Shown here in pieces: positions 1-64,000 of a stretch of DNA of 64,000 bases. The translations under genes were made by a program, and so were the position numbers. Numbering within the stretch: the first letter of the stretch is position 1; every line of letters begins with the position of its first letter. The notes under the pieces were generated by a model. It was not told where the DNA came from. It was given only the letters and a program-made list of their open reading frames with translations, and ran no database searches. This DNA is from Cupriavidus pinatubonensis (lineage in GTDB: Bacteria > Pseudomonadota > Gammaproteobacteria > Burkholderiales > Burkholderiaceae): contig NZ_CP080766.1 in assembly GCF_019602855.1 (NCBI RefSeq), positions 248,001 through 312,000 of the forward strand, given 5' to 3'.

Positions 1-112
1 TGCAGAAGTTCGAGGTGTCGCCGCCAAAGCCCTGCAGGTAGCGGGTCGGGTCGTCGGGCTGCTGGTTGAATTCCACCAGCGGCTCGCCGTAGGCCAGGAT
101 GTCGATGCTCAT
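1..112 (-). CDS. PfkB-family sugar kinase, N-terminal fragment (2-keto-3-deoxygluconate kinase-like)
   Basis: Only the first 37 codons lie in the window; the gene runs off the left edge. The ATG is at 112 and the protein begins MSIDILAYGEPLVEF, followed by the glycine-rich GFGGDTSNF stretch. That is the N-terminal substrate-binding layout of ribokinase/PfkB kinases, in particular 2-dehydro-3-deoxygluconokinase. Such enzymes phosphorylate sugars or sugar acids with ATP in the cytoplasm. It starts 12 bp after the stop of the D-amino-acid dehydratase-like gene and should be co-transcribed with it. The family call is good; the KDG substrate is an inference from the N terminus alone. Confidence 0.7.
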   Translation of the reverse strand, partial: MSIDILAYGEPLVEFNQQPDDPTRYLQGFGGDTSNFC

Positions 113-124
113 GGCGGGCTCTTC

Positions 125-1393
125 TCAGAAGAAGGTCTGGACAATGTCGATGACGCGCATGTCGCCGTCGAGCACGGGAATATGCCGCCACTTGTCGAAC
201 GTCAGGCACGGGTGCGAGATGTCGAACGCGATCATGTCGCCGACCCGGATATCGTCGCCCGCGCGGATCTGCAGGTACGCGTGCTGGTCCATCATGCCGG
301 TGACCTCCCAGTGCGCGGGCACGGCGAGCGGGGCATCGCTGCCTGGACGGTAGATTGCCGCGGGAGTCGGCATGCCTGCGTCGAACGCCGCGTCGCGCTT
401 GCCCATGCCGATGATCGCGCGCTCAGGCTCCGGCACGGACTGCACGTACGCCCACAGCTGCAACGCCGGCAGCAGGCCTTCGCGCATCTTCTGTGCTACC
501 GGGTTGCTCGCGAGGATGCGCTCCTGCGCGGCCTTGTAGATGCCAACGTCATGGGTCAGGTAGCAGCCAGGACGCAGCACGATCTCGATCGGCGTGCCAA
601 TCTCGGTGCGCGCAAACTCTTCGGCCACCACGTCGTACCACGCCGAACCGGCGCCCGACATGACCACCGGACTGCGGCCAAAACGGCCCTCTTGCGCGAT
701 CTCGCGCGTCACGGCAACCGTGCGCTGCAGGAATCGCCGGATATCGGCCTCTTCCTTCAGCACGCCTTCATAGATCTCCACGCCGGCCAGCGACAACGCG
801 TCGGGCCAGCGCGCCAGTGCCGCCAGCACGTCCGCCTGCTGCGCGGCATCGCGCACGCCGGTGCGGCCGCCCTCCACGCCTAGTTCCAGCAGCACTTGCA
901 GCTTCTGGCCACGCTCGCGAAAGTACGCGCCAAGCTGGTCCACGAGGTCCGCGGAGTCCACCAGGCTGAAGAATTCGAAGCCGGGATCGCGCAGCAGGTC
1001 CGCAATGATTTCCATATTACGGCGGCCCACGAGCTGGTTGGCCATCAGCACGCGGCGCACGCCGTGCGCGTAGGCCGCTGCCGTCTGGTGCGCCGTCGCG
1101 AGCGTAATGCCCCACGCACCCGCGCCAAGCTGGCGCGCAAACAACTTGGGCGCCATGGTCGTCTTGCCATGCGGCGCAAGCTGCACACCGTACTCGCCCA
1201 TAAAGCGGTTCATCCATTCCAGGTTATGCGCCAGACGGTCTTCATAAAGCACTGCGGCCGGCAAGCTGAGTTCTTCGCGCAGCAGGTTCCAGCCCGTCTG
1301 GCCAGCATTTTCGGGGGCAATCGGCGCCTCCAGTCGGCCCAGCGCCTTGTTGAGCGGATCGATCGTGCCGGCTTGGTACTTTATTTCACGCAT
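125..1393 (-). CDS. D-serine/D-threonine dehydratase-like PLP enzyme (amino acid deaminase, D-threonine aldolase fold)
   Basis: This 422-residue protein has the alanine-racemase-like PLP barrel followed by the D-serine dehydratase-like C-terminal domain. The PLP lysine is expected in PHGKTTMAPKL (K77). The C-terminal SHPC motif supplies the His-x-Cys zinc ligands typical of eukaryotic-type D-serine dehydratase and D-threonine aldolase. The likely reaction is PLP- and zinc-dependent deamination or aldol cleavage of a D-hydroxy amino acid in the cytoplasm. ATG 1393 was chosen because AGGG at 1405-1408 precedes it; ATG 1402 and GTG 1405 are in frame but lie too close to that sequence. It is divergent from the RpiR gene and leads into the sugar kinase. 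Dehydratase and aldolase cannot be separated from sequence alone. Confidence 0.82.
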   Translation of the reverse strand: MREIKYQAGTIDPLNKALGRLEAPIAPENAGQTGWNLLREELSLPAAVLYEDRLAHNLEWMNRFMGEYGVQLAPHGKTTMAPKLFARQLGAGAWGITLATAHQTAAAYAHGVRRVLMANQLVGRRNMEIIADLLRDPGFEFFSLVDSADLVDQLGAYFRERGQKLQVLLELGVEGGRTGVRDAAQQADVLAALARWPDALSLAGVEIYEGVLKEEADIRRFLQRTVAVTREIAQEGRFGRSPVVMSGAGSAWYDVVAEEFARTEIGTPIEIVLRPGCYLTHDVGIYKAAQERILASNPVAQKMREGLLPALQLWAYVQSVPEPERAIIGMGKRDAAFDAGMPTPAAIYRPGSDAPLAVPAHWEVTGMMDQHAYLQIRAGDDIRVGDMIAFDISHPCLTFDKWRHIPVLDGDMRVIDIVQTFF

Positions 1394-1420
1394 GCCTGTC
1401 ATCACCCTGAAAAAATCTGA

Positions 1421-1456
1421 TTGACGTAATGATATCCCTGAAATTACGATATTTCA
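1421..1456 (+). promoter_or_regulatory. Candidate rpiR-operon promoter with inverted repeat over the -10
   Basis: A -35-like TTGACG (1421-1426) and a -10-like TACGAT (1445-1450) are spaced by 18 bp. The -10 is exactly the centre of a perfect inverted repeat TGAAAT-N6-ATTTCA (1439-1456). The element lies in the 195-bp gap between the divergent dehydratase and RpiR genes. This is the layout expected of an operator where a bound regulator occludes the promoter. The regulator is inferred to be the adjacent RpiR protein. Confidence 0.5.
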
Positions 1457-1588
1457 TCCTTTGTTATAAAGTAACACGCCGATCCACCGAGCGACAACCG
1501 GATGCGATCAGCGCCCCGCTGCGGCAACGCGACAGGGCCGGCATTACCAGTTATAGCCCTTCGCCAGCCCACGGACCCTCCCTCAGCC

Positions 1589-2509
1589 ATGACCGCGCCT
1601 TTCGATATCCTGACCCGCATCGCCGAGCGCGGCCCCGCGTTGCGCCTGGCCGAGCAGAAAGTGGCGCAGGTGGTACTGGAAGACCTGGCCGGCGCAGCAG
1701 CAGCCAGCATCAATGAACTGGCGCGCAAGGCCGGCGTGAGCGAAGCGAGCGTGACGCGCTTTGCCAAGGCCATCGGCTGCCGCGACGTGCGCGACCTCAA
1801 GCTGCGGTTAGCGCAAGCGACTGCGGTTGGCATGCGCTTCCTTGACCCCGATGGCGTGCCGGCACCCGCCGATGCCCCCGCCACCGTGGCGGACCGCATC
1901 CATGCCGACGTGCTCACCGCGCTCGAGGTCAATCGCAAGCTCATCGACACCGACCGCATGGAACAGGCTGCGCGCCTGTTGCTCGGCGCACGCATGGTCT
2001 ACGCTTTTGGCATGGGCGGCGGCTCGTCGATCATGGCCGACGAAGCGCGCCACCGCCTGGCGCGTCTGGGGCAACCCGTGGCCAGCTACCAGGACGGGCT
2101 GCTGCAGAAGATGGTGGCCGCGACGCTCAGCCGCGACGACGTGGTGCTCGCGTTTTCGGCCAGCGGCAGCGTGCCGGAGATGCTGGCGAGCTGCGATATC
2201 GCGCGCGAATACGGCGCGAAGCTGGTGGCCGTGACCGCGCTCGGTTCGCCGCTGGCTGCGCGTGCCGACGTGCTGCTGCCGGTGCGCACGCTCGAGACCG
2301 ACTTCATTTTCAAGCCGTCGGCCTCGCGCTACGCGATGCTGCTGGTGCTCGATGTCCTGGCCACGCAATGCGCGCTGCTGCAGCAGGACCAGAGCAAGGA
2401 ACGGCTGCGCCGCCTGAAATATGTGCTCGACGCCCACCGCGGTCCCGCTGGTGAGCGCGGCCCGGACAGCGGCGCCGGCCCGGACGGCCGCCAGCCGCTG
2501 GGAGACTGA
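1589..2509 (+). CDS. MurR/RpiR-family transcriptional regulator
   Basis: The 306-residue protein has an N-terminal HTH_6 domain (about residues 5-80, with recognition region around ARKAGVSEASVTRFAKAIG) and a C-terminal SIS sugar-isomerase domain (about 125-265) containing the phosphosugar-loop motif FSASGSVPE. RpiR proteins bind sugar phosphates or related metabolites and control adjacent catabolic genes. The start at 1589 begins the HTH cleanly; an in-frame ATG 87 bp upstream would add an unrelated proline-rich leader. The gene ends 3 bp before the D-aminoacylase start, so it is the first gene of rpiR-dan-ridA-gntP. It probably regulates both arms of the divergent locus. Confidence 0.88.
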   Translation: MTAPFDILTRIAERGPALRLAEQKVAQVVLEDLAGAAAASINELARKAGVSEASVTRFAKAIGCRDVRDLKLRLAQATAVGMRFLDPDGVPAPADAPATVADRIHADVLTALEVNRKLIDTDRMEQAARLLLGARMVYAFGMGGGSSIMADEARHRLARLGQPVASYQDGLLQKMVAATLSRDDVVLAFSASGSVPEMLASCDIAREYGAKLVAVTALGSPLAARADVLLPVRTLETDFIFKPSASRYAMLLVLDVLATQCALLQQDQSKERLRRLKYVLDAHRGPAGERGPDSGAGPDGRQPLGD

Positions 2510-2512
2510 CCT

Positions 2513-3976
2513 ATGCCACACCTGTTTGATACCCTGATCCGCTGCGTCATGCTGATCGACGGCTCGGGCGCCGCGGCGCGCATGGCCGACGTGGCGCTGC
2601 GCGATGGCCGCATCGCATCCATCGACGACGCCGGCGCCATCGACGCCGACTCCGCCGCGCACGTGGTCGAAGGCCACGGGCTGGTGCTCTCCCCCGGCTT
2701 CATCGACGTGCACACGCACGACGACACCAACGTGGTCCGCCAGCCAGAGATGACGCCCAAGCTGTCGCAGGGCGTGACTACGGTGATCGTCGGCAACTGC
2801 GGCATCAGCGCCGCGCCAGTGGTGCTCTCAGGCGATCCGCCCGATCCGATGAACCTGCTCGGGCATGCGGATGCGTTCCGCTACCCGGATTTCCGCTCCT
2901 ACGTTCAAGCCGTCGACGCTGCCCAGCCATCCGTCAACGTCGCGGCACTCGTGGGACATACCGCACTGCGCAGCAACCACATGGACCGGTTCGACCGCGC
3001 CGCCACGCCGGCCGAAATCGCCGCCATGCGCGCGCAGCTCGAAGAGGCGCTGCAGCACGGCGCGCTGGGCCTGTCCACCGGGCTGGCCTACGCGAATGCG
3101 TTCAGCGCGCCGACGGAGGAAGTGCTGGCGCTGGCCGAGCCCCTCGCGCATGCGGGCGCGCTCTACGCCACGCACCTGCGCAGCGAATTTGCGGAGATCC
3201 TCGACGCGATGGACGAGGCCTTCCGCATCGGCCGCCATGCGCGCGTGCCGGTCGTGATCTCGCACCTGAAATGCGCCGGCGTCCCCAACTGGGGCCGCAG
3301 CACCGAAGTGCTTGACGCGCTCGACGCCGCGCAGCGCTGGCAACCGGTCGGCTGCGACTGCTACCCGTACACCGCGAGTTCCTCCACGCTGGACCTCAAG
3401 CAGGTCACCAGCGACTTCGACATCATGGTGACGTGGTCCGAAGGCGCGCCCGAGATGGGCGGCCGCCTGTTGGCCGAAATCGCCGCCGAATGGCAGGTCG
3501 ACCTGCACGAGGCCGCCCGGCGGCTGATGCCGGCCGGCGCCGTGTACCACTGCATGGAAGACGCCGACGTCGACCGCATTCTGAGCCACCCCGCCACCGT
3601 GGTCGGCTCCGACGGCCTGCCCAACGACCCGCTGCCGCACCCGCGCCTGTGGGGCGCGTTCCCGCGCGTGCTCGGCCACTATGCGCGCGACCGTGAGCTG
3701 TTCCCGCTCGCCGTGGCCGTCAACAAGATGACCGGCATGTCGGCCGAGCGCTTCGGCCTGACCGAGCGCGGCTTCGTGCGCGAAGGCTATTGGGCCGACC
3801 TGGTGCTGTTCGATGCCAACACCATTCGTGACGCGGCCAGCTTCACCGATCCGATGCAACCGGCCGAAGGTATTGCCGCGGTCTGGGTCAACGGCGAGCT
3901 GTCGTGGCAGCAGCGACAGCCCACCGGCGTGCGCGCCGGCCGGTTCCTGCCGCGCGGCGCCCAGCCCGCGGCGTGA
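2513..3976 (+). CDS. N-acyl-D-amino-acid deacylase (D-aminoacylase)
   Basis: This 487-residue amidohydrolase hydrolyses N-acyl-D-amino acids to the free D-amino acid and a fatty or acetic acid. The metal site is visible: H66-x-H68 in GFIDVHTHDD, the cysteine ligand in VGNCGIS near residue 97, later histidines in ATHLRSE and ISHLKCAG, and the catalytic aspartate in VGSDGLP. The length matches characterised D-aminoacylases. GGAG at 2501-2504 is its ribosome-binding site. It follows rpiR by 3 bp and feeds D-amino acids to the divergently encoded PLP enzyme. Confidence 0.9.
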   Translation: MPHLFDTLIRCVMLIDGSGAAARMADVALRDGRIASIDDAGAIDADSAAHVVEGHGLVLSPGFIDVHTHDDTNVVRQPEMTPKLSQGVTTVIVGNCGISAAPVVLSGDPPDPMNLLGHADAFRYPDFRSYVQAVDAAQPSVNVAALVGHTALRSNHMDRFDRAATPAEIAAMRAQLEEALQHGALGLSTGLAYANAFSAPTEEVLALAEPLAHAGALYATHLRSEFAEILDAMDEAFRIGRHARVPVVISHLKCAGVPNWGRSTEVLDALDAAQRWQPVGCDCYPYTASSSTLDLKQVTSDFDIMVTWSEGAPEMGGRLLAEIAAEWQVDLHEAARRLMPAGAVYHCMEDADVDRILSHPATVVGSDGLPNDPLPHPRLWGAFPRVLGHYARDRELFPLAVAVNKMTGMSAERFGLTERGFVREGYWADLVLFDANTIRDAASFTDPMQPAEGIAAVWVNGELSWQQRQPTGVRAGRFLPRGAQPAA

Positions 3977-4016
3977 CTTCTCTCTCTTCTTGTTTCACCC
4001 GATTTCAGGAGCATTT

Positions 4017-4409
4017 ATGGATATCAAACGATTCGGCGTAGAAGGCGGCACCGGCCAGGGCGGCCAGCACATGCCGTTTGCCCGCGCAGTGGCCGCAGAC
4101 GGCTGGCTCTACGTGTCCGGCCAGGTGCCGATGGTCAATGGCGAACTGGTCGACGGCGGCATCGTGCCGCAAACGCACCAGGCCATCAAAAACGTGCTGG
4201 CCATCCTGGCCGAAGCCGGCTACGGCCCCGAGCACGTGGTGCGTTGCGGGGTCTGGCTGGACGACGCGCGCGACTTTGCCTCGTTCAACAAGATCTTCAA
4301 GGAATACTTCGGCGCCAACCCGCCAGCCCGCGCCTGCGTGCAGTCCAGCATGGTGGTGGACTGCAAGGTCGAAGTGGACTGCATCGCGTACAAGAAGCCG
4401 GCAGCGTGA
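4017..4409 (+). CDS. RidA family (YjgF/YER057c) enamine/imine deaminase
   Basis: The 130-residue protein has the normal RidA length and its C-terminal signature region PPARACVQ, with the arginine that binds the substrate carboxylate. RidA proteins hydrolyse the reactive 2-aminoacrylate or related enamine released by PLP-dependent dehydratases. The start is ATG 4017, five bases after AGGAG (4007-4011); an upstream in-frame ATG lies inside the deacylase gene and is rejected. Its presence supports the dehydratase, rather than aldolase, reading of the divergent PLP enzyme. It sits 40 bp after the deacylase. Confidence 0.92.
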   Translation: MDIKRFGVEGGTGQGGQHMPFARAVAADGWLYVSGQVPMVNGELVDGGIVPQTHQAIKNVLAILAEAGYGPEHVVRCGVWLDDARDFASFNKIFKEYFGANPPARACVQSSMVVDCKVEVDCIAYKKPAA

Positions 4410-4467
4410 GCCAGTTGCCTGCTGATTGCCTTATTGCCTGACTGTCTGACTGTCTGATTGCGCTTTC

Positions 4468-4488
4468 CCCGCCCGCGACCCGGGCGGG
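4468..4488. repeat. GC-rich inverted repeat between ridA and gntP
   Basis: CCCGCCCG (4468-4475) pairs perfectly with CGGGCGGG (4481-4488) around a five-base loop. There is no following T run, so it is a stem-loop rather than a classical intrinsic terminator. The preceding bases carry short CTGACTGT direct repeats. Confidence 0.5.
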
Positions 4489-4511
4489 ACATGAACTGAA
4501 CTACAAACATT

Positions 4512-4534
4512 GCCGCCACAAGCGGCCTTTTTTT
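4512..4534 (+). terminator. Short intrinsic-terminator-like hairpin just before gntP
   Basis: GCCGC (4512-4516) and GCGGC (4522-4526) form a 5-bp stem with a CACAA loop, followed by C and seven T residues (4528-4534). The T run ends 17 bp before the gntP start codon and 6 bp before its AAGGAG ribosome-binding site. It could lower readthrough from ridA into the permease gene, or be a weak attenuator. Confidence 0.5.
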
Positions 4535-4551
4535 CCACTCAAGGAGACAAC

Positions 4552-5913
4552 ATGGGTGCCGTCACCGGAACCACACTGTTGGTGTACGCGCTGATCGCCG
4601 TGATCGCCCTGGTCATACTGATCGCGCGCTTCAAGCTCAACCCCTTCATCACCCTGGTCGTCGTCTCTGTGCTGCTCGGCTTCGCCGTGGGCATGCCCAT
4701 GGGCGACATCATCAAGTCGTTCGAAGCCGGCGTAGGCGGCACGCTCGGGCATATTGCCCTGGTGGTGGGCCTCGGCACCATGCTCGGCAAGATGATGGCG
4801 GAATCGGGCGGCGCCGAGCGCATCGCCCGCACGCTGATCGATTTCTTCGGCGAGAAGAACGTGCACTGGGCCATGGTGACCATCGCCTTCATCGTCGGCC
4901 TGCCGGTCTTCTTTGAAGTCGGCTTCGTGCTGCTGGTGCCGATCGCCTTCAACGTGGCCAAGCGCACCGGCACGTCGATGGTGCTGGTCGGCATTCCGAT
5001 GGTGGCGGGCCTGTCCGTCGTGCATGGCCTGATTCCCCCGCACCCGGCAGCGCTGCTCGCGGTCACCGCCTATGGCGCCGACATCGGCCGCACCATCATG
5101 TACGCGCTGATCGTCGGCATTCCGACCGCGGCCATTGCCGGCCCGCTGTTCGCGAAACTGATGGACCGCTACGTCAAGCTGCCCGATGTCAACCCGCTGG
5201 CCGCGCAGTTCACCGAGGAAGACGAGAAGGTCAAGGAATCGCACGACCTGCCGGGCTTCGGCATCACGGTGTTCACGATCCTGCTGCCGGTGCTGCTGAT
5301 GCTGATCGGCAGCTGGGCCGACCTGTTCACGACGCCCAAGACCTTTGCCAACGACTTCCTCAAGCTGATCGGCAACTCGGTCATGGCGCTGCTGATCGCC
5401 GCGCTGGTCAGCTTCTACACCTTTGGCAAAGCGCGCGGCTTCAATCGCGACGCGATCCTGAAGTTCACCAACGAGTGCGTGGCGCCTACAGCCATCATCA
5501 CGCTCGTGGTCGGCGCCGGCGGCGGCTTTGGCCGCATCCTGCGCGATTCCGGCATTTCCAACGCCATCGTCGACGTTGCCACGAACGCGCACGTGTCCGT
5601 GTTGGTGCTCGGCTGGCTGGTTGCAGTAATGATCCGCATCGCGACCGGCTCCGCCACCGTGGCCATGACCACGGCCGCCGGCATCGTCGCACCGATCGCG
5701 GCCAGCGTGCCGGGGACGCGCCCCGAACTGCTGGTGCTGACCACCGGCGCGGGCTCGCTGATCTTGTCGCACGTGAATGACGGCGGCTTCTGGCTGGTCA
5801 AGGAGTACTTCAACATGACCGTGACCCAGACCTTCAAGACCTGGTCGGTCTGCGAAACCCTCATCTCGGTGGTAGCGCTGCTGCTCACGCTGGCACTGGC
5901 CACTGTCGTCTGA
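4552..5913 (+). CDS. GntP-family permease (gluconate/D-serine type)
   Basis: A 453-residue, highly hydrophobic protein beginning MGAVTGTTLLVYALIAVIAL, with about twelve or more membrane spans and a mid-protein hydrophilic loop. GntP proteins are inner-membrane proton symporters; members carry gluconate, fructuronate or D-serine (DsdX). In this locus D-serine or another D-amino acid fits the deacylase and dehydratase, but the adjacent sugar kinase leaves a sugar acid possible. ATG 4552 follows AAGGAG. It is the last gene of the rpiR operon. Confidence 0.87.
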   Translation: MGAVTGTTLLVYALIAVIALVILIARFKLNPFITLVVVSVLLGFAVGMPMGDIIKSFEAGVGGTLGHIALVVGLGTMLGKMMAESGGAERIARTLIDFFGEKNVHWAMVTIAFIVGLPVFFEVGFVLLVPIAFNVAKRTGTSMVLVGIPMVAGLSVVHGLIPPHPAALLAVTAYGADIGRTIMYALIVGIPTAAIAGPLFAKLMDRYVKLPDVNPLAAQFTEEDEKVKESHDLPGFGITVFTILLPVLLMLIGSWADLFTTPKTFANDFLKLIGNSVMALLIAALVSFYTFGKARGFNRDAILKFTNECVAPTAIITLVVGAGGGFGRILRDSGISNAIVDVATNAHVSVLVLGWLVAVMIRIATGSATVAMTTAAGIVAPIAASVPGTRPELLVLTTGAGSLILSHVNDGGFWLVKEYFNMTVTQTFKTWSVCETLISVVALLLTLALATVV

Positions 5914-6034
5914 CCTGCGCTGAGCCGGCCAGGGCCCCCGTGTCAATCGGGATTGCCTTGGCCCGGGCACCCTCCTACACTCCCTCCTCGATGCGGCCGC
6001 AAGTGCCGCACAGGTCCTATCGAGGAGATAATCC

Positions 6035-7210
6035 ATGACCTTCACGCTGTTGCAGCGCGCCATCGTTGCCTGCGGCGCCCTTGCCCTGTTGTCGGCCGCG
6101 GCACACGCCGCCGATCCCATCAAGATAGGCCTGATCGCCCCGTTCTCCGGCAGCTTCGCCGATTACGGCAAGCAGATGGAAGCCGGCGTCAAGGCTTACC
6201 AGTCGCTGCATGGCGACACCGTGGCCGGGCGCAAGGTGCAGGTCATCATGAAGGACACCACGGGCCCGGTACCGGATGTGGCCAAGCGTCTCGCGCAGGA
6301 GCTGGTGGTACGCGACAAGGTCGACATCCTGGCGGGCTTCGGCCTGACGCCGGAAGCGCTCGCCGTTGCCCCGGTCGCCGAGCAGGCGAAGAAAGCGATG
6401 GTGATCTTCAATGCCGCTTCGTCGGTCATCACCACCAAGTCGAACTACATTGCGCGCGTGTCGATGACGCTGCCGCAGATTTCGGCACCCATGGCCACTT
6501 GGGCCGTGAAAAACAATGTGCGCAAGGTGGTCACGCTGGTGGCCGACTACGCGCCCGGCATCGATGCCGAGACCGCGTTCAAGACCAACTTCATCGGCGG
6601 CGGCGGGCAAATCATCGAATCGATCCGCGTGCCGCTGCGCAACCCGGAGTTCGCACCGTTCATCCAGCGCATCAAGGACGCCAAGCCTGAGGCCGTGTTC
6701 CTGTTCCTGCCGGCCGGCGAACAGGGCGTCGCCTTCATGAAGGGCTTCCGCGAGCGCGGGCTGGCCGAGGCCGGCATCCGCGTGATCGCCACGGGTGACC
6801 TGACCGACGACCACGTGCTGCCCGCCATGGGCGATTCGACGCTGGGCGTGATCACGTCGTTCCACTACTCGATGGCGCACGATTCGCGTGAGAACAAGGC
6901 CTTCCTGAGCGCCTATTCCGCAGCCAACCCCGGTGCCGGCCGCCCGAACTTCATGACGGTAGCCGCCTATGACGGCATGGCCGCCATCTACGAAGCGCTG
7001 AAGAAGACCAATGGCGCCACCGATGGCGACAAGATCATCGGCGCGCTCAAGGGCATGAAGATCATGAGCCCGCGCGGGCCGATCATGATCGATCCGGCCA
7101 CGCGCGACGTCATCCAGACCGTCTACATCCGCAAGGTGGAAAAACGCGGCAGCGAACTCTACAACATCGAGTTCGACAAGTTCGCCGACGTGAAGGATTC
7201 CGGCAAGTAA
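6035..7210 (+). CDS. Branched-chain-amino-acid-type ABC transporter substrate-binding protein (LivK family)
   Basis: The 391-residue protein has a signal peptide ending near AAAHAADP and then the type I periplasmic binding fold typical of LivK (IKIGLIAPFSGSFADYGKQM). It would bind a small ligand in the periplasm and deliver it to a LivHM permease. A GAGGAG ribosome-binding site precedes ATG 6035. It stands alone: neither neighbour encodes a permease or ATPase. The nearest Liv permease set, at 13284-16645, lacks a binding protein, so the two could work together. The ligand is unknown. Confidence 0.87.
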   Translation: MTFTLLQRAIVACGALALLSAAAHAADPIKIGLIAPFSGSFADYGKQMEAGVKAYQSLHGDTVAGRKVQVIMKDTTGPVPDVAKRLAQELVVRDKVDILAGFGLTPEALAVAPVAEQAKKAMVIFNAASSVITTKSNYIARVSMTLPQISAPMATWAVKNNVRKVVTLVADYAPGIDAETAFKTNFIGGGGQIIESIRVPLRNPEFAPFIQRIKDAKPEAVFLFLPAGEQGVAFMKGFRERGLAEAGIRVIATGDLTDDHVLPAMGDSTLGVITSFHYSMAHDSRENKAFLSAYSAANPGAGRPNFMTVAAYDGMAAIYEALKKTNGATDGDKIIGALKGMKIMSPRGPIMIDPATRDVIQTVYIRKVEKRGSELYNIEFDKFADVKDSGK

Positions 7211-7244
7211 GCCGCTCGCCGCCCCGTTTCCGGACTGGCACCGC

Positions 7245-8201
7245 TCACGGTACCCACCAGTAGCGCGTGAGATGGAAGAACACCGGGGCGGCGAAGACCA
7301 CCGAATCGAGCCGATCCAGCATGCCGCCATGGCCCTGGATCATGTGGCCCCAGTCCTTGATGCCGCGGTCGCGCTTGATCGCCGACATCACCAGCCCACC
7401 GAAAAAGCCCATCAGCGCGATGACGAGCGCGATCGCCCCGGCCATCCACGGTGAGCCGTAAGGCGTGATCCACCACAGCGAAGCGCCGAGCGCCGTCGCG
7501 CTCGCCACGCCGCCGACGAAGCCTTCCACCGTCTTGGACGGCGACAGCAACGGCGCGATCTTGCGTTTGCCGAACAACTTGCCCCACACGTACTGCAACA
7601 CATCGCTGCCCTGCACGACGATTACCAGGAAGGCGATCAGCAGCAGGTTGCGGTCCTCATAGCCGGGAATCGGCAGGGTCAGCAGCGCCGGCACGTGCGA
7701 GATGCAGAACACGCAGATCATCACCGCCCACTGCACGCCCGCACACCGCTCAAGGAAGCGTGTGGTTTCCGATGACAGCGCGGACAGGATCGGCAGGATC
7801 AGGAATGCATAGACCGGGATGAAGATCGAAAAGAGCCCATACCAGCCGATATAGACCAGGATGTACTGACACGGCAGGAAGACGAAGAACGCGGCGACCA
7901 TCGCGCGATGGTCGCCGCGGCGGGTCGTGGTGATCGTGATGAACTCACGCAGCGCGTAGAACGACAGCAGGCCGAACAGCACGATGATCGCGGTACGCCC
8001 CATCGCGAACGCAATGCCGAGGACGGCCACCATCCACCACCAAGCCGATACCCGCGCGGCCAGGTTGTCGATCACTGCGTGCGGCGCGCCGCCCGCCACG
8101 CGCCAGCGCAGCAGCGCGGTCATCAGCGATGACAGCAACAGCACGCACAGTACCCCGCCGAACAGCACGCGGGTGTCGTGGATTGCCTGAATACTCGACA
8201 T
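7245..8201 (-). CDS. ynbB: Phosphatidate cytidylyltransferase homologue (YnbB-like CdsA)
   Basis: A 318-residue polytopic membrane protein with the CDP-diacylglycerol synthase signature near its C terminus (SAIKRDRGIKDWGHMIQGHG). Such enzymes make CDP-diacylglycerol from phosphatidic acid and CTP in the inner membrane. ATG 8201 follows GGAGTG; an in-frame upstream start would run into plsC. It is the last gene of the operon, 4 bp after plsC, so it receives phosphatidate from that enzyme and should feed the CDP-alcohol phosphotransferase at the operon head. It matches E. coli YnbB by context and is probably not the cell's main CdsA. Confidence 0.87.
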   Translation of the reverse strand: MSSIQAIHDTRVLFGGVLCVLLLSSLMTALLRWRVAGGAPHAVIDNLAARVSAWWWMVAVLGIAFAMGRTAIIVLFGLLSFYALREFITITTTRRGDHRAMVAAFFVFLPCQYILVYIGWYGLFSIFIPVYAFLILPILSALSSETTRFLERCAGVQWAVMICVFCISHVPALLTLPIPGYEDRNLLLIAFLVIVVQGSDVLQYVWGKLFGKRKIAPLLSPSKTVEGFVGGVASATALGASLWWITPYGSPWMAGAIALVIALMGFFGGLVMSAIKRDRGIKDWGHMIQGHGGMLDRLDSVVFAAPVFFHLTRYWWVP

Positions 8202-8205
8202 GGTT

Positions 8206-8841
8206 TCACTCCAGCGCCGGCGCCAGCGCAAGCAGTTGCTCGCGGCAGCGGGACAGGAAGGATTCTTTCAGCTCCTCGGGTTGCAGCCGCAGCGGCGTGC
8301 CGAAGGTCACGGTACAAAGGAGCGGAACCGGGATAACCTCGCCCTTCGGCATCACGCGGTTGAGGTTGTCGATCCAAACTGGGACGAATTCGATATCCGG
8401 GCATGCGCGCGCCAGATGGAAAACGCCGCTCTTGAACGGCAGAAGCGGATCGTCGGTCGTGTTGCGAGTGCCTTCCGGGAAGATAATCAGCGAGGCACCG
8501 CCCTGCAGCGCCTGCTCCATCTGAGCAATCGGGTCCGGTCCTGCGCCATCCCGGCCGGCAGTGCGGTCGATCAGCAACGCGCGGAAGACATCGCGACCGA
8601 TAAACCGCCGCATCGGCGAGGCCTCCCAGTAATCCGCACCGGCCACGGGCCGCGTCGCCGCACGCAGGTCCGGCGGCAGGCAGCCCCAGATCAGCACGAA
8701 ATCGCCGTGGCTGCTGTGGTTGGCAAAGTAGACGCGCTGTATGGCCTCCGGCAGGCAACCGTTCCAGCGCGCCTGCATGCCCGTAAGCATCTGCGCGAAC
8801 AGGATGATGGCGCGAGCCACCAGTCGTGAAAGCCAGGTCAT
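8206..8841 (-). CDS. 1-acyl-sn-glycerol-3-phosphate acyltransferase family protein (PlsC-like)
   Basis: The 211-residue protein carries the catalytic HX4D box H42-SSHG-D47 in NHSSHGDF and the substrate-binding FPEGTR motif at 121-126. This family acylates lysophosphatidic acid to phosphatidic acid at the inner membrane. An N-terminal amphipathic or membrane segment (about residues 8-22) is present. It lies 7 bp after the small membrane protein gene and 4 bp before the CdsA-like gene, within the ynb-type operon. E. coli ynbABCD has no such member, so this is an addition to the cluster. Confidence 0.9.
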   Translation of the reverse strand: MTWLSRLVARAIILFAQMLTGMQARWNGCLPEAIQRVYFANHSSHGDFVLIWGCLPPDLRAATRPVAGADYWEASPMRRFIGRDVFRALLIDRTAGRDGAGPDPIAQMEQALQGGASLIIFPEGTRNTTDDPLLPFKSGVFHLARACPDIEFVPVWIDNLNRVMPKGEVIPVPLLCTVTFGTPLRLQPEELKESFLSRCREQLLALAPALE

Positions 8842-8848
8842 GTGGAAA

Positions 8849-9295
8849 TCATTTCAGTAGCAGCAACAGGAGCGCCAGCACCAACTGCGCAAACGTCAGG
8901 GCGCCAGCGAGCTTAAGGAAGCGCAGTGCGCCGCGCGAACGCTCGACCACCGAGCGGCCCTTACGCCCCGGCGCCAGCCAACCGAAAACGGAAAGCGCCT
9001 GATCGAGTGCGTCGAGTTCCGCCGCATCTCCTGACTCAGCCAGGGCGTCGAACAGTCGACGGTCCAGTTCGACACGAGCCAGCAGCCAGAGCTCGGCCGC
9101 ACCCACGACCGCCGCCACCAAACCGAGAATCAGGTACACCAGCGAAGCCGGAGCAAAGTACCCGGCAAGCAGGAGGTTGACCATTGCCAGAACCAGCCCG
9201 GCACCATTGAGCCGGGCGGCAGCGTGCATGGCGCCGGCGGCAATGCGCGCCACCCAGGCATCGCTGGCGGGAAGTGGATGAGCTTCAGTCGGCAT
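8849..9295 (-). CDS. Small membrane protein of unknown function in the ynb-type operon
   Basis: A 148-residue protein with hydrophobic stretches at about residues 32-48, 52-72 and 128-147, and a charged central region rich in Asp, Glu and Arg. No family was recognised. ATG 9295 lies inside the end of the upstream phosphatase gene, an 11-bp overlap that suggests translational coupling. The longer in-frame reading would start deep inside that gene and is rejected. Its tight position between a PAP2/phosphatase and an acyltransferase suggests a role in the same lipid pathway, but nothing in the sequence shows an activity. Confidence 0.75.
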   Translation of the reverse strand: MPTEAHPLPASDAWVARIAAGAMHAAARLNGAGLVLAMVNLLLAGYFAPASLVYLILGLVAAVVGAAELWLLARVELDRRLFDALAESGDAAELDALDQALSVFGWLAPGRKGRSVVERSRGALRFLKLAGALTFAQLVLALLLLLLK

Positions 9296-10679
9296 GGGCG
9301 GCTCCTTGCGGATCGGCAACGGAGGCTTGCAGGTAGTGCGCCAATGCATCGACGCTTTGCGGCCCGAGCACCACGGCGGGACGGCTTTGCCGCAACAGCG
9401 CCAGCACCTGCTGCGGGTCGCGCAAACGTGCATGCAAGCCCAGCCACGCAGCCGCGATCAGCGCGCTGCGCGAGTAGCCAAGGGCGCAGCTGACCAGCAC
9501 CGTGCGCCCGTCCTGCTGCCAGCGTTCGATGACCTCGACACCGGCGCGAATCTGCGTTTGCGATGGCACGGTCAAATCCAGCACGGGAACGCAGCGGTAG
9601 AGCACGCCCGTCACGAGCCGCGGCAGTTCCGCGGTCAGGTCGAGCACGGCATCCGCGCCGGACTCGCGCAGTTCGACTTCGGCGGGGAGGCGACCGATCC
9701 AGACGCCATCGGTGAGCCGGCTGACGGCGGGCTGGCGCCGTGTCCACCAGCGCGAGTTGGCGAAAGCGCCGAGCAGATACGGCCACAGCACCCACCACGC
9801 CGCCATGGACAGGGTTCCGTCAGCACGCTTCTGAAACGCGCCCGGCTTGCCGGCACGGTAAATCATGGCAACGCAGCCCAGCGAGATAGCCGCCGACGTC
9901 AGCAGGAAAGCAGCCAAGACGGAAACGGACACAACCGCGACGCATGCCAGCCCCAGCAGTCCCGCCGCCAATGCGTAGCTCCGCGCAAGCCTGGGATCAG
10001 GCGTGCTTGCATCCGGTCCAACCGCCGGCCTCGGGAGCGCCATGGGAAAAGCAAACACGCATAACCACCCGACCAGCCAGCCCGTCGGAATATCGATGAA
10101 ATGATGCTGGTACGTCGTCAGGACGGAGACGCCGATCAGTGCAAACCAGATATGCAACAACCAACGCCACACGCCGCGCAGATGCGCGGCATACGCGACC
10201 CAGAGAATCACCAGCAGGCTGATATGGAGCGACGGCGCCTGGTTGAAGGGCTTGTCGAAGCCGCCAAGCAGCGTGAAAAGCTGCCCCGGCAGCCCCTCCG
10301 CGGGGGGACGCGCAAATGCAAAGCGCAGTGGAAACGCGATAAAGCATGCAACGGAGATAACCTGCGCCGCCAGCAAGCGCTTCACGTGGGCAAGCAGGTC
10401 CGCGCGGGTCGCCCACAGGAAAAACGAGATGCCATACAACAGGTCGATCGACCAGTACGGCACGATGGACCACGGCACGAACGGAATGCCGCGCTCCCAG
10501 CCGAAGTGGAAATACGGCACGTCTGCACGCTGGCTGGCCAGCCAGTTCGCCAGGCCGTAGGAGGAAAAGAATAGCGCACCCATGATGGCGAGCAGCCCCA
10601 GAGCCAGCCGCCATGGCCGGCCCGGTGCCGGATTCCCACCCAGCGTGGCAGAGCCATACGCTGCGCCGTCGCGCTGCAT
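9285..10679 (-). CDS. ynbD: PAP2-type phosphotransferase/phosphatase fused to a dual-specificity phosphatase (YnbD-like)
   Basis: A 464-residue two-domain protein. Residues about 25-290 are a polytopic PAP2/inositolphosphotransferase-like domain with SLH (150-152) and HHFID (192-196) motifs. Residues about 320-445 are a soluble dual-specificity phosphatase domain with the CX5R signature C398-ALGYS-R404. The first part should act on lipid phosphates or headgroup transfer in the membrane; the second on phospho-esters, perhaps phosphoinositol-like headgroups. ATG 10679 overlaps the previous stop as TGATG, so the two genes are translationally coupled. The architecture matches E. coli YnbD. Substrates are unknown. 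Confidence 0.87.
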   Translation of the reverse strand: MQRDGAAYGSATLGGNPAPGRPWRLALGLLAIMGALFFSSYGLANWLASQRADVPYFHFGWERGIPFVPWSIVPYWSIDLLYGISFFLWATRADLLAHVKRLLAAQVISVACFIAFPLRFAFARPPAEGLPGQLFTLLGGFDKPFNQAPSLHISLLVILWVAYAAHLRGVWRWLLHIWFALIGVSVLTTYQHHFIDIPTGWLVGWLCVFAFPMALPRPAVGPDASTPDPRLARSYALAAGLLGLACVAVVSVSVLAAFLLTSAAISLGCVAMIYRAGKPGAFQKRADGTLSMAAWWVLWPYLLGAFANSRWWTRRQPAVSRLTDGVWIGRLPAEVELRESGADAVLDLTAELPRLVTGVLYRCVPVLDLTVPSQTQIRAGVEVIERWQQDGRTVLVSCALGYSRSALIAAAWLGLHARLRDPQQVLALLRQSRPAVVLGPQSVDALAHYLQASVADPQGAAHAD

Positions 10680-12469
10680 CAGGCGCCCTCGCCTTTCCGG
10701 CGCGCCAGGCTGACCGTGAAGATGCCCCACGGGTCGATGCGCTGCGCGAGCTTTTCGAAACCGGCGTGGCGCACGAGTTCATCCATCTCGGCCTGCGAGC
10801 GGCGGCGCATGACCCACGCGGATCCGGCACGGTGGCTGGTTAGCGCGCGTGCGATGAACTCGAGTTGCGGATGCCACGGCTGTCCCGTATAGACCAGATA
10901 GCCGCCGGGACGCACCGCCTGTGCCAGTCCGCGCAGCGAGCATCCGACCATCTCGTTGTCCCCGAACAGTTCATAGAGCCCGGAAACGATGGCCAGCGTC
11001 GGCGCCGGATTCAGCGCGGCAAGGCTGTCGCCATCGAACGCATCGCCCTTTTCGAAGCGCGCGATCGGATCGAGGCCCTTGCGGCGGATCAGGTTCCGTC
11101 CCTGCTCGACATTGAGGTCGCTGTAGTCACGCAGCAGGATGCTCTCCACCGCGTTGCCGTCGATGTTGCCGCTTTGCGAGGTCAGCGCCTCCAGCACATA
11201 ACGCCCGTGGCCGGCGGCAATATCCACGATGCGCACCGGCTCGCCCATGGCCTGCAGGCGGCGAATGGCCTCGCCGATCAGTTCCTCGACATGCAGCTTG
11301 CGCTGCCGGATGCCACGCCAGCCAATCGCGTCCAGGTAGTTGCGGTCGACCGCCTGGCCAATGCCGAAGCGGCCCGTCGCCTTGTTGCGATAGACGTAGT
11401 CGAGCGTCGAACCCGAATCAAAACCGGTCTGGTGGCCGAGCCGTACGCCTTCGGACAACATGCCGCCAAAGCGCAGCCCTCCACGCACCATGCCCCAATA
11501 CAGGCCCGCAGGACTGCCAGCGGACAGCGGCACGGCGAGCCGGTCGGCCTCGTCCTTGAAAGGCCCCCGCCGGTCGGCGCCCAGCAGCGACACCGGCTCC
11601 GACGGTGTATCGAACTCGCGAACGATGAAACGCCGCGCGGCGGCCACGGCGGATGCGCGATCGCGTTCGCCAAGCGTGTCGTGGTAGAAACCATCGAGCA
11701 CGATGCGCTCCTTCACGCGCGCCCCCAGCCGATCGAAGAACGCGTCCTGCGGACCACGATGCACGACCCAGTCCGCGCCGGAAATCAGCAGTTGCGTGGG
11801 AACCGTAATCGCCGCTGCATCGGCCACGATGCGCTCGCCGGCATCGTAGAGATCGAGCAGCATATTGACCGCGATTGGCCGAGTAATGAGCGGATCAGCG
11901 TTGTAGCTGGCCACGCGCTGCGGATCGTGTGTCAGGAATTTCGCCTTGACGTAGCTGTTGACGAAGAACTTGCCGCGCATCTGCTGCATCAGCTTCAGGC
12001 CGGGCCGCGCGAATGGCACGTAGAGCTTGACCTTGAACGCCGGTGACGCCACGACCAGACAGCGGATGCGCGGCGCATAGTCGTGCACCCAGGTCGCAGC
12101 AAGCACGGCACCGACGCTTTGCGCCACCACGGCAATGCGATCCACGCCGATACCATGCATGGTCGCGATATGGTCGACGAAGGTCTGGATATCGCGCACC
12201 GAACAGGCGAGTCCCGGGCTGTAGCCACGCTCGCCGGGCGAGCGCCCGTGGCCGCGTGCATCCCACGCGAAGAAGGCATGGTCAGGCAAGTCCAACTCGT
12301 CCACAAGATGCGCAACGCGCCCGGAATGTTCATGTCCGCGGTGGAACAGCAGCACGGCACCGCGTGGCTGACGACTCGCAGCCGGCCAGTGCCGGTAGAA
12401 CAGTTCCTGCCCGTCATGGGTGGCAAACGAGGACTCGATCGGCGTACGTTCCACGCAGTGCGTCTCCAC
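10679..12469 (-). CDS. ynbC: Bifunctional alpha/beta hydrolase - class I SAM methyltransferase (YnbC-like)
   Basis: This 596-residue protein is a fusion. Residues about 15-285 form a monoglyceride-lipase-like alpha/beta hydrolase with FHRGHEHSG, nucleophile S118 in AQSVG (the usual first glycine is alanine), a later aspartate in ISGADWV and histidine in GFYHDT. Residues about 310-590 form a SAM-dependent methyltransferase with the motif I-like IVDIAAGHGRYV. The two activities suggest deacylation and methylation of a lipid. It begins 2 bp after the ynbA stop with GTG 12469; GTG 12454, after GTGGAG, is an alternative. It matches E. coli YnbC in order and architecture. Confidence 0.88.
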   Translation of the reverse strand: METHCVERTPIESSFATHDGQELFYRHWPAASRQPRGAVLLFHRGHEHSGRVAHLVDELDLPDHAFFAWDARGHGRSPGERGYSPGLACSVRDIQTFVDHIATMHGIGVDRIAVVAQSVGAVLAATWVHDYAPRIRCLVVASPAFKVKLYVPFARPGLKLMQQMRGKFFVNSYVKAKFLTHDPQRVASYNADPLITRPIAVNMLLDLYDAGERIVADAAAITVPTQLLISGADWVVHRGPQDAFFDRLGARVKERIVLDGFYHDTLGERDRASAVAAARRFIVREFDTPSEPVSLLGADRRGPFKDEADRLAVPLSAGSPAGLYWGMVRGGLRFGGMLSEGVRLGHQTGFDSGSTLDYVYRNKATGRFGIGQAVDRNYLDAIGWRGIRQRKLHVEELIGEAIRRLQAMGEPVRIVDIAAGHGRYVLEALTSQSGNIDGNAVESILLRDYSDLNVEQGRNLIRRKGLDPIARFEKGDAFDGDSLAALNPAPTLAIVSGLYELFGDNEMVGCSLRGLAQAVRPGGYLVYTGQPWHPQLEFIARALTSHRAGSAWVMRRRSQAEMDELVRHAGFEKLAQRIDPWGIFTVSLARRKGEGA

Positions 12470-12471
12470 AA

Positions 12472-13101
12472 TTAGAACGTCGACCGGCGGGCCTGGCTCT
12501 CGCGAGCCTCCTGCACGCCACGGCGTACCCGGTTGATGATGGTCAGCACCGTCAACAACGACAGCAAGATCCAGAACCAGTGCCCGAACCCACCCAGCCC
12601 CTGCCCGCAGCCGACCCAGAATCCGAGCGCACCGAGCACCAGCGCGCGGTCGCTCTTGCCGAGCGGGCCGTCATAGCGCCGGCTCGCGCCGGCCAGCGGC
12701 CCGATCAGGCCCGCGCACTCGGCCACCACGGCCAGGATGGCGAACAGGATGACTTCGCCACCCGACGAGGGCATGGCCCAGGCAAACGGAATGGTCAGTG
12801 CGAGGTCCGAAACAATGTCGCCGAGCTCGTTGAGGTATGCGCCCAGCACGCTTTGCTGCCCGTGTTCGCGCGCGAGCATGCCATCGATGGCGTTCAGCGC
12901 CATCCGCACGAACAGCCACAGCGGCATCAGCAGGAACACCGCGGGCAGCCACGCCAGTCCGCCGGCCAGCGCGCCGACCACCAGGGAACCGGCAGCCGCC
13001 GCCAGCGTGACCTGGTTGGCCGTCACGCCCGACGCTGCAAGCCGTTGCACAGTGGGCCGCAGAAGTGCCTGGAACTTCGGTTTGATCTGGTAAAGCGTCA
13101 T
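12472..13101 (-). CDS. ynbA: CDP-alcohol phosphatidyltransferase family protein (YnbA-like)
   Basis: A 209-residue integral membrane protein with the CDP-alcohol phosphotransferase box at residues 70-95. The family pattern D-x2-D-G-x2-A-R-x8-G-x3-D-x3-D is kept for D73, G74, A77, R78, G87 and D95, but the first and third aspartates are N70 and N91. Members transfer an alcohol to a CDP-linked lipid in the inner membrane. ATG 13101 starts MTLYQIKPKF; the longer frame has no membrane-protein character. It heads the operon ynbA-ynbC-ynbD-148aa-plsC-ynbB. The phosphatidyl acceptor is unknown. Confidence 0.88.
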   Translation of the reverse strand: MTLYQIKPKFQALLRPTVQRLAASGVTANQVTLAAAAGSLVVGALAGGLAWLPAVFLLMPLWLFVRMALNAIDGMLAREHGQQSVLGAYLNELGDIVSDLALTIPFAWAMPSSGGEVILFAILAVVAECAGLIGPLAGASRRYDGPLGKSDRALVLGALGFWVGCGQGLGGFGHWFWILLSLLTVLTIINRVRRGVQEARESQARRSTF

Positions 13102-13172
13102 GGTCTGGTCGGTTCCGGGATCGAAGCATGCTGCCGTGCCACGGCGATGCCGCCGTGTGCGTGAGCTCGCCT

Positions 13173-13216
13173 GCACAATCTGCGGAGCATAGCGGGAGTT
13201 TGCGCAACCGCAAACT
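13173..13216 (-). promoter_or_regulatory. Candidate ynb-operon promoter and 8-bp inverted repeat
   Basis: Upstream of ynbA a perfect inverted repeat AGTTTGCG-CAAC-CGCAAACT occupies 13197-13216. On the minus strand a -35-like TTGCGG lies inside the repeat and a -10-like TATGCT follows 16 bp later. The two hexamers are only moderate matches, but this is the only clear element in the 182-bp gap between livF and ynbA. It may be a regulator site for the lipid operon. Confidence 0.38.
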
Positions 13217-13283
13217 ATCGTGACAGCCCCCGATACATTTTCGGCCACCTGCGCCAGGGCGGAGCCATTGTCCGGAAGCGTTG

Positions 13284-13985
13284 TCAGCCGATTCCCATCA
13301 GTCGGTCCAGGCGCCTTTTGTCCGCCAGCAGGCTGGCACTGTCTGACGCGTGGACCACCCTGCCCCGGTCGAGAACCATCGCCTGCGCAGTCATTGCCAG
13401 CGCCAGCCTTGCATGCTGTTCAACCACGATCACGGCCATCCCGCCCTGCCCGATCAGATTGCCAATCACGCGCTGCAGTTCCTGGATGATGATGGGCGCC
13501 AGACCCTCCATGGGCTCGTCGAGCAGCAGCAAGGCAGGATTGAGCATCAGCGCGCGCGCAATGGCCAGCATCTGCTGTTCGCCGCCCGACAACTGGTTGC
13601 CGAGGTTTCGCCGGCGTTCCTGCAGGCGCGGGAACAGTTCATACACGCGCGCCAGCGTCCAATGGCCCGGACGCGCCACGGCACTCAGGTTCTCTTCCAC
13701 GGTCAGCGAGGGAAACACCCAGCGCTCCTGCGGCACCCAGCCGATGCCGGCCTGCGCGCGCTGGTGGGACGGCAACCGCGCCAGGTCGCGCCCCTGCCAG
13801 CACAGCGTGCCGCGGCGAACGCGCGTAAAACCCATTAGTGTGGCGAGCAATGTGGTCTTGCCCACGCCGTTGCGGCCGAGCAGCGCGAGGCTGTCCCCGG
13901 ACCCCAGCGCAAGGTCGATGCCGTCGATTACCACGGCGTCGCCGTAGCCCGCGCTCAGTCCGTCGATACGCAGCAGCTCACCCAT
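13284..13985 (-). CDS. livF: Branched-chain-type ABC transporter ATP-binding protein LivF
   Basis: The 233-residue ATPase has Walker A GRNGVGKTT, signature LSGGEQQML and Walker B LLLLDEP, with the downstream H-loop in VVEQHARLAL. The length and the motif layout are those of LivF. It energises import through LivHM at the cytoplasmic face. ATG 13985 overlaps the livG stop by 8 bp. It is the last gene of pobA-livHMGF, suggesting an aromatic acid rather than leucine as ligand. Confidence 0.92.
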   Translation of the reverse strand: MGELLRIDGLSAGYGDAVVIDGIDLALGSGDSLALLGRNGVGKTTLLATLMGFTRVRRGTLCWQGRDLARLPSHQRAQAGIGWVPQERWVFPSLTVEENLSAVARPGHWTLARVYELFPRLQERRRNLGNQLSGGEQQMLAIARALMLNPALLLLDEPMEGLAPIIIQELQRVIGNLIGQGGMAVIVVEQHARLALAMTAQAMVLDRGRVVHASDSASLLADKRRLDRLMGIG

Positions 13986-14730
13986 GCACCGCCTCCCCAA
14001 GGTAGACCTCTTTCACGCGCAGGTCGGCGGCGATTTCGGCCGGTGCGCCCTCGGTCAGCACCTTGCCGCCAACAAGCACCGTAATGCGCTCGGCAAAGCG
14101 GAATACGAGGTCCATGTCATGCTCGATGAATACGATCGTGATTTCGCGCGGCAGCGCGGCAATGACATCGAACAGTTCCGCGCTTTCCGCCGACGGAATG
14201 CCGGCCGCGGGCTCGTCCAGCAGCAGGATCGACGGCCGCGTGGCAAGCGCCAGCGCAATCTCGAGCAGCCGCTGCTTGCCATACGGCAGGCAGCGCGTCT
14301 CTACATCGGCCTCGCCATCGATCCGCAGGCTCGCCAGCACGGCCATGGCCTCGTCCACCAGCGCGCGCTGCGACGCCACGGTCCGCGACCAGATGCGCGC
14401 CGCGCCGGTACGTTCGGCCACAGCCAGAACCACCGATTCGAGCACTGTCAGCCCCGGAAACAGCGTGTTGATCTGGAATGTCCGTGTCATGCCCAGGCGC
14501 ACGCGCGCATGCTGAGGCAGCTTGGTAATTTCCTGGGTCCCCAGCCAGATGCGACCCGAGGTCGGCGCCAGCGCACCGGTCAGCAGGTTGATAAACGTGG
14601 TCTTTCCCGCGCCGTTCGGGCCAATCAACGCATGGCGTGTCCCGGGCGCGAAGTTGAGCGAGATATCGCTGTTGGCCACGAACGCGCCCCACTGGCGCGA
14701 CAGGCCTTCTGTACGAAGTACTGCTGTCAT
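13978..14730 (-). CDS. livG: Branched-chain-type ABC transporter ATP-binding protein LivG
   Basis: The 250-residue ATPase has Walker A GPNGAGKTT, the LivG-type degenerate signature LPYGKQRLLEIA and Walker B LLLDEPAAG. LivG pairs with LivF as the nucleotide-binding dimer of a type II-like amino-acid or aromatic-acid importer. ATG 14730 overlaps the livM stop by 4 bp (ATGA). The longer in-frame opening upstream lies inside livM and was rejected. Confidence 0.92.
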   Translation of the reverse strand: MTAVLRTEGLSRQWGAFVANSDISLNFAPGTRHALIGPNGAGKTTFINLLTGALAPTSGRIWLGTQEITKLPQHARVRLGMTRTFQINTLFPGLTVLESVVLAVAERTGAARIWSRTVASQRALVDEAMAVLASLRIDGEADVETRCLPYGKQRLLEIALALATRPSILLLDEPAAGIPSAESAELFDVIAALPREITIVFIEHDMDLVFRFAERITVLVGGKVLTEGAPAEIAADLRVKEVYLGEAVHG

Positions 14731-15785
14731 GGCGCACCGCCTTCGAGCCGTGTCCCGGTACGCCGCGTCAGCCGGCTTCGCGCGGCGTCCATGGCGCCCA
14801 TGACTCCTCCCCTTGCAAACAGCACCACCAGCACCAGCAACAGGCCGATCCAAAACTGCCAGTACACCGGGTTCATGCCAGCCAGTACATCCTGCGCAAT
14901 CATGTACAGCGCCGCGCCAGCCAGTGCGCCATACAGGCGTCCGGTACCGCCCAGCACCAGCATGACGAGCAGCTCCGCCGAGCGCGGAAAGCCGAGCACG
15001 TCCATGCCGACAAACTGTGTCGTCTGCGCGAGCAGTGCACCAGCCACCCCGGCAATCGCTGCGGACAGCGTGAACGTCGTGCGCAACCGGCGCGGCACGT
15101 CAGCACCGAGTGCGGGCATGCGCCGGCCGCCGTCGCGTATGCCGCGCAGCGACAGGCCGAACGGCGACTGGGTAAGGCGCCGCAACAGCAGAAATAGCGC
15201 GAACGTCGCCGCCAGGCTGTACACGTAGGCGGTCTTGCCGATCAAGTCGAATTCAAATACGCCAAGCAGGCGGTCCATGGCCACGCCGGACAAACCGTCC
15301 ACGCCTCCGGTGACGAATGCCGCCTTGTTGGCAGCCTCGAACAGCATCAGGCCGATGCCCAGCGTCACCATCAGGCGCGTGAGATCGCCGCCCCGCACCA
15401 CCAGGAAGCTGCACAGCCAGCCGGCCACGGCGGCCATTGCCGCGGCGGCCAGCAGGCCACTGAGCGGCTCGCCCCAGCCGTGCGCCGCCAGCAAGCCAGC
15501 CGTATAGGCACCAAGTCCGAAGAATGCTGCGTGCCCGAGCGAGACAATCCCCGCATAGCCAAGGATCAGGTCGAGAGACAGCGCGAACAGCCCGCTGATC
15601 AGGATCTGGCTGCCGAGGATCAGGTAGTCCGGCAGCGCAAAGAAGGCCGCGACAGGCAACAGCCAGAACAAGAATTCGGCCGGATGCCAGCGCCCGTCCG
15701 GCAACTTCCGCCGCGCGGGCGCCGGTGCGCCGGCGGCTTCGCCGGACGATGCGGCGGGCCGCATCGCACGCATCAGCGTCTTCAT
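14727..15785 (-). CDS. livM: Branched-chain-type ABC transporter permease LivM
   Basis: A 352-residue inner-membrane permease with a cytoplasmic Pro/Ala-rich N terminus of about 35 residues and roughly eight to ten hydrophobic spans. The motif LILGYAGIVSLGHAAFFGLG is the hallmark of LivM proteins. It pairs with LivH to form the translocation channel. The start overlaps the livH stop by 4 bp (ATGA). Confidence 0.92.
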   Translation of the reverse strand: MKTLMRAMRPAASSGEAAGAPAPARRKLPDGRWHPAEFLFWLLPVAAFFALPDYLILGSQILISGLFALSLDLILGYAGIVSLGHAAFFGLGAYTAGLLAAHGWGEPLSGLLAAAAMAAVAGWLCSFLVVRGGDLTRLMVTLGIGLMLFEAANKAAFVTGGVDGLSGVAMDRLLGVFEFDLIGKTAYVYSLAATFALFLLLRRLTQSPFGLSLRGIRDGGRRMPALGADVPRRLRTTFTLSAAIAGVAGALLAQTTQFVGMDVLGFPRSAELLVMLVLGGTGRLYGALAGAALYMIAQDVLAGMNPVYWQFWIGLLLVLVVLFARGGVMGAMDAARSRLTRRTGTRLEGGAP

Positions 15786-16645
15786 GCGCGCCTCCCGTAC
15801 AGGCCAGCCGGAAACAGGACCAGCAACAGCACCATCATCGCGTAGATGACAAAGGCACCGACTGCTGGCACGTAGTACTTCCCGGCCACGTCCGCGACGC
15901 CGAGCACCAGCGCCGCAAGCAGCGGCCCTCGGATGGACCCGGCGCCGCCGACAGCCACCACGAGCAGGAAATACACCATGTACTTGAGCGGGAACGCCGG
16001 ATCGAGGCCAAGCATATCGACGCCGAGCCCTCCGCCGAGCCCCGCCAGGCCGGAGCCCAGCGCGAATGTCAGGCTGAATACGCGGTCAACATTGATGCCC
16101 AGCCCGCGCGCGGCCTGCTGGTTGTCCACCGCGGCCCGCACTTGCGCGCCGAAGCGCGTGCGCGCCACCAGCCAGCCCAGTGTCGCGGTGATCGCCACCA
16201 CCACACCGATCAGGAAGAGCCGGTACACGCCCAGATCCACCCCGCCCACGCGCACTTGGCCGCGCAGCGCCGCGGGCAGTTCCACGGGCTGCTGGCCCGG
16301 GCCGAACAGGTAGTTCGCTCCGGCCATCGCCATGAATGTCAGGCCGATGGAAAACAGCACCTGGTCGAGATGGCTCGCCTGGTAGAGCCTGCGGTACAGT
16401 GTGCGTTCCAGTACCCAGCCCGCGGCCGCTGCCCCGGCGAACGCAATCAGCAGCGACAGCAGGAATGGCACGCCGGCGCGGTTCATCAGCACCACGGCGA
16501 CATAGCCACCCAGCATCGCGAAGGCGCCATGCGCGAGGTTGACGAAATTCATCAGGCCCATGGTCACGGATAGCCCGACGCTGATCAGGAACAACAGGCT
16601 GCCGTACGCCAGGCCGTCAAACAGCACGCCCAAGAGACTTGTCAT
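15782..16645 (-). CDS. livH: Branched-chain-type ABC transporter permease LivH
   Basis: A 287-residue polytopic permease; VTMGLMNFVNLAHGAFAMLG near residue 30 is the characteristic LivH motif. It forms the membrane channel with LivM. The gene starts 51 bp downstream of pobA on the same strand and is followed by overlapping livM, livG and livF. No periplasmic binding protein gene is in this operon, which is unusual for a Liv system. Confidence 0.92.
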   Translation of the reverse strand: MTSLLGVLFDGLAYGSLLFLISVGLSVTMGLMNFVNLAHGAFAMLGGYVAVVLMNRAGVPFLLSLLIAFAGAAAAGWVLERTLYRRLYQASHLDQVLFSIGLTFMAMAGANYLFGPGQQPVELPAALRGQVRVGGVDLGVYRLFLIGVVVAITATLGWLVARTRFGAQVRAAVDNQQAARGLGINVDRVFSLTFALGSGLAGLGGGLGVDMLGLDPAFPLKYMVYFLLVVAVGGAGSIRGPLLAALVLGVADVAGKYYVPAVGAFVIYAMMVLLLVLFPAGLYGRRA

Positions 16646-16696
16646 GGTGATCGGTACATTCGGTGGGGCTAAGTTGCGTTGAAGAAAGGGACGCGC

Positions 16697-17884
16697 TCAC
16701 GCAGGCAACGGCGCGAACGGCAGGCCCACATAGTTTTCGGCCAGCATGCGCGATGCTGCCTGTGACGCGCACACATAGGCCAGTTCGGCATGCTGCAGCC
16801 GCGCCGTGAACGGCGTATGGTCATCGAAGCGATGCAGCAATGACGTCATCCACCACGAGAAATGTTCCGCACGCCAGACGCGCGCAAGGCAGGCCGACGA
16901 GTATCCGGCCAGCAGATCGTCGCGGCCGTGGCGGTAGTGCGTGACCAGCGCGTGGGCCAGGTTACGCACGTCGGCCACCGCGAGATTCATGCCCTTCGCG
17001 CCCGTTGGCGGCACGATATGCGCGGCATCGCCGGCCAGGAACAGGCGGCCATATTGCATCGGCTCGGTGACCAGACTGCGCATCGGCGTGATGCCCTTCT
17101 GCAGCACCGGCCCCTCGTTCAGATGCCAGCCGTCGCCGGTTTCGAGCCGTGCATGCAGTTCGTCCCAGATGCGCCGATCGGTCCAGCCGGCCAGGTCTTC
17201 GTCGGGCCGGCATTGCAGGTAAAGCCGCGTGATTTCAGGCGATCGCATCGAGAACAGCGCAAAGCCACGCGCATGGCTCGCATAGATCAGCTCCTGCGCC
17301 GCGGGTGCAGCGCTGGCCAGGATGCCCAGCCATGCAAACGGATAAGACCGCTCGAAGACCTGCAACGCGCCGGCCGGCACCGCGTGGCGCGACACGCCGT
17401 GCGAGCCGTCGCAGCCGGCAATGAAGTCGCACGCCAGCACATGGCGCTGCCCGCCATGCTCGAACGACAAGGATGGCGACTGCGTGTCCAACCCATGCAG
17501 GGCAACCTGCGACACCTCGAACAGCAGCGGCGCACCGCAAGCCTGCCTGGCGGCGATCAAATCGCGCACGACCTCATGTTGTCCATACACAGTGATTGCG
17601 CGCCCACCGGTCAGCCCGCTCAGATCGATGCGGTGGCGCTGCCCATCGAACAGCAGGTCGATGCCGTGGTGCACCATGCCTTGCTCGCGCAGGCGCGCGG
17701 CCACGCCAGCCTCTTCCAGCAGGTCGACAGTACCTTGTTCGAGCACCCCGGCGCGTATGCGCGCCTCGACATGTGCCTGGGTACAGTCTTCGAGAATGAC
17801 GGAATCAATACCGGCCCGCTGCAGCAAATGACCGAGCAGCAGCCCGGCCGGGCCCGCGCCGATGATTGCGACCCGGGTGCGCAT
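16697..17884 (-). CDS. pobA: 4-hydroxybenzoate 3-monooxygenase
   Basis: The 395-residue flavoprotein converts 4-hydroxybenzoate to protocatechuate with NADPH and oxygen. It has the N-terminal FAD dinucleotide fold GAGPAGLLLG, the RIRAGVLEQG segment typical of PobA, the DG-type motif CDGSHGVSR and the C-terminal flavin-binding GDAAHIVPPTGAKGMNLA. The length matches Pseudomonas PobA. It precedes livHMGF by 51 bp in one transcription unit, linking the transporter to hydroxybenzoate or a related aromatic. No pobR regulator lies beside it. Confidence 0.95.
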   Translation of the reverse strand: MRTRVAIIGAGPAGLLLGHLLQRAGIDSVILEDCTQAHVEARIRAGVLEQGTVDLLEEAGVAARLREQGMVHHGIDLLFDGQRHRIDLSGLTGGRAITVYGQHEVVRDLIAARQACGAPLLFEVSQVALHGLDTQSPSLSFEHGGQRHVLACDFIAGCDGSHGVSRHAVPAGALQVFERSYPFAWLGILASAAPAAQELIYASHARGFALFSMRSPEITRLYLQCRPDEDLAGWTDRRIWDELHARLETGDGWHLNEGPVLQKGITPMRSLVTEPMQYGRLFLAGDAAHIVPPTGAKGMNLAVADVRNLAHALVTHYRHGRDDLLAGYSSACLARVWRAEHFSWWMTSLLHRFDDHTPFTARLQHAELAYVCASQAASRMLAENYVGLPFAPLPA

Positions 17885-17914
17885 GTTGCCTGCCTCCAGT
17901 TCTGGGAATGGGCC

Positions 17915-17939
17915 ACGCCCCGTTACGCGGGGCGTTACG
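17915..17939. promoter_or_regulatory. Inverted and direct repeat upstream of pobA
   Basis: ACGCCCCG (17915-17922) and CGGGGCGT (17928-17935) form a perfect 8-bp inverted repeat with a five-base spacer. The heptamer CGTTACG occurs twice, at 17921-17927 and 17933-17939, one helical turn apart. The element is 31-55 bp upstream of the pobA start and may bind its activator. It could instead be a hairpin in the leader. Confidence 0.4.
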
Positions 17940-18038
17940 GTAGCGGCACTTTATCGGGTGGATTGTTGCGGGTGCCAGGAATTTTTGCAATCGGGCGGTG
18001 TCCTGCCTCGATACGCTGCGAAGGCATATTTGCCAGGG

Positions 18039-18677
18039 CTACCTTCCCACCCTCAATCTGCGCCAGACATTGGCGACAACCAGCGCCCCCACACCCATCA
18101 CAATCCCCGACAGCACAATGGCCCCCATGTGGTCACGCACCTGCGGCACGTTTCCGAAGAAGTAGCCAAGCACCGGCAGCGAAACAGACCATAGCAATGC
18201 GCCAGCCGCAGCCGCGAGCAGGAAGCGCGCTGCACCCATGCCTGCTATGCCACCCACGAACGGCGCAAAGGTACGCACCACCGCGATGAAAGGCGAAAGC
18301 AGGAAGGTCACGTCGCCGTGCTCGGCATAGAACCGATGCGTCCGCTCCAGCGCCGCCTGGTCTATCCACCGCAATTGCCTGCCCAGCACTTTCATACCGA
18401 TCGCACGGCCCACGCCGTAGTTCAGCAGGCTGCCGCCCAGCGCCGCCACGAACAACAGCGGCATCAGCACCCACAGACTCAGGTAACCCGACGCGCAGAA
18501 CGCGCCACAGATGAACAGCAAGGGATCGCCCGGCAGGAAAAACAGAGGCAGCACGCCGATCTCGGCAAACACCACGGCGAACAGGATGGCGTAGACCAGC
18601 GGGCCGTAGTGCGCGATGGCGGCGCCGAGATGCTGGTCGAAGTGCAGCAACAGCTGCCACATAGATATGGAGTCCAT
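18039..18677 (-). CDS. DedA/VTT-family membrane protein
   Basis: A 212-residue polytopic inner-membrane protein of DedA type. It has the conserved acidic re-entrant region FAEIGVLPLFFLPGD and the downstream VVRTFAPFVGGIAGM motif with the essential arginine. DedA proteins are implicated in undecaprenyl-phosphate or phospholipid translocation and envelope homeostasis. ATG 18677 is used; ATG 18662 is an alternative. It is monocistronic between pobA and the APC permease. The substrate cannot be read from sequence. Confidence 0.9.
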   Translation of the reverse strand: MDSISMWQLLLHFDQHLGAAIAHYGPLVYAILFAVVFAEIGVLPLFFLPGDPLLFICGAFCASGYLSLWVLMPLLFVAALGGSLLNYGVGRAIGMKVLGRQLRWIDQAALERTHRFYAEHGDVTFLLSPFIAVVRTFAPFVGGIAGMGAARFLLAAAAGALLWSVSLPVLGYFFGNVPQVRDHMGAIVLSGIVMGVGALVVANVWRRLRVGR

Positions 18678-18756
18678 GATCGGCGCGCACAGGCGTCTTG
18701 CAATTCATCGGGTATAAAAATGCCGGACAACATGACGCCGGCAGCATTGAGCGGGT

Positions 18757-20127
18757 TCAGGCGGCAGGAGATGCCCAGATCTTCTTGCGGTTCAGCGCCA
18801 GCGGAACGGCACCACAGGCTATGCCTCCCAGGCCAACGACATTGGTGACCCAATCGAAAGTCGGGATACTGTAGATCGCGATGAAGAAAAGGAACAGCCC
18901 GCTTCCCACCGGCCAGATGACGTGGCTAACGGCATGCCATGGACCTTGCGCCAGCATCGATCGGTAATACCAGCCGCAGGCGAGCCCGGTCAGCCCGAGG
19001 TAGAAGCAGATCTGAAAACCGATGGCGGTAATGGAATCCTGCAGGATGACGTTGATCGTCGGCAGGTAAGACGAAGCGAACAGCAGCACGAGTCCGGCGA
19101 TCCAGATGAAGAAGATGGCAAAGTGCGGCGTCCGCCAACGCGGATGCAGGCGCGCGTAGCGATGGTGGAGTGCCCCGTCGCGGCTCGTGGCAAACAGTGT
19201 GCGTGTGAACTGGAGCATCTGCGTCTCGACCGTTCCCACTGTGCTCAGCAGCACCGCAATGATCGCGACATAGCCCCAGGTGGGTCCGAACAACTTCTCC
19301 GCAATGGCAAAGATGACGTTGGTGTTGTAGTGCTGGATCTCGGCATCCGACAGGCCGAGCAGCGTGATGACGATGAAGACCAGGAAGAACGTCATCAGGA
19401 ACACCATCGACCAGAACGCGGCGCGACCCGGGATGCGGTTCGGGTCGCGCGTCTCCTCGCTGAGGTTCAGGGTCACGTCCCAGCCGTAGAAAAAGAAAAT
19501 TGCGATCAGCGCGCAGTTGGCGAACATGCCGGGAGAGAACGCGAACGGCCAGAACCATGCCAGCGAGAACGAGTGCTGTGGCGCATGCGGAAACGTGAGG
19601 AAGCTCGCGATGATGATCACGAGCAGAATCGCGCCCTCGATGACTGTCATCAGCACTTGCAGGTAACTGGTGAGCTTGATGCCCTTGACGATCACTGCAC
19701 TGACGAACGTGAGCCATGCCGCCGCGATCAGCGTCACGTAATGCACGTTATTCATCTTCGGCCGGTCGAAAACGAGCAGCGTGGCATTGGCCGCCGGAAT
19801 CATGGCAGAGACCATGAACACGCAGCACAGCACCAGCAGCGCCCAACCGGCAAGAAAGCCGAAGGCTCGCCCGAATACCATGCTCACCCACGCATAGGAA
19901 GTGCCGGCGCTCGCCAGGGCCCGATTCAGGTTGATGAACGCAAATGCGATGCCAAACATGATCAGCCCGCACACCAGGATGCTCGCCGGCGACAGCGTGC
20001 CGGCCGTACCGATGATCGTGGAAGTCGTGATCTCGATGCTGTAGGCCGGCGCCGTGCCGGCGATGCCCATGATCACGGATTCGACGATGCCCAGCGAATC
20101 AGCGTTGAGCTTGGCAGATGGGTCCAT
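18757..20127 (-). CDS. APC-superfamily amino acid permease
   Basis: A 456-residue protein with about twelve membrane spans. The N-terminal region SVIMGIAGTAPAYSIEITTS resembles the unwound TM1 substrate site (GxxAPxxS-like) of APC permeases, and the central ALASAGTSYAWVSMVFG segment is also characteristic. It is probably a proton-coupled amino-acid or amine importer in the inner membrane. It is divergent from the aldo/keto reductase gene over a 234-bp gap. The substrate is unknown. Confidence 0.88.
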   Translation of the reverse strand: MDPSAKLNADSLGIVESVIMGIAGTAPAYSIEITTSTIIGTAGTLSPASILVCGLIMFGIAFAFINLNRALASAGTSYAWVSMVFGRAFGFLAGWALLVLCCVFMVSAMIPAANATLLVFDRPKMNNVHYVTLIAAAWLTFVSAVIVKGIKLTSYLQVLMTVIEGAILLVIIIASFLTFPHAPQHSFSLAWFWPFAFSPGMFANCALIAIFFFYGWDVTLNLSEETRDPNRIPGRAAFWSMVFLMTFFLVFIVITLLGLSDAEIQHYNTNVIFAIAEKLFGPTWGYVAIIAVLLSTVGTVETQMLQFTRTLFATSRDGALHHRYARLHPRWRTPHFAIFFIWIAGLVLLFASSYLPTINVILQDSITAIGFQICFYLGLTGLACGWYYRSMLAQGPWHAVSHVIWPVGSGLFLFFIAIYSIPTFDWVTNVVGLGGIACGAVPLALNRKKIWASPAA

Positions 20128-20251
20128 GGAGCATGCAACGCTCGGTCGGCAATCATGGATCGATTTCTACTCTCCCCGGTCCATAGCGGCAAGAGGATTG
20201 GCCGGGATGGGGGAGATTCCGACCATGACGAACGATGGCCGGAACCCGCGA

Positions 20252-20269
20252 TATGCGCTGCAGCGCATA
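20252..20269. promoter_or_regulatory. Perfect 18-bp palindrome between divergent genes
   Basis: TATGCGCTGCAGCGCATA is a perfect palindrome with no spacer. It lies in the 234-bp region between the APC permease (start 20127) and the aldo/keto reductase (start 20362), about equally far from both. A dimeric regulator controlling one or both genes is a plausible reading. Confidence 0.42.
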
Positions 20270-20361
20270 AAGGCTAGTCAGCGGCACCCGCCGGGCCAAA
20301 TGCTTTACAAGGCAGTCGCCCGGAGCTAAGGTCAACGGGTGCCATTCGCCTGGAATCCCCC

Positions 20362-21285
20362 ATGTCGATCGATCGCCGCTCCTTTCTTGCGATTGCCGCC
20401 GGACTGGCTGCCGTGCCCCGCGTCGCGACTGCGGCCGGCACTGCTGCGGCCGCCACGGTAGAGGCGCCAATGCGGCGGACCATTCCCGGCACCACCGAAG
20501 CGCTGCCCGTTGTCGGCATGGGCACCGCCGATACCTTCAACGTTGGCACAGGGGCCGACGAACGCGCACCCCTGGCAGAGGTCCTGGGCCTGCTGCTGCG
20601 CAACCAGGGCTCGGTCGTCGATACCGCGCCGAGCTATGGCAGCGCGGAAGCCGTAACCGGTGACCTGCTGCGCAATGCCGGTGCGCGTGCCAAGGTGTTT
20701 CTCGCGACCAAGGTGTCCGCACCGGCCGGCGCTTCAGCGCAGGCGCAATGGGCGCGTTCGCTCGCCGACCTGCACACCGACAAAGTCGATCTGCTGCAGG
20801 TGCACAACCTGATCGACTGGCGCGAGAACCTGCGCTGGATGCGCGAACTCAAGGAACAGGGCAAGATCCGCTACCTCGGCATCACCCATTACCGTGAGGA
20901 TGCACAGGATGCCGTCGCGCAGATTGTGCGCAGCGAACGTGTGGATTTCGTGCAGATCAACTATTCCCTCGCCGAGCGCGGCGCCGAACGGACGCTGCTG
21001 CCGCTGTGCCAGTCGCGCGGCGTGGCCGTACTGATCAACCGGCCATTCCAGGATGGCCGCATGTTCCGCGCTGTGAAAAACCGTCCGCTACCGCCATGGG
21101 CCGGCGAGATTGACTGCAACTCGTGGGGACAGTTGTTCCTGAAGTTCGTGGTGAGCCATCCGGCCGTCACCGCCGCAATTCCCGCCACGTCCAAGCCGAA
21201 GAACATGGCCGACAACCTCGGTGCCGCGCTCGGACGCATGCCGGATGCGGGCCAGCGCGAACGCATTGCGGCGCTGCTCGCGTAG
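20362..21285 (+). CDS. Aldo/keto reductase with a Tat-type signal
   Basis: The 307-residue protein starts with a twin-arginine-like leader (DRRSFLAIAAGLAAVP) and then an aldo/keto reductase barrel. The catalytic set is visible: aspartate and tyrosine in VDTAPSYGSAE, lysine in ATKVSAP and histidine in LQVHNL. Members reduce carbonyls with NADPH; export through Tat would place a folded, cofactor-loaded enzyme in the periplasm. It ends 3 bp before the following transporter gene and is probably co-transcribed with it. Substrate unknown. Confidence 0.85.
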   Translation: MSIDRRSFLAIAAGLAAVPRVATAAGTAAAATVEAPMRRTIPGTTEALPVVGMGTADTFNVGTGADERAPLAEVLGLLLRNQGSVVDTAPSYGSAEAVTGDLLRNAGARAKVFLATKVSAPAGASAQAQWARSLADLHTDKVDLLQVHNLIDWRENLRWMRELKEQGKIRYLGITHYREDAQDAVAQIVRSERVDFVQINYSLAERGAERTLLPLCQSRGVAVLINRPFQDGRMFRAVKNRPLPPWAGEIDCNSWGQLFLKFVVSHPAVTAAIPATSKPKNMADNLGAALGRMPDAGQRERIAALLA

Positions 21286-21288
21286 CCG

Positions 21289-22680
21289 ATGGACAACGAT
21301 CCCGCTCAGGCAGGCACCGGGCCCTTCCCGCGCCTGCGCCACGGTTTTGGTATCCGGCCCGGCGAATCGGGCGCCGTCGTCGCCGGCTTCCTGTTCTTCT
21401 TCTGCCTGTTTGCGAGCTACTTCATGCTGCGCCCGGTACGCGAGACCATGGGTATCGCCGGCGGCGTGAAAAACCTGCAATGGCTGTTCACGGCGACGTT
21501 CGTCGTCATGCTGGCCGCCATCCCGATCTACGGCGCGTGCTGCGCGTGGCTGCCCCGGCGGCGCTTCGTGCCGTGGGTCTACGCCTTCTTCGTTGCCAAC
21601 CTGGTCGGCTTTGCGCTGGCCACGCGCGCGGCACCGGACAATGTGTGGCTCGCGCGCGTGTTCTACGTGTGGCTGTCAGTCTTCAACCTGTTCGTGGTGT
21701 CCGTGGCCTGGAGCCTGATGGCCGATGTATTCCGGCCCGAACAGGCGCGCCGGCTGTTCGCGATGCTGGCGGCTGGCGCCAGCGCAGGTGGCCTGGCCGG
21801 CCCGGTGATGGGCGGCTGGCTGGTCGTCCATATCGGGCTCACCGGCCTGATGCTGCTGTCGGCCGCGCTGCTGGCTGCCACGCTGCCTGGCGCAGGCTGG
21901 CTGTTCGGCTGGCGCAGCCGCGCCGGTGCCGGCGTCGCGGTAGCGGGGGATTCCACGGCCCGCACAGGCGCAAACATGGACCCGTCCCATCCGGTCGGCG
22001 GTGGCCTGTGGGCCGGCCTGGCGCTGGTGATGCGCTCGCGCTACCTGCTCGGCATCAGCCTGTTCGTGATCCTGCTCGCCACGGCCAGCACCTTCCTGTA
22101 CTTCGAACAGGCGCGGCTGGTGGCGGAAGCGTTTCCGGAACGTGCGCGCCAGACTCAGGTCTTCAGCGCGCTCGATGCCATCGTGCAGGCGCTGACGATC
22201 ATCATCCAGCTGTTCTTCTCGGGGCGCATCGCGCGGCGCTACGGGGTTTCCGCGCTGCTGACAGCCGTACCGCTTGCGGTCGTTGCCGGCTTCCTGCTGT
22301 TGGCGATGTTCCCGACCTTCGGCGTGCTGGCCGGCGTGATGATCCTGCGCCGCGTCGGCGAATACGCACTGTTGCGCCCAGGGCGCGAGATGCTGTTCAC
22401 CGTGGTGGATCCGGAAACCAAGTACAAGGCCAAGAACGTCATCGATACCGCTGTGTATCGCGCCGGCGATGCGGTGAGCGCGTGGGTCAAGACGGGTATC
22501 GATGCGATTTCCGGCCACGCCGCCACGGTGGCCCTTGCCGGTGCCGCAATGGCCCTGCTTTGGGCCGTGCTTGGGTGGTGGCTGGGCCGCCGGCATGAAC
22601 TCCAGTTAATGCCGTCCGTCGCCGCCGCTGCGGGCGAGACACCGGACACGCCGGCGTCATCGGCCACGCAACCGCGCTAG
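21289..22680 (+). CDS. MFS transporter of the NTP/NDP-exchange (Npt/Tlc-like) type
   Basis: A 463-residue protein with about twelve membrane segments. It has features of the bacterial Npt1/Npt2-like branch of MFS, including LRPVRETMGIAGG after the first span and VDPETKYKAKNVIDTAVYRA in the C-terminal half. Classical members in intracellular bacteria exchange ATP for ADP; the role of the free-living homologues is not established. It begins 3 bp after the aldo/keto reductase stop. The MFS call is firm, the nucleotide substrate is only suggested. Confidence 0.78.
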   Translation: MDNDPAQAGTGPFPRLRHGFGIRPGESGAVVAGFLFFFCLFASYFMLRPVRETMGIAGGVKNLQWLFTATFVVMLAAIPIYGACCAWLPRRRFVPWVYAFFVANLVGFALATRAAPDNVWLARVFYVWLSVFNLFVVSVAWSLMADVFRPEQARRLFAMLAAGASAGGLAGPVMGGWLVVHIGLTGLMLLSAALLAATLPGAGWLFGWRSRAGAGVAVAGDSTARTGANMDPSHPVGGGLWAGLALVMRSRYLLGISLFVILLATASTFLYFEQARLVAEAFPERARQTQVFSALDAIVQALTIIIQLFFSGRIARRYGVSALLTAVPLAVVAGFLLLAMFPTFGVLAGVMILRRVGEYALLRPGREMLFTVVDPETKYKAKNVIDTAVYRAGDAVSAWVKTGIDAISGHAATVALAGAAMALLWAVLGWWLGRRHELQLMPSVAAAAGETPDTPASSATQPR

Positions 22681-22690
22681 CAACCGGCGC

Positions 22691-24430
22691 TCAGAACTGT
22701 TCCCAGTTGTCGCCAGCGTCGGCGCTTTCGGTGCGTGCAGCACGGGCCGGCTGCGCTTTCAGTGCTTTCGGTGCTTTCGGTGCTTTCGGTACTTGTGGCA
22801 GGACCGGCTCAGCCTTCGGCGCGGCCGGCCGGCGCGGTGCCGGAGCCGGCTGGTGCACGACGGCGGCGTGGCCGCCGCCATGTTGCGCGACCCGGAATGC
22901 CGCCACGGACTGGCGCAGCGCGGCAGCTTGTTCTTCCAGCGAATGCGCGGCTGCAGTAGCTTCTTCGACAAGCGCGGCATTCTGCTGGGTCACCTGGTCC
23001 ATCTGGGCCACGGCCTGGTTGACCTGCTCGATACCAGTGCGTTGCTCCACCGACGCCGCGGCAATCTCGCCCATGATATCGGTCACGCGGCGGATCGACT
23101 GCGTGATCTCCGTCATGGTCGAACCCGCACGCTCCACGAGGTCCGAACCGCTGCGCACGCGATCGACCGACGTGCTGATCAGCGTGCGGATTTCCTTCGC
23201 AGCGCCTGCCGAGCGCTGGGCAAGGCTGCGCACTTCGCCCGCGACCACGGCGAAGCCCCGGCCCTGTTCGCCCGCGCGCGCCGCCTCCACCGCGGCATTG
23301 AGCGCCAGTATATTGGTCTGGAACGCAATGCCTTCGATCACGCCGATGATGTCCGCAATCTGACTGGAACTGTCGGCGATCTGCGTCATGGTGGTGATGA
23401 CCTGCTCCATCACCTCGCCGCCGCGGTTGGCGATCTCCGACGCGTTGTCGGCCAGCCCGCTTGCCTGCCGCGCGCTGTCGGCATTGTGCTGCACGGTCGT
23501 GGTCAGCTCTTCCATGCTCGCGGCCGTTTCCTGCAGCGACGCTGCCTGCTGTTCGGTGCGCGACGACAGGTCCGAATTGCCGGCGGCAATCTGCGCCGTG
23601 GCCGTGGCCACTGAATCGACCGATGCACGGATGCCGCTCACGGTGCCCCCCAGCTTGCGCTGCATGCGCTGCATGGCAAAGAGCAGGCTCGAGGTGTCAC
23701 CGGGGCGCACGTCGATATCGCGCGTGAAATCGCCATCCGCAATGCTGTTGGCGACCGACGCTGCATAGGCGGGCTCGCCACCCAGGTCGCGGCGCACGCC
23801 GCGCAGCAGCCACGCGGCCAGTACCGTCGCCGCACCGCCCAGGATGACCAGCGTCAGGATGGAGTGCAACAACGCCTGGCGGAACGCCGCCTCGATGTCA
23901 TCGACATAGGCGCCCGTGGTAACGGTCCACTCCCACGTCTTGAATGCCTTGACGTAGCTGACCTTGGGCAGCGGCTGGCTCGCGCCCGGCTTCGGCCACA
24001 TGTAGTTCAGGAAGCCCGCGCCCTGGCCGCTGGCGATCTTCGCGATCTCCACGTAGATCAGCACACCGTTCGGATCCTTCATCGTGCTGAGGTTCTTGCC
24101 TTCGTTCTCGGGCTTGAACGGATGCATCAGCGAGCGGCCCGAGAAATCCGTGATCGAAACATAGCCGTCCGTCCCAAAGCGCAGCGGCCGCAGGCGCTCC
24201 TTGGCCAGCTTCTGTGCGTCTTCGACGGACAGGCCCTTGCTTGCCGCCTCTTTTTCGATGGCGGCGACCAGGCTGACCGAGGCCTCCGCAACGCTCTGGA
24301 TTTCTCGTTGGCGTCCGGCGAACATTTCCGCGCGCGTGACGAACGCCTCGTACGTACAGATGCCGAGCATGGCGATCCAGATCAGGCCAAAGGGGATCCA
24401 GAGCCGTTGGTTCAGGGTCAGTGTCTTCAT
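22691..24430 (-). CDS. Methyl-accepting chemotaxis protein with sCache sensor and CheR-tether tail
   Basis: This 579-residue receptor has TM1 (about 10-30), a periplasmic single-Cache domain (about 35-185, with [14 protein letters not shown]), TM2 (about 190-210), a HAMP domain and the cytoplasmic signalling helix bundle with the conserved tip [20 protein letters not shown]. The C terminus has a Pro/Ala/Lys linker and ends NWEQF, resembling the pentapeptide that recruits CheR and CheB. ATG 24430 begins [11 protein letters not shown]; a longer frame upstream is non-coding. It is divergent from frmA. The ligand is unknown, possibly a small carboxylate. Confidence 0.93.
22753..22797 (-). repeat. 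Five tandem 9-bp units in the chemoreceptor tail
   Basis: Five units related to GTGCTTTCG (plus strand) follow one another without gaps; three are identical and the two outer ones are degenerate. They encode a PKA-type repeat in the linker before the C-terminal pentapeptide. The array is in frame and could expand or contract by slippage, changing linker length. Confidence 0.85.
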
Positions 24431-24686
24431 TACAGTTGCGATGTGGGGGGCGTCTGACAGGCCATTGGGACGGGGCCGTATCCCCGAACGACAATGCCTC
24501 CAGCCTGCAAGCAACGGAATGTCAGACCAATTGCTCACCCCCACTTCCGAGGGGTACCAGGCATGGGGCGGTCGATCAGCGGCCACCGGCACGCGATAAG
24601 TGATGCCTGTATCTCTCCGGAAGGTCGTATAGTCATGCCTCCGGCCCAAGCGGGCCGATCCCTTTCCTTACCCCCCGGAGGATTCC

Positions 24687-25793
<1,107 letters not shown>

Positions 25794-25803
25794 GGAGCGC
25801 GCC

Positions 25804-26655
25804 GTGACCCTCGAACTGCTGTCCGAACACGGCTGCCATGGCGGCGTGCAGCGCTTCTACCGGCACGCATCGGCCACCATCGGGCTGCCAATGCGATTCT
25901 CGGTGTACCTGCCGCCACAGGCGCTGGCCGGTGGCGGCAAGCTGCCGGCCCTGTTCTATTTGGCGGGGCTGACCTGCACCGAGGAAACCTTCATGATCAA
26001 GGCCGGTGCGCAGCGCTTTGCCGCCGAGCACGGGCTGGTCCTGGTGGCCCCCGACACCAGTCCGCGCGGCGCTGGCGTGCCGGGCGAAGCCGATGCCTGG
26101 GACTTCGGCGTTGGTGCGGGTTTCTACGTCGACGCGACTGAAGCGCCGTGGCGCCAGCATTGGGGCATGGAAAGCTACGTCGCGCAGGAGCTGTTCGACC
26201 TCGTGAGCCGTGAGCTGCCGGTCGATCCGGACCGTGTCGGCATTTTCGGGCATTCGATGGGCGGTCACGGGGCACTGGTGCTCGCGCAGCGGCATCCGCA
26301 GCGTTTCCGCTCGGTGTCGGCGTTCGCGCCGATTGCCGCGCCGACGCGGTGCCGGTGGGGACAGAAGGCGTTCACGGGCTACCTCGGCACCGACCGCAGC
26401 CGCTGGGACGAATATGATGCCAGTGCATTGATGGCTGCCCAGAAGGTCGCGCCCTTCCCGGCCGGCATCCTCGTGGATCAGGGCCTGTCTGACCAGTTCC
26501 TGCAAAACCAGCTCCACCCCGAAGCGTTGGAGGCCGCGTGCGCGGCGGTCGGACAACCGCTGACGCTGCGCCGTCATACGGGCTACGACCACGGCTACTT
26601 CTTCATCAGCACCTTCATCGCGGACCATATCCGGCATCACGCCGGACAACTGTGA
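25804..26655 (+). CDS. fghA: S-formylglutathione hydrolase
   Basis: The 283-residue esterase hydrolyses S-formylglutathione to formate and glutathione. It has the esterase D-family nucleophile motif GHSMGGHGAL and the upstream YLAGLTCTEETF oxyanion region typical of FrmB/FghA. It starts with GTG 25804; the GAGG of its ribosome-binding site overlaps the frmA stop codon. It completes the glutathione-dependent formaldehyde pathway with frmA. Confidence 0.95.
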   Translation: MTLELLSEHGCHGGVQRFYRHASATIGLPMRFSVYLPPQALAGGGKLPALFYLAGLTCTEETFMIKAGAQRFAAEHGLVLVAPDTSPRGAGVPGEADAWDFGVGAGFYVDATEAPWRQHWGMESYVAQELFDLVSRELPVDPDRVGIFGHSMGGHGALVLAQRHPQRFRSVSAFAPIAAPTRCRWGQKAFTGYLGTDRSRWDEYDASALMAAQKVAPFPAGILVDQGLSDQFLQNQLHPEALEAACAAVGQPLTLRRHTGYDHGYFFISTFIADHIRHHAGQL

Positions 26656-26671
26656 CGATGCGGAGATGACG

Positions 26672-26699
26672 GCGATGCGCGGCCCGCGCCGCGCATCGC
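26672..26699. terminator. 12-bp GC-rich hairpin between convergent fghA and RRM gene
   Basis: GCGATGCGCGGC (26672-26683) pairs perfectly with 26688-26699 around a CCGC loop. It lies in the 44-bp gap between convergent genes and abuts the RRM-gene stop. There is no T run, so it is terminator-like by position rather than a textbook intrinsic terminator. Confidence 0.55.
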
Positions 26700-26954
26700 T
26701 CAGATGTAGCGCTCCGCCATGACCTGCGCGCTCAGGCGGCGCCGTTTCCAGAACATGCCGTTGATGCGCGTGATCAGCTTGCGCAGTGTAGCCGGGTCCA
26801 GCGCGCGGAACGTCAGCATGACCGCGGGGTTGCTGCCATCGCCGGGCACATGCTCCGCAGCGTCGAATTCCGGCAGCCCGTACTTCACCAGGAATGCGCG
26901 AATCTCGTCATCGGTCGTGCCGGGCTCGATATTGCCGAGCAACAGTACAGACAT
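26700..26954 (-). CDS. Small RNA-recognition-motif-like protein
   Basis: An 84-residue protein beginning MSVLLLGNIEPGTTDDEIRA, which fits the beta1-loop-alpha1 of an RNA-recognition motif with RNP2-like VLLLGNI. An RNP1-like strand PAVMLTF occurs in the middle, and the C terminus is basic (FWKRRRLSAQ). Single-RRM proteins of this size are found in proteobacteria as putative RNA-binding proteins. ATG 26954 follows GGAGG. It is 43 bp downstream of the GNAT gene on the same strand. The RNA target is unknown. Confidence 0.72.
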   Translation of the reverse strand: MSVLLLGNIEPGTTDDEIRAFLVKYGLPEFDAAEHVPGDGSNPAVMLTFRALDPATLRKLITRINGMFWKRRRLSAQVMAERYI

Positions 26955-26997
26955 GGTGACCTCCCGTCGTTCGCCATGGCTTCGTCTTCCCCACGTT

Positions 26998-27579
26998 TCA
27001 ACCGGCGGCGCCTGCGTTTTCCGGGGTGCCCTGGGTGCCAAGCGGCAGCGTGACGATGCGTACGGTCGCATCATCGGGGCACGCCACGTCAGTAAAGCCG
27101 AGCCGGCGCGCAAGGCGGCGCATGGGCGTGTTCATGGCCAGGACGAATCCTTCCATGCGCTGGTAGCCGCGTGCACCGGCTAGTTCGATCAGCGCCGTCA
27201 TCAGGATGCGCGCCAGGCCAACGCCATGCCAGTCGTCATCGAGCGTGATGGCGAACTCGCAGACATCGCTATCCGGCGGCGCCACGAAACGCGCGCCGCC
27301 CACCAGCCTGCCGCTGCCGTCCTGGCCATCTGCCTCGCTGACGGCAACCAGCGCGCATTCGTGCCCAGGTTCCGGGTGGGTGGCCTGCTCGACCATGGAC
27401 TCCGGCAACTCTCGCAATGGCGCCATGAAGCGTGTGTAGCGCGCGTCCGGCGACAAGCGGGCAAAGGCAGCGAGCAATCCCGCGCGGTCCTGCTCGCAGA
27501 TCTCGCGCAACAGGATACGGCGGCCATCCCGCAGCGTCAGGCGGGCGGGCGAAAACGACGGGGGCTTGGGTGCGGTCAT
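26998..27579 (-). CDS. GNAT-family N-acetyltransferase
   Basis: The 193-residue protein has the GNAT fold: an N-terminal RDGRRILLREI strand, an acidic central strand VCEFAITLDDDW, the acetyl-CoA pyrophosphate loop HGVGLARILM (Q/RxxGxG/A-like) and a C-terminal RLGFTDV motif. It would transfer an acetyl group from acetyl-CoA to an unknown amine. ATG 27579 begins MTAPKPPSF; an upstream extension in frame runs through the tRNA terminator and is rejected. Confidence 0.86.
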   Translation of the reverse strand: MTAPKPPSFSPARLTLRDGRRILLREICEQDRAGLLAAFARLSPDARYTRFMAPLRELPESMVEQATHPEPGHECALVAVSEADGQDGSGRLVGGARFVAPPDSDVCEFAITLDDDWHGVGLARILMTALIELAGARGYQRMEGFVLAMNTPMRRLARRLGFTDVACPDDATVRIVTLPLGTQGTPENAGAAG

Positions 27580-27721
27580 CGGAGCAATGGCTGCGTCACT
27601 GGGTGAACCGAAAACCCGGCTGAAACGCCGAGGCTCATTCACTGTAGTGCCAAATGACCCGCAGTGCAGAAGCGCGCAAGCCATGGTTGCGGGCTGGAGT
27701 TGCATGCAGACGCCGGAAATG

Positions 27722-27752
27722 AAAAAGGGCTTCCGTTTCCGGAAGCCCTTTT
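27722..27752. terminator. Bidirectional-type intrinsic terminator downstream of tRNA-Arg
   Basis: A perfect 9-bp stem GGGCTTCCG (27727-27735) / CGGAAGCCC (27740-27748) is flanked by A5 on the left and T4 on the right. On the minus strand the loop is GAAA closed by C-G, a stable GNRA tetraloop, followed by TTTTT. It terminates the tRNA-Arg transcript. Confidence 0.85.
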
Positions 27753-27765
27753 CTTTCTGCATAGG

Positions 27766-27842
27766 TGGCGCGGCTGGCAGGATTCGAACCCACGACCCCT
27801 TGGTTCGTAGCCAAGTACTCTATCCAACTGAGCTACAGCCGC
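27766..27842 (-). tRNA. tRNA-Arg(ACG)
   Basis: The minus strand folds into a standard 77-nt tRNA: acceptor GCGGCTG pairing with CAGCCGC, a D arm with AGTTGG, anticodon stem CTTGG/CCAAG with loop CTACGAA, and the T-loop GTTCGAATCC region. The anticodon is ACG, expected to be edited to ICG and to read CGU, CGC and CGA. The CCA end is encoded. Confidence 0.97.
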
Positions 27843-27938
27843 ACGCGAGACAGAAATTATAACGTACTTTCGCTTTTGTGCAAGCCCCTCTCAAAAAAAC
27901 TTCAGCTAGCACCTGTGGGGCCGGTGAAACCGCGACAG

Positions 27939-28811
27939 CTACCAGCGATAACGCGCACCCACGGTACCGCCTGCATTGCGTCCCGCCTTGACCTTGAACC
28001 ACAACTTCACGCCCGATGCGGTATTGCCGTGCGCGCCGATGTTGAACGAAAACAAGCCGCGCAACAGGTCCGTATCGATCTTGGTGCCGTTGATGTTGAT
28101 GGTCTGCTTGCGGCTGTCCTGCCACCAGTCCGCCTCGACGAACGGGTAGACGCCCGCGAGCCGCGTCGGCTGAGCGCCGTACAGGCGCACGCCAAAGCCG
28201 GTGGCACTGGAGTCGCCGAGCATGTCCGGCGTCTGTGTCTGCGTCGGCGACCCGGTGGGCGCATTGCCCGGCTGGTAAGCGATTTGCACGCGAGGCTGGA
28301 TGGTCAGGCCACCGGCGCGCGGCACGACGGCATCGAGCGCCACAGCCATGGTACGCACGCGACTGTCCACGAATCCGTTCGCGGTGGTGGCATCGTCGAC
28401 GTGAACCAGGAAGCGGCGCGGGCCATACCGCATGCGCTCAGTCTCGCGGTCGACGTCGGCCAGGCCGGGGGCATCGTCGTCAGGGCCCGGCCCTGCTGTC
28501 GCAGCGCCGCGCACGAAATAGCCGGGTGGCGGCGCGTTGTGTTCGACGGGAGACAAAGCAGTGCCTCTGGCCAGGACCTGCGAGTCCATTCCGGCGAGGT
28601 CGCTGGCGTGAACTTGCTGCCACCCCAGGATGGCGTTCGTACCGGGAGCGCTGTCGTCGGCTCTGGCCACGGCACACATCAGCATGGCCAGCACGCAGCA
28701 GTATTGAAGATGGTGGTGACGTGCCCCATGCGGTGTCACGGCACAGCCGTGCCAGACGGGGTACGCCCCGGCCTCCCTCTCTCTCGATGATGATGACAAG
28801 ACCTCAGTCAT
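27939..28811 (-). CDS. Exported protein of unknown function, possible outer-membrane beta-barrel
   Basis: A 290-residue protein with no recognised family. A hydrophobic segment QYCCVLAMLMCAVARADD ends in a likely signal-peptidase site but lies about 40 residues from ATG 28811, which has the AAGGTGG ribosome-binding site. GTG 28739 would give a normal signal length but has no such site. The C-terminal half alternates polar and hydrophobic residues and ends in an aromatic (GARYRW), as many outer-membrane barrels do. It stands alone, downstream of tRNA-Arg on the opposite side of the diguanylate cyclase gene. Confidence 0.6.
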   Translation of the reverse strand: MTEVLSSSSREREAGAYPVWHGCAVTPHGARHHHLQYCCVLAMLMCAVARADDSAPGTNAILGWQQVHASDLAGMDSQVLARGTALSPVEHNAPPPGYFVRGAATAGPGPDDDAPGLADVDRETERMRYGPRRFLVHVDDATTANGFVDSRVRTMAVALDAVVPRAGGLTIQPRVQIAYQPGNAPTGSPTQTQTPDMLGDSSATGFGVRLYGAQPTRLAGVYPFVEADWWQDSRKQTININGTKIDTDLLRGLFSFNIGAHGNTASGVKLWFKVKAGRNAGGTVGARYRW

Positions 28812-29075
28812 GGCAACCACCTTCGGACGTTATCCAAGCTTGCCCGATTAGCTAGAGCATAGGTCAAATGCCCGGCTGCGGTAAGTCGGGATTGTTCGCT
28901 GCCACGCGGCCACTTGCGCAGCGTTTCGGACAGTCCGTACCCAGCCCGCTTAGTGGACCGCTGCTGTCGGCTTTGCGCGGAGCACTAGCGCTTTTCGTCA
29001 ATAATGTCGAACTTCAACGATTTCCTATGCCTTTCCTGGCCTCTTTCCGGCCAAAGCGGCGCGGGAGGAGACCCC

Positions 29076-30863
29076 ATGGCATTCTGGCGAAGATCTTGCC
29101 AAGCCGGCAATCCGCTGGCGACGGGCCGCAGCCAGAGCCTGAAGCGCAAGCTGGCGGCAGCCACGACGGTGGTTGGTGCGTGCACGGTCGGCCTGGCGTC
29201 CATGCTGATGGCACGTGCGTATGGCGATTTCGACGCCGCGCGGCAGAACCTGTATGACATCTCGGAATACCGCGTCCTGCTCGACGCAGCCAATGTGCTG
29301 TCCGCAGAACGCGGCCCCGCCAATAGCGTGCTCGGAGAGCCACCCGCGGAAAACAGTGCTGCACGCGACAAGCTGCACCAGTTTCGCGCGCGCAGCGATG
29401 CCGCGCTCGCGCGTCTGCTGGTGCCGCCGCCCACCCCGACAGGTCTGCACCATCACCATCTGCCACCGCTGATGGTGGAGCGCGTGCGCGAGCGGCTGCG
29501 CCGCGCGCGCACGGAAGTCGATGCGCTGGCCACGCGGCCGCGCGAAGACAGGCAGATGGATGAACTCCAGCACGCGATCGAAGGCATGTTCGAAGCAGTC
29601 GACGCGCTGCAACCGCTGATCGGCTGGCAGGTCAGGCAGCTGTCCGCTTGCGATCCGGGCCTGGCAGCCCCCGCGCTCACCGGCAAGATGCTGGGCGACC
29701 TGCGTGAATACGGCGGCCGCGTGGCCTCGCAGATCATGGCACCCATTGCCGCGCATCAGCCGATCCCGATACGCAGCCTGGCCGATGCGTCGCGCTCGCG
29801 CGGGCGGCTGCTGGAACTATGGGCGCTCGCGGGGCCGGCCTACAACATGTATGGCGACGCGCCGCGGCTCGAACATGCCTATGCCGATGCCAGCCATCAG
29901 TTCTTCGGCCACGGCCTGTCGATGGTCGACAGCATGGTGGCGCAAGGCCGCCTGTCCGGGCATTACTCGATGAGTCCGACAGAATTCACTAATCGCTATG
30001 TGCCAACGCTGGAGCCGCTGGAACGCCTGCGCAGCGAGTTCCTCAACGAGGTGATCGCGCATTTCGAGGCGGACCGCCAGCATGCGCTGCGCGTGCTGGT
30101 GACGGCTGGCAGCGCGACGGCGCTGATCCTGCTGGTGCTTGGCTACGTGCTGGTGTTTGCGCAGCGTTCCGTGTTCCTGCCGTTGCTGGATGCGCGCGAT
30201 GCGGTCATCGCGCTGGCCGAGGGCCGCAGCCGCCCTAGCTTCACCCTCCCGGCCTCCGGTCGCGAGATGCGGCGCCTGTTCGATGCGCTGGATATCCTGC
30301 GCCGCAAGCTCCGCGAGCGTGCATCGCTCACCGAGCAGCTGGAACACCAGGCCCGCACCGACAGCCTGACCGGGCTGCTCAACCGGCGCGCACTGGAACG
30401 CATTGCCGCGCAGCCTGCCGATCCCGCCGGACCGTCGACGACGAGCCTGATCCTCATGGATGTGGATCGATTCAAGCAGATCAACGACCGGCACGGGCAC
30501 CCCGCCGGCGATCAGGTACTGCGCGCAGTGGCTGATCTGATGCGCGATATGGTGGACCCGGACCATGCGCTGGCCCGCTTCGGCGGCGAGGAGTTTGCCG
30601 TACTGGTACCAGGCGCAAGCGCTGACGAAGCCGCGTCCCTTGCGCAGGCATTGTGCGCGGCGATCTGTGCCGAGCCGATCCGCCTGGCCGATGGCACCCG
30701 GCTACCCGTGACCGCCAGTTTCGGCGTGGCCACCGGACTCAGCGGCGCCCCGCACTGGCCGCGCCTGTTCGCTGCGGCCGATGCGGCGATGTATCGCGCC
30801 AAGGCCGAGGGCCGCAACTGCGTACGCCGCGCGGACGCACCCGCCGAAGCCGTGGACCACTGA
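29076..30863 (+). CDS. Membrane-bound diguanylate cyclase (GGDEF domain)
   Basis: A 595-residue protein with TM1 (about 23-45), a long periplasmic domain, TM2 (about 345-370), a HAMP-like linker and a C-terminal GGDEF domain. The active-site motif is G503-G-E-E-F507, so it should make cyclic di-GMP from GTP. The four residues at the usual inhibitory I-site are DPDH instead of RxxD, so product inhibition is probably lost. ATG 29076 follows GGGAGGAG; an in-frame ATG at 29004 is rejected. The sensory domain has no recognised ligand. Confidence 0.92.
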   Translation: MAFWRRSCQAGNPLATGRSQSLKRKLAAATTVVGACTVGLASMLMARAYGDFDAARQNLYDISEYRVLLDAANVLSAERGPANSVLGEPPAENSAARDKLHQFRARSDAALARLLVPPPTPTGLHHHHLPPLMVERVRERLRRARTEVDALATRPREDRQMDELQHAIEGMFEAVDALQPLIGWQVRQLSACDPGLAAPALTGKMLGDLREYGGRVASQIMAPIAAHQPIPIRSLADASRSRGRLLELWALAGPAYNMYGDAPRLEHAYADASHQFFGHGLSMVDSMVAQGRLSGHYSMSPTEFTNRYVPTLEPLERLRSEFLNEVIAHFEADRQHALRVLVTAGSATALILLVLGYVLVFAQRSVFLPLLDARDAVIALAEGRSRPSFTLPASGREMRRLFDALDILRRKLRERASLTEQLEHQARTDSLTGLLNRRALERIAAQPADPAGPSTTSLILMDVDRFKQINDRHGHPAGDQVLRAVADLMRDMVDPDHALARFGGEEFAVLVPGASADEAASLAQALCAAICAEPIRLADGTRLPVTASFGVATGLSGAPHWPRLFAAADAAMYRAKAEGRNCVRRADAPAEAVDH

Positions 30864-30926
30864 GCCGGCATGCCGTCCGTGGCGGACGGCACCGCTGACG
30901 GACTCACAAACCGGACGCACAAACGG

Positions 30927-30955
30927 AAAAAGGCCCGCATTGCTGCGGGCCTTTT
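30927..30955. terminator. Intrinsic terminator shared by the cyclase gene and tRNA-Leu
   Basis: GGCCCGCA (30932-30939) pairs with TGCGGGCC (30944-30951) around TTGC, with A5 before and T4 after the stem. It can stop both the plus-strand cyclase transcript and the minus-strand tRNA-Leu transcript. Confidence 0.85.
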
Positions 30956-30962
30956 CTGAATT

Positions 30963-31049
30963 TGGTGCCCAGAAGAGGACTCGAACCTCCACAGTGTTGC
31001 CACCGCTAGGACCTGAACCTAGTGCGTCTACCAATTCCGCCATCTGGGC
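30963..31049 (-). tRNA. tRNA-Leu(CAG)
   Basis: The minus strand gives an 87-nt class II tRNA: acceptor GCCCAGA / TCTGGGC, D arm with GGAATTGGTAGAC, anticodon loop TTCAGGT with anticodon CAG, a long variable arm, and T-loop GGTTCGAGTCC. CCA is encoded. It reads CUG codons. Confidence 0.97.
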
Positions 31050-31144
31050 TTCGTTTCGCTGCATTTCTGCTGCGATGCGAAGAACAAGATTATGCTGGGC
31101 GACCAATGTATTGTCAACACCCTTTCAACGAAAAATTGCACGGT

Positions 31145-32443
31145 TCAGTCGCCGCGCTGCGTACCGTCTCGCGAAACCATGAAATCCACCTGCGTCGGAC
31201 GGCCCGGCAATTGCAGCGTTGCCGTAGCGGCCGGCGTGCTGGCGATGGTTTTGCCAGCACGCAATACCTTCAGGCGCGTGGCGCGCAAGCGGATCGCCTC
31301 GACCGGATCGCGGGCCTGCAGCAGGATCAGGTCCGCCCGGCAGCCCGGCGAGATGCCATAGCCTTCGAGCCCGAGGATCTGCGCAGGCGTGGTGGTCACG
31401 GCGGCGAAGCAGTTGCGCATCGCATCCTGCCCCGTCATCTGCCCGACGTGCAGGCCCATGTGCGCCACTTCCAGCATGTCGCCGCTGCCCAAGCTGTACC
31501 ACGGGTCCATCACGCAGTCATGCCCGAATGCCACTGGCACGCCGGCCGCCAGCAACTCGGGGACACGTGTCATGCCGCGCCGCTTCGGGTAGGTGTCATG
31601 GCGGCCCTGCAAGGTGATGTTGATCAGCGGGTTGGCGATCGCGGCCACGCGGGCTTCGCGCATCAGCGGCAGCAGCTTGGACACGTAGTAGTTATCCATC
31701 GAATGCATCGACGTCAGATGCGAGCCAGCGACACGTCCGTACAGGCCCAGCCGTACCGTTTCGCTGGCGAGCGTTTCGATATGGCGCGACATCGGGTCGT
31801 CGCTCTCGTCGCAATGCATGTCGACGCGCAATCCGCGTTCCGCAGCCAGTTCGCAGAGCAGGCGCACCGACGCCGCGCCATCCGCCATGGTCCGTTCGAA
31901 ATGAGGGATGCCGCCAACCACCTCCACGCCCATGTCGAGCGCGCGGCGAAGGTTCTCCAGCGCGCCCGGCGCGCGCAGCACGCCGTCCTGCGGAAACGCC
32001 ACGAGTTGCAGGTCGAGGTAGGGACGCACGCGCTCGCGCACGTGCAGCAGTGCTTCCACAGCAAGCAAGCGGGGATCGCAGACATCGACATGGGAACGGA
32101 TCGCCAGCAATCCTCTCGCCACGGCCCAGTCGCAGTAGGCAAGCGCGCGTTCGACCAGCGCCTCCTGCGTCAGCAGCGGCTTCAGTTCGCCCCACAGCGC
32201 GATGCCTTCGAGCAGCGTGCCCGACTGGTTTACGCGGGGCAGCCCGTATGACAGCGTCGAATCCATATGGAAGTGCGCGTCGACGAATGGCGGCGTCACC
32301 AGTTGCCCGGCGGCATCGATCTCGTTCGCAGCCTGCGCGGCAAGCGCTGGCTCCACGGCGACGATGCGGCCGTTTTCGATGCCGATATCGATGCCAGTGC
32401 GGCCGTCCGGCAGCGTACAGTGGCGCAAAATCAGTTCCAGCAT
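31145..32443 (-). CDS. codA: Cytosine deaminase
   Basis: The 432-residue amidohydrolase has H57-F-H59 in DAHFHMD, a later histidine in MHCDESDD, and the catalytic aspartate region FGHDCVMDPWYSLG, which closely follows E. coli CodA. It deaminates cytosine to uracil in the cytoplasm; related members act on isoguanine or other bases. It is the last gene of the pyrimidine operon, 27 bp after the second permease gene. Its product is the substrate of the uracil phosphoribosyltransferase encoded upstream. Confidence 0.9.
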   Translation of the reverse strand: MLELILRHCTLPDGRTGIDIGIENGRIVAVEPALAAQAANEIDAAGQLVTPPFVDAHFHMDSTLSYGLPRVNQSGTLLEGIALWGELKPLLTQEALVERALAYCDWAVARGLLAIRSHVDVCDPRLLAVEALLHVRERVRPYLDLQLVAFPQDGVLRAPGALENLRRALDMGVEVVGGIPHFERTMADGAASVRLLCELAAERGLRVDMHCDESDDPMSRHIETLASETVRLGLYGRVAGSHLTSMHSMDNYYVSKLLPLMREARVAAIANPLINITLQGRHDTYPKRRGMTRVPELLAAGVPVAFGHDCVMDPWYSLGSGDMLEVAHMGLHVGQMTGQDAMRNCFAAVTTTPAQILGLEGYGISPGCRADLILLQARDPVEAIRLRATRLKVLRAGKTIASTPAATATLQLPGRPTQVDFMVSRDGTQRGD

Positions 32444-32470
32444 GGTCGCTCCACAATCTGATGATTCAGG

Positions 32471-33433
32471 TCAGCGCTCGCCCCGGCGGTACGGTTTCAT
32501 CAGCGCCTGCGGGTACGTGGCCCGGCGCGCCACCAGAATCAGCGCAAGGATCGATAGCACGTACGGCAGCATCAGGTAAAGCTGGTAAGGCAGCGGCGGC
32601 AACCCGGGCAGGCTGGCACCGCCCTGCTGCAGGCGCAGCTGCAGCGCGTCGAATGCCGCAAACAGCACCGCGCCCAGCAGTGCCCGCCCCGGCCGCCACG
32701 ATGCAAACACCACCAGCGCCACGCAGATCCAGCCGCGCCCGTTGATCATGTTAAAGAAGAACGCATTGAACGCCGACAGCGTCAGGAACGCACCGCCCAC
32801 CGCCATCAACGCCGAACCGACCATGACCGCACCGATGCGCACCGCGCCAACGCGAATGCCCTGGCCCTCTGCCGCCGCCGGGTTCTCGCCCACCATGCGC
32901 ACCGCGAGCCCCAGCGGCGTGCGGTACAGCAGCCACGCAATCACCGGCGCCAGCAGCAAGGCCAGCAGCGTCAGCGATGTCTGCGCGCCGAGCACCGGCC
33001 CGAGTATCGGCCCCAGGACCGGCACACCATCCAGCCAGCGCATCGGCGCGAACGGCGTGATGGTAGGCGGCGACGACACGGAGGCAAAGCCGATCCGGTA
33101 GGCATAGTACGACAAGCTCGTCGCCAGCATCGTGACGCCCAGCCCTGCCACGTGTTGCGACAACGCGAGCGTTACGGTCAGCCAGCCGTGCAGCAGTCCG
33201 AACACCAGTCCAACGCCCGCGGCCACGGCAACGCCGCCCCACAGCGGTGCGCCATGGTAGACGGCCAGCCAGCCGGAGAACGCACCCGCCACCATGATGC
33301 CTTCGATGCCAAGGTTCAGCACGCCAGCCCGTTCGCACAGCAGCACGCCAAGCGTCCCGAAGATCAGCGGCGTGGCTACGCGCAGCACGGCGACCCAGAA
33401 CGGCGCGGCGGCGATGATATCGAGCAGTTCCAT
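32471..33433 (-). CDS. ABC transporter permease, nucleoside/BMP type (second subunit)
   Basis: A 320-residue polytopic permease of the BPD_transp_2 type found in nucleoside importers (NupQ/YufQ-like). The motif GTLGVLLCERAGVLNLGIEG near residue 25 is characteristic. ATG 33433 overlaps the stop of the first permease gene as TGATG. With the preceding permease, the double ATPase and the BMP receptor it forms an importer whose likely ligand here is a pyrimidine nucleoside or base. Confidence 0.9.
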   Translation of the reverse strand: MELLDIIAAAPFWVAVLRVATPLIFGTLGVLLCERAGVLNLGIEGIMVAGAFSGWLAVYHGAPLWGGVAVAAGVGLVFGLLHGWLTVTLALSQHVAGLGVTMLATSLSYYAYRIGFASVSSPPTITPFAPMRWLDGVPVLGPILGPVLGAQTSLTLLALLLAPVIAWLLYRTPLGLAVRMVGENPAAAEGQGIRVGAVRIGAVMVGSALMAVGGAFLTLSAFNAFFFNMINGRGWICVALVVFASWRPGRALLGAVLFAAFDALQLRLQQGGASLPGLPPLPYQLYLMLPYVLSILALILVARRATYPQALMKPYRRGER

Positions 33434-34524
33434 CAGGCTACCCCGCGCACCCGGTCCAGCCGGATACGGTAGCGCGTCAGCATGGTGGCGACCAGCATGG
33501 TCAGCAGCGCCACCGCGACGATCACGTCCGCAATGGCGTTGGGCACGCCGACCGCGCGGCTCATGCCATCGGCACCGACCAGCACACCGGCTACGAAGAC
33601 CGATGCCGCTACGACGCCAAGCGGATTCAACCCGGCCAGCATGGCGATGACGACGCCCGCATAGCCGTAGCCCGGCGACATGTCGAGCGTGAGGTAGCTC
33701 GTCCGCCCCGCCACTTCCACCACGCCGGCAAGCCCCGCGAGCGCACCTGACAGCAACGCGGCCAACAGCGTCACGCGGCCCACTGGCATGCCAGCAAACG
33801 CAGCGGCGCGCGCATTGGCACCGACTGCGCGCATCTGCAGGCCGAACACGGTGTAGCGGTTCATCGCCCATACGGCCACCGCCAGCGCACACGCTGCCAG
33901 CAGGCCGCTGTGCACGCGCGAACGCTCCATGAGCCGGGACAGCTCCATTTCAGGCTGCAAGGCCACGGACTGCGGCCATCCCATCGCCAATGGGTCCTTC
34001 ATCGGTCCGTCGAGCATCCACGACACCAGCAGCAGCACGATGAAATTCAGCAGCAGCGTGGTCACGACCTCATCGACACCAAGCCGCAACTTGAGCCATG
34101 CAGGCCCCAGCAGCAGCAGCGCCCCCGCGAGCATGCCGGCCGCCACCATCAGCACGAATAGCAAGCCGGCCGGCAACTGCGCGGCCCATGGCGCGGCGCC
34201 GCCGTCGACTTGGCCACCCACGGCAACAGCGGCAAGCGCTCCGAGATAGAGCTGCCCCTCGGCACCGATATTGAACAGCCGCGCGCGGAACGCCACCGCC
34301 ACCGCCAGTCCGGTCAGCATCAGCGGCGTGGCGCGCGTCAGCGTTTCCGACCACGCAAAGCGCGAGCCGAAACCGCCCTGGAGCAGAGACAGGTAAGCCC
34401 GCCCGACCGGCGCACCGGCCCACGTGACCAGCAGCGCGCAGATCAGCAAGGTGGCTGCCACGGCCCCTACCGGTGCGGCCACCAGCGCCACGCGCGAAAC
34501 CGTTGGCCGGGCCTCAAGCCGCAT
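33433..34524 (-). CDS. ABC transporter permease, nucleoside/BMP type (first subunit)
   Basis: A 363-residue inner-membrane permease (NupP/YufP-like) with about ten hydrophobic segments. AFRARLFNIGAEGQLYLGAL is the conserved signature of this subunit. ATG 34524 begins MRLEARPTV and overlaps the ATPase gene by 11 bp; an earlier in-frame start lies deep in that gene. It partners the permease encoded next. Confidence 0.9.
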   Translation of the reverse strand: MRLEARPTVSRVALVAAPVGAVAATLLICALLVTWAGAPVGRAYLSLLQGGFGSRFAWSETLTRATPLMLTGLAVAVAFRARLFNIGAEGQLYLGALAAVAVGGQVDGGAAPWAAQLPAGLLFVLMVAAGMLAGALLLLGPAWLKLRLGVDEVVTTLLLNFIVLLLVSWMLDGPMKDPLAMGWPQSVALQPEMELSRLMERSRVHSGLLAACALAVAVWAMNRYTVFGLQMRAVGANARAAAFAGMPVGRVTLLAALLSGALAGLAGVVEVAGRTSYLTLDMSPGYGYAGVVIAMLAGLNPLGVVAASVFVAGVLVGADGMSRAVGVPNAIADVIVAVALLTMLVATMLTRYRIRLDRVRGVA

Positions 34525-36106
34525 CGCACACCTCCGTGCCGCCAGGTGCGGCTGCGCCCGCTGTCGCCGCATCCGACCCTGCCATCGCAAGACCAAGTGT
34601 CGCCAGCGTCCATGCCTGGGCGGGACGCGCCTCGGTCAGGCGCCCGCGATGCATCACCGCGATGCGATCGGCAAGCGTCATCAGCTCGTCCAGGTCTTCA
34701 GAGATCAACAGCACCGCGGCGCCAGCCTCTGCAGCGTCCAGCAACTGCCGGTGGACATAGGCGACCGCGCCGATATCGAGTCCCCACGTCGGCTGGCTCG
34801 CCACGACGACGCGCGGCACGCGGCCATCGCCAGCCACCGACAGCGCCCGCCCGAGGATCAGCTTCTGCATATTGCCCCCGGACAGCGTGCGTGTCGGTGC
34901 GTCGATGCCGCCACCACGCACGTCGAAGCGCGACACCAGTTCGCGTGCGAATCGCCGCGAAGCGCCGCGGCGAATCACACCAGCGCGCGTGAAGCCGGGC
35001 TGCCCCAGTTGTTCCGCGATGGCGTTCTCCCACACTGCGAGTTCGCCAACCGCGCCCTGTGCGTGGCGATCTTCGGGAACGCGTGCCACGCCGGCCGCAA
35101 TCCAGCGCTGCGGATCGGCGGGCATGGCGTGGCCTGCGATTGTCACCGTGCCCGACGCCGGCGCAAGCATGCCGCTCATCACCTCTGCCAGCGTAACCTG
35201 ACCGTTGCCCGCCACCCCGGCGATACCGACGATTTCACCGCTGCGCAGCGTCAACGATACGTCATGCAGCGCGACGTGCCCCGCCAAAGCCGGCACGCTG
35301 ACTTGTACCAGTTCGGCAAGCAACTCCGCCGCATCGCGCGCATCGGACCGTGTACGGGCAGGCATCTGCACCGCGCGGCCGACCATCAGCTCGGCCAGTT
35401 CGGCGCGCGATGTGGCACTTGCATTCCGCGTCGCCACGAGCCGTCCGCCGCGCAGCACAGCCACGCGGTGCGAGACGCGCAGCACCTCGTCGAGCTTATG
35501 GCTGATGAAGATGACCGACATGCCGTCCGCAATCAGCTGGGCCAGCGTGGCAAACAGGCTGTCAGCCTCCTGCGGCGTCAGCACGGCGGTCGGCTCATCG
35601 AGAATCAGCACACGCGCGCCGCGATAGAGCGCCTTGATGATTTCCACGCGCTGGCGCTCGCCCACCGACAGCGCGCCCACGCGCGCATTTGGCTGTACGG
35701 CAAGCCCGAAACGGCGCGACAGTTCCTCCACTCCCGCACGCGCGGCGCGCCGGCCTTGCCGCCAGCGCCACAGCGGCTCCGTGCCGATCAGGATATTGTC
35801 GAGCACCGACAGGTTGTCGGCGAGCGTGAAGTGCTGGTGCACCATGCCGATGCCGGCCGCAAGCGCGGCGCGCGGATTGCCCGGCGGCAAGGCCACGCCG
35901 TCGATCTCGACACTGCCCGCATCGGCCACATAGTGGCCGAACAGGATATTCACCAGCGTGCTCTTGCCGGCGCCGTTCTCGCCGAGCAGCGCGAGCACCT
36001 CGCCGCGCGCAAGTTCGAGCGTGATGTCGTCGTTGGCAAGCAAGGCGCCAAAGCGCTTGCGGATGCCGGCCATGCGGAGCACCGGCGGCGATGTGGGCAG
36101 GGACAT
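34514..36106 (-). CDS. Double-domain ABC ATPase of a nucleoside importer
   Basis: A 530-residue protein with two fused ABC cassettes, as in RbsA/NupO-type importers. The first has Walker A GENGAGKST, signature LSVGERQRVEI and Walker B LILDEPT. The second has the degenerate P-loop GVAGNGQV and signature LSGGNMQKLILG. ATG 36106 begins MSLPTSPPV, but the bases before it are C/T-rich with no ribosome-binding site. GTG 36151, two bases after the receptor stop, is an in-frame alternative that could be translated by coupling. Confidence 0.88.
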   Translation of the reverse strand: MSLPTSPPVLRMAGIRKRFGALLANDDITLELARGEVLALLGENGAGKSTLVNILFGHYVADAGSVEIDGVALPPGNPRAALAAGIGMVHQHFTLADNLSVLDNILIGTEPLWRWRQGRRAARAGVEELSRRFGLAVQPNARVGALSVGERQRVEIIKALYRGARVLILDEPTAVLTPQEADSLFATLAQLIADGMSVIFISHKLDEVLRVSHRVAVLRGGRLVATRNASATSRAELAELMVGRAVQMPARTRSDARDAAELLAELVQVSVPALAGHVALHDVSLTLRSGEIVGIAGVAGNGQVTLAEVMSGMLAPASGTVTIAGHAMPADPQRWIAAGVARVPEDRHAQGAVGELAVWENAIAEQLGQPGFTRAGVIRRGASRRFARELVSRFDVRGGGIDAPTRTLSGGNMQKLILGRALSVAGDGRVPRVVVASQPTWGLDIGAVAYVHRQLLDAAEAGAAVLLISEDLDELMTLADRIAVMHRGRLTEARPAQAWTLATLGLAMAGSDAATAGAAAPGGTEVCDAA

Positions 36107-36153
36107 GGAAAGGAAAGGAAGAAGGCGATCCGCATGGAATCGCCGCAGCACGC

Positions 36154-37161
36154 TTACGGTGTGGACTTCGGCTCCGTCTCGACCACTTTCACGGTGTCCT
36201 TGCCATCGAGGATGGCCTTTTCCTTCGCGCGCACCTTGACCATCAGGTCGGCAGGCACCTTGCCCTCAAACGTCCCGAGCGGCGCGAGTTCGGCGCCCTT
36301 GTACTTCATCAGCGAATACTGGCCGTAGTCCTCGTTCTTGAACTGTCCCGCCTTGACCTTGGACAGCGCCGCGCCGATGGTGGGCTCCATGTTCCACAGC
36401 GCCGACGCCACCACCGTGGCCGGATACTGCGGCTGCGTGTTGATGACATTGCCGATCGCGAGCTTCCCGCGCTCCTTCGCGGCATCGGACACGCCGAAGC
36501 GCTCCGCGTACAGTACGTCGGCGCCCTTGTCGATCATCGCGAACGCTGCTTCCTTCGCCTTGGGCGGATCGAACCAGGAGCCGATGAAGCTGACCGTGAA
36601 CTTCACCTTCGGGTTGACCGAGCGGGCGCCTTCCATAAACGCATGCATCAGTCGGTTGACTTCCGGAATCGCGTAGCCGCCCACCATGCCGATATGGTTG
36701 GTCTTGGTCATGCCGCCGGCGATCATGCCGGTGAGGTATGACGGCTCCTGGATGTAGTTGTCGAACACCGAAAAGTTGGGTGCCTGCGGCTTGCCCGAAG
36801 ACCCCATCAGGAACGCCGTCTTCGGATAGTCCTTGGCCACCTTGCGCGCGGCCGATTCCACCGCGAACGATTCGCCGACGATCAGCGCCGCGCCCTGCTC
36901 CGCATACTGGCGCAGCACACGTTCATAGTCGGCATTGGAGACGCTTTCGGAGAACACATAATCCACTTCGCCGCGGCCCTTGGCCTCGTTGAGCGCCTTG
37001 TGGATGCGCGACACCCACTGCTGCTCGACCGGCACGGTGTAGACCGCTGCCACCTTCAGCTTCGCCTGCGCGTGGGCCATCGGCATCGCGCCGATGGCGG
37101 CCACGGCGGCGCCTGCGGCGGCCAGCTTCAGCCAGGTCCTGCGATTGCGTCCAGCATTCAT
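36154..37161 (-). CDS. BMP-family ABC transporter substrate-binding protein
   Basis: The 335-residue periplasmic receptor begins with a twin-arginine-like leader (NRRTWLKLAAAG) ending near AHAQA. It then has the basic membrane protein/PnrA fold: KVAAVYTVPVEQQWV, GAALIVGESFAVESAA and GGYAIPEVNRLMHAF. BMP proteins bind purine or pyrimidine nucleosides. It starts 24 bp after the tetR stop with GGGAGGGAG before ATG. Together with two permeases and the double ATPase it forms the importer of this operon; uridine or cytidine is the likely ligand. Confidence 0.9.
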   Translation of the reverse strand: MNAGRNRRTWLKLAAAGAAVAAIGAMPMAHAQAKLKVAAVYTVPVEQQWVSRIHKALNEAKGRGEVDYVFSESVSNADYERVLRQYAEQGAALIVGESFAVESAARKVAKDYPKTAFLMGSSGKPQAPNFSVFDNYIQEPSYLTGMIAGGMTKTNHIGMVGGYAIPEVNRLMHAFMEGARSVNPKVKFTVSFIGSWFDPPKAKEAAFAMIDKGADVLYAERFGVSDAAKERGKLAIGNVINTQPQYPATVVASALWNMEPTIGAALSKVKAGQFKNEDYGQYSLMKYKGAELAPLGTFEGKVPADLMVKVRAKEKAILDGKDTVKVVETEPKSTP

Positions 37162-37185
37162 AGTTCTCCCTCCCTGGTTTGAGTA

Positions 37186-37902
37186 CTACTGTGATGAGTA
37201 CTGCGGTGTTGTTATGTCCTGCGCCAACTGTGCGCTCACGGGCAGCAGTCCGCAGCCTCGCAGCAGCAGCGCCACCAGGTGTTCGGTGGCCAGCTCGAAA
37301 TCGCGCCGGCCCAGTCGGCTCACACCGAGCACGGCGCAGATCTGCGATTCGAAATCGGCGTAGGTCTGGGTCGCCGCCCAGATCGTGAAGAACAGGTGTT
37401 GCGGATCCACGCTCGCCATCTGGCCCGTGGCGATCCAGTGGCGGATCACATCCGACTTGTGCTCGACCAGTTCGCGCAGCGCATGGCGCAGGACTTCGCC
37501 GATCTCCGGTGCGCCGTGCAGGAGTTCGTTGGCGAATACGCGCGAGGCATCAGGATGGCTCGCCGACAGGCGCATCTTGGCCCGGATGTACTGTTCGAGC
37601 GCGACCTCCGGAGGCAGCTCGGCGCGGATTGCCTCGGTCTCTGACAGCCAGAGCTGCAGCGTATGCGCGAGCACCGCACGGTACAGCGCCTGCTTCGTTC
37701 TGAAGTAGTAGTGGAGGTTGGATTTGGGCACCCCGGCGCGCACCGCGATCTCGGCCATGGTGGCACCTGCGAAGCCGGCGCGTGCAAAGACGTGCTCGGC
37801 CGCGCGCAGGATCATGGCCTCGTTCTCCTGCCGGATGCGCCCGACGCTGGCGTCGCGCGCCAGCGGCAGGCGGCGCGCCGCGGCAACCGCGGGGCCGTCC
37901 AT
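37186..37902 (-). CDS. TetR-family regulator, RutR-like
   Basis: A 238-residue regulator with an N-terminal TetR HTH (about residues 28-75, including FAGATMAEIAVRAGVPKSNL) and a ligand-binding domain with RutR-type features (ASRVFANELLHGAPEI, IWAATQTYADFESQI). RutR of E. coli binds uracil and thymine. ATG 37902 overlaps the upp stop as TGATG. It lies inside the pyrimidine operon, whose first gene is preceded by a RutR-type palindrome, so autoregulation with uracil as inducer is likely. Confidence 0.87.
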   Translation of the reverse strand: MDGPAVAAARRLPLARDASVGRIRQENEAMILRAAEHVFARAGFAGATMAEIAVRAGVPKSNLHYYFRTKQALYRAVLAHTLQLWLSETEAIRAELPPEVALEQYIRAKMRLSASHPDASRVFANELLHGAPEIGEVLRHALRELVEHKSDVIRHWIATGQMASVDPQHLFFTIWAATQTYADFESQICAVLGVSRLGRRDFELATEHLVALLLRGCGLLPVSAQLAQDITTPQYSSQ

Positions 37903-38585
37903 CACCGTGTGCCGTAGAGGCGGTCCCCGGCATCGCCGAGCCCGGGCACGATGTAGCCGTGCTCGTTCAGCTCCTCGTCGATGGCCGCCGTGACGATCGC
38001 AACGTCCGGATGCGCGGCCTGCAGCGCCTTCAGGCCCGGGCGCGACGCAATCAGGCAGACGTATTTCAGCATGCTCACACCGCTTTCCTTGAGGCGGTTG
38101 AGCGCGGCAATGGCGGAGTTGCCGGTGGCCAGCATGGGGTCCACCACGATCACGATCCGTTCCTGGATGTCCTCGGGCATCTTGAAGTAGTACTCGACCG
38201 GTTCCAGCGTTTCCGGATCCCGGTACAGGCCGATATGGCCCACGCGCGCGGCCGGCAAAAGCTCCAGCATCCCGTCGAGGAAGCCGTTGCCCGCCCGCAG
38301 GATCGACACCAGGCAGAGCTTCTTGCCCGCCAGCACCGGCGATTGCGTCGGCGCGATCGGCGTCTTGATGGCAATGGTTTCCATCGGCAAATCGCGCGTC
38401 GCTTCGTAAGTCAGCAGTTGGCTGATCTCGCGCACGAGCCGGCGAAAATTGTCGGTCGTGGTCTCTTCGCTGCGCGCCAGCGTGACCTTGTGCTGGACCA
38501 GCGGGTGATCGACCACCAGCACGGAGGCGGCCGGTGCGTTGGCGGCTTCGGCCGGAGCCACGGGGACGGCAGACATGTCGTTCAT
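37902..38585 (-). CDS. upp: Uracil phosphoribosyltransferase
   Basis: The 227-residue enzyme makes UMP from uracil and PRPP in the cytoplasm. The PRPP-binding loop [11 protein letters not shown] and the uracil-binding C-terminal region [12 protein letters not shown] are present. An N-terminal Ala/Pro extension of about 18 residues precedes the usual start of the fold. It lies 94 bp after URC4. In the URC pathway of uracil catabolism a uracil phosphoribosyltransferase (URC6) performs the first step, so this copy may be catabolic rather than purely salvage. Confidence 0.95.
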
Positions 38586-38679
38586 GGTGACGCTCCTATG
38601 CAATCGGACTGGCGAGGGAATCAGGGATTGCACCGCCGGATGGATCCGGCGGGCAAGCGTTGCTGCGCGGCTGTGGCGC

Positions 38680-39980
38680 TCAAAACACCGTGCCGTCGCT
38701 GTTGATCGCGAACGGTGGCGGGCCGCCGGGCCTGCGCTTGGCGGCAATACGCCGCCCCGCCGCCCAGGTGCCGCCTTCCAGCACACGCGCCAGCGGGAAG
38801 TCCGCTTCCGACAGGCCAAGCGCCTGGCGCACGCCGTCCGCCACGAGATCCAGGCCAGTCACGGTCAAGGCACGCCATTCGACAATGACGGGCTCCTGCA
38901 CCTCGTGCGCGACCTCGGCGAATGCCGGGTCGCGCGGCACCATCAACTCGAAGTCGAACAGCAGGCCGCCGTTGCGATATTCGGGCAGCCCCGTCAACGC
39001 CTCCAGGCCGGTGACCACAAGTCCGGCGTCTTCGAGCGGCTCCAGCAGCGAATAGGTCAGCCACTGGGTCAGCTTGTGGAACGGCACCAGACCGCCCGGC
39101 GCGGCAGCGTGGCGCCAGGTATCGCCGAGCGACACGCCGTCGAGCACGATCCGTCCCGGCCACACCGGCCCGAGCGCCACCAGCAGCGTCTTCAGGATGA
39201 AGCTCGCTTCGATGCGCTCGTTGACTGCGTTCGCCTTCAGGTAATCGAACAGGTTGCCGAGCCGCGCCGGCGTGCCAAACACTGCCGGCGTGGCCTGCAT
39301 GACTTCACCGAGGCGGCGCAGCAACCCCGCGCGCCCTTCCAGGCCTACCAGCGGATTGTGCTGCGCGACCTGGAACGCAGTGGCGATGCTGGACGCATCG
39401 ATGCGCATCAGCCGTTCGGCATCGGCACGCAGCGGATCGCCGGGCTCGGCGGAGAAGCCGCCGCGCGCGAACAGATCGAAGCTCGCCACGCCCAGCCCTT
39501 CCGAACGCGTCAGGATCAGGTCACTGGCCGGATCGCGGTAGCGCCAGTCAGGACCAGCCCCCGCGTCGAGCAGCACGCTGGGGATGACCAGGTCGATGCC
39601 GATCCGTGCGCGGTCCTCGCGATGCTCGGGACCGCTCAGCGCCGCGCGCTCGCACAGGATGTGCCAGCGATCCAGCCGCTCGCCGGAGCCACCGCTTTCA
39701 AAATGGCGCCAGCGGCTGTGGTATGGCACCCGCAGGTCCGGATAACGCTGCCGAATGGTGCTGGCCACGTAGTCGGCAATCGCATGCACGCGATCGGGAT
39801 GCCAGGTGAACAGTTCGGACTGGCCGGCGGCCACGTGCTCCGTGACCGCAGCACAGTGCGTGCGTACCGCTTCGGCGCACAGCAGCGCCGCAGCCGGATG
39901 CCCCGCCGGTACCGGACTGTACCAGCCACTGCCGAGACCGTCGGCCGGCCCTTCGGGCCGGTCCGCTTCGGGATACGTGT

Positions 39981-39984
<4 letters not shown>
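38680..39984 (-). CDS. URC4/URG3 family protein (DUF1688), uracil catabolism
   Basis: A 434-residue protein recognised as DUF1688 by features such as [23 protein letters not shown] and [17 protein letters not shown]. In the yeast Lachancea kluyveri URC4 is essential for uracil catabolism but its reaction is not well defined. The start overlaps the stop of the URC1-type gene by 4 bp (ATGA), as expected for partners in one pathway. It is soluble with no signal peptide. Confidence 0.88.
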
Positions 39985-41219
<1,235 letters not shown>

Positions 41220-41245
41220 GACACCTCTCGATTCCTTGATGGAAT

Positions 41246-41263
41246 CCTGACCAAATGGTCAGG
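41246..41263. promoter_or_regulatory. RutR-type operator before the pyrimidine operon
   Basis: CCTGACCA-AA-TGGTCAGG is a perfect 18-bp palindrome with a two-base centre. Its core TGACCA-N2-TGGTCA is the E. coli RutR consensus. It ends 27 bp upstream of the ATG of the first operon gene, a position suited to repression. The operon itself encodes a RutR-like TetR protein. Confidence 0.82.
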
Positions 41264-41408
41264 TTTACGATTCCATACTAGGCAATCTCCGTGCCATCAC
41301 CCAAAGGCCGTTTCAACCCGTCCGTGGGTCGTCGCACGCTGGCAACGCCGGGCTTGTGCACAGGTGGTGTGCGGATGGCGCCGACACTCATGGTGCTCGC
41401 GCACCACG

Positions 41409-41447
41409 AAAAAGCGGCACGCGCCGTAGTCCGCACGTGCCGCTTTT
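41409..41447 (-). terminator. Intrinsic terminator after the acyltransferase gene
   Basis: AAAAGCGGCACG (41410-41421) pairs with CGTGCCGCTTTT (41436-41447) around a 14-base loop. Read on the minus strand, a run of five T follows the stem. It separates the acyltransferase transcript from the pyrimidine operon promoter downstream. Confidence 0.8.
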
Positions 41448-41495
41448 GCTGCACTGACCATCCGCGCCATGCGACACGGACGAGACATCGGGCTG

Positions 41496-42587
41496 TTACG
41501 TCGTCGATTCTCCGGCCGTCCTGCGACGGCCGCCCGCCAGCATCCCGCGCAGCGCCGCGAACGGGCTGGTGCTTTCTACGTAACGGTGGAACAAGGATCC
41601 GGCAACATTGCTCGCCACCCAGGCCAGCAACATACCGAGCGCGTTGATCACCGGACGCCCCGGGGCGAGGTGCGAAACCACTGCGTTCACCACCAGGCAG
41701 ATCGGGAAGTGAACCAGGAACACGGAATACGAGATGCGGCCAAAGAACCCCACGACCGCCGCACGCGGCCAGCCCTCTAGCCACCCTTCGCGCCTCGCCA
41801 CAGCGAGCAGCACGGCAGTCGCCAGCGCCACGGCGATGCGCAGGCGGAAATCGATGATAAGCGCAGCCAGCCCCATCGCGCCAAGCAGCAGCAGCGGAAT
41901 CGCCGAGCGCTCCGGATTGGATGCCCAGTACGCAAGCGTGCCCATGCCATAGGCGCCGAAGAAGTACACCGCCCAGATGTCCCACGACGCATCGCGGTTG
42001 AACCAGAACAGCGAGGCGATCGCCAGCGCGGACACCAGCACGATACCCGCGCGCGCACCCTGCCCCGACACGCTGCGCGCGAGCCACAGTGCCGTCACCA
42101 ACAGTGCGAACAGCTGCAAGTCGATCGCGACGTACCAGACGCCCGCCGACAACGCATCGACGTCGAGCACGTTATGCAGCAGCAGCACATGGGCAAGGAA
42201 CTGCATCAGGTGCGGTGGCGCCGGAATCGACTCGTGGACCATCCACGTACGCGCGATGGCAGCCCCGGCGATGCTGATGAGAATCGCCGCGGCATAGGGT
42301 GTAACCAGCTTCTGATAGCGGCGCCAGACAGCGACCAATGGATGCTGGCGAATCGTCAGGCGCCCTTGGGGCGCGAGGCTGCGCGCTGCCAGAAAGCCGC
42401 TGACGACCAGGAACACCTGCACCGCGATGCGGGCGTATTGCGACAGCCAGTCCAGCATGTCGGGCGCCAGCGAATAGGCGGCGTCGGACATCGGGCCGTA
42501 GAACGCAAGGTGATGAAGCACGATCAGCTGTGAACTGACGGCTTTCAGGGCGTCAATGCACGCTAGGCGCGAAGGACGGGGGCTCAT
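41496..42587 (-). CDS. Acyltransferase 3 (OafA/YrhL-type) membrane protein
   Basis: A 363-residue polytopic protein beginning with the acyltransferase 3 motif region CIDALKAVSSQLIVLHHLAF; the histidine pair in VLHHLAF is the proposed catalytic site. Later features include VFLVVSGFLAARS and the FGRISYSVFLVHFPI motif. Such proteins O-acylate surface polysaccharides, peptidoglycan or other envelope glycans. It is monocistronic, with a strong terminator behind it. The acceptor is unknown. Confidence 0.9.
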   Translation of the reverse strand: MSPRPSRLACIDALKAVSSQLIVLHHLAFYGPMSDAAYSLAPDMLDWLSQYARIAVQVFLVVSGFLAARSLAPQGRLTIRQHPLVAVWRRYQKLVTPYAAAILISIAGAAIARTWMVHESIPAPPHLMQFLAHVLLLHNVLDVDALSAGVWYVAIDLQLFALLVTALWLARSVSGQGARAGIVLVSALAIASLFWFNRDASWDIWAVYFFGAYGMGTLAYWASNPERSAIPLLLLGAMGLAALIIDFRLRIAVALATAVLLAVARREGWLEGWPRAAVVGFFGRISYSVFLVHFPICLVVNAVVSHLAPGRPVINALGMLLAWVASNVAGSLFHRYVESTSPFAALRGMLAGGRRRTAGESTT

Positions 42588-42838
42588 TGTTATAAGAACG
42601 TTGCAAATAAGCGGGACGGGCCGGATTTTACCGCCTTCGCCGACACAATATGCGGCTTATTTGTCACAAAATGAGTAATGGTTACACAAATCAGCAGGAT
42701 GTGCGGCTTGCGTGAGGATGCCCCCCAGCGCGCATCACTTGCTCATGTCTTCTCGACGAAGCATTTGCTTATGAAAAAGTTGTCGTTCCGCATTCAGGCG
42801 TGCGGGTATACCCTTGCGACTTTGCTGCAACCGGCGTC

Positions 42839-43774
42839 ATGACGCCTCGCCCGTTTCCTATGCCGTCCTTCCGCCTTACCGCCTCCAACCTGTTCCGCCC
42901 GTTGACCGCGCTACTGCTAGCCGTGGCCACGCTGTCTCCGCTTGGCGCCCGCGCGCAAAGCCCGGTGCTGGACAAGATCCGCGACAGCGGCACCATCGTG
43001 CTCGGTTATCGTGAATCCGCGCTGCCGTTCTCGTTTGCCGATGACAAGGGCCAGCCGGCCGGCTATGCCGTCGACCTGTGCCTGCGCGTGGCCGAGGCCG
43101 CCCGCCAGAAGCTTGGCCTGAAGGACATCAAGGTTCGCTGGCTGCCGCTCACGCCGCAGAACCGCTTCCCGGCCGTGGTCAACGGCCTGGTCGACCTCGA
43201 CTGCGCGCCGAACACGAACTCGCTGGAACGGCAAAAGCAGGTGGCGTTCAGCGTGTCGCACTATGTTTCCACCGTACGCATGCTGGTGCGCGCAGATTCC
43301 GGCATCCAGTCGTTCGAAGACCTGCGCGGCAAGACCGTCGTCACCAGCGCCGGCTCAACAGGCGACCGCCATGTGCGCCGCTTGAAGCAGCAATACGGCT
43401 ATCGGGACGTCTACGCCAAGGACCACGGCGAATCGTTCCTGCTGCTCGAATCGGGCCGCGCACAGGCCTTCGTCATGGACGACGTGCTGCTCGCCGGCCT
43501 GCGCGCCCGCGCCAAGGATCCGTCGCAGTTCGTGATCGTCGGCCCTGCACTTTCGACGGAACAAAACGCACTGATGATGTCGAAGGCGGACCCGGAGTGG
43601 AAACGGTTCGTCGACCAGACACTGGCCGGCACATTTGCGGGCACGGGCATCACGACCCTGCAGAAGCACTGGTTCCAGCAGCCTATTGGCAGCCGCAAGA
43701 TCAATCTCGCGCTGCTGCCGTCGAACCAGGTCCGGGACGCCTGGAAGCATCCGTCCGACGTCGCCTCGGAGTGA
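42839..43774 (+). CDS. Amino-acid ABC transporter substrate-binding protein (GltI-like)
   Basis: The 311-residue protein has a signal peptide ending near GARAQS and a type II periplasmic binding fold: IRDSGTIVLGYRESALPFSF, then DLDCAPNTNSLERQKQVAFS and GKTVVTSAGSTGDRHVRRL. These resemble glutamate/aspartate-binding GltI. It starts at ATG 42839, with ATG 42860 possible. No permease or ATPase gene is beside it, so it must share transporters encoded elsewhere. It is divergent from the acyltransferase gene over 251 bp with no other gene. Confidence 0.88.
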   Translation: MTPRPFPMPSFRLTASNLFRPLTALLLAVATLSPLGARAQSPVLDKIRDSGTIVLGYRESALPFSFADDKGQPAGYAVDLCLRVAEAARQKLGLKDIKVRWLPLTPQNRFPAVVNGLVDLDCAPNTNSLERQKQVAFSVSHYVSTVRMLVRADSGIQSFEDLRGKTVVTSAGSTGDRHVRRLKQQYGYRDVYAKDHGESFLLLESGRAQAFVMDDVLLAGLRARAKDPSQFVIVGPALSTEQNALMMSKADPEWKRFVDQTLAGTFAGTGITTLQKHWFQQPIGSRKINLALLPSNQVRDAWKHPSDVASE

Positions 43775-43852
43775 TTTGAACGCAACAATCGCAATCAGAT
43801 TGATGCGGCAATCCATGATTTCCATGAGGCCTACTGCCGGGTAGGCCCCCAG

Positions 43853-43941
43853 TTGACAGCCTGGCGAGTGCTTGGCGACACTGAAACTGGTTGCTCCGCG
43901 AACGGGGCGGCCGCGAACAATCAACCGCCCGATGGGGCGGT
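43853..43941 (+). promoter_or_regulatory. Candidate promoter and leader hairpin of the KFDPY-repeat gene
   Basis: A consensus -35 TTGACA lies at 43853-43858; GACACT 18 bp further is only a weak -10. A leader hairpin ACCGCCC-GATG-GGGCGGT follows at 43924-43941, ahead of the AGGAG ribosome-binding site. The promoter is tentative because of the poor -10. Confidence 0.35.
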
Positions 43942-43968
43942 ATAACCAGGCAGGACTCAGGAGAAATC

Positions 43969-44271
43969 ATGAACAAGTTCGTTGCGATCGCAATCGCGCT
44001 CGCACTGGGCACGGCTGCTGTGGCCGCCCAGGCGCAGACCGGCGGCAAGAAGTTCGACCCGTACACCCAGGGTGCCAAGTCGGGTCAGAAGTTCGACCCG
44101 TACTCCGAAGGTGCCAAGAGCGGCGACAAGTTCGATCCGTACAGCCAGGGCGCAAACAAGAGCACCCGCAGCGACCTGACCGACGCCTCCGCTCCGGAAG
44201 CCAAGAAGTCGACCAAGTCGAAGTCCAAGAAGAGCAAGAAAAAGGCAGCTTCGGCGCCGGCCGCCAGCTGA
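43969..44271 (+). CDS. Small exported protein with three KFDPY repeats
   Basis: A 100-residue protein with a signal peptide (about residues 1-22, ending AAQAQ), three 13-residue repeats of the form KFDPYxxGAKSGx (K28, K41, K54) and a C-terminal Lys/Ser/Ala tail. No family was recognised. AGGAG precedes ATG 43969. The tail is highly basic, so binding to an acidic envelope polymer or nucleic acid is conceivable but not shown. It lies between the GltI-like gene (194-bp gap) and a convergent exported-protein gene, and is closed by a strong hairpin. Confidence 0.78.
   Translation: MNKFVAIAIALALGTAAVAAQAQTGGKKFDPYTQGAKSGQKFDPYSEGAKSGDKFDPYSQGANKSTRSDLTDASAPEAKKSTKSKSKKSKKKAASAPAAS
44050..44166 (+). 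repeat. Three tandem 39-bp coding repeats
   Basis: Three in-frame units of 39 bp encode KFDPYTQGAKSGQ, KFDPYSEGAKSGD and KFDPYSQGANKST. The DNA is nearly as conserved as the protein, so the copies are either recently duplicated or kept uniform. Confidence 0.9.
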
Positions 44272-44284
44272 TACTGGTAAGCCC

Positions 44285-44322
44285 AATGACAAAGCCCGCG
44301 CCATGGCGCGGGCTTTGTCATT
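44285..44322. terminator. Perfect 18-bp-arm hairpin between convergent genes
   Basis: The arms 44285-44302 and 44305-44322 are perfectly complementary around AT. Both the KFDPY gene (plus) and the exported-protein gene (minus) run into it. Mixed A/T ends with a GC core suit a bidirectional terminator, although T runs are short. Confidence 0.8.
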
Positions 44323-44349
44323 GTTGGTGAGGCGGCATCGCGAATACGC

Positions 44350-45231
44350 TTACGGCGCCTTCGTGTCCAACTCCATCGCCGTCACATCAATGCGCTGCAC
44401 CTTGCCGTCCTGCTTGACTTCCGTGCGCAACACGAAAGCCTCCGCGGGACAGTACCAGTCGGTAATCTGCATCACGGAAGGCTCGACCTGCACGACCTCT
44501 TCGCCGACCAGCAGCGGTCCCAGCGACGTGCGCTTTTCATAAGTGATCGGCAGGCATTCCCTGCGGCCGAGCACGGTATCGATCATCTGACGGCGGCCCA
44601 CCTGGCGCGAACTGATGTTGATCGACGCATGCAACGCGCGCATGGTGCCCACCACCTGATCCGAACCCAGCGGATAGATCTTCAGCGACAGGCTGGATTC
44701 GAACGTTTCACCATCCAGCGTGCTGCCTTCGCGCAGGTTCAGGCCGGCATAGTTGAAGACGCCTTTGCCCTTGAAGGCGGCCTCGCCGTACATGCGGGCG
44801 TAGCGCGCGCGGGCATTGATGATGGCGTGCTGGCTTTCGATGCTGGTTTCTTCGGCGGGGGTGCGCCGGTCAATGTTGACCATGTGCACCTGGTCCATGA
44901 CCACCGGTGGTCCCATCAATGCCGACATGGCGGACTTTGACATGACCTCGAGTTGCGCGCGGCAACCCGACGGGCTGCGTCCGACGTTGCGCAGCGTCAT
45001 GGTGATCGACATCGGCAACGCGCCGTCGCCCTCCATCTGCACTTGCGAGCCAGAGCGGAACCACGGCGCGTCGCAGATGACGGCGCCAGCCGGCATGGCC
45101 CGGGACGCAGCTGGCGCTGCGGTACCCTGGCGAGACTCGGCTGGCTCCTCACCCCAGGCGACTCCACTCGCGAGCAATGCCAGGGCGGCGACCGGGGCGT
45201 TTCGCAGGTAGTGCTGCGCCTTTGTCTTCAC
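44350..45231 (-). CDS. Exported protein of unknown function with four cysteines
   Basis: A 293-residue protein with a clear signal peptide (PVAALALLASGVAWG, cleavage near residue 27). The mature part has four cysteines (in VICDAP, SGCRAQ, RRECLP and DWYCPA), suggesting two disulfides in the periplasm, and extended beta-rich segments. No family was recognised. It is convergent with the KFDPY gene and divergent from the HdeD gene over 162 bp. Confidence 0.78.
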   Translation of the reverse strand: MKTKAQHYLRNAPVAALALLASGVAWGEEPAESRQGTAAPAASRAMPAGAVICDAPWFRSGSQVQMEGDGALPMSITMTLRNVGRSPSGCRAQLEVMSKSAMSALMGPPVVMDQVHMVNIDRRTPAEETSIESQHAIINARARYARMYGEAAFKGKGVFNYAGLNLREGSTLDGETFESSLSLKIYPLGSDQVVGTMRALHASINISSRQVGRRQMIDTVLGRRECLPITYEKRTSLGPLLVGEEVVQVEPSVMQITDWYCPAEAFVLRTEVKQDGKVQRIDVTAMELDTKAP

Positions 45232-45393
45232 ATGAATCCCTGTCTAGAATGGTCTTGCGTCCCCCACTGGCACCCGCCCGGGCCGGTCCGCAACCGCTGC
45301 GCTCTTTAAATTAGCGTGTTTCCCGCGTGCTGTCTCGTCGGGTTTTTCGGATGCCGCCACCGGCTGGCATTCCGGTACCTTGCAGGAGATCCC

Positions 45394-45954
45394 ATGCTTC
45401 AGTACTACGCGAAATTATGGTGGGTGATCGCACTGCGCGGCATGCTCGCGCTGGTTTTCGGCATCTGCGCGTTTTTCGCGCCGATCGCCACGCTGGCGGC
45501 GCTGATCCTTATCTTCGGCGCATTCGCCGCCGCCGACGGGCTGATGGCGCTGCTGATGGCGATCTCCGGCAAGGAACGCGAGACCAGCGACCGCTGGGTC
45601 CTGGCATTGCAAGGCCTGCTCGGCCTCGGCGTGGGCGCGCTTACCCTGCTGAGCCCGACGATCACTGCGCTGTCACTGCTGATCTATATTGCCGCCTGGT
45701 CCCTGGCCACCGGTGTGCTGCAGATCGTCGCGGCGGTGCGGCTACGCAAGGAAATCCCTAATGAATGGTGGCTGATCCTTGCCGGACTGGTAAGCATCGC
45801 TTTCGCGTTCCTCGTTTTGTGGAAGCCGCTGGCCGGTGCGCTGGCCGTGCTGTGGATGATCGGCTCCTGGGCGATCGTGTGCGGCATCCTGCTCCTCGGC
45901 GTCGCGCTGCGCCTGCGCAGTGCCAAACCAGTGACCGTCACCCAACCTGCCTGA
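45394..45954 (+). CDS. HdeD-family membrane protein (DUF308)
   Basis: A 186-residue protein with six hydrophobic segments in three pairs, starting MLQYYAKLWWVIALRGMLAL. HdeD/DUF308 proteins are associated with acid resistance in E. coli, but their activity is not established. AGGAG precedes ATG 45394. It stands alone; a hairpin with no T run (45993-46017) lies 38 bp after its stop. Confidence 0.88.
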   Translation: MLQYYAKLWWVIALRGMLALVFGICAFFAPIATLAALILIFGAFAAADGLMALLMAISGKERETSDRWVLALQGLLGLGVGALTLLSPTITALSLLIYIAAWSLATGVLQIVAAVRLRKEIPNEWWLILAGLVSIAFAFLVLWKPLAGALAVLWMIGSWAIVCGILLLGVALRLRSAKPVTVTQPA

Positions 45955-46374
45955 CGTCGCGTCTGTCCGGGCGCAAGGGTTCGTTCCGGGCATTCCGGGG
46001 GTCCACATACCCCGGAAAGGCAGGATGAGCCCCAGCCCGTGCTACCATTGCCCGCCCGTGAGAGGGACGGGGTCCGCGCAGCGGGAAAAGATACGTTTGA
46101 ATCACAAATTTTTCCTGCCACAGGCCTTCAGCGGTGGCTTGTCCACCGGGAAGCGTTCGCAAACGTTGTGACGGCTTCCCGCCATGTCCGGCCGCATGCA
46201 GTCAGGCCGGAATGCCGGAACGGCCCTCGCCCGGGACATGTTGGATGGAGCCGATTCCAGGCCAGCCCCGCGCATGACCGGCACAGCCCGTGATGCGCCG
46301 GGGCGGCGCTGGCCGGCTCCCTGTCGCGCCAAGCGGCGCAAGCCATTCATCCGTCGACATTTCCAGGGAGTTCT
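45955..46374. other. 420-bp intergenic region upstream of the arn operon
   Basis: No gene is supported here. It holds a hairpin TTCCGGGG-N9-CCCCGGAA (45993-46017) after the hdeD-like gene and an AT-rich patch around 46090-46116, the best place for an arn promoter. A small open frame at 46184-46432 has no clear ribosome-binding site, no family likeness and overlaps arnT, so it is not called. No PmrA-type direct repeat was recognised with confidence. Confidence 0.6.
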
Positions 46375-48096
46375 ATGCGTAGTTCCTCGACCTCGCGCTA
46401 TGCCGGGCTGTCAGTTGGCGTTATCGCCCTGATCAGTCTGGGCATCCTGCTGGTCTGGTTCGGCACGCTCGACATGCGGCACCTGCTGCGCTCGGACGAA
46501 GGCCGCTACGCGGAAATTGCCCGCGAGATGTTTGTCACCGGCGACTGGGTCACGATCCGCTACCAGGCGCTCAAGTACTTCGAGAAGCCGCCTTTCCACC
46601 TGTGGGCGACCGCGCTGTCCTATACGCTGTTTGGCATTGGCGACTGGCAGGCGCGGCTCTGCGTGGCGCTGTCCGGGGCAATCGGCCTGCTGGTTTCCGT
46701 GCTCGCCGCGCACCGCTGGTTCGGCGCACGCGCTGCCGTGCTCACCGGATTCGTGATGGTCGCTGCACCGATGTGGAACGTGGCCGCGCATTTCAATTCG
46801 CTGGATATGACGCTGTCCGGCGCCATGGCCTGCGTGCTTGCCTTCATGCTGCTCGCGCAGCATCCCCACGCCACACCGGCGGCGCGCCGCAACTGGATGC
46901 TGGCGTGCTGGGTGGCCATGGGCGTCGCCGTCCTGACCAAAGGCCTGGTCGGTATCGCGCTGCCCGGCCTTGTGCTCGTCGTCTACACGCTCGTCACGCG
47001 GGATTTCGGCCTGTGGCTTCGCCTGCATCTGGTGTCCGGCATCGTGCTGATGCTCGTGGTCACGGTGCCATGGTTCTGGCTGGTGTCGGAACGCAATCCC
47101 GAATTCCTGAACTTCTTCTTCATCCACGAACACTGGCAGCGTTACACCTCGACGGTGCATTCGCGCAAGGGTCCGCTGTGGTTCTTCGTGCCGTTGCTGG
47201 TGGCGGGCTTCCTGCCGTGGCTGGGCGCATTCCCGGGCATGTGGCAAGCGGTGCGCGAACGCGCAGGCGTGGAGCGCGGCAGCGTCGCGCGGCCATTCCA
47301 GCCGGCGCTGCTTGCTGCGATCTGGGCCATTGCGATCTTCGTGTTCTTCAGCCTGTCGGGCTCGAAGCTGCCAGGCTATATCGTGCCGATCTTCCCGGCG
47401 CTGGGCATCCTGGCCGGCGTGGCACTCGACACCGCGACGGAACGCTCATGGCGGCGCCAGGTGAACTTCATGCTGGTCCTGGGCGTGCTCGGCCTGCTCG
47501 CCACGCCTTATGTGGCAACCCTCGACAAGCCCAGCACGCCAAACGTGGTCTATCGCGAGTTCGCGCTGTGGGTAGGCCTGGCCTTCGCCTGCATGCTGGC
47601 TGGCGCGTTGCTTGCACGGCACCTGCTGCGCACGCGTGGGGTATTTGCAAGCGTCGTCGCCTATGCTGTGGCCATGTTCCTGTGCGCGACACTTGCCTTC
47701 CGCGGGCATGAAGCCATGGGGCGTCCCGCTTCCGGCGCTGACCTGGTTCCTGCGATCAACGCGGTGCTGACGCCCGATATGCCGATTTACAGCGTGCGGC
47801 TGCTCGATCACACCCTGCCGTTCTACCTTCGCCGCACCGTCATCCTCGTCGAGCACCCCGACGAACTGGAGTTCGGTGTGGGCCAGGAGCCGCAGAAATG
47901 GATTCCCACCGTCGATGCCTTTGCCGAACGCTGGAGACAAGGCCCGCACGCCATTGCCATGATGTCGGCCGAGACGTTCGCCGACCTGACGGCGCGCGGC
48001 GTCCCGATGTTCACCATCGGCCAGGACAAGCGTCGCATCGTCGTGGCAAATTTCCCGCTGCCGGCAACCGCCCGGCCTCAATCTTCGAAGGACTGA
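46375..48096 (+). CDS. arnT: Undecaprenyl-phosphate L-Ara4N transferase-type glycosyltransferase
   Basis: A 573-residue PMT-family (GT83) integral membrane protein. The periplasmic loop motif RSDEGRYAEIAREM and the following FEKPPFHLW are the hallmarks of ArnT-type lipid-linked sugar transferases; about twelve hydrophobic segments follow. ArnT moves 4-amino-4-deoxy-L-arabinose from undecaprenyl phosphate to lipid A at the periplasmic face, lowering the negative charge and polymyxin binding. The GGGAG ribosome-binding site precedes ATG 46375. It heads the arn operon here, whereas in enterics it is near the end. Confidence 0.87.
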   Translation: MRSSSTSRYAGLSVGVIALISLGILLVWFGTLDMRHLLRSDEGRYAEIAREMFVTGDWVTIRYQALKYFEKPPFHLWATALSYTLFGIGDWQARLCVALSGAIGLLVSVLAAHRWFGARAAVLTGFVMVAAPMWNVAAHFNSLDMTLSGAMACVLAFMLLAQHPHATPAARRNWMLACWVAMGVAVLTKGLVGIALPGLVLVVYTLVTRDFGLWLRLHLVSGIVLMLVVTVPWFWLVSERNPEFLNFFFIHEHWQRYTSTVHSRKGPLWFFVPLLVAGFLPWLGAFPGMWQAVRERAGVERGSVARPFQPALLAAIWAIAIFVFFSLSGSKLPGYIVPIFPALGILAGVALDTATERSWRRQVNFMLVLGVLGLLATPYVATLDKPSTPNVVYREFALWVGLAFACMLAGALLARHLLRTRGVFASVVAYAVAMFLCATLAFRGHEAMGRPASGADLVPAINAVLTPDMPIYSVRLLDHTLPFYLRRTVILVEHPDELEFGVGQEPQKWIPTVDAFAERWRQGPHAIAMMSAETFADLTARGVPMFTIGQDKRRIVVANFPLPATARPQSSKD

Positions 48097-48106
48097 ACCC
48101 GGCGCC

Positions 48107-48478
48107 ATGACGCTATCGACTTTCGCTTTCATCTTCACCGGCGTGCTGCTCAATGCCGCCGCGCAACTGCTGCTCAAGGCCGGCGTCAACGCCGTCGGCG
48201 CCATCACGATCGAACGGAGCACACTACTGCTCACGGCACTGCGCGTGCTGACGCAGTGGCCCGTGCTCGCCGGGCTGACCTTGTACGTGGTCAGCGTTGG
48301 CGTGTGGATCGTCGGCCTCTCGCGCGTCGATGTATCGATCGCCTATCCGATGCTGTCGCTCGGCTATGTCGTCAATGCGCTCGCCGCGTGGTGGCTGTTC
48401 GGCGAGATGATCGGGCCGCTGCGCGTGTTCGGCATCCTGCTGATCCTGGCCGGCGTGTTCCTGATCGCGCGCTCGTGA
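48107..48478 (+). CDS. SMR/EamA-type flippase subunit, ArnE/ArnF-like
   Basis: A 123-residue protein with four membrane spans and the SMR-like features GVLLNAAAQLLLKAG and VDVSIAYPMLSLGYVVNALA. In enterobacteria ArnE and ArnF together flip undecaprenyl-phosphate-Ara4N across the inner membrane. Only one such gene occurs in this operon, so it may act as a homodimer. It lies 10 bp after arnT and 43 bp before arnB. Confidence 0.85.
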   Translation: MTLSTFAFIFTGVLLNAAAQLLLKAGVNAVGAITIERSTLLLTALRVLTQWPVLAGLTLYVVSVGVWIVGLSRVDVSIAYPMLSLGYVVNALAAWWLFGEMIGPLRVFGILLILAGVFLIARS

Positions 48479-48521
48479 TCCGGCGCCCCTTTATGCTGCA
48501 TACCTACTGGCAAGCTACCCG

Positions 48522-49697
48522 ATGACCGCTACCGCCGCTTCCGAATTCCTTCCCTTCGTCCGGCCCGAGATCGACGCGGACACCATTGCCGAAGTCGGCA
48601 AGGTGCTGGCATCCGGCTGGATCACCTCCGGCCCGAAGATGCAGGCGTTCGAGGACGCCCTGTCCCAGCTCTTTGGCGGACGCCCCGTGCGCACCTTCGC
48701 CAATGGCTCGGCCACGATGGAAATCGCGCTGCGGATCGCGGACATCGGCCCCGGCGATGAAGTCATCACCACGCCGATCACGTGGGTCGCCACCGCGAAC
48801 GTGGTGCTCGCCGTGGGCGCGAAGCCCGTGTTCGTCGACATCGACCCGCGCACGCGCAATATCGACCTCGACGCCGTGGAAGCGGCCATCACGCCGCGTA
48901 CGCGCGCCATCATGCCGGTGTACCTGTCTGGCCTGCCGGTCGACATGGACCGCCTCTATGCGATCGCCACCAAATACAATCTGCGCGTGATCGAAGATGC
49001 CGCGCAGGCCATCGATTCGCGCTGGCAAGGCAAGCGCATCGGCGCCTTTGGCGACCTGGTCAGCTTCAGCTTCCAGGCCAACAAGAACATCACCAGCGTC
49101 GAGGGCGGCTGCCTGGTGATGAACACGCCGGAAGAAGCCGTGCGCGCCGAACGCCTGCGCCTGCAGGGCGTGATCCGCTCGGGCATGGACGGCATGGACG
49201 TCGAAGAGCCCGGTGGCAAGTTCAACCTGACCGACGTGAATGCCGCGATCGGCCTCGCGCAGCTCGCAAAGCTCGACGCCATCACCGCGCGCCGCGCCGC
49301 ACTGGCCGAGACCTATTTCCGATGCGCCGCCGACGCGGGGCTGGCCGAACTCGGCATTGAACTGCCCCAGCCGCTGGACCCGCAGCAAGCCACGACCAAC
49401 TGGCACATGTTCCAGGTCGTGCTGCCCACGGAGCGCCTCGAAGGCGGCCCGCAGCAGGCTCGCCAGAACGTGATGCAGGCCATGCGCGAGCGCGGCATCG
49501 GCACCGGCGTGCACTATCCCCCGATTCACCTTTTCACCTACTACCGTTCCCTTGGCTGGCGCGCTGGCATGCTGCCGCACGCCGAACGCATCGGTCGCGG
49601 CATCGTCACGCTGCCGCTGTTCCCCGCCATGCAAGCCGCCGATGTGGAACGGGTCTGCGCAACTCTCAGCGAAACATGCAAACGTCTCTCCAAATGA
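48522..49697 (+). CDS. arnB: UDP-Ara4O aminotransferase
   Basis: The 391-residue DegT/DnrJ/EryC1-family enzyme transfers an amino group from glutamate to UDP-4-keto-arabinose. The PLP lysine is K188 in SFQANKNITS, the same number as in Salmonella ArnB. The cofactor-binding segment IEDAAQAIDS is also present. It overlaps arnC by 4 bp. It acts in the cytoplasm after ArnA oxidative decarboxylation. Confidence 0.95.
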   Translation: MTATAASEFLPFVRPEIDADTIAEVGKVLASGWITSGPKMQAFEDALSQLFGGRPVRTFANGSATMEIALRIADIGPGDEVITTPITWVATANVVLAVGAKPVFVDIDPRTRNIDLDAVEAAITPRTRAIMPVYLSGLPVDMDRLYAIATKYNLRVIEDAAQAIDSRWQGKRIGAFGDLVSFSFQANKNITSVEGGCLVMNTPEEAVRAERLRLQGVIRSGMDGMDVEEPGGKFNLTDVNAAIGLAQLAKLDAITARRAALAETYFRCAADAGLAELGIELPQPLDPQQATTNWHMFQVVLPTERLEGGPQQARQNVMQAMRERGIGTGVHYPPIHLFTYYRSLGWRAGMLPHAERIGRGIVTLPLFPAMQAADVERVCATLSETCKRLSK

Positions 49698-50653
49698 GCC
49701 CGGTCGAGGTTTCGGTCGTCATTCCGGTCTACAACGAAGAAGACGGGCTGCAAGCCCTGTTCGATCGTCTGTATCCGGCGCTCGATGGCCTTGGTGACTC
49801 GTACGAGGTCATTTTCATCAATGACGGCAGCGTCGACCGCTCGGCGGCCATGCTCGCCGCGCAGTTCCACAAGCGCCCGGACGTGACCCGGGTGGTGCTG
49901 TTCAACGGCAATTTCGGCCAGCACATGGCCATCCTGGCCGGCTTCGAGCACACGCGCGGCAAGATCGTGATCACGCTGGACGCAGACCTGCAGAACCCAC
50001 CCGAGGAAATCCCGCGTCTCGTGCAGACCATGCGCGAAGGCCATGACTACGTCGGCACGATCCGCCGCCAGCGCAACGACACGGCGTTTCGCCGCTATGC
50101 GTCGCGCGCCATGAATGGCCTGCGCGAGCGGATCACGAAGATCCGCATGACGGACCAGGGCTGCATGCTGCGCGCGTATGACCGCAATGTGGTCGACACG
50201 ATCAACGCCTGCCGCGAGGTCAACACGTTCATTCCCGCGCTGGCCTACACGTTTGCGTCGAGCCCGGTGGAAATCGAAGTCGGCCACGAGCAGCGTCATG
50301 CCGGCGAGTCGAAGTACTCGCTGTACCAGCTCATCCGCCTGAACTTCGACCTGGTGACCGGTTTCTCGATCGTTCCGCTGCAATGGTTCTCGGCCATCGG
50401 TACGGTACTGTCGCTGTTGTCCGGCGTGCTGTTCGTGGTGCTGCTGATGCGCCGGTTCCTGTTCGGCTCGGAAGTGCAGGGTGTGTTCACCCTGTTCGCC
50501 ATGAACTTCTTCCTGATCGGCATCCTGCTGTTCGGCCTGGGCCTGCTCGGCGAATACGTGGGCCGCATCTACCAGGAAGTGCGCGACCGGCCGCGCTACC
50601 GTATCAAGGCCGTCCTTGAGGCGGAGCCTTCCCGCCACCGGACGGAGGCATGA
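49694..50653 (+). CDS. arnC: Undecaprenyl-phosphate 4-formamido-L-arabinose transferase
   Basis: A 319-residue GT2-family glycosyltransferase with the N-terminal VSVVIPVYNEEDGL strand, the nucleotide-sugar-binding ITLDADLQNPPEE and two C-terminal membrane spans (about residues 230-290). It transfers formylated Ara4N from UDP to undecaprenyl phosphate at the cytoplasmic face. The start ATG 49694 overlaps the arnB stop (ATGA); an ATG 18 bp upstream in arnB is less likely. Confidence 0.94.
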   Translation: MSPVEVSVVIPVYNEEDGLQALFDRLYPALDGLGDSYEVIFINDGSVDRSAAMLAAQFHKRPDVTRVVLFNGNFGQHMAILAGFEHTRGKIVITLDADLQNPPEEIPRLVQTMREGHDYVGTIRRQRNDTAFRRYASRAMNGLRERITKIRMTDQGCMLRAYDRNVVDTINACREVNTFIPALAYTFASSPVEIEVGHEQRHAGESKYSLYQLIRLNFDLVTGFSIVPLQWFSAIGTVLSLLSGVLFVVLLMRRFLFGSEVQGVFTLFAMNFFLIGILLFGLGLLGEYVGRIYQEVRDRPRYRIKAVLEAEPSRHRTEA

Positions 50654-51588
50654 TGCGCGCAGTCGTCTTTGGCTACCACAACGTCGGCGACCGCTGCCTG
50701 CGCGTGCTGCACGCGCGCGGCGTCGATGTGGCGCTGGTCGTCACGCACCGTGACCGCGCTGACGAGAACATCTGGTTCCGCCGCGTGGCGGATACGGCTA
50801 CGGAACTCGGCATCCCGTTTATCTACGGCGAAGACCCGGCCGATCCGGCGATTGCCCAGGCCGTGCGCGACGCGAGCCCCGACGTGATCTTCTCGTTCTA
50901 CTACCGCTCGATGATCCCGGCGAGCGTGCTGGCGCTGGCCCCACAAGGCGCCTTCAACATGCACGGCTCGCTGTTGCCTAAGTACCGCGGCCGCGTGCCG
51001 GTGAACTGGGCCGTGCTGCATGGCGAAACGGAAACCGGCGCCACGCTGCATGCGATGGAAGCCAAACCGGACGCCGGCTACATCGTGGACCAGACCGCGG
51101 TGCCCATTCTGCCGGACGACACGGCCGGCGAAGTCTTCGAGAAAGTCACCGTGGCCGCCGAGCAGACGCTGTGGCGCGCGCTGCCGGCCATGATGGCAGG
51201 CAACACGCCGCAACATCCGAACGTGCTGGCACAAGGCAGCTACTTCTCGGGTCGCCGTCCCGAGGATGGCCGCGTCGACTGGAGCCGCCCCGCGGCCGAG
51301 GTCTACAACCTGATCCGCGCGGTGGCGCCGCCCTACCCCGGCGCGTTCACCGACATCGCCGGCCAGCGCTTCGTCGTTGCGCAGGCGCGCCGCCCGCTGT
51401 CCGCCCCGGCGCTGCCGACCGGCTGGCGCCCCGGCCTGCACGTGAGCCAGGGCCAGATCATCGGCCTGTGCGGCGACGGCGGCCAGGTGCGCATCGACAC
51501 TCTGCTTAATGCCGCGACATCCGCGCCGGTCACCGCGCAAGCGCTGGCACCCATTCTTACCGAACAGTCCAACGAGGAAAACCGATGA
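50650..51588 (+). CDS. arnA: UDP-Ara4N formyltransferase (ArnA N-terminal half as a separate protein)
   Basis: A 312-residue formyltransferase matching residues 1-300 of E. coli ArnA. The catalytic asparagine and histidine occur in FNMHGSLLPKYRGR and the aspartate in EAKPDAGYI. Counted from the second of two adjacent ATGs these are N102, H104 and D140, the E. coli numbers. It formylates UDP-Ara4N with 10-formyl-tetrahydrofolate. It overlaps arnC and the dehydrogenase gene by 4 bp each. In E. coli this domain is fused to the dehydrogenase. Confidence 0.92.
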   Translation: MMRAVVFGYHNVGDRCLRVLHARGVDVALVVTHRDRADENIWFRRVADTATELGIPFIYGEDPADPAIAQAVRDASPDVIFSFYYRSMIPASVLALAPQGAFNMHGSLLPKYRGRVPVNWAVLHGETETGATLHAMEAKPDAGYIVDQTAVPILPDDTAGEVFEKVTVAAEQTLWRALPAMMAGNTPQHPNVLAQGSYFSGRRPEDGRVDWSRPAAEVYNLIRAVAPPYPGAFTDIAGQRFVVAQARRPLSAPALPTGWRPGLHVSQGQIIGLCGDGGQVRIDTLLNAATSAPVTAQALAPILTEQSNEENR

Positions 51589-52637
51589 AAAAGGTCCTGA
51601 TTCTTGGCGTCAACGGCTTCATCGGCCACCACTTGACGCGCCGCATCCTGGAAACGACGTCGTGGGAGGTCTACGGCATGGACATGTCGTCCGACCGCCT
51701 CGGTGACCTCGTCGACCATCCGCGCATGCACTTCTTTGAAGGTGACATCACCATCAACAAGGAGTGGATCGAGTACAACATCCGCAAGTGCGACGTGGTG
51801 CTGCCGCTGGTGGCCATCGCCACGCCCGCGACCTACGTGCGCCAGCCGCTGCGCGTGTTCGAGCTCGACTTCGAGGCGAACCTGCCGATCGTGCGCGCCG
51901 CCGTGAAGTACGGCAAGCACCTGGTGTTCCCGTCGACCTCCGAGGTCTACGGCATGTGCGCCGACGACGAATTCGATCCCGAGTCGTCGCCGCTGATCTA
52001 CGGTCCGATCAACAAGCCGCGCTGGATCTACGCCTGCTCCAAGCAGCTCATGGATCGCGTGATCCACGCTTACGGCATGGAGCAAGGCCTGAACTACACG
52101 CTGTTCCGCCCGTTCAACTGGATCGGTGCGGGACTCGACTCGATCTTCGAATCGAAGGAAGGTTCGTCGCGCGTGGTCACGCAGTTCCTCGGCCACATCG
52201 TGCGCGGCGAGCCGATCAAGCTCGTCGACGGCGGCGAGCAGAAGCGTGCGTTTGCCGATATCTCGGACGGCATCTCGGCGCTGATGCGCATCATCGAGAA
52301 CCCGAACGGCATCGCCACGGGCAAGATCTTCAATATCGGCAACCCGTCGAACATCCACTCGGTGCGCGAGCTCGCCGAGATGATGCTGAAGATGGCCGCC
52401 GACTATCCCGAATACGCCGAGGAAGCGCGCAAGACGCAAATCGTCGAGACCTCGTCGGGCGACTTCTACGGCAAGGGCTACCAGGACGTGCAGCACCGCG
52501 TGCCGAAGATCGACAACACCATGCAGGAACTCGGCTGGAAGCCCGAGGTGACGATGGAACAGGCGCTGCGCCGGATCTTCGAGGCGTATCGCGAGAAGGT
52601 CGTCGAGGCCCGCACGCTGGTCGACGGCGACAACTGA
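51585..52637 (+). CDS. UDP-glucuronate C4-dehydrogenase/decarboxylase (ArnA C-terminal half as a separate protein)
   Basis: A 350-residue SDR enzyme: Rossmann motif GVNGFIGHHL, catalytic serine-glutamate pair in FPSTSEVYGM, YACSK (Y-x3-K) and an arginine in KRAFADISDG like R619 of E. coli ArnA. It oxidises UDP-glucuronic acid and releases CO2 to give UDP-4-keto-arabinose with NAD. The ATGA overlap with the formyltransferase gene suggests the two halves are made together. It is followed 10 bp later by arnD. Confidence 0.92.
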   Translation: MKKVLILGVNGFIGHHLTRRILETTSWEVYGMDMSSDRLGDLVDHPRMHFFEGDITINKEWIEYNIRKCDVVLPLVAIATPATYVRQPLRVFELDFEANLPIVRAAVKYGKHLVFPSTSEVYGMCADDEFDPESSPLIYGPINKPRWIYACSKQLMDRVIHAYGMEQGLNYTLFRPFNWIGAGLDSIFESKEGSSRVVTQFLGHIVRGEPIKLVDGGEQKRAFADISDGISALMRIIENPNGIATGKIFNIGNPSNIHSVRELAEMMLKMAADYPEYAEEARKTQIVETSSGDFYGKGYQDVQHRVPKIDNTMQELGWKPEVTMEQALRRIFEAYREKVVEARTLVDGDN

Positions 52638-52647
52638 GTACGGACCC

Positions 52648-53541
52648 ATGGCCAGAATCGCCCTCAAGGTCGACGTCGACACGCTGCGCGGTACGCGCGA
52701 AGGCGTGCCGACGCTGTTGTCCATGCTGGACGCGGTGCAGGCGCAGGCTACCTTCCTGTACAGCCTGGGACCGGACCACACCGGCTGGGCGCTGCGCCGG
52801 GTGTTCCGGCCGGGTTTCCTCAAGAAGGTGTCGCGCACGTCGGTGGTCTCCAACTATGGCCTGCGCACGCTGATGTACGGCGTGCTACTGCCGGGGCCGG
52901 ACATCGGCCGCAAGGCCGCTGCCGAGATGCGCGCGGCGCGTACGGCCGGACATGAATGCGGCATCCACACGTGGGACCATGTCTACTGGCAGGACAACGT
53001 GCGCCAGCGCGACCCGGCGTGGACGCGCCGGCAGATGCAGAACGCATTCGACCGCTACGTCGATATCTTCGGGGAGGCACCGCCCACGCATGGCGCGGCG
53101 GGCTGGCAGATGAACGACGAGGCGTTCCGCCAGATCGACGACTGGGGCATGGCCTATGCGTCCGACGGACGCGGCACGGCGCCGTATATCCCGGCCGTCG
53201 GTGGCGTGGCGTGCCGTCACGTGCAGATGCCCACGACGCTGCCTACGCTAGATGAAATGATCGGCGTGGACGGCCTCACCGAGGACAACGTCCATGAGGC
53301 CGTGCTGCGGCTCACGGAAGCCAACGTTGGCGACCACGTCTTCACGCTGCATACGGAGCTGGAAGGCGGCAAGCTCGCGCCCGTGTTCCGCCGCCTGCTG
53401 CAGGGCTGGCGCGCGCAGGGGCATGAGCTGGTGTCGATGGCCACGTACTACCGGCATATCGACCGCGACACGCTGCCGACGTTGCCGGTGACGTGGGGGT
53501 CGATCGAGGGACGCAGCGGCGAGCTGATCATCCAGCCCTGA
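52648..53541 (+). CDS. arnD: Undecaprenyl-phosphate-4-formamido-arabinose deformylase
   Basis: A 297-residue polysaccharide-deacetylase (NodB) family protein. The metal-binding aspartate is in LKVDVDTLRG and the histidines are in ECGIHTWDHVYWQD. It removes the formyl group from undecaprenyl-phosphate-Ara4FN before export. It is the last gene of the arn operon and is followed by a GC-rich hairpin. Confidence 0.93.
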   Translation: MARIALKVDVDTLRGTREGVPTLLSMLDAVQAQATFLYSLGPDHTGWALRRVFRPGFLKKVSRTSVVSNYGLRTLMYGVLLPGPDIGRKAAAEMRAARTAGHECGIHTWDHVYWQDNVRQRDPAWTRRQMQNAFDRYVDIFGEAPPTHGAAGWQMNDEAFRQIDDWGMAYASDGRGTAPYIPAVGGVACRHVQMPTTLPTLDEMIGVDGLTEDNVHEAVLRLTEANVGDHVFTLHTELEGGKLAPVFRRLLQGWRAQGHELVSMATYYRHIDRDTLPTLPVTWGSIEGRSGELIIQP

Positions 53542-53554
53542 GCATCACCGCCCG

Positions 53555-53577
53555 GCCGGGCGCGCCTGGCGCCCGGC
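53555..53577. terminator. GC-rich hairpin between convergent arnD and cadA
   Basis: GCCGGGCGC (53555-53563) pairs perfectly with GCGCCCGGC (53569-53577) around GCCTG, followed by TTGTT on the plus strand. It lies in the 52-bp gap between the convergent genes and is the likely arn-operon terminator. Confidence 0.7.
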
Positions 53578-53593
53578 TTGTTCCCATTGGCCG

Positions 53594-55945
53594 CTACCGC
53601 CGCGCCAGCCGCAGCCCGTTGAACACCACCAGCAGGCTCGCGCCCATATCGGCGAATACCGCCATCCACATCGTCCCCATCCCGGCCAGGGTCAGCGCGA
53701 GAAACACGGCCTTGATGCCGAGCGCCAGCGTGATGTTCTGCCACAGGATGCGCGACGTGCTCCGCGACAGCCGCACGAATGCGGGAATCTTGCGCAGGTC
53801 GTCGTCCATCAGCGCCACGTCGGCGGTTTCAATCGCGGTATCGGTGCCCGCGGCGCCCATCGCAAAGCCGATGTCCGCACGCGCGAGCGCCGGGGCGTCG
53901 TTGATGCCGTCGCCCACCATGCCGACCTTGCCACGCGCGGCATGCGTGTCGGCGGCCAGCGTGCCGATGGCGTCCGCCTTGTCCTGCGGCAACTGGTTGC
54001 CCCGCGCCTCGTCAATGCCGACCTGTGCGCCGATTGCCTGCGCCGTATGCGGGTTGTCTCCGGACAGCATGATGGTCTTCACGCCAAGCGCGTGCAGTTC
54101 GGCAATGGCCTGCCGGCTGGTGTCGCGCACGGTATCGGCCACGGCGAACATGGCCAGCGCTGCTGCCGCGCCGTCCTTGCCGAGGCGGGCCAGCAGCACC
54201 GCGGTCTTGCCCTGACGCTCAAGCGCCTCCAGACGATCTTCCAGCGCGGGCGAGCATGCGCCCATGTCGTGGATCAGGCGGTGGTTGCCCAGGCAGTAGT
54301 CGTCGCCATCAATACGGCCGCGCGTGCCGCGACCGGCCAGCGCCTCGAACTCCGTGACGTCAAGCAACGCGATGCCGTCGGCCTGCGCCGCCGTGGCCAC
54401 GGCCTTCGACACCGGATGATCGGAACGTGCGGCAAGGCTCGCGGCAATCGCGCGTGCGCGGGGCGCATCCTCCACGAGCATCGCGTAATCGGTCTGCGCA
54501 GGCTTGCCGTGCGTGATGGTGCCGGTCTTATCGAGTGCGACCCATGACAGGTCCTTGCCCTGCTCCAGGTACACCCCGCCCTTGATCAGGATGCCTCGCC
54601 GCGCGGCCGCCGCAAGGCCGCTGACGATGGTCACCGGCGTGGAAATCACGAGCGCGCACGGGCACGCGATCACCAGCAGCACCAGCGCCTTGTAGATCCA
54701 GTCGACCCACGATGCGCCCGTCACCAGCGGCGGCACCACCGCCACTGCCAGCGCGATGGCGAACACCGTTGGTGTATAGATGCGCGCGAACTGGTCGACA
54801 AAGCGCTGCGTCGGCGCGCGGCTGGCCTGCGCGGCCTCGACCGCGTGGATGATGCGGGCCAGCGTGGAATCGTTGGCCGGCGCCGTGACCTCGTATTCAA
54901 TCTCGCCCGACTGGTTGATCGAGCCTGCGAACAGCGCGTCGCCAACGCCCTTGTCGACCGGCACGCTTTCGCCGGTGATGGGCGCCTGGTCCAGCGCCGA
55001 CTGCCCGCGCACCACGCGCCCGTCCAGGGCCACGCGCTCGCCGGGGCGCAATCGGACCACTGCGCCCACCGCCACGCCGGCGGCGGGCACGCCAGCCCAG
55101 GTGCCATCCAACTGACGGACGGTCGCCTGCTCAGGCGCCATTGCCATCAGGCCACGGATCGCGTTGCGCGCGCGATCCAGCGACGCGGCCTCGATGCGTT
55201 CGGCCAGCGCGAACAGCACCATGACCATGGCCGCCTCCGGCCATTCGCGCAAAACCAGTGCGCCGGTCACGGCAATGCTCATCAGCGCGTTGATGTTCAG
55301 GTTGGCGTTGCGCAGCGCGATCCAGCCCTTGCGGTAGGTCGTCAGCCCGCCGAGCGCCACCGCAGCAATGGCGAGCAAGGCCGGCAACCACGTATTGCCG
55401 AGTCCCGCCCATTCGGTGACTTCGGCGCCGATCGCCGCCACGCCCGCGAGCGCCAGCGGCCACCACGGCTTGTGTTCTGCGGCGGGCAGCGGCGCTGCCT
55501 GTTCCGGGACGAGGGGCTCGGCCTTCATACCGAGGCTCGCAATGGCATTCACCACGGACTCGGTCGACGCCAGCGTGTGATGCACGGTCAGCACGCGCTG
55601 CATCAAGTTGAAATCGAGCGCCGCCACGCCGGCCATGCCGCCGAGCTTGTTGCGGATCAGCGTCTCCTCGGTGGGGCAGTCCATCGCGTCGATGCGATAG
55701 CTGGCCGAACCCGCGCCGGCCGGGATGGCTACGTAAGCTGCAGGCGCGACGCTGATCGTCGTACTGCATGCGCTGCCACAGCAGGCTGGCGCTTGCGGCG
55801 CATGGTCGTGATGATCGTGGCCGTGATCATGATCGTGGCCATGGTGGTGGCCATGGTCGTCGCGGGTACGCGCGTGATCGTGGCCGCAGCCTTCGCTGCG
55901 AACGTGTTCGTGTGGCAATGCGTGTTCAGGTGTCGTGCGAGCCAT
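53594..55945 (-). CDS. cadA: Heavy-metal P1B-type ATPase (Cd/Zn/Pb exporter)
   Basis: A 783-residue P-type ATPase. The first 48 residues hold 16 histidines, then a CCGSAC cluster (55-60) and a heavy-metal-associated domain with MDCPTEE (88-94) in place of GMTCxxC. The transport motif is C428-P-C430, the phosphorylated aspartate D472 in DKTGT, and the hinge GDGINDAPAL is near the C terminus. It exports Zn, Cd or Pb from the cytoplasm. ATG 55945 is chosen because the promoter -10 overlaps the alternative ATG 55978. It is divergent from czcI. Confidence 0.94.
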   Translation of the reverse strand: MARTTPEHALPHEHVRSEGCGHDHARTRDDHGHHHGHDHDHGHDHHDHAPQAPACCGSACSTTISVAPAAYVAIPAGAGSASYRIDAMDCPTEETLIRNKLGGMAGVAALDFNLMQRVLTVHHTLASTESVVNAIASLGMKAEPLVPEQAAPLPAAEHKPWWPLALAGVAAIGAEVTEWAGLGNTWLPALLAIAAVALGGLTTYRKGWIALRNANLNINALMSIAVTGALVLREWPEAAMVMVLFALAERIEAASLDRARNAIRGLMAMAPEQATVRQLDGTWAGVPAAGVAVGAVVRLRPGERVALDGRVVRGQSALDQAPITGESVPVDKGVGDALFAGSINQSGEIEYEVTAPANDSTLARIIHAVEAAQASRAPTQRFVDQFARIYTPTVFAIALAVAVVPPLVTGASWVDWIYKALVLLVIACPCALVISTPVTIVSGLAAAARRGILIKGGVYLEQGKDLSWVALDKTGTITHGKPAQTDYAMLVEDAPRARAIAASLAARSDHPVSKAVATAAQADGIALLDVTEFEALAGRGTRGRIDGDDYCLGNHRLIHDMGACSPALEDRLEALERQGKTAVLLARLGKDGAAAALAMFAVADTVRDTSRQAIAELHALGVKTIMLSGDNPHTAQAIGAQVGIDEARGNQLPQDKADAIGTLAADTHAARGKVGMVGDGINDAPALARADIGFAMGAAGTDTAIETADVALMDDDLRKIPAFVRLSRSTSRILWQNITLALGIKAVFLALTLAGMGTMWMAVFADMGASLLVVFNGLRLARR

Positions 55946-55976
55946 TTCTTCTTTCCCGCTGGTTTGACTTGATGCC

Positions 55977-56007
55977 ATTGAAGACCCTGTAGCCGCTACA
56001 GAGTCAA
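55977..56007 (-). promoter_or_regulatory. MerR-family-type cadA promoter/operator
   Basis: On the minus strand TTGACT (56002-56007) and TTCAAT (55977-55982) are separated by 19 bp, the long spacer typical of MerR-family promoters. The spacer holds CTGTAGC-G-GCTACAG, extended to a 21-bp near-palindrome at 55984-56004, resembling ZntR/CadR/PbrR operators. No merR-type gene is in the window. Confidence 0.8.
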
Positions 56008-56056
56008 GCCTCACGCCGGGAAGACCGTGCCTGCGTCAGGGTGACGCACGGTACGC

Positions 56057-56087
56057 TTGCCAGCCAGCCGAGGCGCGCCGCTATAAT
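56057..56087 (+). promoter_or_regulatory. Candidate czcI promoter
   Basis: TATAAT (56082-56087) is a full -10 consensus, with TTGCCA (56057-56062) 19 bp upstream. The czcI ATG is only 7 bp after the -10, so a transcript starting here would have almost no leader, and no Shine-Dalgarno sequence is visible. Either the mRNA is leaderless or another start is used. Confidence 0.45.
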
Positions 56088-56094
56088 CCCCGCC

Positions 56095-56466
56095 ATGCGC
56101 CGCCTGCTGATCCTTCTCTTCGCCGTCATGCTGCCGCTCCAGTTCACCTGGGCGAGTGCGGCTGCGTACTGCGAGCATGGGCGCGAGCAACAGCGCCAGC
56201 AGGAAACCGGCGCCGCGCCAGTCTGGCACTTCGGCCACCACACGCATGAGCATGAGGCCGGCGCCGCCCACGGCAAGTCCGGCACCAAGCTGCCCGATGT
56301 CGATTGCGCCGTCTGCCACTTCGCTGGCTCGCAGGTCATGCTGCCGGCCGAGACGCAACCCGCGTCCTATCACTTCATCACCGTGCGCTACCGCGTGCTG
56401 CCCGTGCACTACGCGTCAGTGACCGCGCGCACACCGGATCGCCCCCAGTGGCTGCCCCTGGCGTAA
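56095..56466 (+). CDS. czcI: CzcI-like periplasmic protein of the czc metal efflux operon
   Basis: A 123-residue protein with a signal peptide (MRRLLILLFAVMLPLQ..., cleavage near WASA) and a His/Glu-rich middle (HFGHHTHEHEAG) with a VDCAVCHFAG cysteine pair. This is the CzcI layout known from Cupriavidus czc loci, where the small periplasmic protein precedes czcC and affects regulation. It is divergent from cadA and lies 171 bp upstream of czcC, a gap in which no gene is seen. Confidence 0.85.
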   Translation: MRRLLILLFAVMLPLQFTWASAAAYCEHGREQQRQQETGAAPVWHFGHHTHEHEAGAAHGKSGTKLPDVDCAVCHFAGSQVMLPAETQPASYHFITVRYRVLPVHYASVTARTPDRPQWLPLA

Positions 56467-56637
56467 TCCGCCGGTTCGGGGCCATGGCCTACTCCCTTCC
56501 TTTGCCACGCCTGTCCTGAGCGGACAGGTTACGGCGTCCCGGATCGACGGATCTCGCGGCGTGATTGCCGTCGGGGCGCGCACGCGCTTCTGACGCGGTC
56601 TCGCCAGTGTTCCTGGTCTTCGATCCGGTGATACCCG

Positions 56638-57918
56638 ATGAAACATGTAGTGATACCGCTGGGGCTGGCTGTCGTCTTGCTCGGCCCCGTTGCGCATGCC
56701 GCCACCGATGCGGCCATGCCGCCCGTCTTGCAGGACCAGCGCCCTGCACAACCACACGACGCCTCGGAGACGCAGGGCGTGCTGACTCTCGATACCGCGC
56801 TGGCGCTTGCCGTCGCCCGCAGCCCCACCCTTTCGGCTGCCCGACGGGAGCTCGATGCCACCGAAGGCGGCATCACGCAAGCGCGCACGATCCCCAATCC
56901 GTCCGTCGGCTATGAGATGGAAGACACGCGGCGCGCATCGCGTACGACCACCGCGCAAGTGAGCGTGCCGATCGAACTCGGCGGCAAACGCTCCGCTCGC
57001 ATCGACGCCGCGCAGAAGGCGCGCGAGCTCGCCAGTGCACAGCTCGGCAATGCCGAGTCGGACCTGCGCGCCGCCGTGATTGGCGCGTTTTTCCAGGTGC
57101 TGGTGGCGCAAGAACGTGTCAGCCTGGCCGAGAGTTCGGTCGGCATCGCCACGCGCGGCACGCAGGCCGCGGCAAGGCGCGTGGCGGCCGGCAAGGTCTC
57201 GCCCGTGGAGCAGACCCGCGCCGAGGTCGAACAGGCCAATGCCGAACTCGAACTGGCCGAGGCGCGCGCCACGCTCGACGCGGCCCGCCAGCAGCTGGCC
57301 GCCCAGTGGGGCAGCCAGCTGCCGGTGTTTGCGTCGGCAAGCGGCGACCTGGAGGCACTGCCGTCGCGGCCCCTGCCCAATGTCCTCGATGAAGCGCTCG
57401 ATACCGCCCCGGAGATGCGCGCGAGCCAGAGCGAAATGGCACGGCGCCAGGCGATAGTCAACGTAGAACGCAGCCGCCAGTACCCCGACGTGACCGTGAG
57501 TGTCGGCGCCAAGCGCGAATATTCGTCGGACCGCGGGTACTACCCGGTGCTCGGCGTCTCGCTTCCATTGCCGCTGTTCGACCGCAACCAGGGCAACCTG
57601 TACACGGCGATCCGGCAGGCCGACAAGGCCGCCGACGAATCGCGCGCCACGCGCGTACGGCTGGCCAGTGACCTGCGCCAGGCCTCGAACCAGCTCGCGC
57701 TGTCTCGCAATAGCGCGCTGACCTTACGCCAGACCGTGCTGCCTGCCGCGCAGCGTGCGTACCAGGCCGCGTCGCAAGGATTCGAAGCTGGCAAGTTCGC
57801 CTATCTCGAAGTGCTGGACGCCCAGCGCACGCTGCTGCAGGCACGCGTGCGCTATCTCGGGGCCGTGGCCGCGACCTACCAGGCCGCCACGACCATCGAC
57901 CGCATGCTCGGCCGCTGA
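56638..57918 (+). CDS. czcC: Outer-membrane factor of the czc efflux system
   Basis: A 426-residue TolC-type outer-membrane factor with signal peptide (residues about 1-21) and the two repeated OEP halves: LTLDTALALAVARSPTLSAA and VNVERSRQYPDVTVSVGAK. It forms the exit duct of the CzcCBA complex. It lies 19 bp before czcB. The length matches CzcC. Co2+, Zn2+ and Cd2+ are the usual substrates. Confidence 0.93.
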   Translation: MKHVVIPLGLAVVLLGPVAHAATDAAMPPVLQDQRPAQPHDASETQGVLTLDTALALAVARSPTLSAARRELDATEGGITQARTIPNPSVGYEMEDTRRASRTTTAQVSVPIELGGKRSARIDAAQKARELASAQLGNAESDLRAAVIGAFFQVLVAQERVSLAESSVGIATRGTQAAARRVAAGKVSPVEQTRAEVEQANAELELAEARATLDAARQQLAAQWGSQLPVFASASGDLEALPSRPLPNVLDEALDTAPEMRASQSEMARRQAIVNVERSRQYPDVTVSVGAKREYSSDRGYYPVLGVSLPLPLFDRNQGNLYTAIRQADKAADESRATRVRLASDLRQASNQLALSRNSALTLRQTVLPAAQRAYQAASQGFEAGKFAYLEVLDAQRTLLQARVRYLGAVAATYQAATTIDRMLGR

Positions 57919-57937
57919 GCGGCTACCAAGGATTCCC

Positions 57938-62901
<4,964 letters not shown>

Positions 62902-62905
<4 letters not shown>

Positions 62906-63873
62906 TCCGCCTGGATGCCGAGTTCGCGGATGAGCTTGCCGTAACGGTCCGCATCCTTGCGCAGGATGGTGCCGAACTGCTGCGGCGTGGATGTAGCGGT
63001 CTCTACGCCGATCGCATTCATCTTGCTCTTGACCTCGGGCAGCGACATCACTGCGTTGATTTCGCGGTTCAGGCGCGCGACCAGCTCGGCGGGCATGCCC
63101 TTCGGGCCGAACGCGCCATACCAGACAGCCAGTTCATAGCCCGGCACAGTTTCGGCGACCGTCGGGGTGTCGGGCAGCAGCGGCGAGCGCTTCGCCTCCG
63201 TAACCGCCAGCAACCGCAGCTTGCCGGCCTTTACGTGCGGCAGCGTCTGGGTGCCGGCCGAGAACAGCAATTGCGTCTGGCCCGCAACGGTGTCGACGAC
63301 GGCCGGAGCGCCGCCCTTGTACGGCACGTGGAGCATCTGCACGCCGGCCATGCGCTCGAACAGCACCGCGCTCAGGTGATTGGTCGAGCCCGGGCCCGCG
63401 CTCGCATAGGCCAGCTTGCCGGGGTTGGCCTTAGCGTAAGCAATCAGTTCCTTCACGTTTTTCGCGGGCACCGACGGATGCACCACCATCGTGTTGGTCA
63501 CATAGGCGAGCAGGCCGAGCGGCGTGAAATCCTCGACGCCGCGGAACGGCATATTGGCCATCAGCGCAGGGTTCATGGCATGCGTGCTCATCGAGCCGAC
63601 CAGCAGCGTGTAGCCATCCGGCTTGGCGCGCGCCACCATCGCGGAGCCGATATTGCCCGACGCGCCCGGCTTGTTGTCGACGATGACCGGCTGGCCGAGG
63701 GAGCGCGTCAGGTGCTCGGACAGCACCCGAGCCAGGATGTCGGTCGAGCCGCCCGCGGCCCACGGGACGATCAGCGTCACGGGCTTCTGCGGATAGGGAT
63801 CTGCGGCATGCGCGGTGGCGCATAGCGCCAGCGCGGCAACACCGCACAGCAGTCGTTTCACAATGGATTTCAT
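62902..63873 (-). CDS. Bug/TctC-family periplasmic solute receptor
   Basis: A 323-residue protein with signal peptide (residues about 1-24, ending ATAHAADP) and the TctC fold: PVTLIVPWAAGGSTDILAR, PGASGNIGSAMVARAKPDGYT and YASAGPGSTNHLSA. Bug receptors bind small carboxylates and are greatly expanded in Burkholderiales. GAGGAG precedes ATG 63873. No TctAB permease is beside it. It is co-transcribed with the GAF gene and probably with the gene entering from the right edge. Confidence 0.93.
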
Positions 63874-63955
63874 GGTCTTGCTCTCCTCAATCCTCAATCG
63901 CGCGCGAGCCAACGTGCAGCTGCCCGCGCCCTTTTCTGTTGATGAATGACCGGAT

Positions 63956-64000
63956 TCAGCGCCCGACGGCATAGCCCTGCATGCCGCGTGCATTGGCACC
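63956..64000 (-). CDS. C-terminal end of an unidentified gene
   Basis: An open minus-strand frame enters from the right edge and stops at 63956, encoding the last 14 residues GANARGMQGYAVGR. The stop is 82 bp upstream of the tctC start on the same strand, typical for an enzyme gene preceding a Bug receptor. The piece is too short for a family call. Confidence 0.45.
   Translation of the reverse strand, partial: GANARGMQGYAVGR

What the first reader, a model, noticed from the sequence alone, without database searches (positions are those of the whole stretch)
7245..13101. Six-gene ynb-type operon that looks like a complete, undescribed phospholipid pathway
The operon encodes a CDP-alcohol phosphotransferase, a CDP-diacylglycerol synthase, a PlsC acyltransferase, a PAP2/dual-specificity phosphatase fusion, a lipase/methyltransferase fusion and a small membrane protein, with 11- and 1-bp overlaps at two junctions and gaps of 2-7 bp at the others. 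E. coli ynbABCD has four of these, and no product is established to my knowledge. The added acyltransferase and synthase would let the operon make its own CDP-diacylglycerol, and the phosphatase and methyltransferase suggest a phosphorylated then trimmed and methylated headgroup.
Basis: partly seen in the sequence, partly recalled or inferred. Interest (0 to 1): 0.7.

Follow-up and report, generated by a model that had tools for sequence, protein, structure and literature searches.

The report
Arc1 phospholipid operon with altered enzyme
This six-gene bacterial operon is a version of "arc1", a membrane-lipid gene set reported to help another bacterium survive lipid-cutting toxins from rivals; its lipid product is still unknown, and its key lipid-joining enzyme carries a conserved active-site change that may explain what it does.

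Summary
In detail: six intact genes on the minus strand (7245-13101) with exactly the stated gaps and overlaps. "Undescribed" is not right. The gene set and order fit the Pseudomonas arc1 operon (arc1A-F, PA2541-36), published as an interbacterial-antagonism resistance cluster and later as protection against T6SS lipases; E. coli YnbB has also been studied. I found no published product. Gene content is kept from Cupriavidus, Burkholderia and Rhodocyclales to Pseudomonas, a few Alphaproteobacteria and enterobacterial plasmids; E. coli ynbABCD lacks PlsC and the small gene. The most constant core is CDP-alcohol transferase + PlsC + CdsA (15 of 20 surveyed loci). What I did not find in print: the transferase family has Asn for Asp1 and Asp3 of the "absolutely conserved" metal motif, with Arg one turn before and an acid after. 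All but one of the family sequences examined carry this; 0 of 53 ordinary relatives do. Both Arg that hold the acceptor phosphate in PIP synthases are kept, and a PTPMT1-like phosphatase is encoded beside it. Best reading: a private branch making phosphatidyl-X-phosphate, then phosphatidyl-X, to restore membranes after phospholipase attack. X is most likely glycerol, unproven. The methylated headgroup is unsupported.

The parts
12472..13101 (-). Arc1A/YnbA-type CDP-alcohol transferase (209 aa), first gene
   Evidence: Pfam PF01066 23.6 bits; AlphaFold model pLDDT 93, Foldseek best matches PIP synthases 5d91/6wmv/5d92, TMq 0.67-0.72
12817..12906 (-). Altered active-site signature R66-x3-N70-x2-D73-G ... 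G-x3-N91-E92-x2-D95 inside Arc1A
   Evidence: R66, N70, D73, N91, E92, D95 in 80 of 80 aligned family members; 0 of 53 ordinary PF01066 proteins have it
12646..12657 (-). K149-S-D-R152, aligned with RxxR (acceptor-phosphate Arg153) of R. salmoninarum PIP synthase
   Evidence: HMMER alignment to 5d91; in the alignment to 6h53 the register is one residue off; K149 and R152 invariant 80 of 80; role of R153/R191 from passages of PMC4634129
12529..12531 (-). R191 of Arc1A, aligned with R191 of R. salmoninarum PIP synthase (R195 in M. tuberculosis)
   Evidence: alignments; invariant 80 of 80
10679..12469 (-). Arc1B/YnbC-type fusion: alpha/beta hydrolase (Hydrolase_4) + Methyltransf_20 (596 aa)
   Evidence: Ser118, Asp233, His263 and SAM-motif residues D416, G420, G422 invariant in 82 of 82
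9285..10679 (-). Arc1C/YnbD-type fusion: PAP2-like membrane domain + dual-specificity phosphatase (464 aa)
   Evidence: model pLDDT 90; VIA-align 2 matches DUSPs and PTPMT1, best Z 18.9 and 18.8, over residues 316-458
10092..10235 (-). PAP2 catalytic residues PSLH152 ... H192, D196
   Evidence: P149, S150, L151, H152, H192, H193, D196 invariant 81 of 81
9468..9488 (-). DSP P-loop C398-x5-R404
   Evidence: 79 of 79 members that reach it (2 of 81 have a gap there)
8849..9295 (-). Arc1D small membrane protein (148 aa), no Pfam family and no PDB sequence relative found
   Evidence: alignment of 30 homologues, 6 invariant columns D78, F82, D98, R114, R119, Q137
8206..8841 (-). Arc1E PlsC-like acyltransferase (211 aa), NH42-x4-D47 and E123GTR126
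   Evidence: H42, D47, E123, G124, T125, R126 invariant 78 of 78
7245..8201 (-). Arc1F/YnbB-type CdsA-like CDP-DAG synthase (318 aa)
   Evidence: S273, K276, R277, K282, D283, H291, G292, D296, R297 invariant 79 of 79, D299 in 78 of 79

Best explanation
The operon is an arc1-type operon: an accessory, dedicated phospholipid branch that helps a Gram-negative cell keep its inner membrane intact when phospholipases (for instance T6SS lipase effectors) cut its lipids. Proposed steps: E acylates lysophosphatidic acid to phosphatidic acid; F activates it to CDP-diacylglycerol that is not shared with bulk synthesis; A joins it to a phosphorylated small alcohol X-P to give phosphatidyl-X-phosphate; the DSP domain of C (probably cytosolic) removes the phosphate to give phosphatidyl-X; the PAP2 domain of C, the hydrolase/methyltransferase B and the small membrane protein D modify or recycle products (order unknown). 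X is most likely glycerol (product phosphatidylglycerol or close to it). A works with an altered metal site: the two Asp that contact both metals in M. jannaschii PS synthase are Asn, and a conserved Arg next to them may stand in for one metal. Shown here: gene content, conservation, intact catalytic residues, the altered signature, the kept phosphate-binding Arg. Shown by others: antagonism and lipase defence for P. aeruginosa arc1; CDP-DAG synthase activity of YnbB in vitro. Inferred: every reaction of A, B, C and D, the identity of X, and the role in this organism.
For: Same order A-B-C-D-E-F in 30 of 33 Pseudomonas loci, 2 more without a detected D and 1 cut after D, and in other genera. 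PMC8926400: PA2541-36 = arc1A-F, five of six genes for phospholipid metabolism, four like phosphatidylglycerol-synthesis enzymes, defence against B. thailandensis T6SS, a second deletion in the operon adds nothing. PMC12663445: in a tssM1-null background an arc1A mutant is more sensitive to an A. baylyi attacker with only the lipase Tle1. A, E and F are together in 15 of 20 survey loci, in ten of them without B, C and D; in two of the other five genomes an operon-type E lies elsewhere. The own genome has a second CdsA and three ordinary CDP-alcohol transferases, so this set is extra. Acceptor-phosphate Arg pair kept. DSP neighbours in the PDB include PTPMT1, a PGP phosphatase (recalled). YnbB makes CDP-DAG in vitro but cannot replace CdsA for bulk lipid (PMC7018664, PMC6362211). 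No inositol-1-phosphate synthase hit in the genome, 6 of 14 control genomes ring. One locus has a minimal A-F-E set directly behind VgrG, DUF4123, Tle1-like phospholipase and DUF2931 genes on the same strand (L154).
Against: No reaction product is known for any member in what I could search. In MjPSS every Ser or Asn mutation tested in the motif lowers or abolishes activity, partly rescued by extra Mg in some (PMC8633023), so A might not be an ordinary transferase. arc1A is called auxiliary to arc3A in PMC12663445 and was not tied to a single effector in PMC8926400. The P. aeruginosa locus itself was not fetched; its identity with this operon rests on the papers' descriptions, on Pseudomonas relatives and on recalled annotation. 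The A-E-F link has exceptions: E. coli K-12 lacks E, and L142, L143 and L149 lack a full set. No RsmA-type A(N)GGA site is seen before the first gene here. The T6SS neighbourhood was seen in one locus only.
Confidence: 0.55

Rival explanations
1. A backup phosphatidylglycerol pathway and nothing more: LPA to PA to CDP-DAG to PGP to PG with ordinary chemistry.
For: Four genes resemble PG-synthesis enzymes (PMC8926400); Arg pair for an acceptor phosphate; DSP near PTPMT1; glycerol-3-phosphate is a general metabolite (common knowledge), while no inositol-phosphate synthase was found in this genome.
Against: The transferase fails the catalytic signature that all 53 ordinary PF01066 controls have, and its nearest solved relatives are PIP synthases; PgsA comes far lower. 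A plain backup would not need its own PlsC and CdsA in most loci, nor a hydrolase/methyltransferase.
Confidence: 0.3
2. A lysophospholipid clean-up line: B hydrolyses lysophospholipids or free acyl esters, E re-acylates, and A/F/C return the backbone to bulk lipid; no new headgroup is made.
For: arc1A protects against lipases (PMC12663445); B has a Hydrolase_4 domain with a weak NCBIfam match to lysophospholipase L2 (26.6 bits, cut-off 362); E is a PlsC-type acyltransferase.
Against: No B (or only an unrelated weak hydrolase hit, L153) is found in ten A-E-F survey loci while the CDP-DAG branch stays, so synthesis rather than hydrolysis looks like the core. PE regeneration from lysoPE in P. aeruginosa was shown to need Aas (PMC8926400).
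Confidence: 0.2
3. Precursor supply for a glycolipid such as MPIase (GlcNAc-PP-DAG), with F the key enzyme.
For: E. coli YnbB overproduction raises MPIase and restores it when CdsA is depleted (PMC6362211, PMC7018664).
Against: Deleting ynbB alone does not significantly change MPIase or growth (same papers); ynbB was a transposon hit in an ECA strain but is not needed for phosphoglyceride-linked ECA (PMC8609368); it does not explain A, B, C or E.
Confidence: 0.08
4. Phosphatidylinositol pathway: A is a PIP synthase and the DSP a PIP phosphatase.
For: Best NCBIfam, PDB-sequence and fold matches of A are archaetidylinositol-phosphate and PIP synthases.
Against: NCBIfam scores 56.8 and 36.3 against cut-offs 180 and 170; no inositol-1-phosphate synthase hit in the genome; signature not met; K135 and S132 of M. 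tuberculosis PIPS align with Gly.
Confidence: 0.05

Closest known systems
Pseudomonas aeruginosa arc1A-F (PA2541-PA2536), antagonism resistance cluster 1
   Same: Six genes, five for phospholipid metabolism, four like PG-synthesis enzymes; the window's gene order is found in 30 of 33 Pseudomonas relatives.
   Different: P. aeruginosa arc1 is under Gac/Rsm; here no RsmA-type site is seen before the first gene. I know of no phenotype in this genus (searches list only P. aeruginosa work).
Escherichia coli K-12 ynbABCD
   Same: A, F, B and C orthologues; YnbA has the same Asn/Asn signature.
   Different: Order A-F-B-C; PlsC and the small gene are missing; a Citrobacter plasmid keeps A-F-E-B-C plus a small membrane gene (D-profile E 0.0085).
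Class I CDP-alcohol phosphotransferases (PIP synthases 5d91/6h59, AF2299, PgsA)
   Same: Fold, D2, G, D4 and the acceptor-phosphate Arg pair of PIP synthases.
   Different: D1 and D3 are Asn, Arg at D1-4, acid at D3+1.
PTPMT1 (a mitochondrial PGP phosphatase, recalled) and PRK12361-type proteins (DSP fused to a lipid kinase, recalled)
   Same: DSP domain with Cys-x5-Arg and general-acid Asp.
   Different: Here fused to a PAP2-like membrane domain.

Membership tests
arc1 operon (antagonism resistance cluster 1) | Six clustered genes: CDP-alcohol transferase, hydrolase/methyltransferase, PAP2-DSP, small membrane protein, PlsC, CdsA | tested here: met
   Window order A-B-C-D-E-F; same order in 49 of 82 loci, plus 12 with the small gene undetected in a 409-483 bp gap, 14 with E-F divergent. 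The PA2541-36 sequence itself was not fetched; its gene-by-gene annotation is partly recalled.
arc1 operon (antagonism resistance cluster 1) | Protects against interbacterial (lipase) attack | not testable with these tools
   Seen reported for P. aeruginosa only (PMC8926400, PMC12663445)
arc1 operon (antagonism resistance cluster 1) | RsmA site at the first gene (P. aeruginosa regulation, not a feature of the family outside Gac/Rsm bacteria) | tested here: inconclusive
   A(N)GGA within 60 bp upstream of the first gene in 22 of 33 Pseudomonas loci and 9 of 45 others, none in the window; the motif resembles a Shine-Dalgarno site. PA2541 is listed as an RsmA target in PMC4066749 (passage).
Class I CDP-alcohol phosphotransferase | Signature DxxDGxxAR...GxxxDxxxD (eight 'absolutely conserved' residues, PMC4634129) | tested here: not met
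   NxxDGxxAR...GxxxNxxxD in 80 of 80; controls canonical 53 of 53
Class I CDP-alcohol phosphotransferase | Fold and sequence homology | tested here: met
   PF01066 above cut-off; TMq 0.60-0.72 to PIP synthases and AF2299. Treated as a diverged clade with this fold, not as an ordinary member.
PIP synthase | Two Arg that bind the acceptor phosphate (R153/R191 in R. salmoninarum) | tested here: met
   R152, R191 invariant 80 of 80; alignment; register of R152 differs by one residue in the alignment to 6h53
PIP synthase | Inositol-1-phosphate supply in the cell (Inos-1-P_synth) | tested here: not met
   0 matches in the own genome; 6 of 14 controls ring. Uptake of inositol is not excluded.
Dual-specificity phosphatase | Cys-x5-Arg loop and general-acid Asp | tested here: met
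   C398, R404, D368 in 79 of 79 members that reach them
PAP2 superfamily | His/His/Asp triad in PSxH and SxxxxxxHxxxD motifs | tested here: met
   H152, H192, D196 in 81 of 81; the Arg of SRx5HxxxD (motif recalled) is Val in 80 of 81 and the Pfam scores are under the cut-offs
MPIase pathway enzyme (YnbB) | Makes GlcNAc-PP-DAG | not testable with these tools
   Only passages of PMC6362211 and PMC7018664 were seen

The most novel reading that the evidence does not exclude
YnbA/Arc1A and a second, more distant clade form one lineage of CDP-alcohol transferases whose dinuclear metal site has been rebuilt (the two metal-sharing Asp changed to Asn, Arg one turn before, acid one residue after). The lineage usually travels with its own acyltransferase and CDP-DAG synthase and makes a phospholipid that is not yet described, which bacteria use as a phospholipase-resistant or repair lipid when attacked by rivals.
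Probability: 0.35. Interest if true: 0.82.

Novelty: new member of a known kind. Interest (0 to 1): 0.52.

Why it matters
The arc1 operon is reported to protect P. aeruginosa from rivals' lipid-cutting toxins, yet I found no report of what it makes. The comparison here ties arc1, E. coli ynbABCD and plasmid-borne copies into one system, shows that three genes (transferase, PlsC, CdsA) are its most constant part, and points to a conserved active-site change as the thing to test. If the transferase is active, the statement that the metal motif is absolutely conserved needs an exception, and the product may be a defence lipid.

Tried and rejected
Inositol lipid pathway: considered because A is nearest to PIP synthases; set aside because no inositol-1-phosphate synthase was found in the genome.

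Recurrent neighbours as a clue to function: clustering of frames within 7 kb of the 80 named loci gave no functional partner that I recognised; the most widely shared group (33 frames) is LysR regulators by one member tested. Variovorax, Xenophilus and Pseudacidovorax share a long upstream frame in which two members tested have no Pfam family.

T6SS lipase neighbourhood: one adjacency (L154). Over the 299 genomes, 11 have both an A-profile and a PF09994 hit (read off); one is within 3 kb, about 0.016 expected by chance; the test was chosen after seeing the case. Neighbours of five further distant-clade loci (10 proteins), of two others (L152, L155) and of the A-E-F loci L136-L141 (10 proteins) showed no T6SS gene. 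T6SS families other than PF09994 were not searched for.

Fold of the PAP2 half: the VIA-align 2 rows covered only the DSP half; a sequence profile of the membrane half matched phospholipid phosphatase 1 weakly (E 0.014). The methyltransferase half had one PDB sequence hit, chance-like (E 0.078). The small protein had three, all E 0.76 or worse.

Papers: searches (open PMC set only; no preprints). I found no report of an arc1 product or of the Asn/Asn signature in these listings; Sato et al. 2019 (YnbB) was seen only through the review PMC7018664. PMC8926400: sections 5 and 6 whole, outline, abstract and passages elsewhere. PMC12663445: outline, abstract and passages. PMC6362211, PMC7018664, PMC8609368, PMC4634129, PMC8633023, PMC6506517, PMC4066749: passages only.

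Limits of the counts: the 80 named loci are the best B matches of a capped scan, so they lean to close relatives. The A profile was built from sequences with the signature, so what it finds leans to it; of 33 places, three weak ones got no locus and were not examined. The 53 controls are three from the own genome, the 30 best-scoring of 60 genomes and 20 I picked among lower-scoring printed rows; the weakest members of PF01066 were not sampled.

Rows dropped: E. coli row L003 was left out of the alignments used for structure prediction (A5, A6); A was not found by the first search in L050 (found by signature) and not at all in L068.

Full report
What is there. The window holds six intact genes on the minus strand between 7245 and 13101 with junctions of +2, -1, -11, +7 and +4 bp. 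I call the genes A (CDP-alcohol transferase), B (hydrolase/methyltransferase), C (PAP2-DSP), D (small membrane protein), E (PlsC), F (CdsA). The host is a Cupriavidus relative: the nearest named B protein, 97% identical, is from C. numazuensis. The own genome has a second CdsA, five other Acyltransferase-family hits and three other CDP-alcohol transferases, so the operon is additional to basic lipid synthesis.

Conservation. With the window and E. coli K-12 that makes 82 loci. Order by gene: A-B-C-D-E-F 49; the same without a detected D but with a C-E gap of 409-483 bp 12; A-B-C-D with E-F on the opposite strand in front 14 (Burkholderia and relatives); E. coli A-F-B-C 1; other or truncated 6. 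Of 33 Pseudomonas loci 30 have the full order, 2 lack a detected D and 1 ends after D. E was found in 78 and F in 79 of the 82. The 80 are the closest relatives of B, so the sample leans to Burkholderiales and Pseudomonas, but it also holds Rhodocyclales, Reyranella, Labrys and an Acidobacteriota MAG (titles). A Citrobacter plasmid has A-F-E-B-C and a small membrane gene that matches the D profile weakly (E 0.0085), so E. coli ynbABCD looks like a reduced form that lost E and D (inference). E. coli ynbA-D is held at 80% coverage or more by 4242 of 5426 complete genomes.

Core. In an even draw of 299 genomes of the phylum, 17 have the B methyltransferase family and 32 match the A profile at E <= 1e-10; all 17 are among the 32. 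I fetched 20 of the A loci. Fifteen have A, E and F together: six with just these three (L136-L141), four with a distant A (L152-L155), four with all six (L146, L147, L150, L151) and one with A, B, E, F (L148). Five do not: L144 and L145 have A-B-C-D, L149 A-B, L143 decayed A and F pieces, and L142 an A alone with a broken signature. In the genomes of L144 and L145 an operon-type E lies elsewhere (E-values 1.2e-75 and 1.3e-77), in one of them about 40 bp behind a distant-type A hit; the genomes of L149, L143 and L142 gave only weak E matches. A second survey of 369 genomes of the class with the distant A found 8; of the seven new loci fetched, five have E and F beside A, one has neither (L168) and one is cut off by its contig end (L170). 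So A, E and F are the most constant part and B, C, D a common addition.

Altered signature. Class I CDP-alcohol phosphotransferases are defined by DxxDGxxAR...GxxxDxxxD; the first three Asp bind metal and the fourth is the likely base (PMC4634129). In M. jannaschii PS synthase D1 and D3 contact both metals, and Ser or Asn mutations in the motif lower or abolish activity, in part rescued by extra Mg for some (PMC8633023); in M. tuberculosis PgsA1 D1, D2 and D3 bind Mg-1 and D3 and D4 Mg-2 (PMC6506517). All 80 aligned A proteins have Asn at D1 and D3 and in addition Arg at D1-4 and Glu at D3+1. The signature RxxxNxxDGxxAxE...GxxxN[ED]xxD is found in 80 of 81 named or E. coli loci (L068 has no A), in the window, in 15 of 16 loci L136-L151 (not L142), 11 of 11 distant loci, 29 of 30 A loci of the survey (sets overlap; the miss is the L142 gene; three further weak places got no locus and were not examined) and the Citrobacter plasmid, and in 0 of 53 ordinary PF01066 proteins. 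Those 53 are 3 from the own genome, the 30 best-scoring of the 60-genome draw and 20 lower-scoring ones that I picked from the printed list; the weakest PF01066 members were not sampled. A FastTree tree of 51 sequences puts all altered sequences, the broken L142 included, in one clade, support 0.96 (the E. coli tip is labelled ABCDEF there although K-12 has only A, F, B, C). So the change is old and kept, which argues for a working protein rather than decay (inference).

Acceptor. The sequence profile of A matches PIP synthases best and so does its model. The two Arg that bind the phosphate of inositol phosphate in R. salmoninarum PIPS (R153, R191) align with R152 and R191, both invariant in 80 of 80. 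In the alignment to the M. tuberculosis enzyme R152 is one residue out of register, so this rests on the R. salmoninarum alignment and on the KxxR/RxxR motif. No inositol-1-phosphate synthase was found in the genome. A phosphorylated alcohol other than inositol phosphate, most simply glycerol-3-phosphate, is therefore the best guess.

Other parts. Catalytic residues of B (hydrolase and SAM motif), C (PAP2 triad, DSP loop), E and F are invariant in the members that reach them, apart from one Asn at F D299. The roles of these residues are recalled from the families. The DSP half of C is a clear dual-specificity phosphatase with PTPMT1 among its closest structures (Z 18.8, against 18.9 for the first row). 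NCBIfam PRK12361, which matches residues 242-460 of C, is by recall a DSP fused to a lipid kinase, which would put the DSP in the cytosol; the PAP2 face is by recall periplasmic.

Function. PMC8926400 (sections 5 and 6 read; passages) names PA2541-36 arc1A-F, one of three Gac/Rsm-regulated clusters that P. aeruginosa needs to survive B. thailandensis T6SS attack; arc1-3 mutants are like wild type under heat, peroxide, salt and detergent stress, and no single-effector mutant of the attacker relieved the arc1 defect. PMC12663445 (passages) reports, in a tssM1-null background, that an arc1A mutant is more sensitive to V. cholerae, less so when TseL is inactive, and to A. baylyi with only Tle1, with arc1A and aas auxiliary to arc3A. 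I did not fetch the PA2541-36 sequence; that PA2541 is the transferase and PA2536 the CdsA-like gene is recalled, and agrees with the papers' description and with the Pseudomonas loci here. One distant locus, L154, has VgrG, DUF4123, a Tle1-like phospholipase and DUF2931 directly upstream of A-F-E on the same strand; this is a single case.

E. coli data. [quoted passage not shown] passages). A CDP-DAG synthase whose product does not feed bulk lipid fits a private branch (inference).

Verdict. It is not undescribed: it is an arc1-type operon. Its product remains unknown in what I could search. The most useful new point is the conserved Asn/Asn/Arg signature of the transferase and its usual company of PlsC and CdsA.

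Noticed in passing
   Followed up: partly
L201 (NZ_CP045714.1, E. coli plasmid), 6824-10964: A-F-E-B and only a short piece of C (profile search) on a conjugative IncF plasmid, about 5 kb from colicin M and its immunity gene.
   Followed up: partly
L142 (G287), 7791-8327: Lone A relative without E or F has lost the signature (no Asn1), as if decaying or repurposed once the partners are gone.
   Followed up: partly
G043:C1260:28337-29490: A genome with an A-B-C-D locus (L144) also has a distant-type A followed about 40 bp later by an operon-type E on another contig, so both clades can live in one cell.
   Followed up: partly
L054 4877-8038, L055 7760-9298, L081 6034-9249: Variovorax, Xenophilus and Pseudacidovorax share a long frame just upstream of A; the two members tested (L054, L055) have no Pfam family.
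   Followed up: partly
L068 (Acidobacteriota MAG contig, 7136 bp): B (67% identity) and C present, but no A, E or F found on the contig.
   Followed up: no
plasmid collection: B homologues on large replicons listed as plasmids of Shinella, Sinorhizobium and Rhizobium; whether the other five genes lie beside them was not checked.
   Followed up: no
window 13284-15785 minus and 6035-7210 plus: Frames on both sides of the operon read by eye like parts of a branched-chain amino-acid-type ABC transporter (two ATPases and a permease upstream, a binding protein downstream); no family search was run on them.
   Followed up: no
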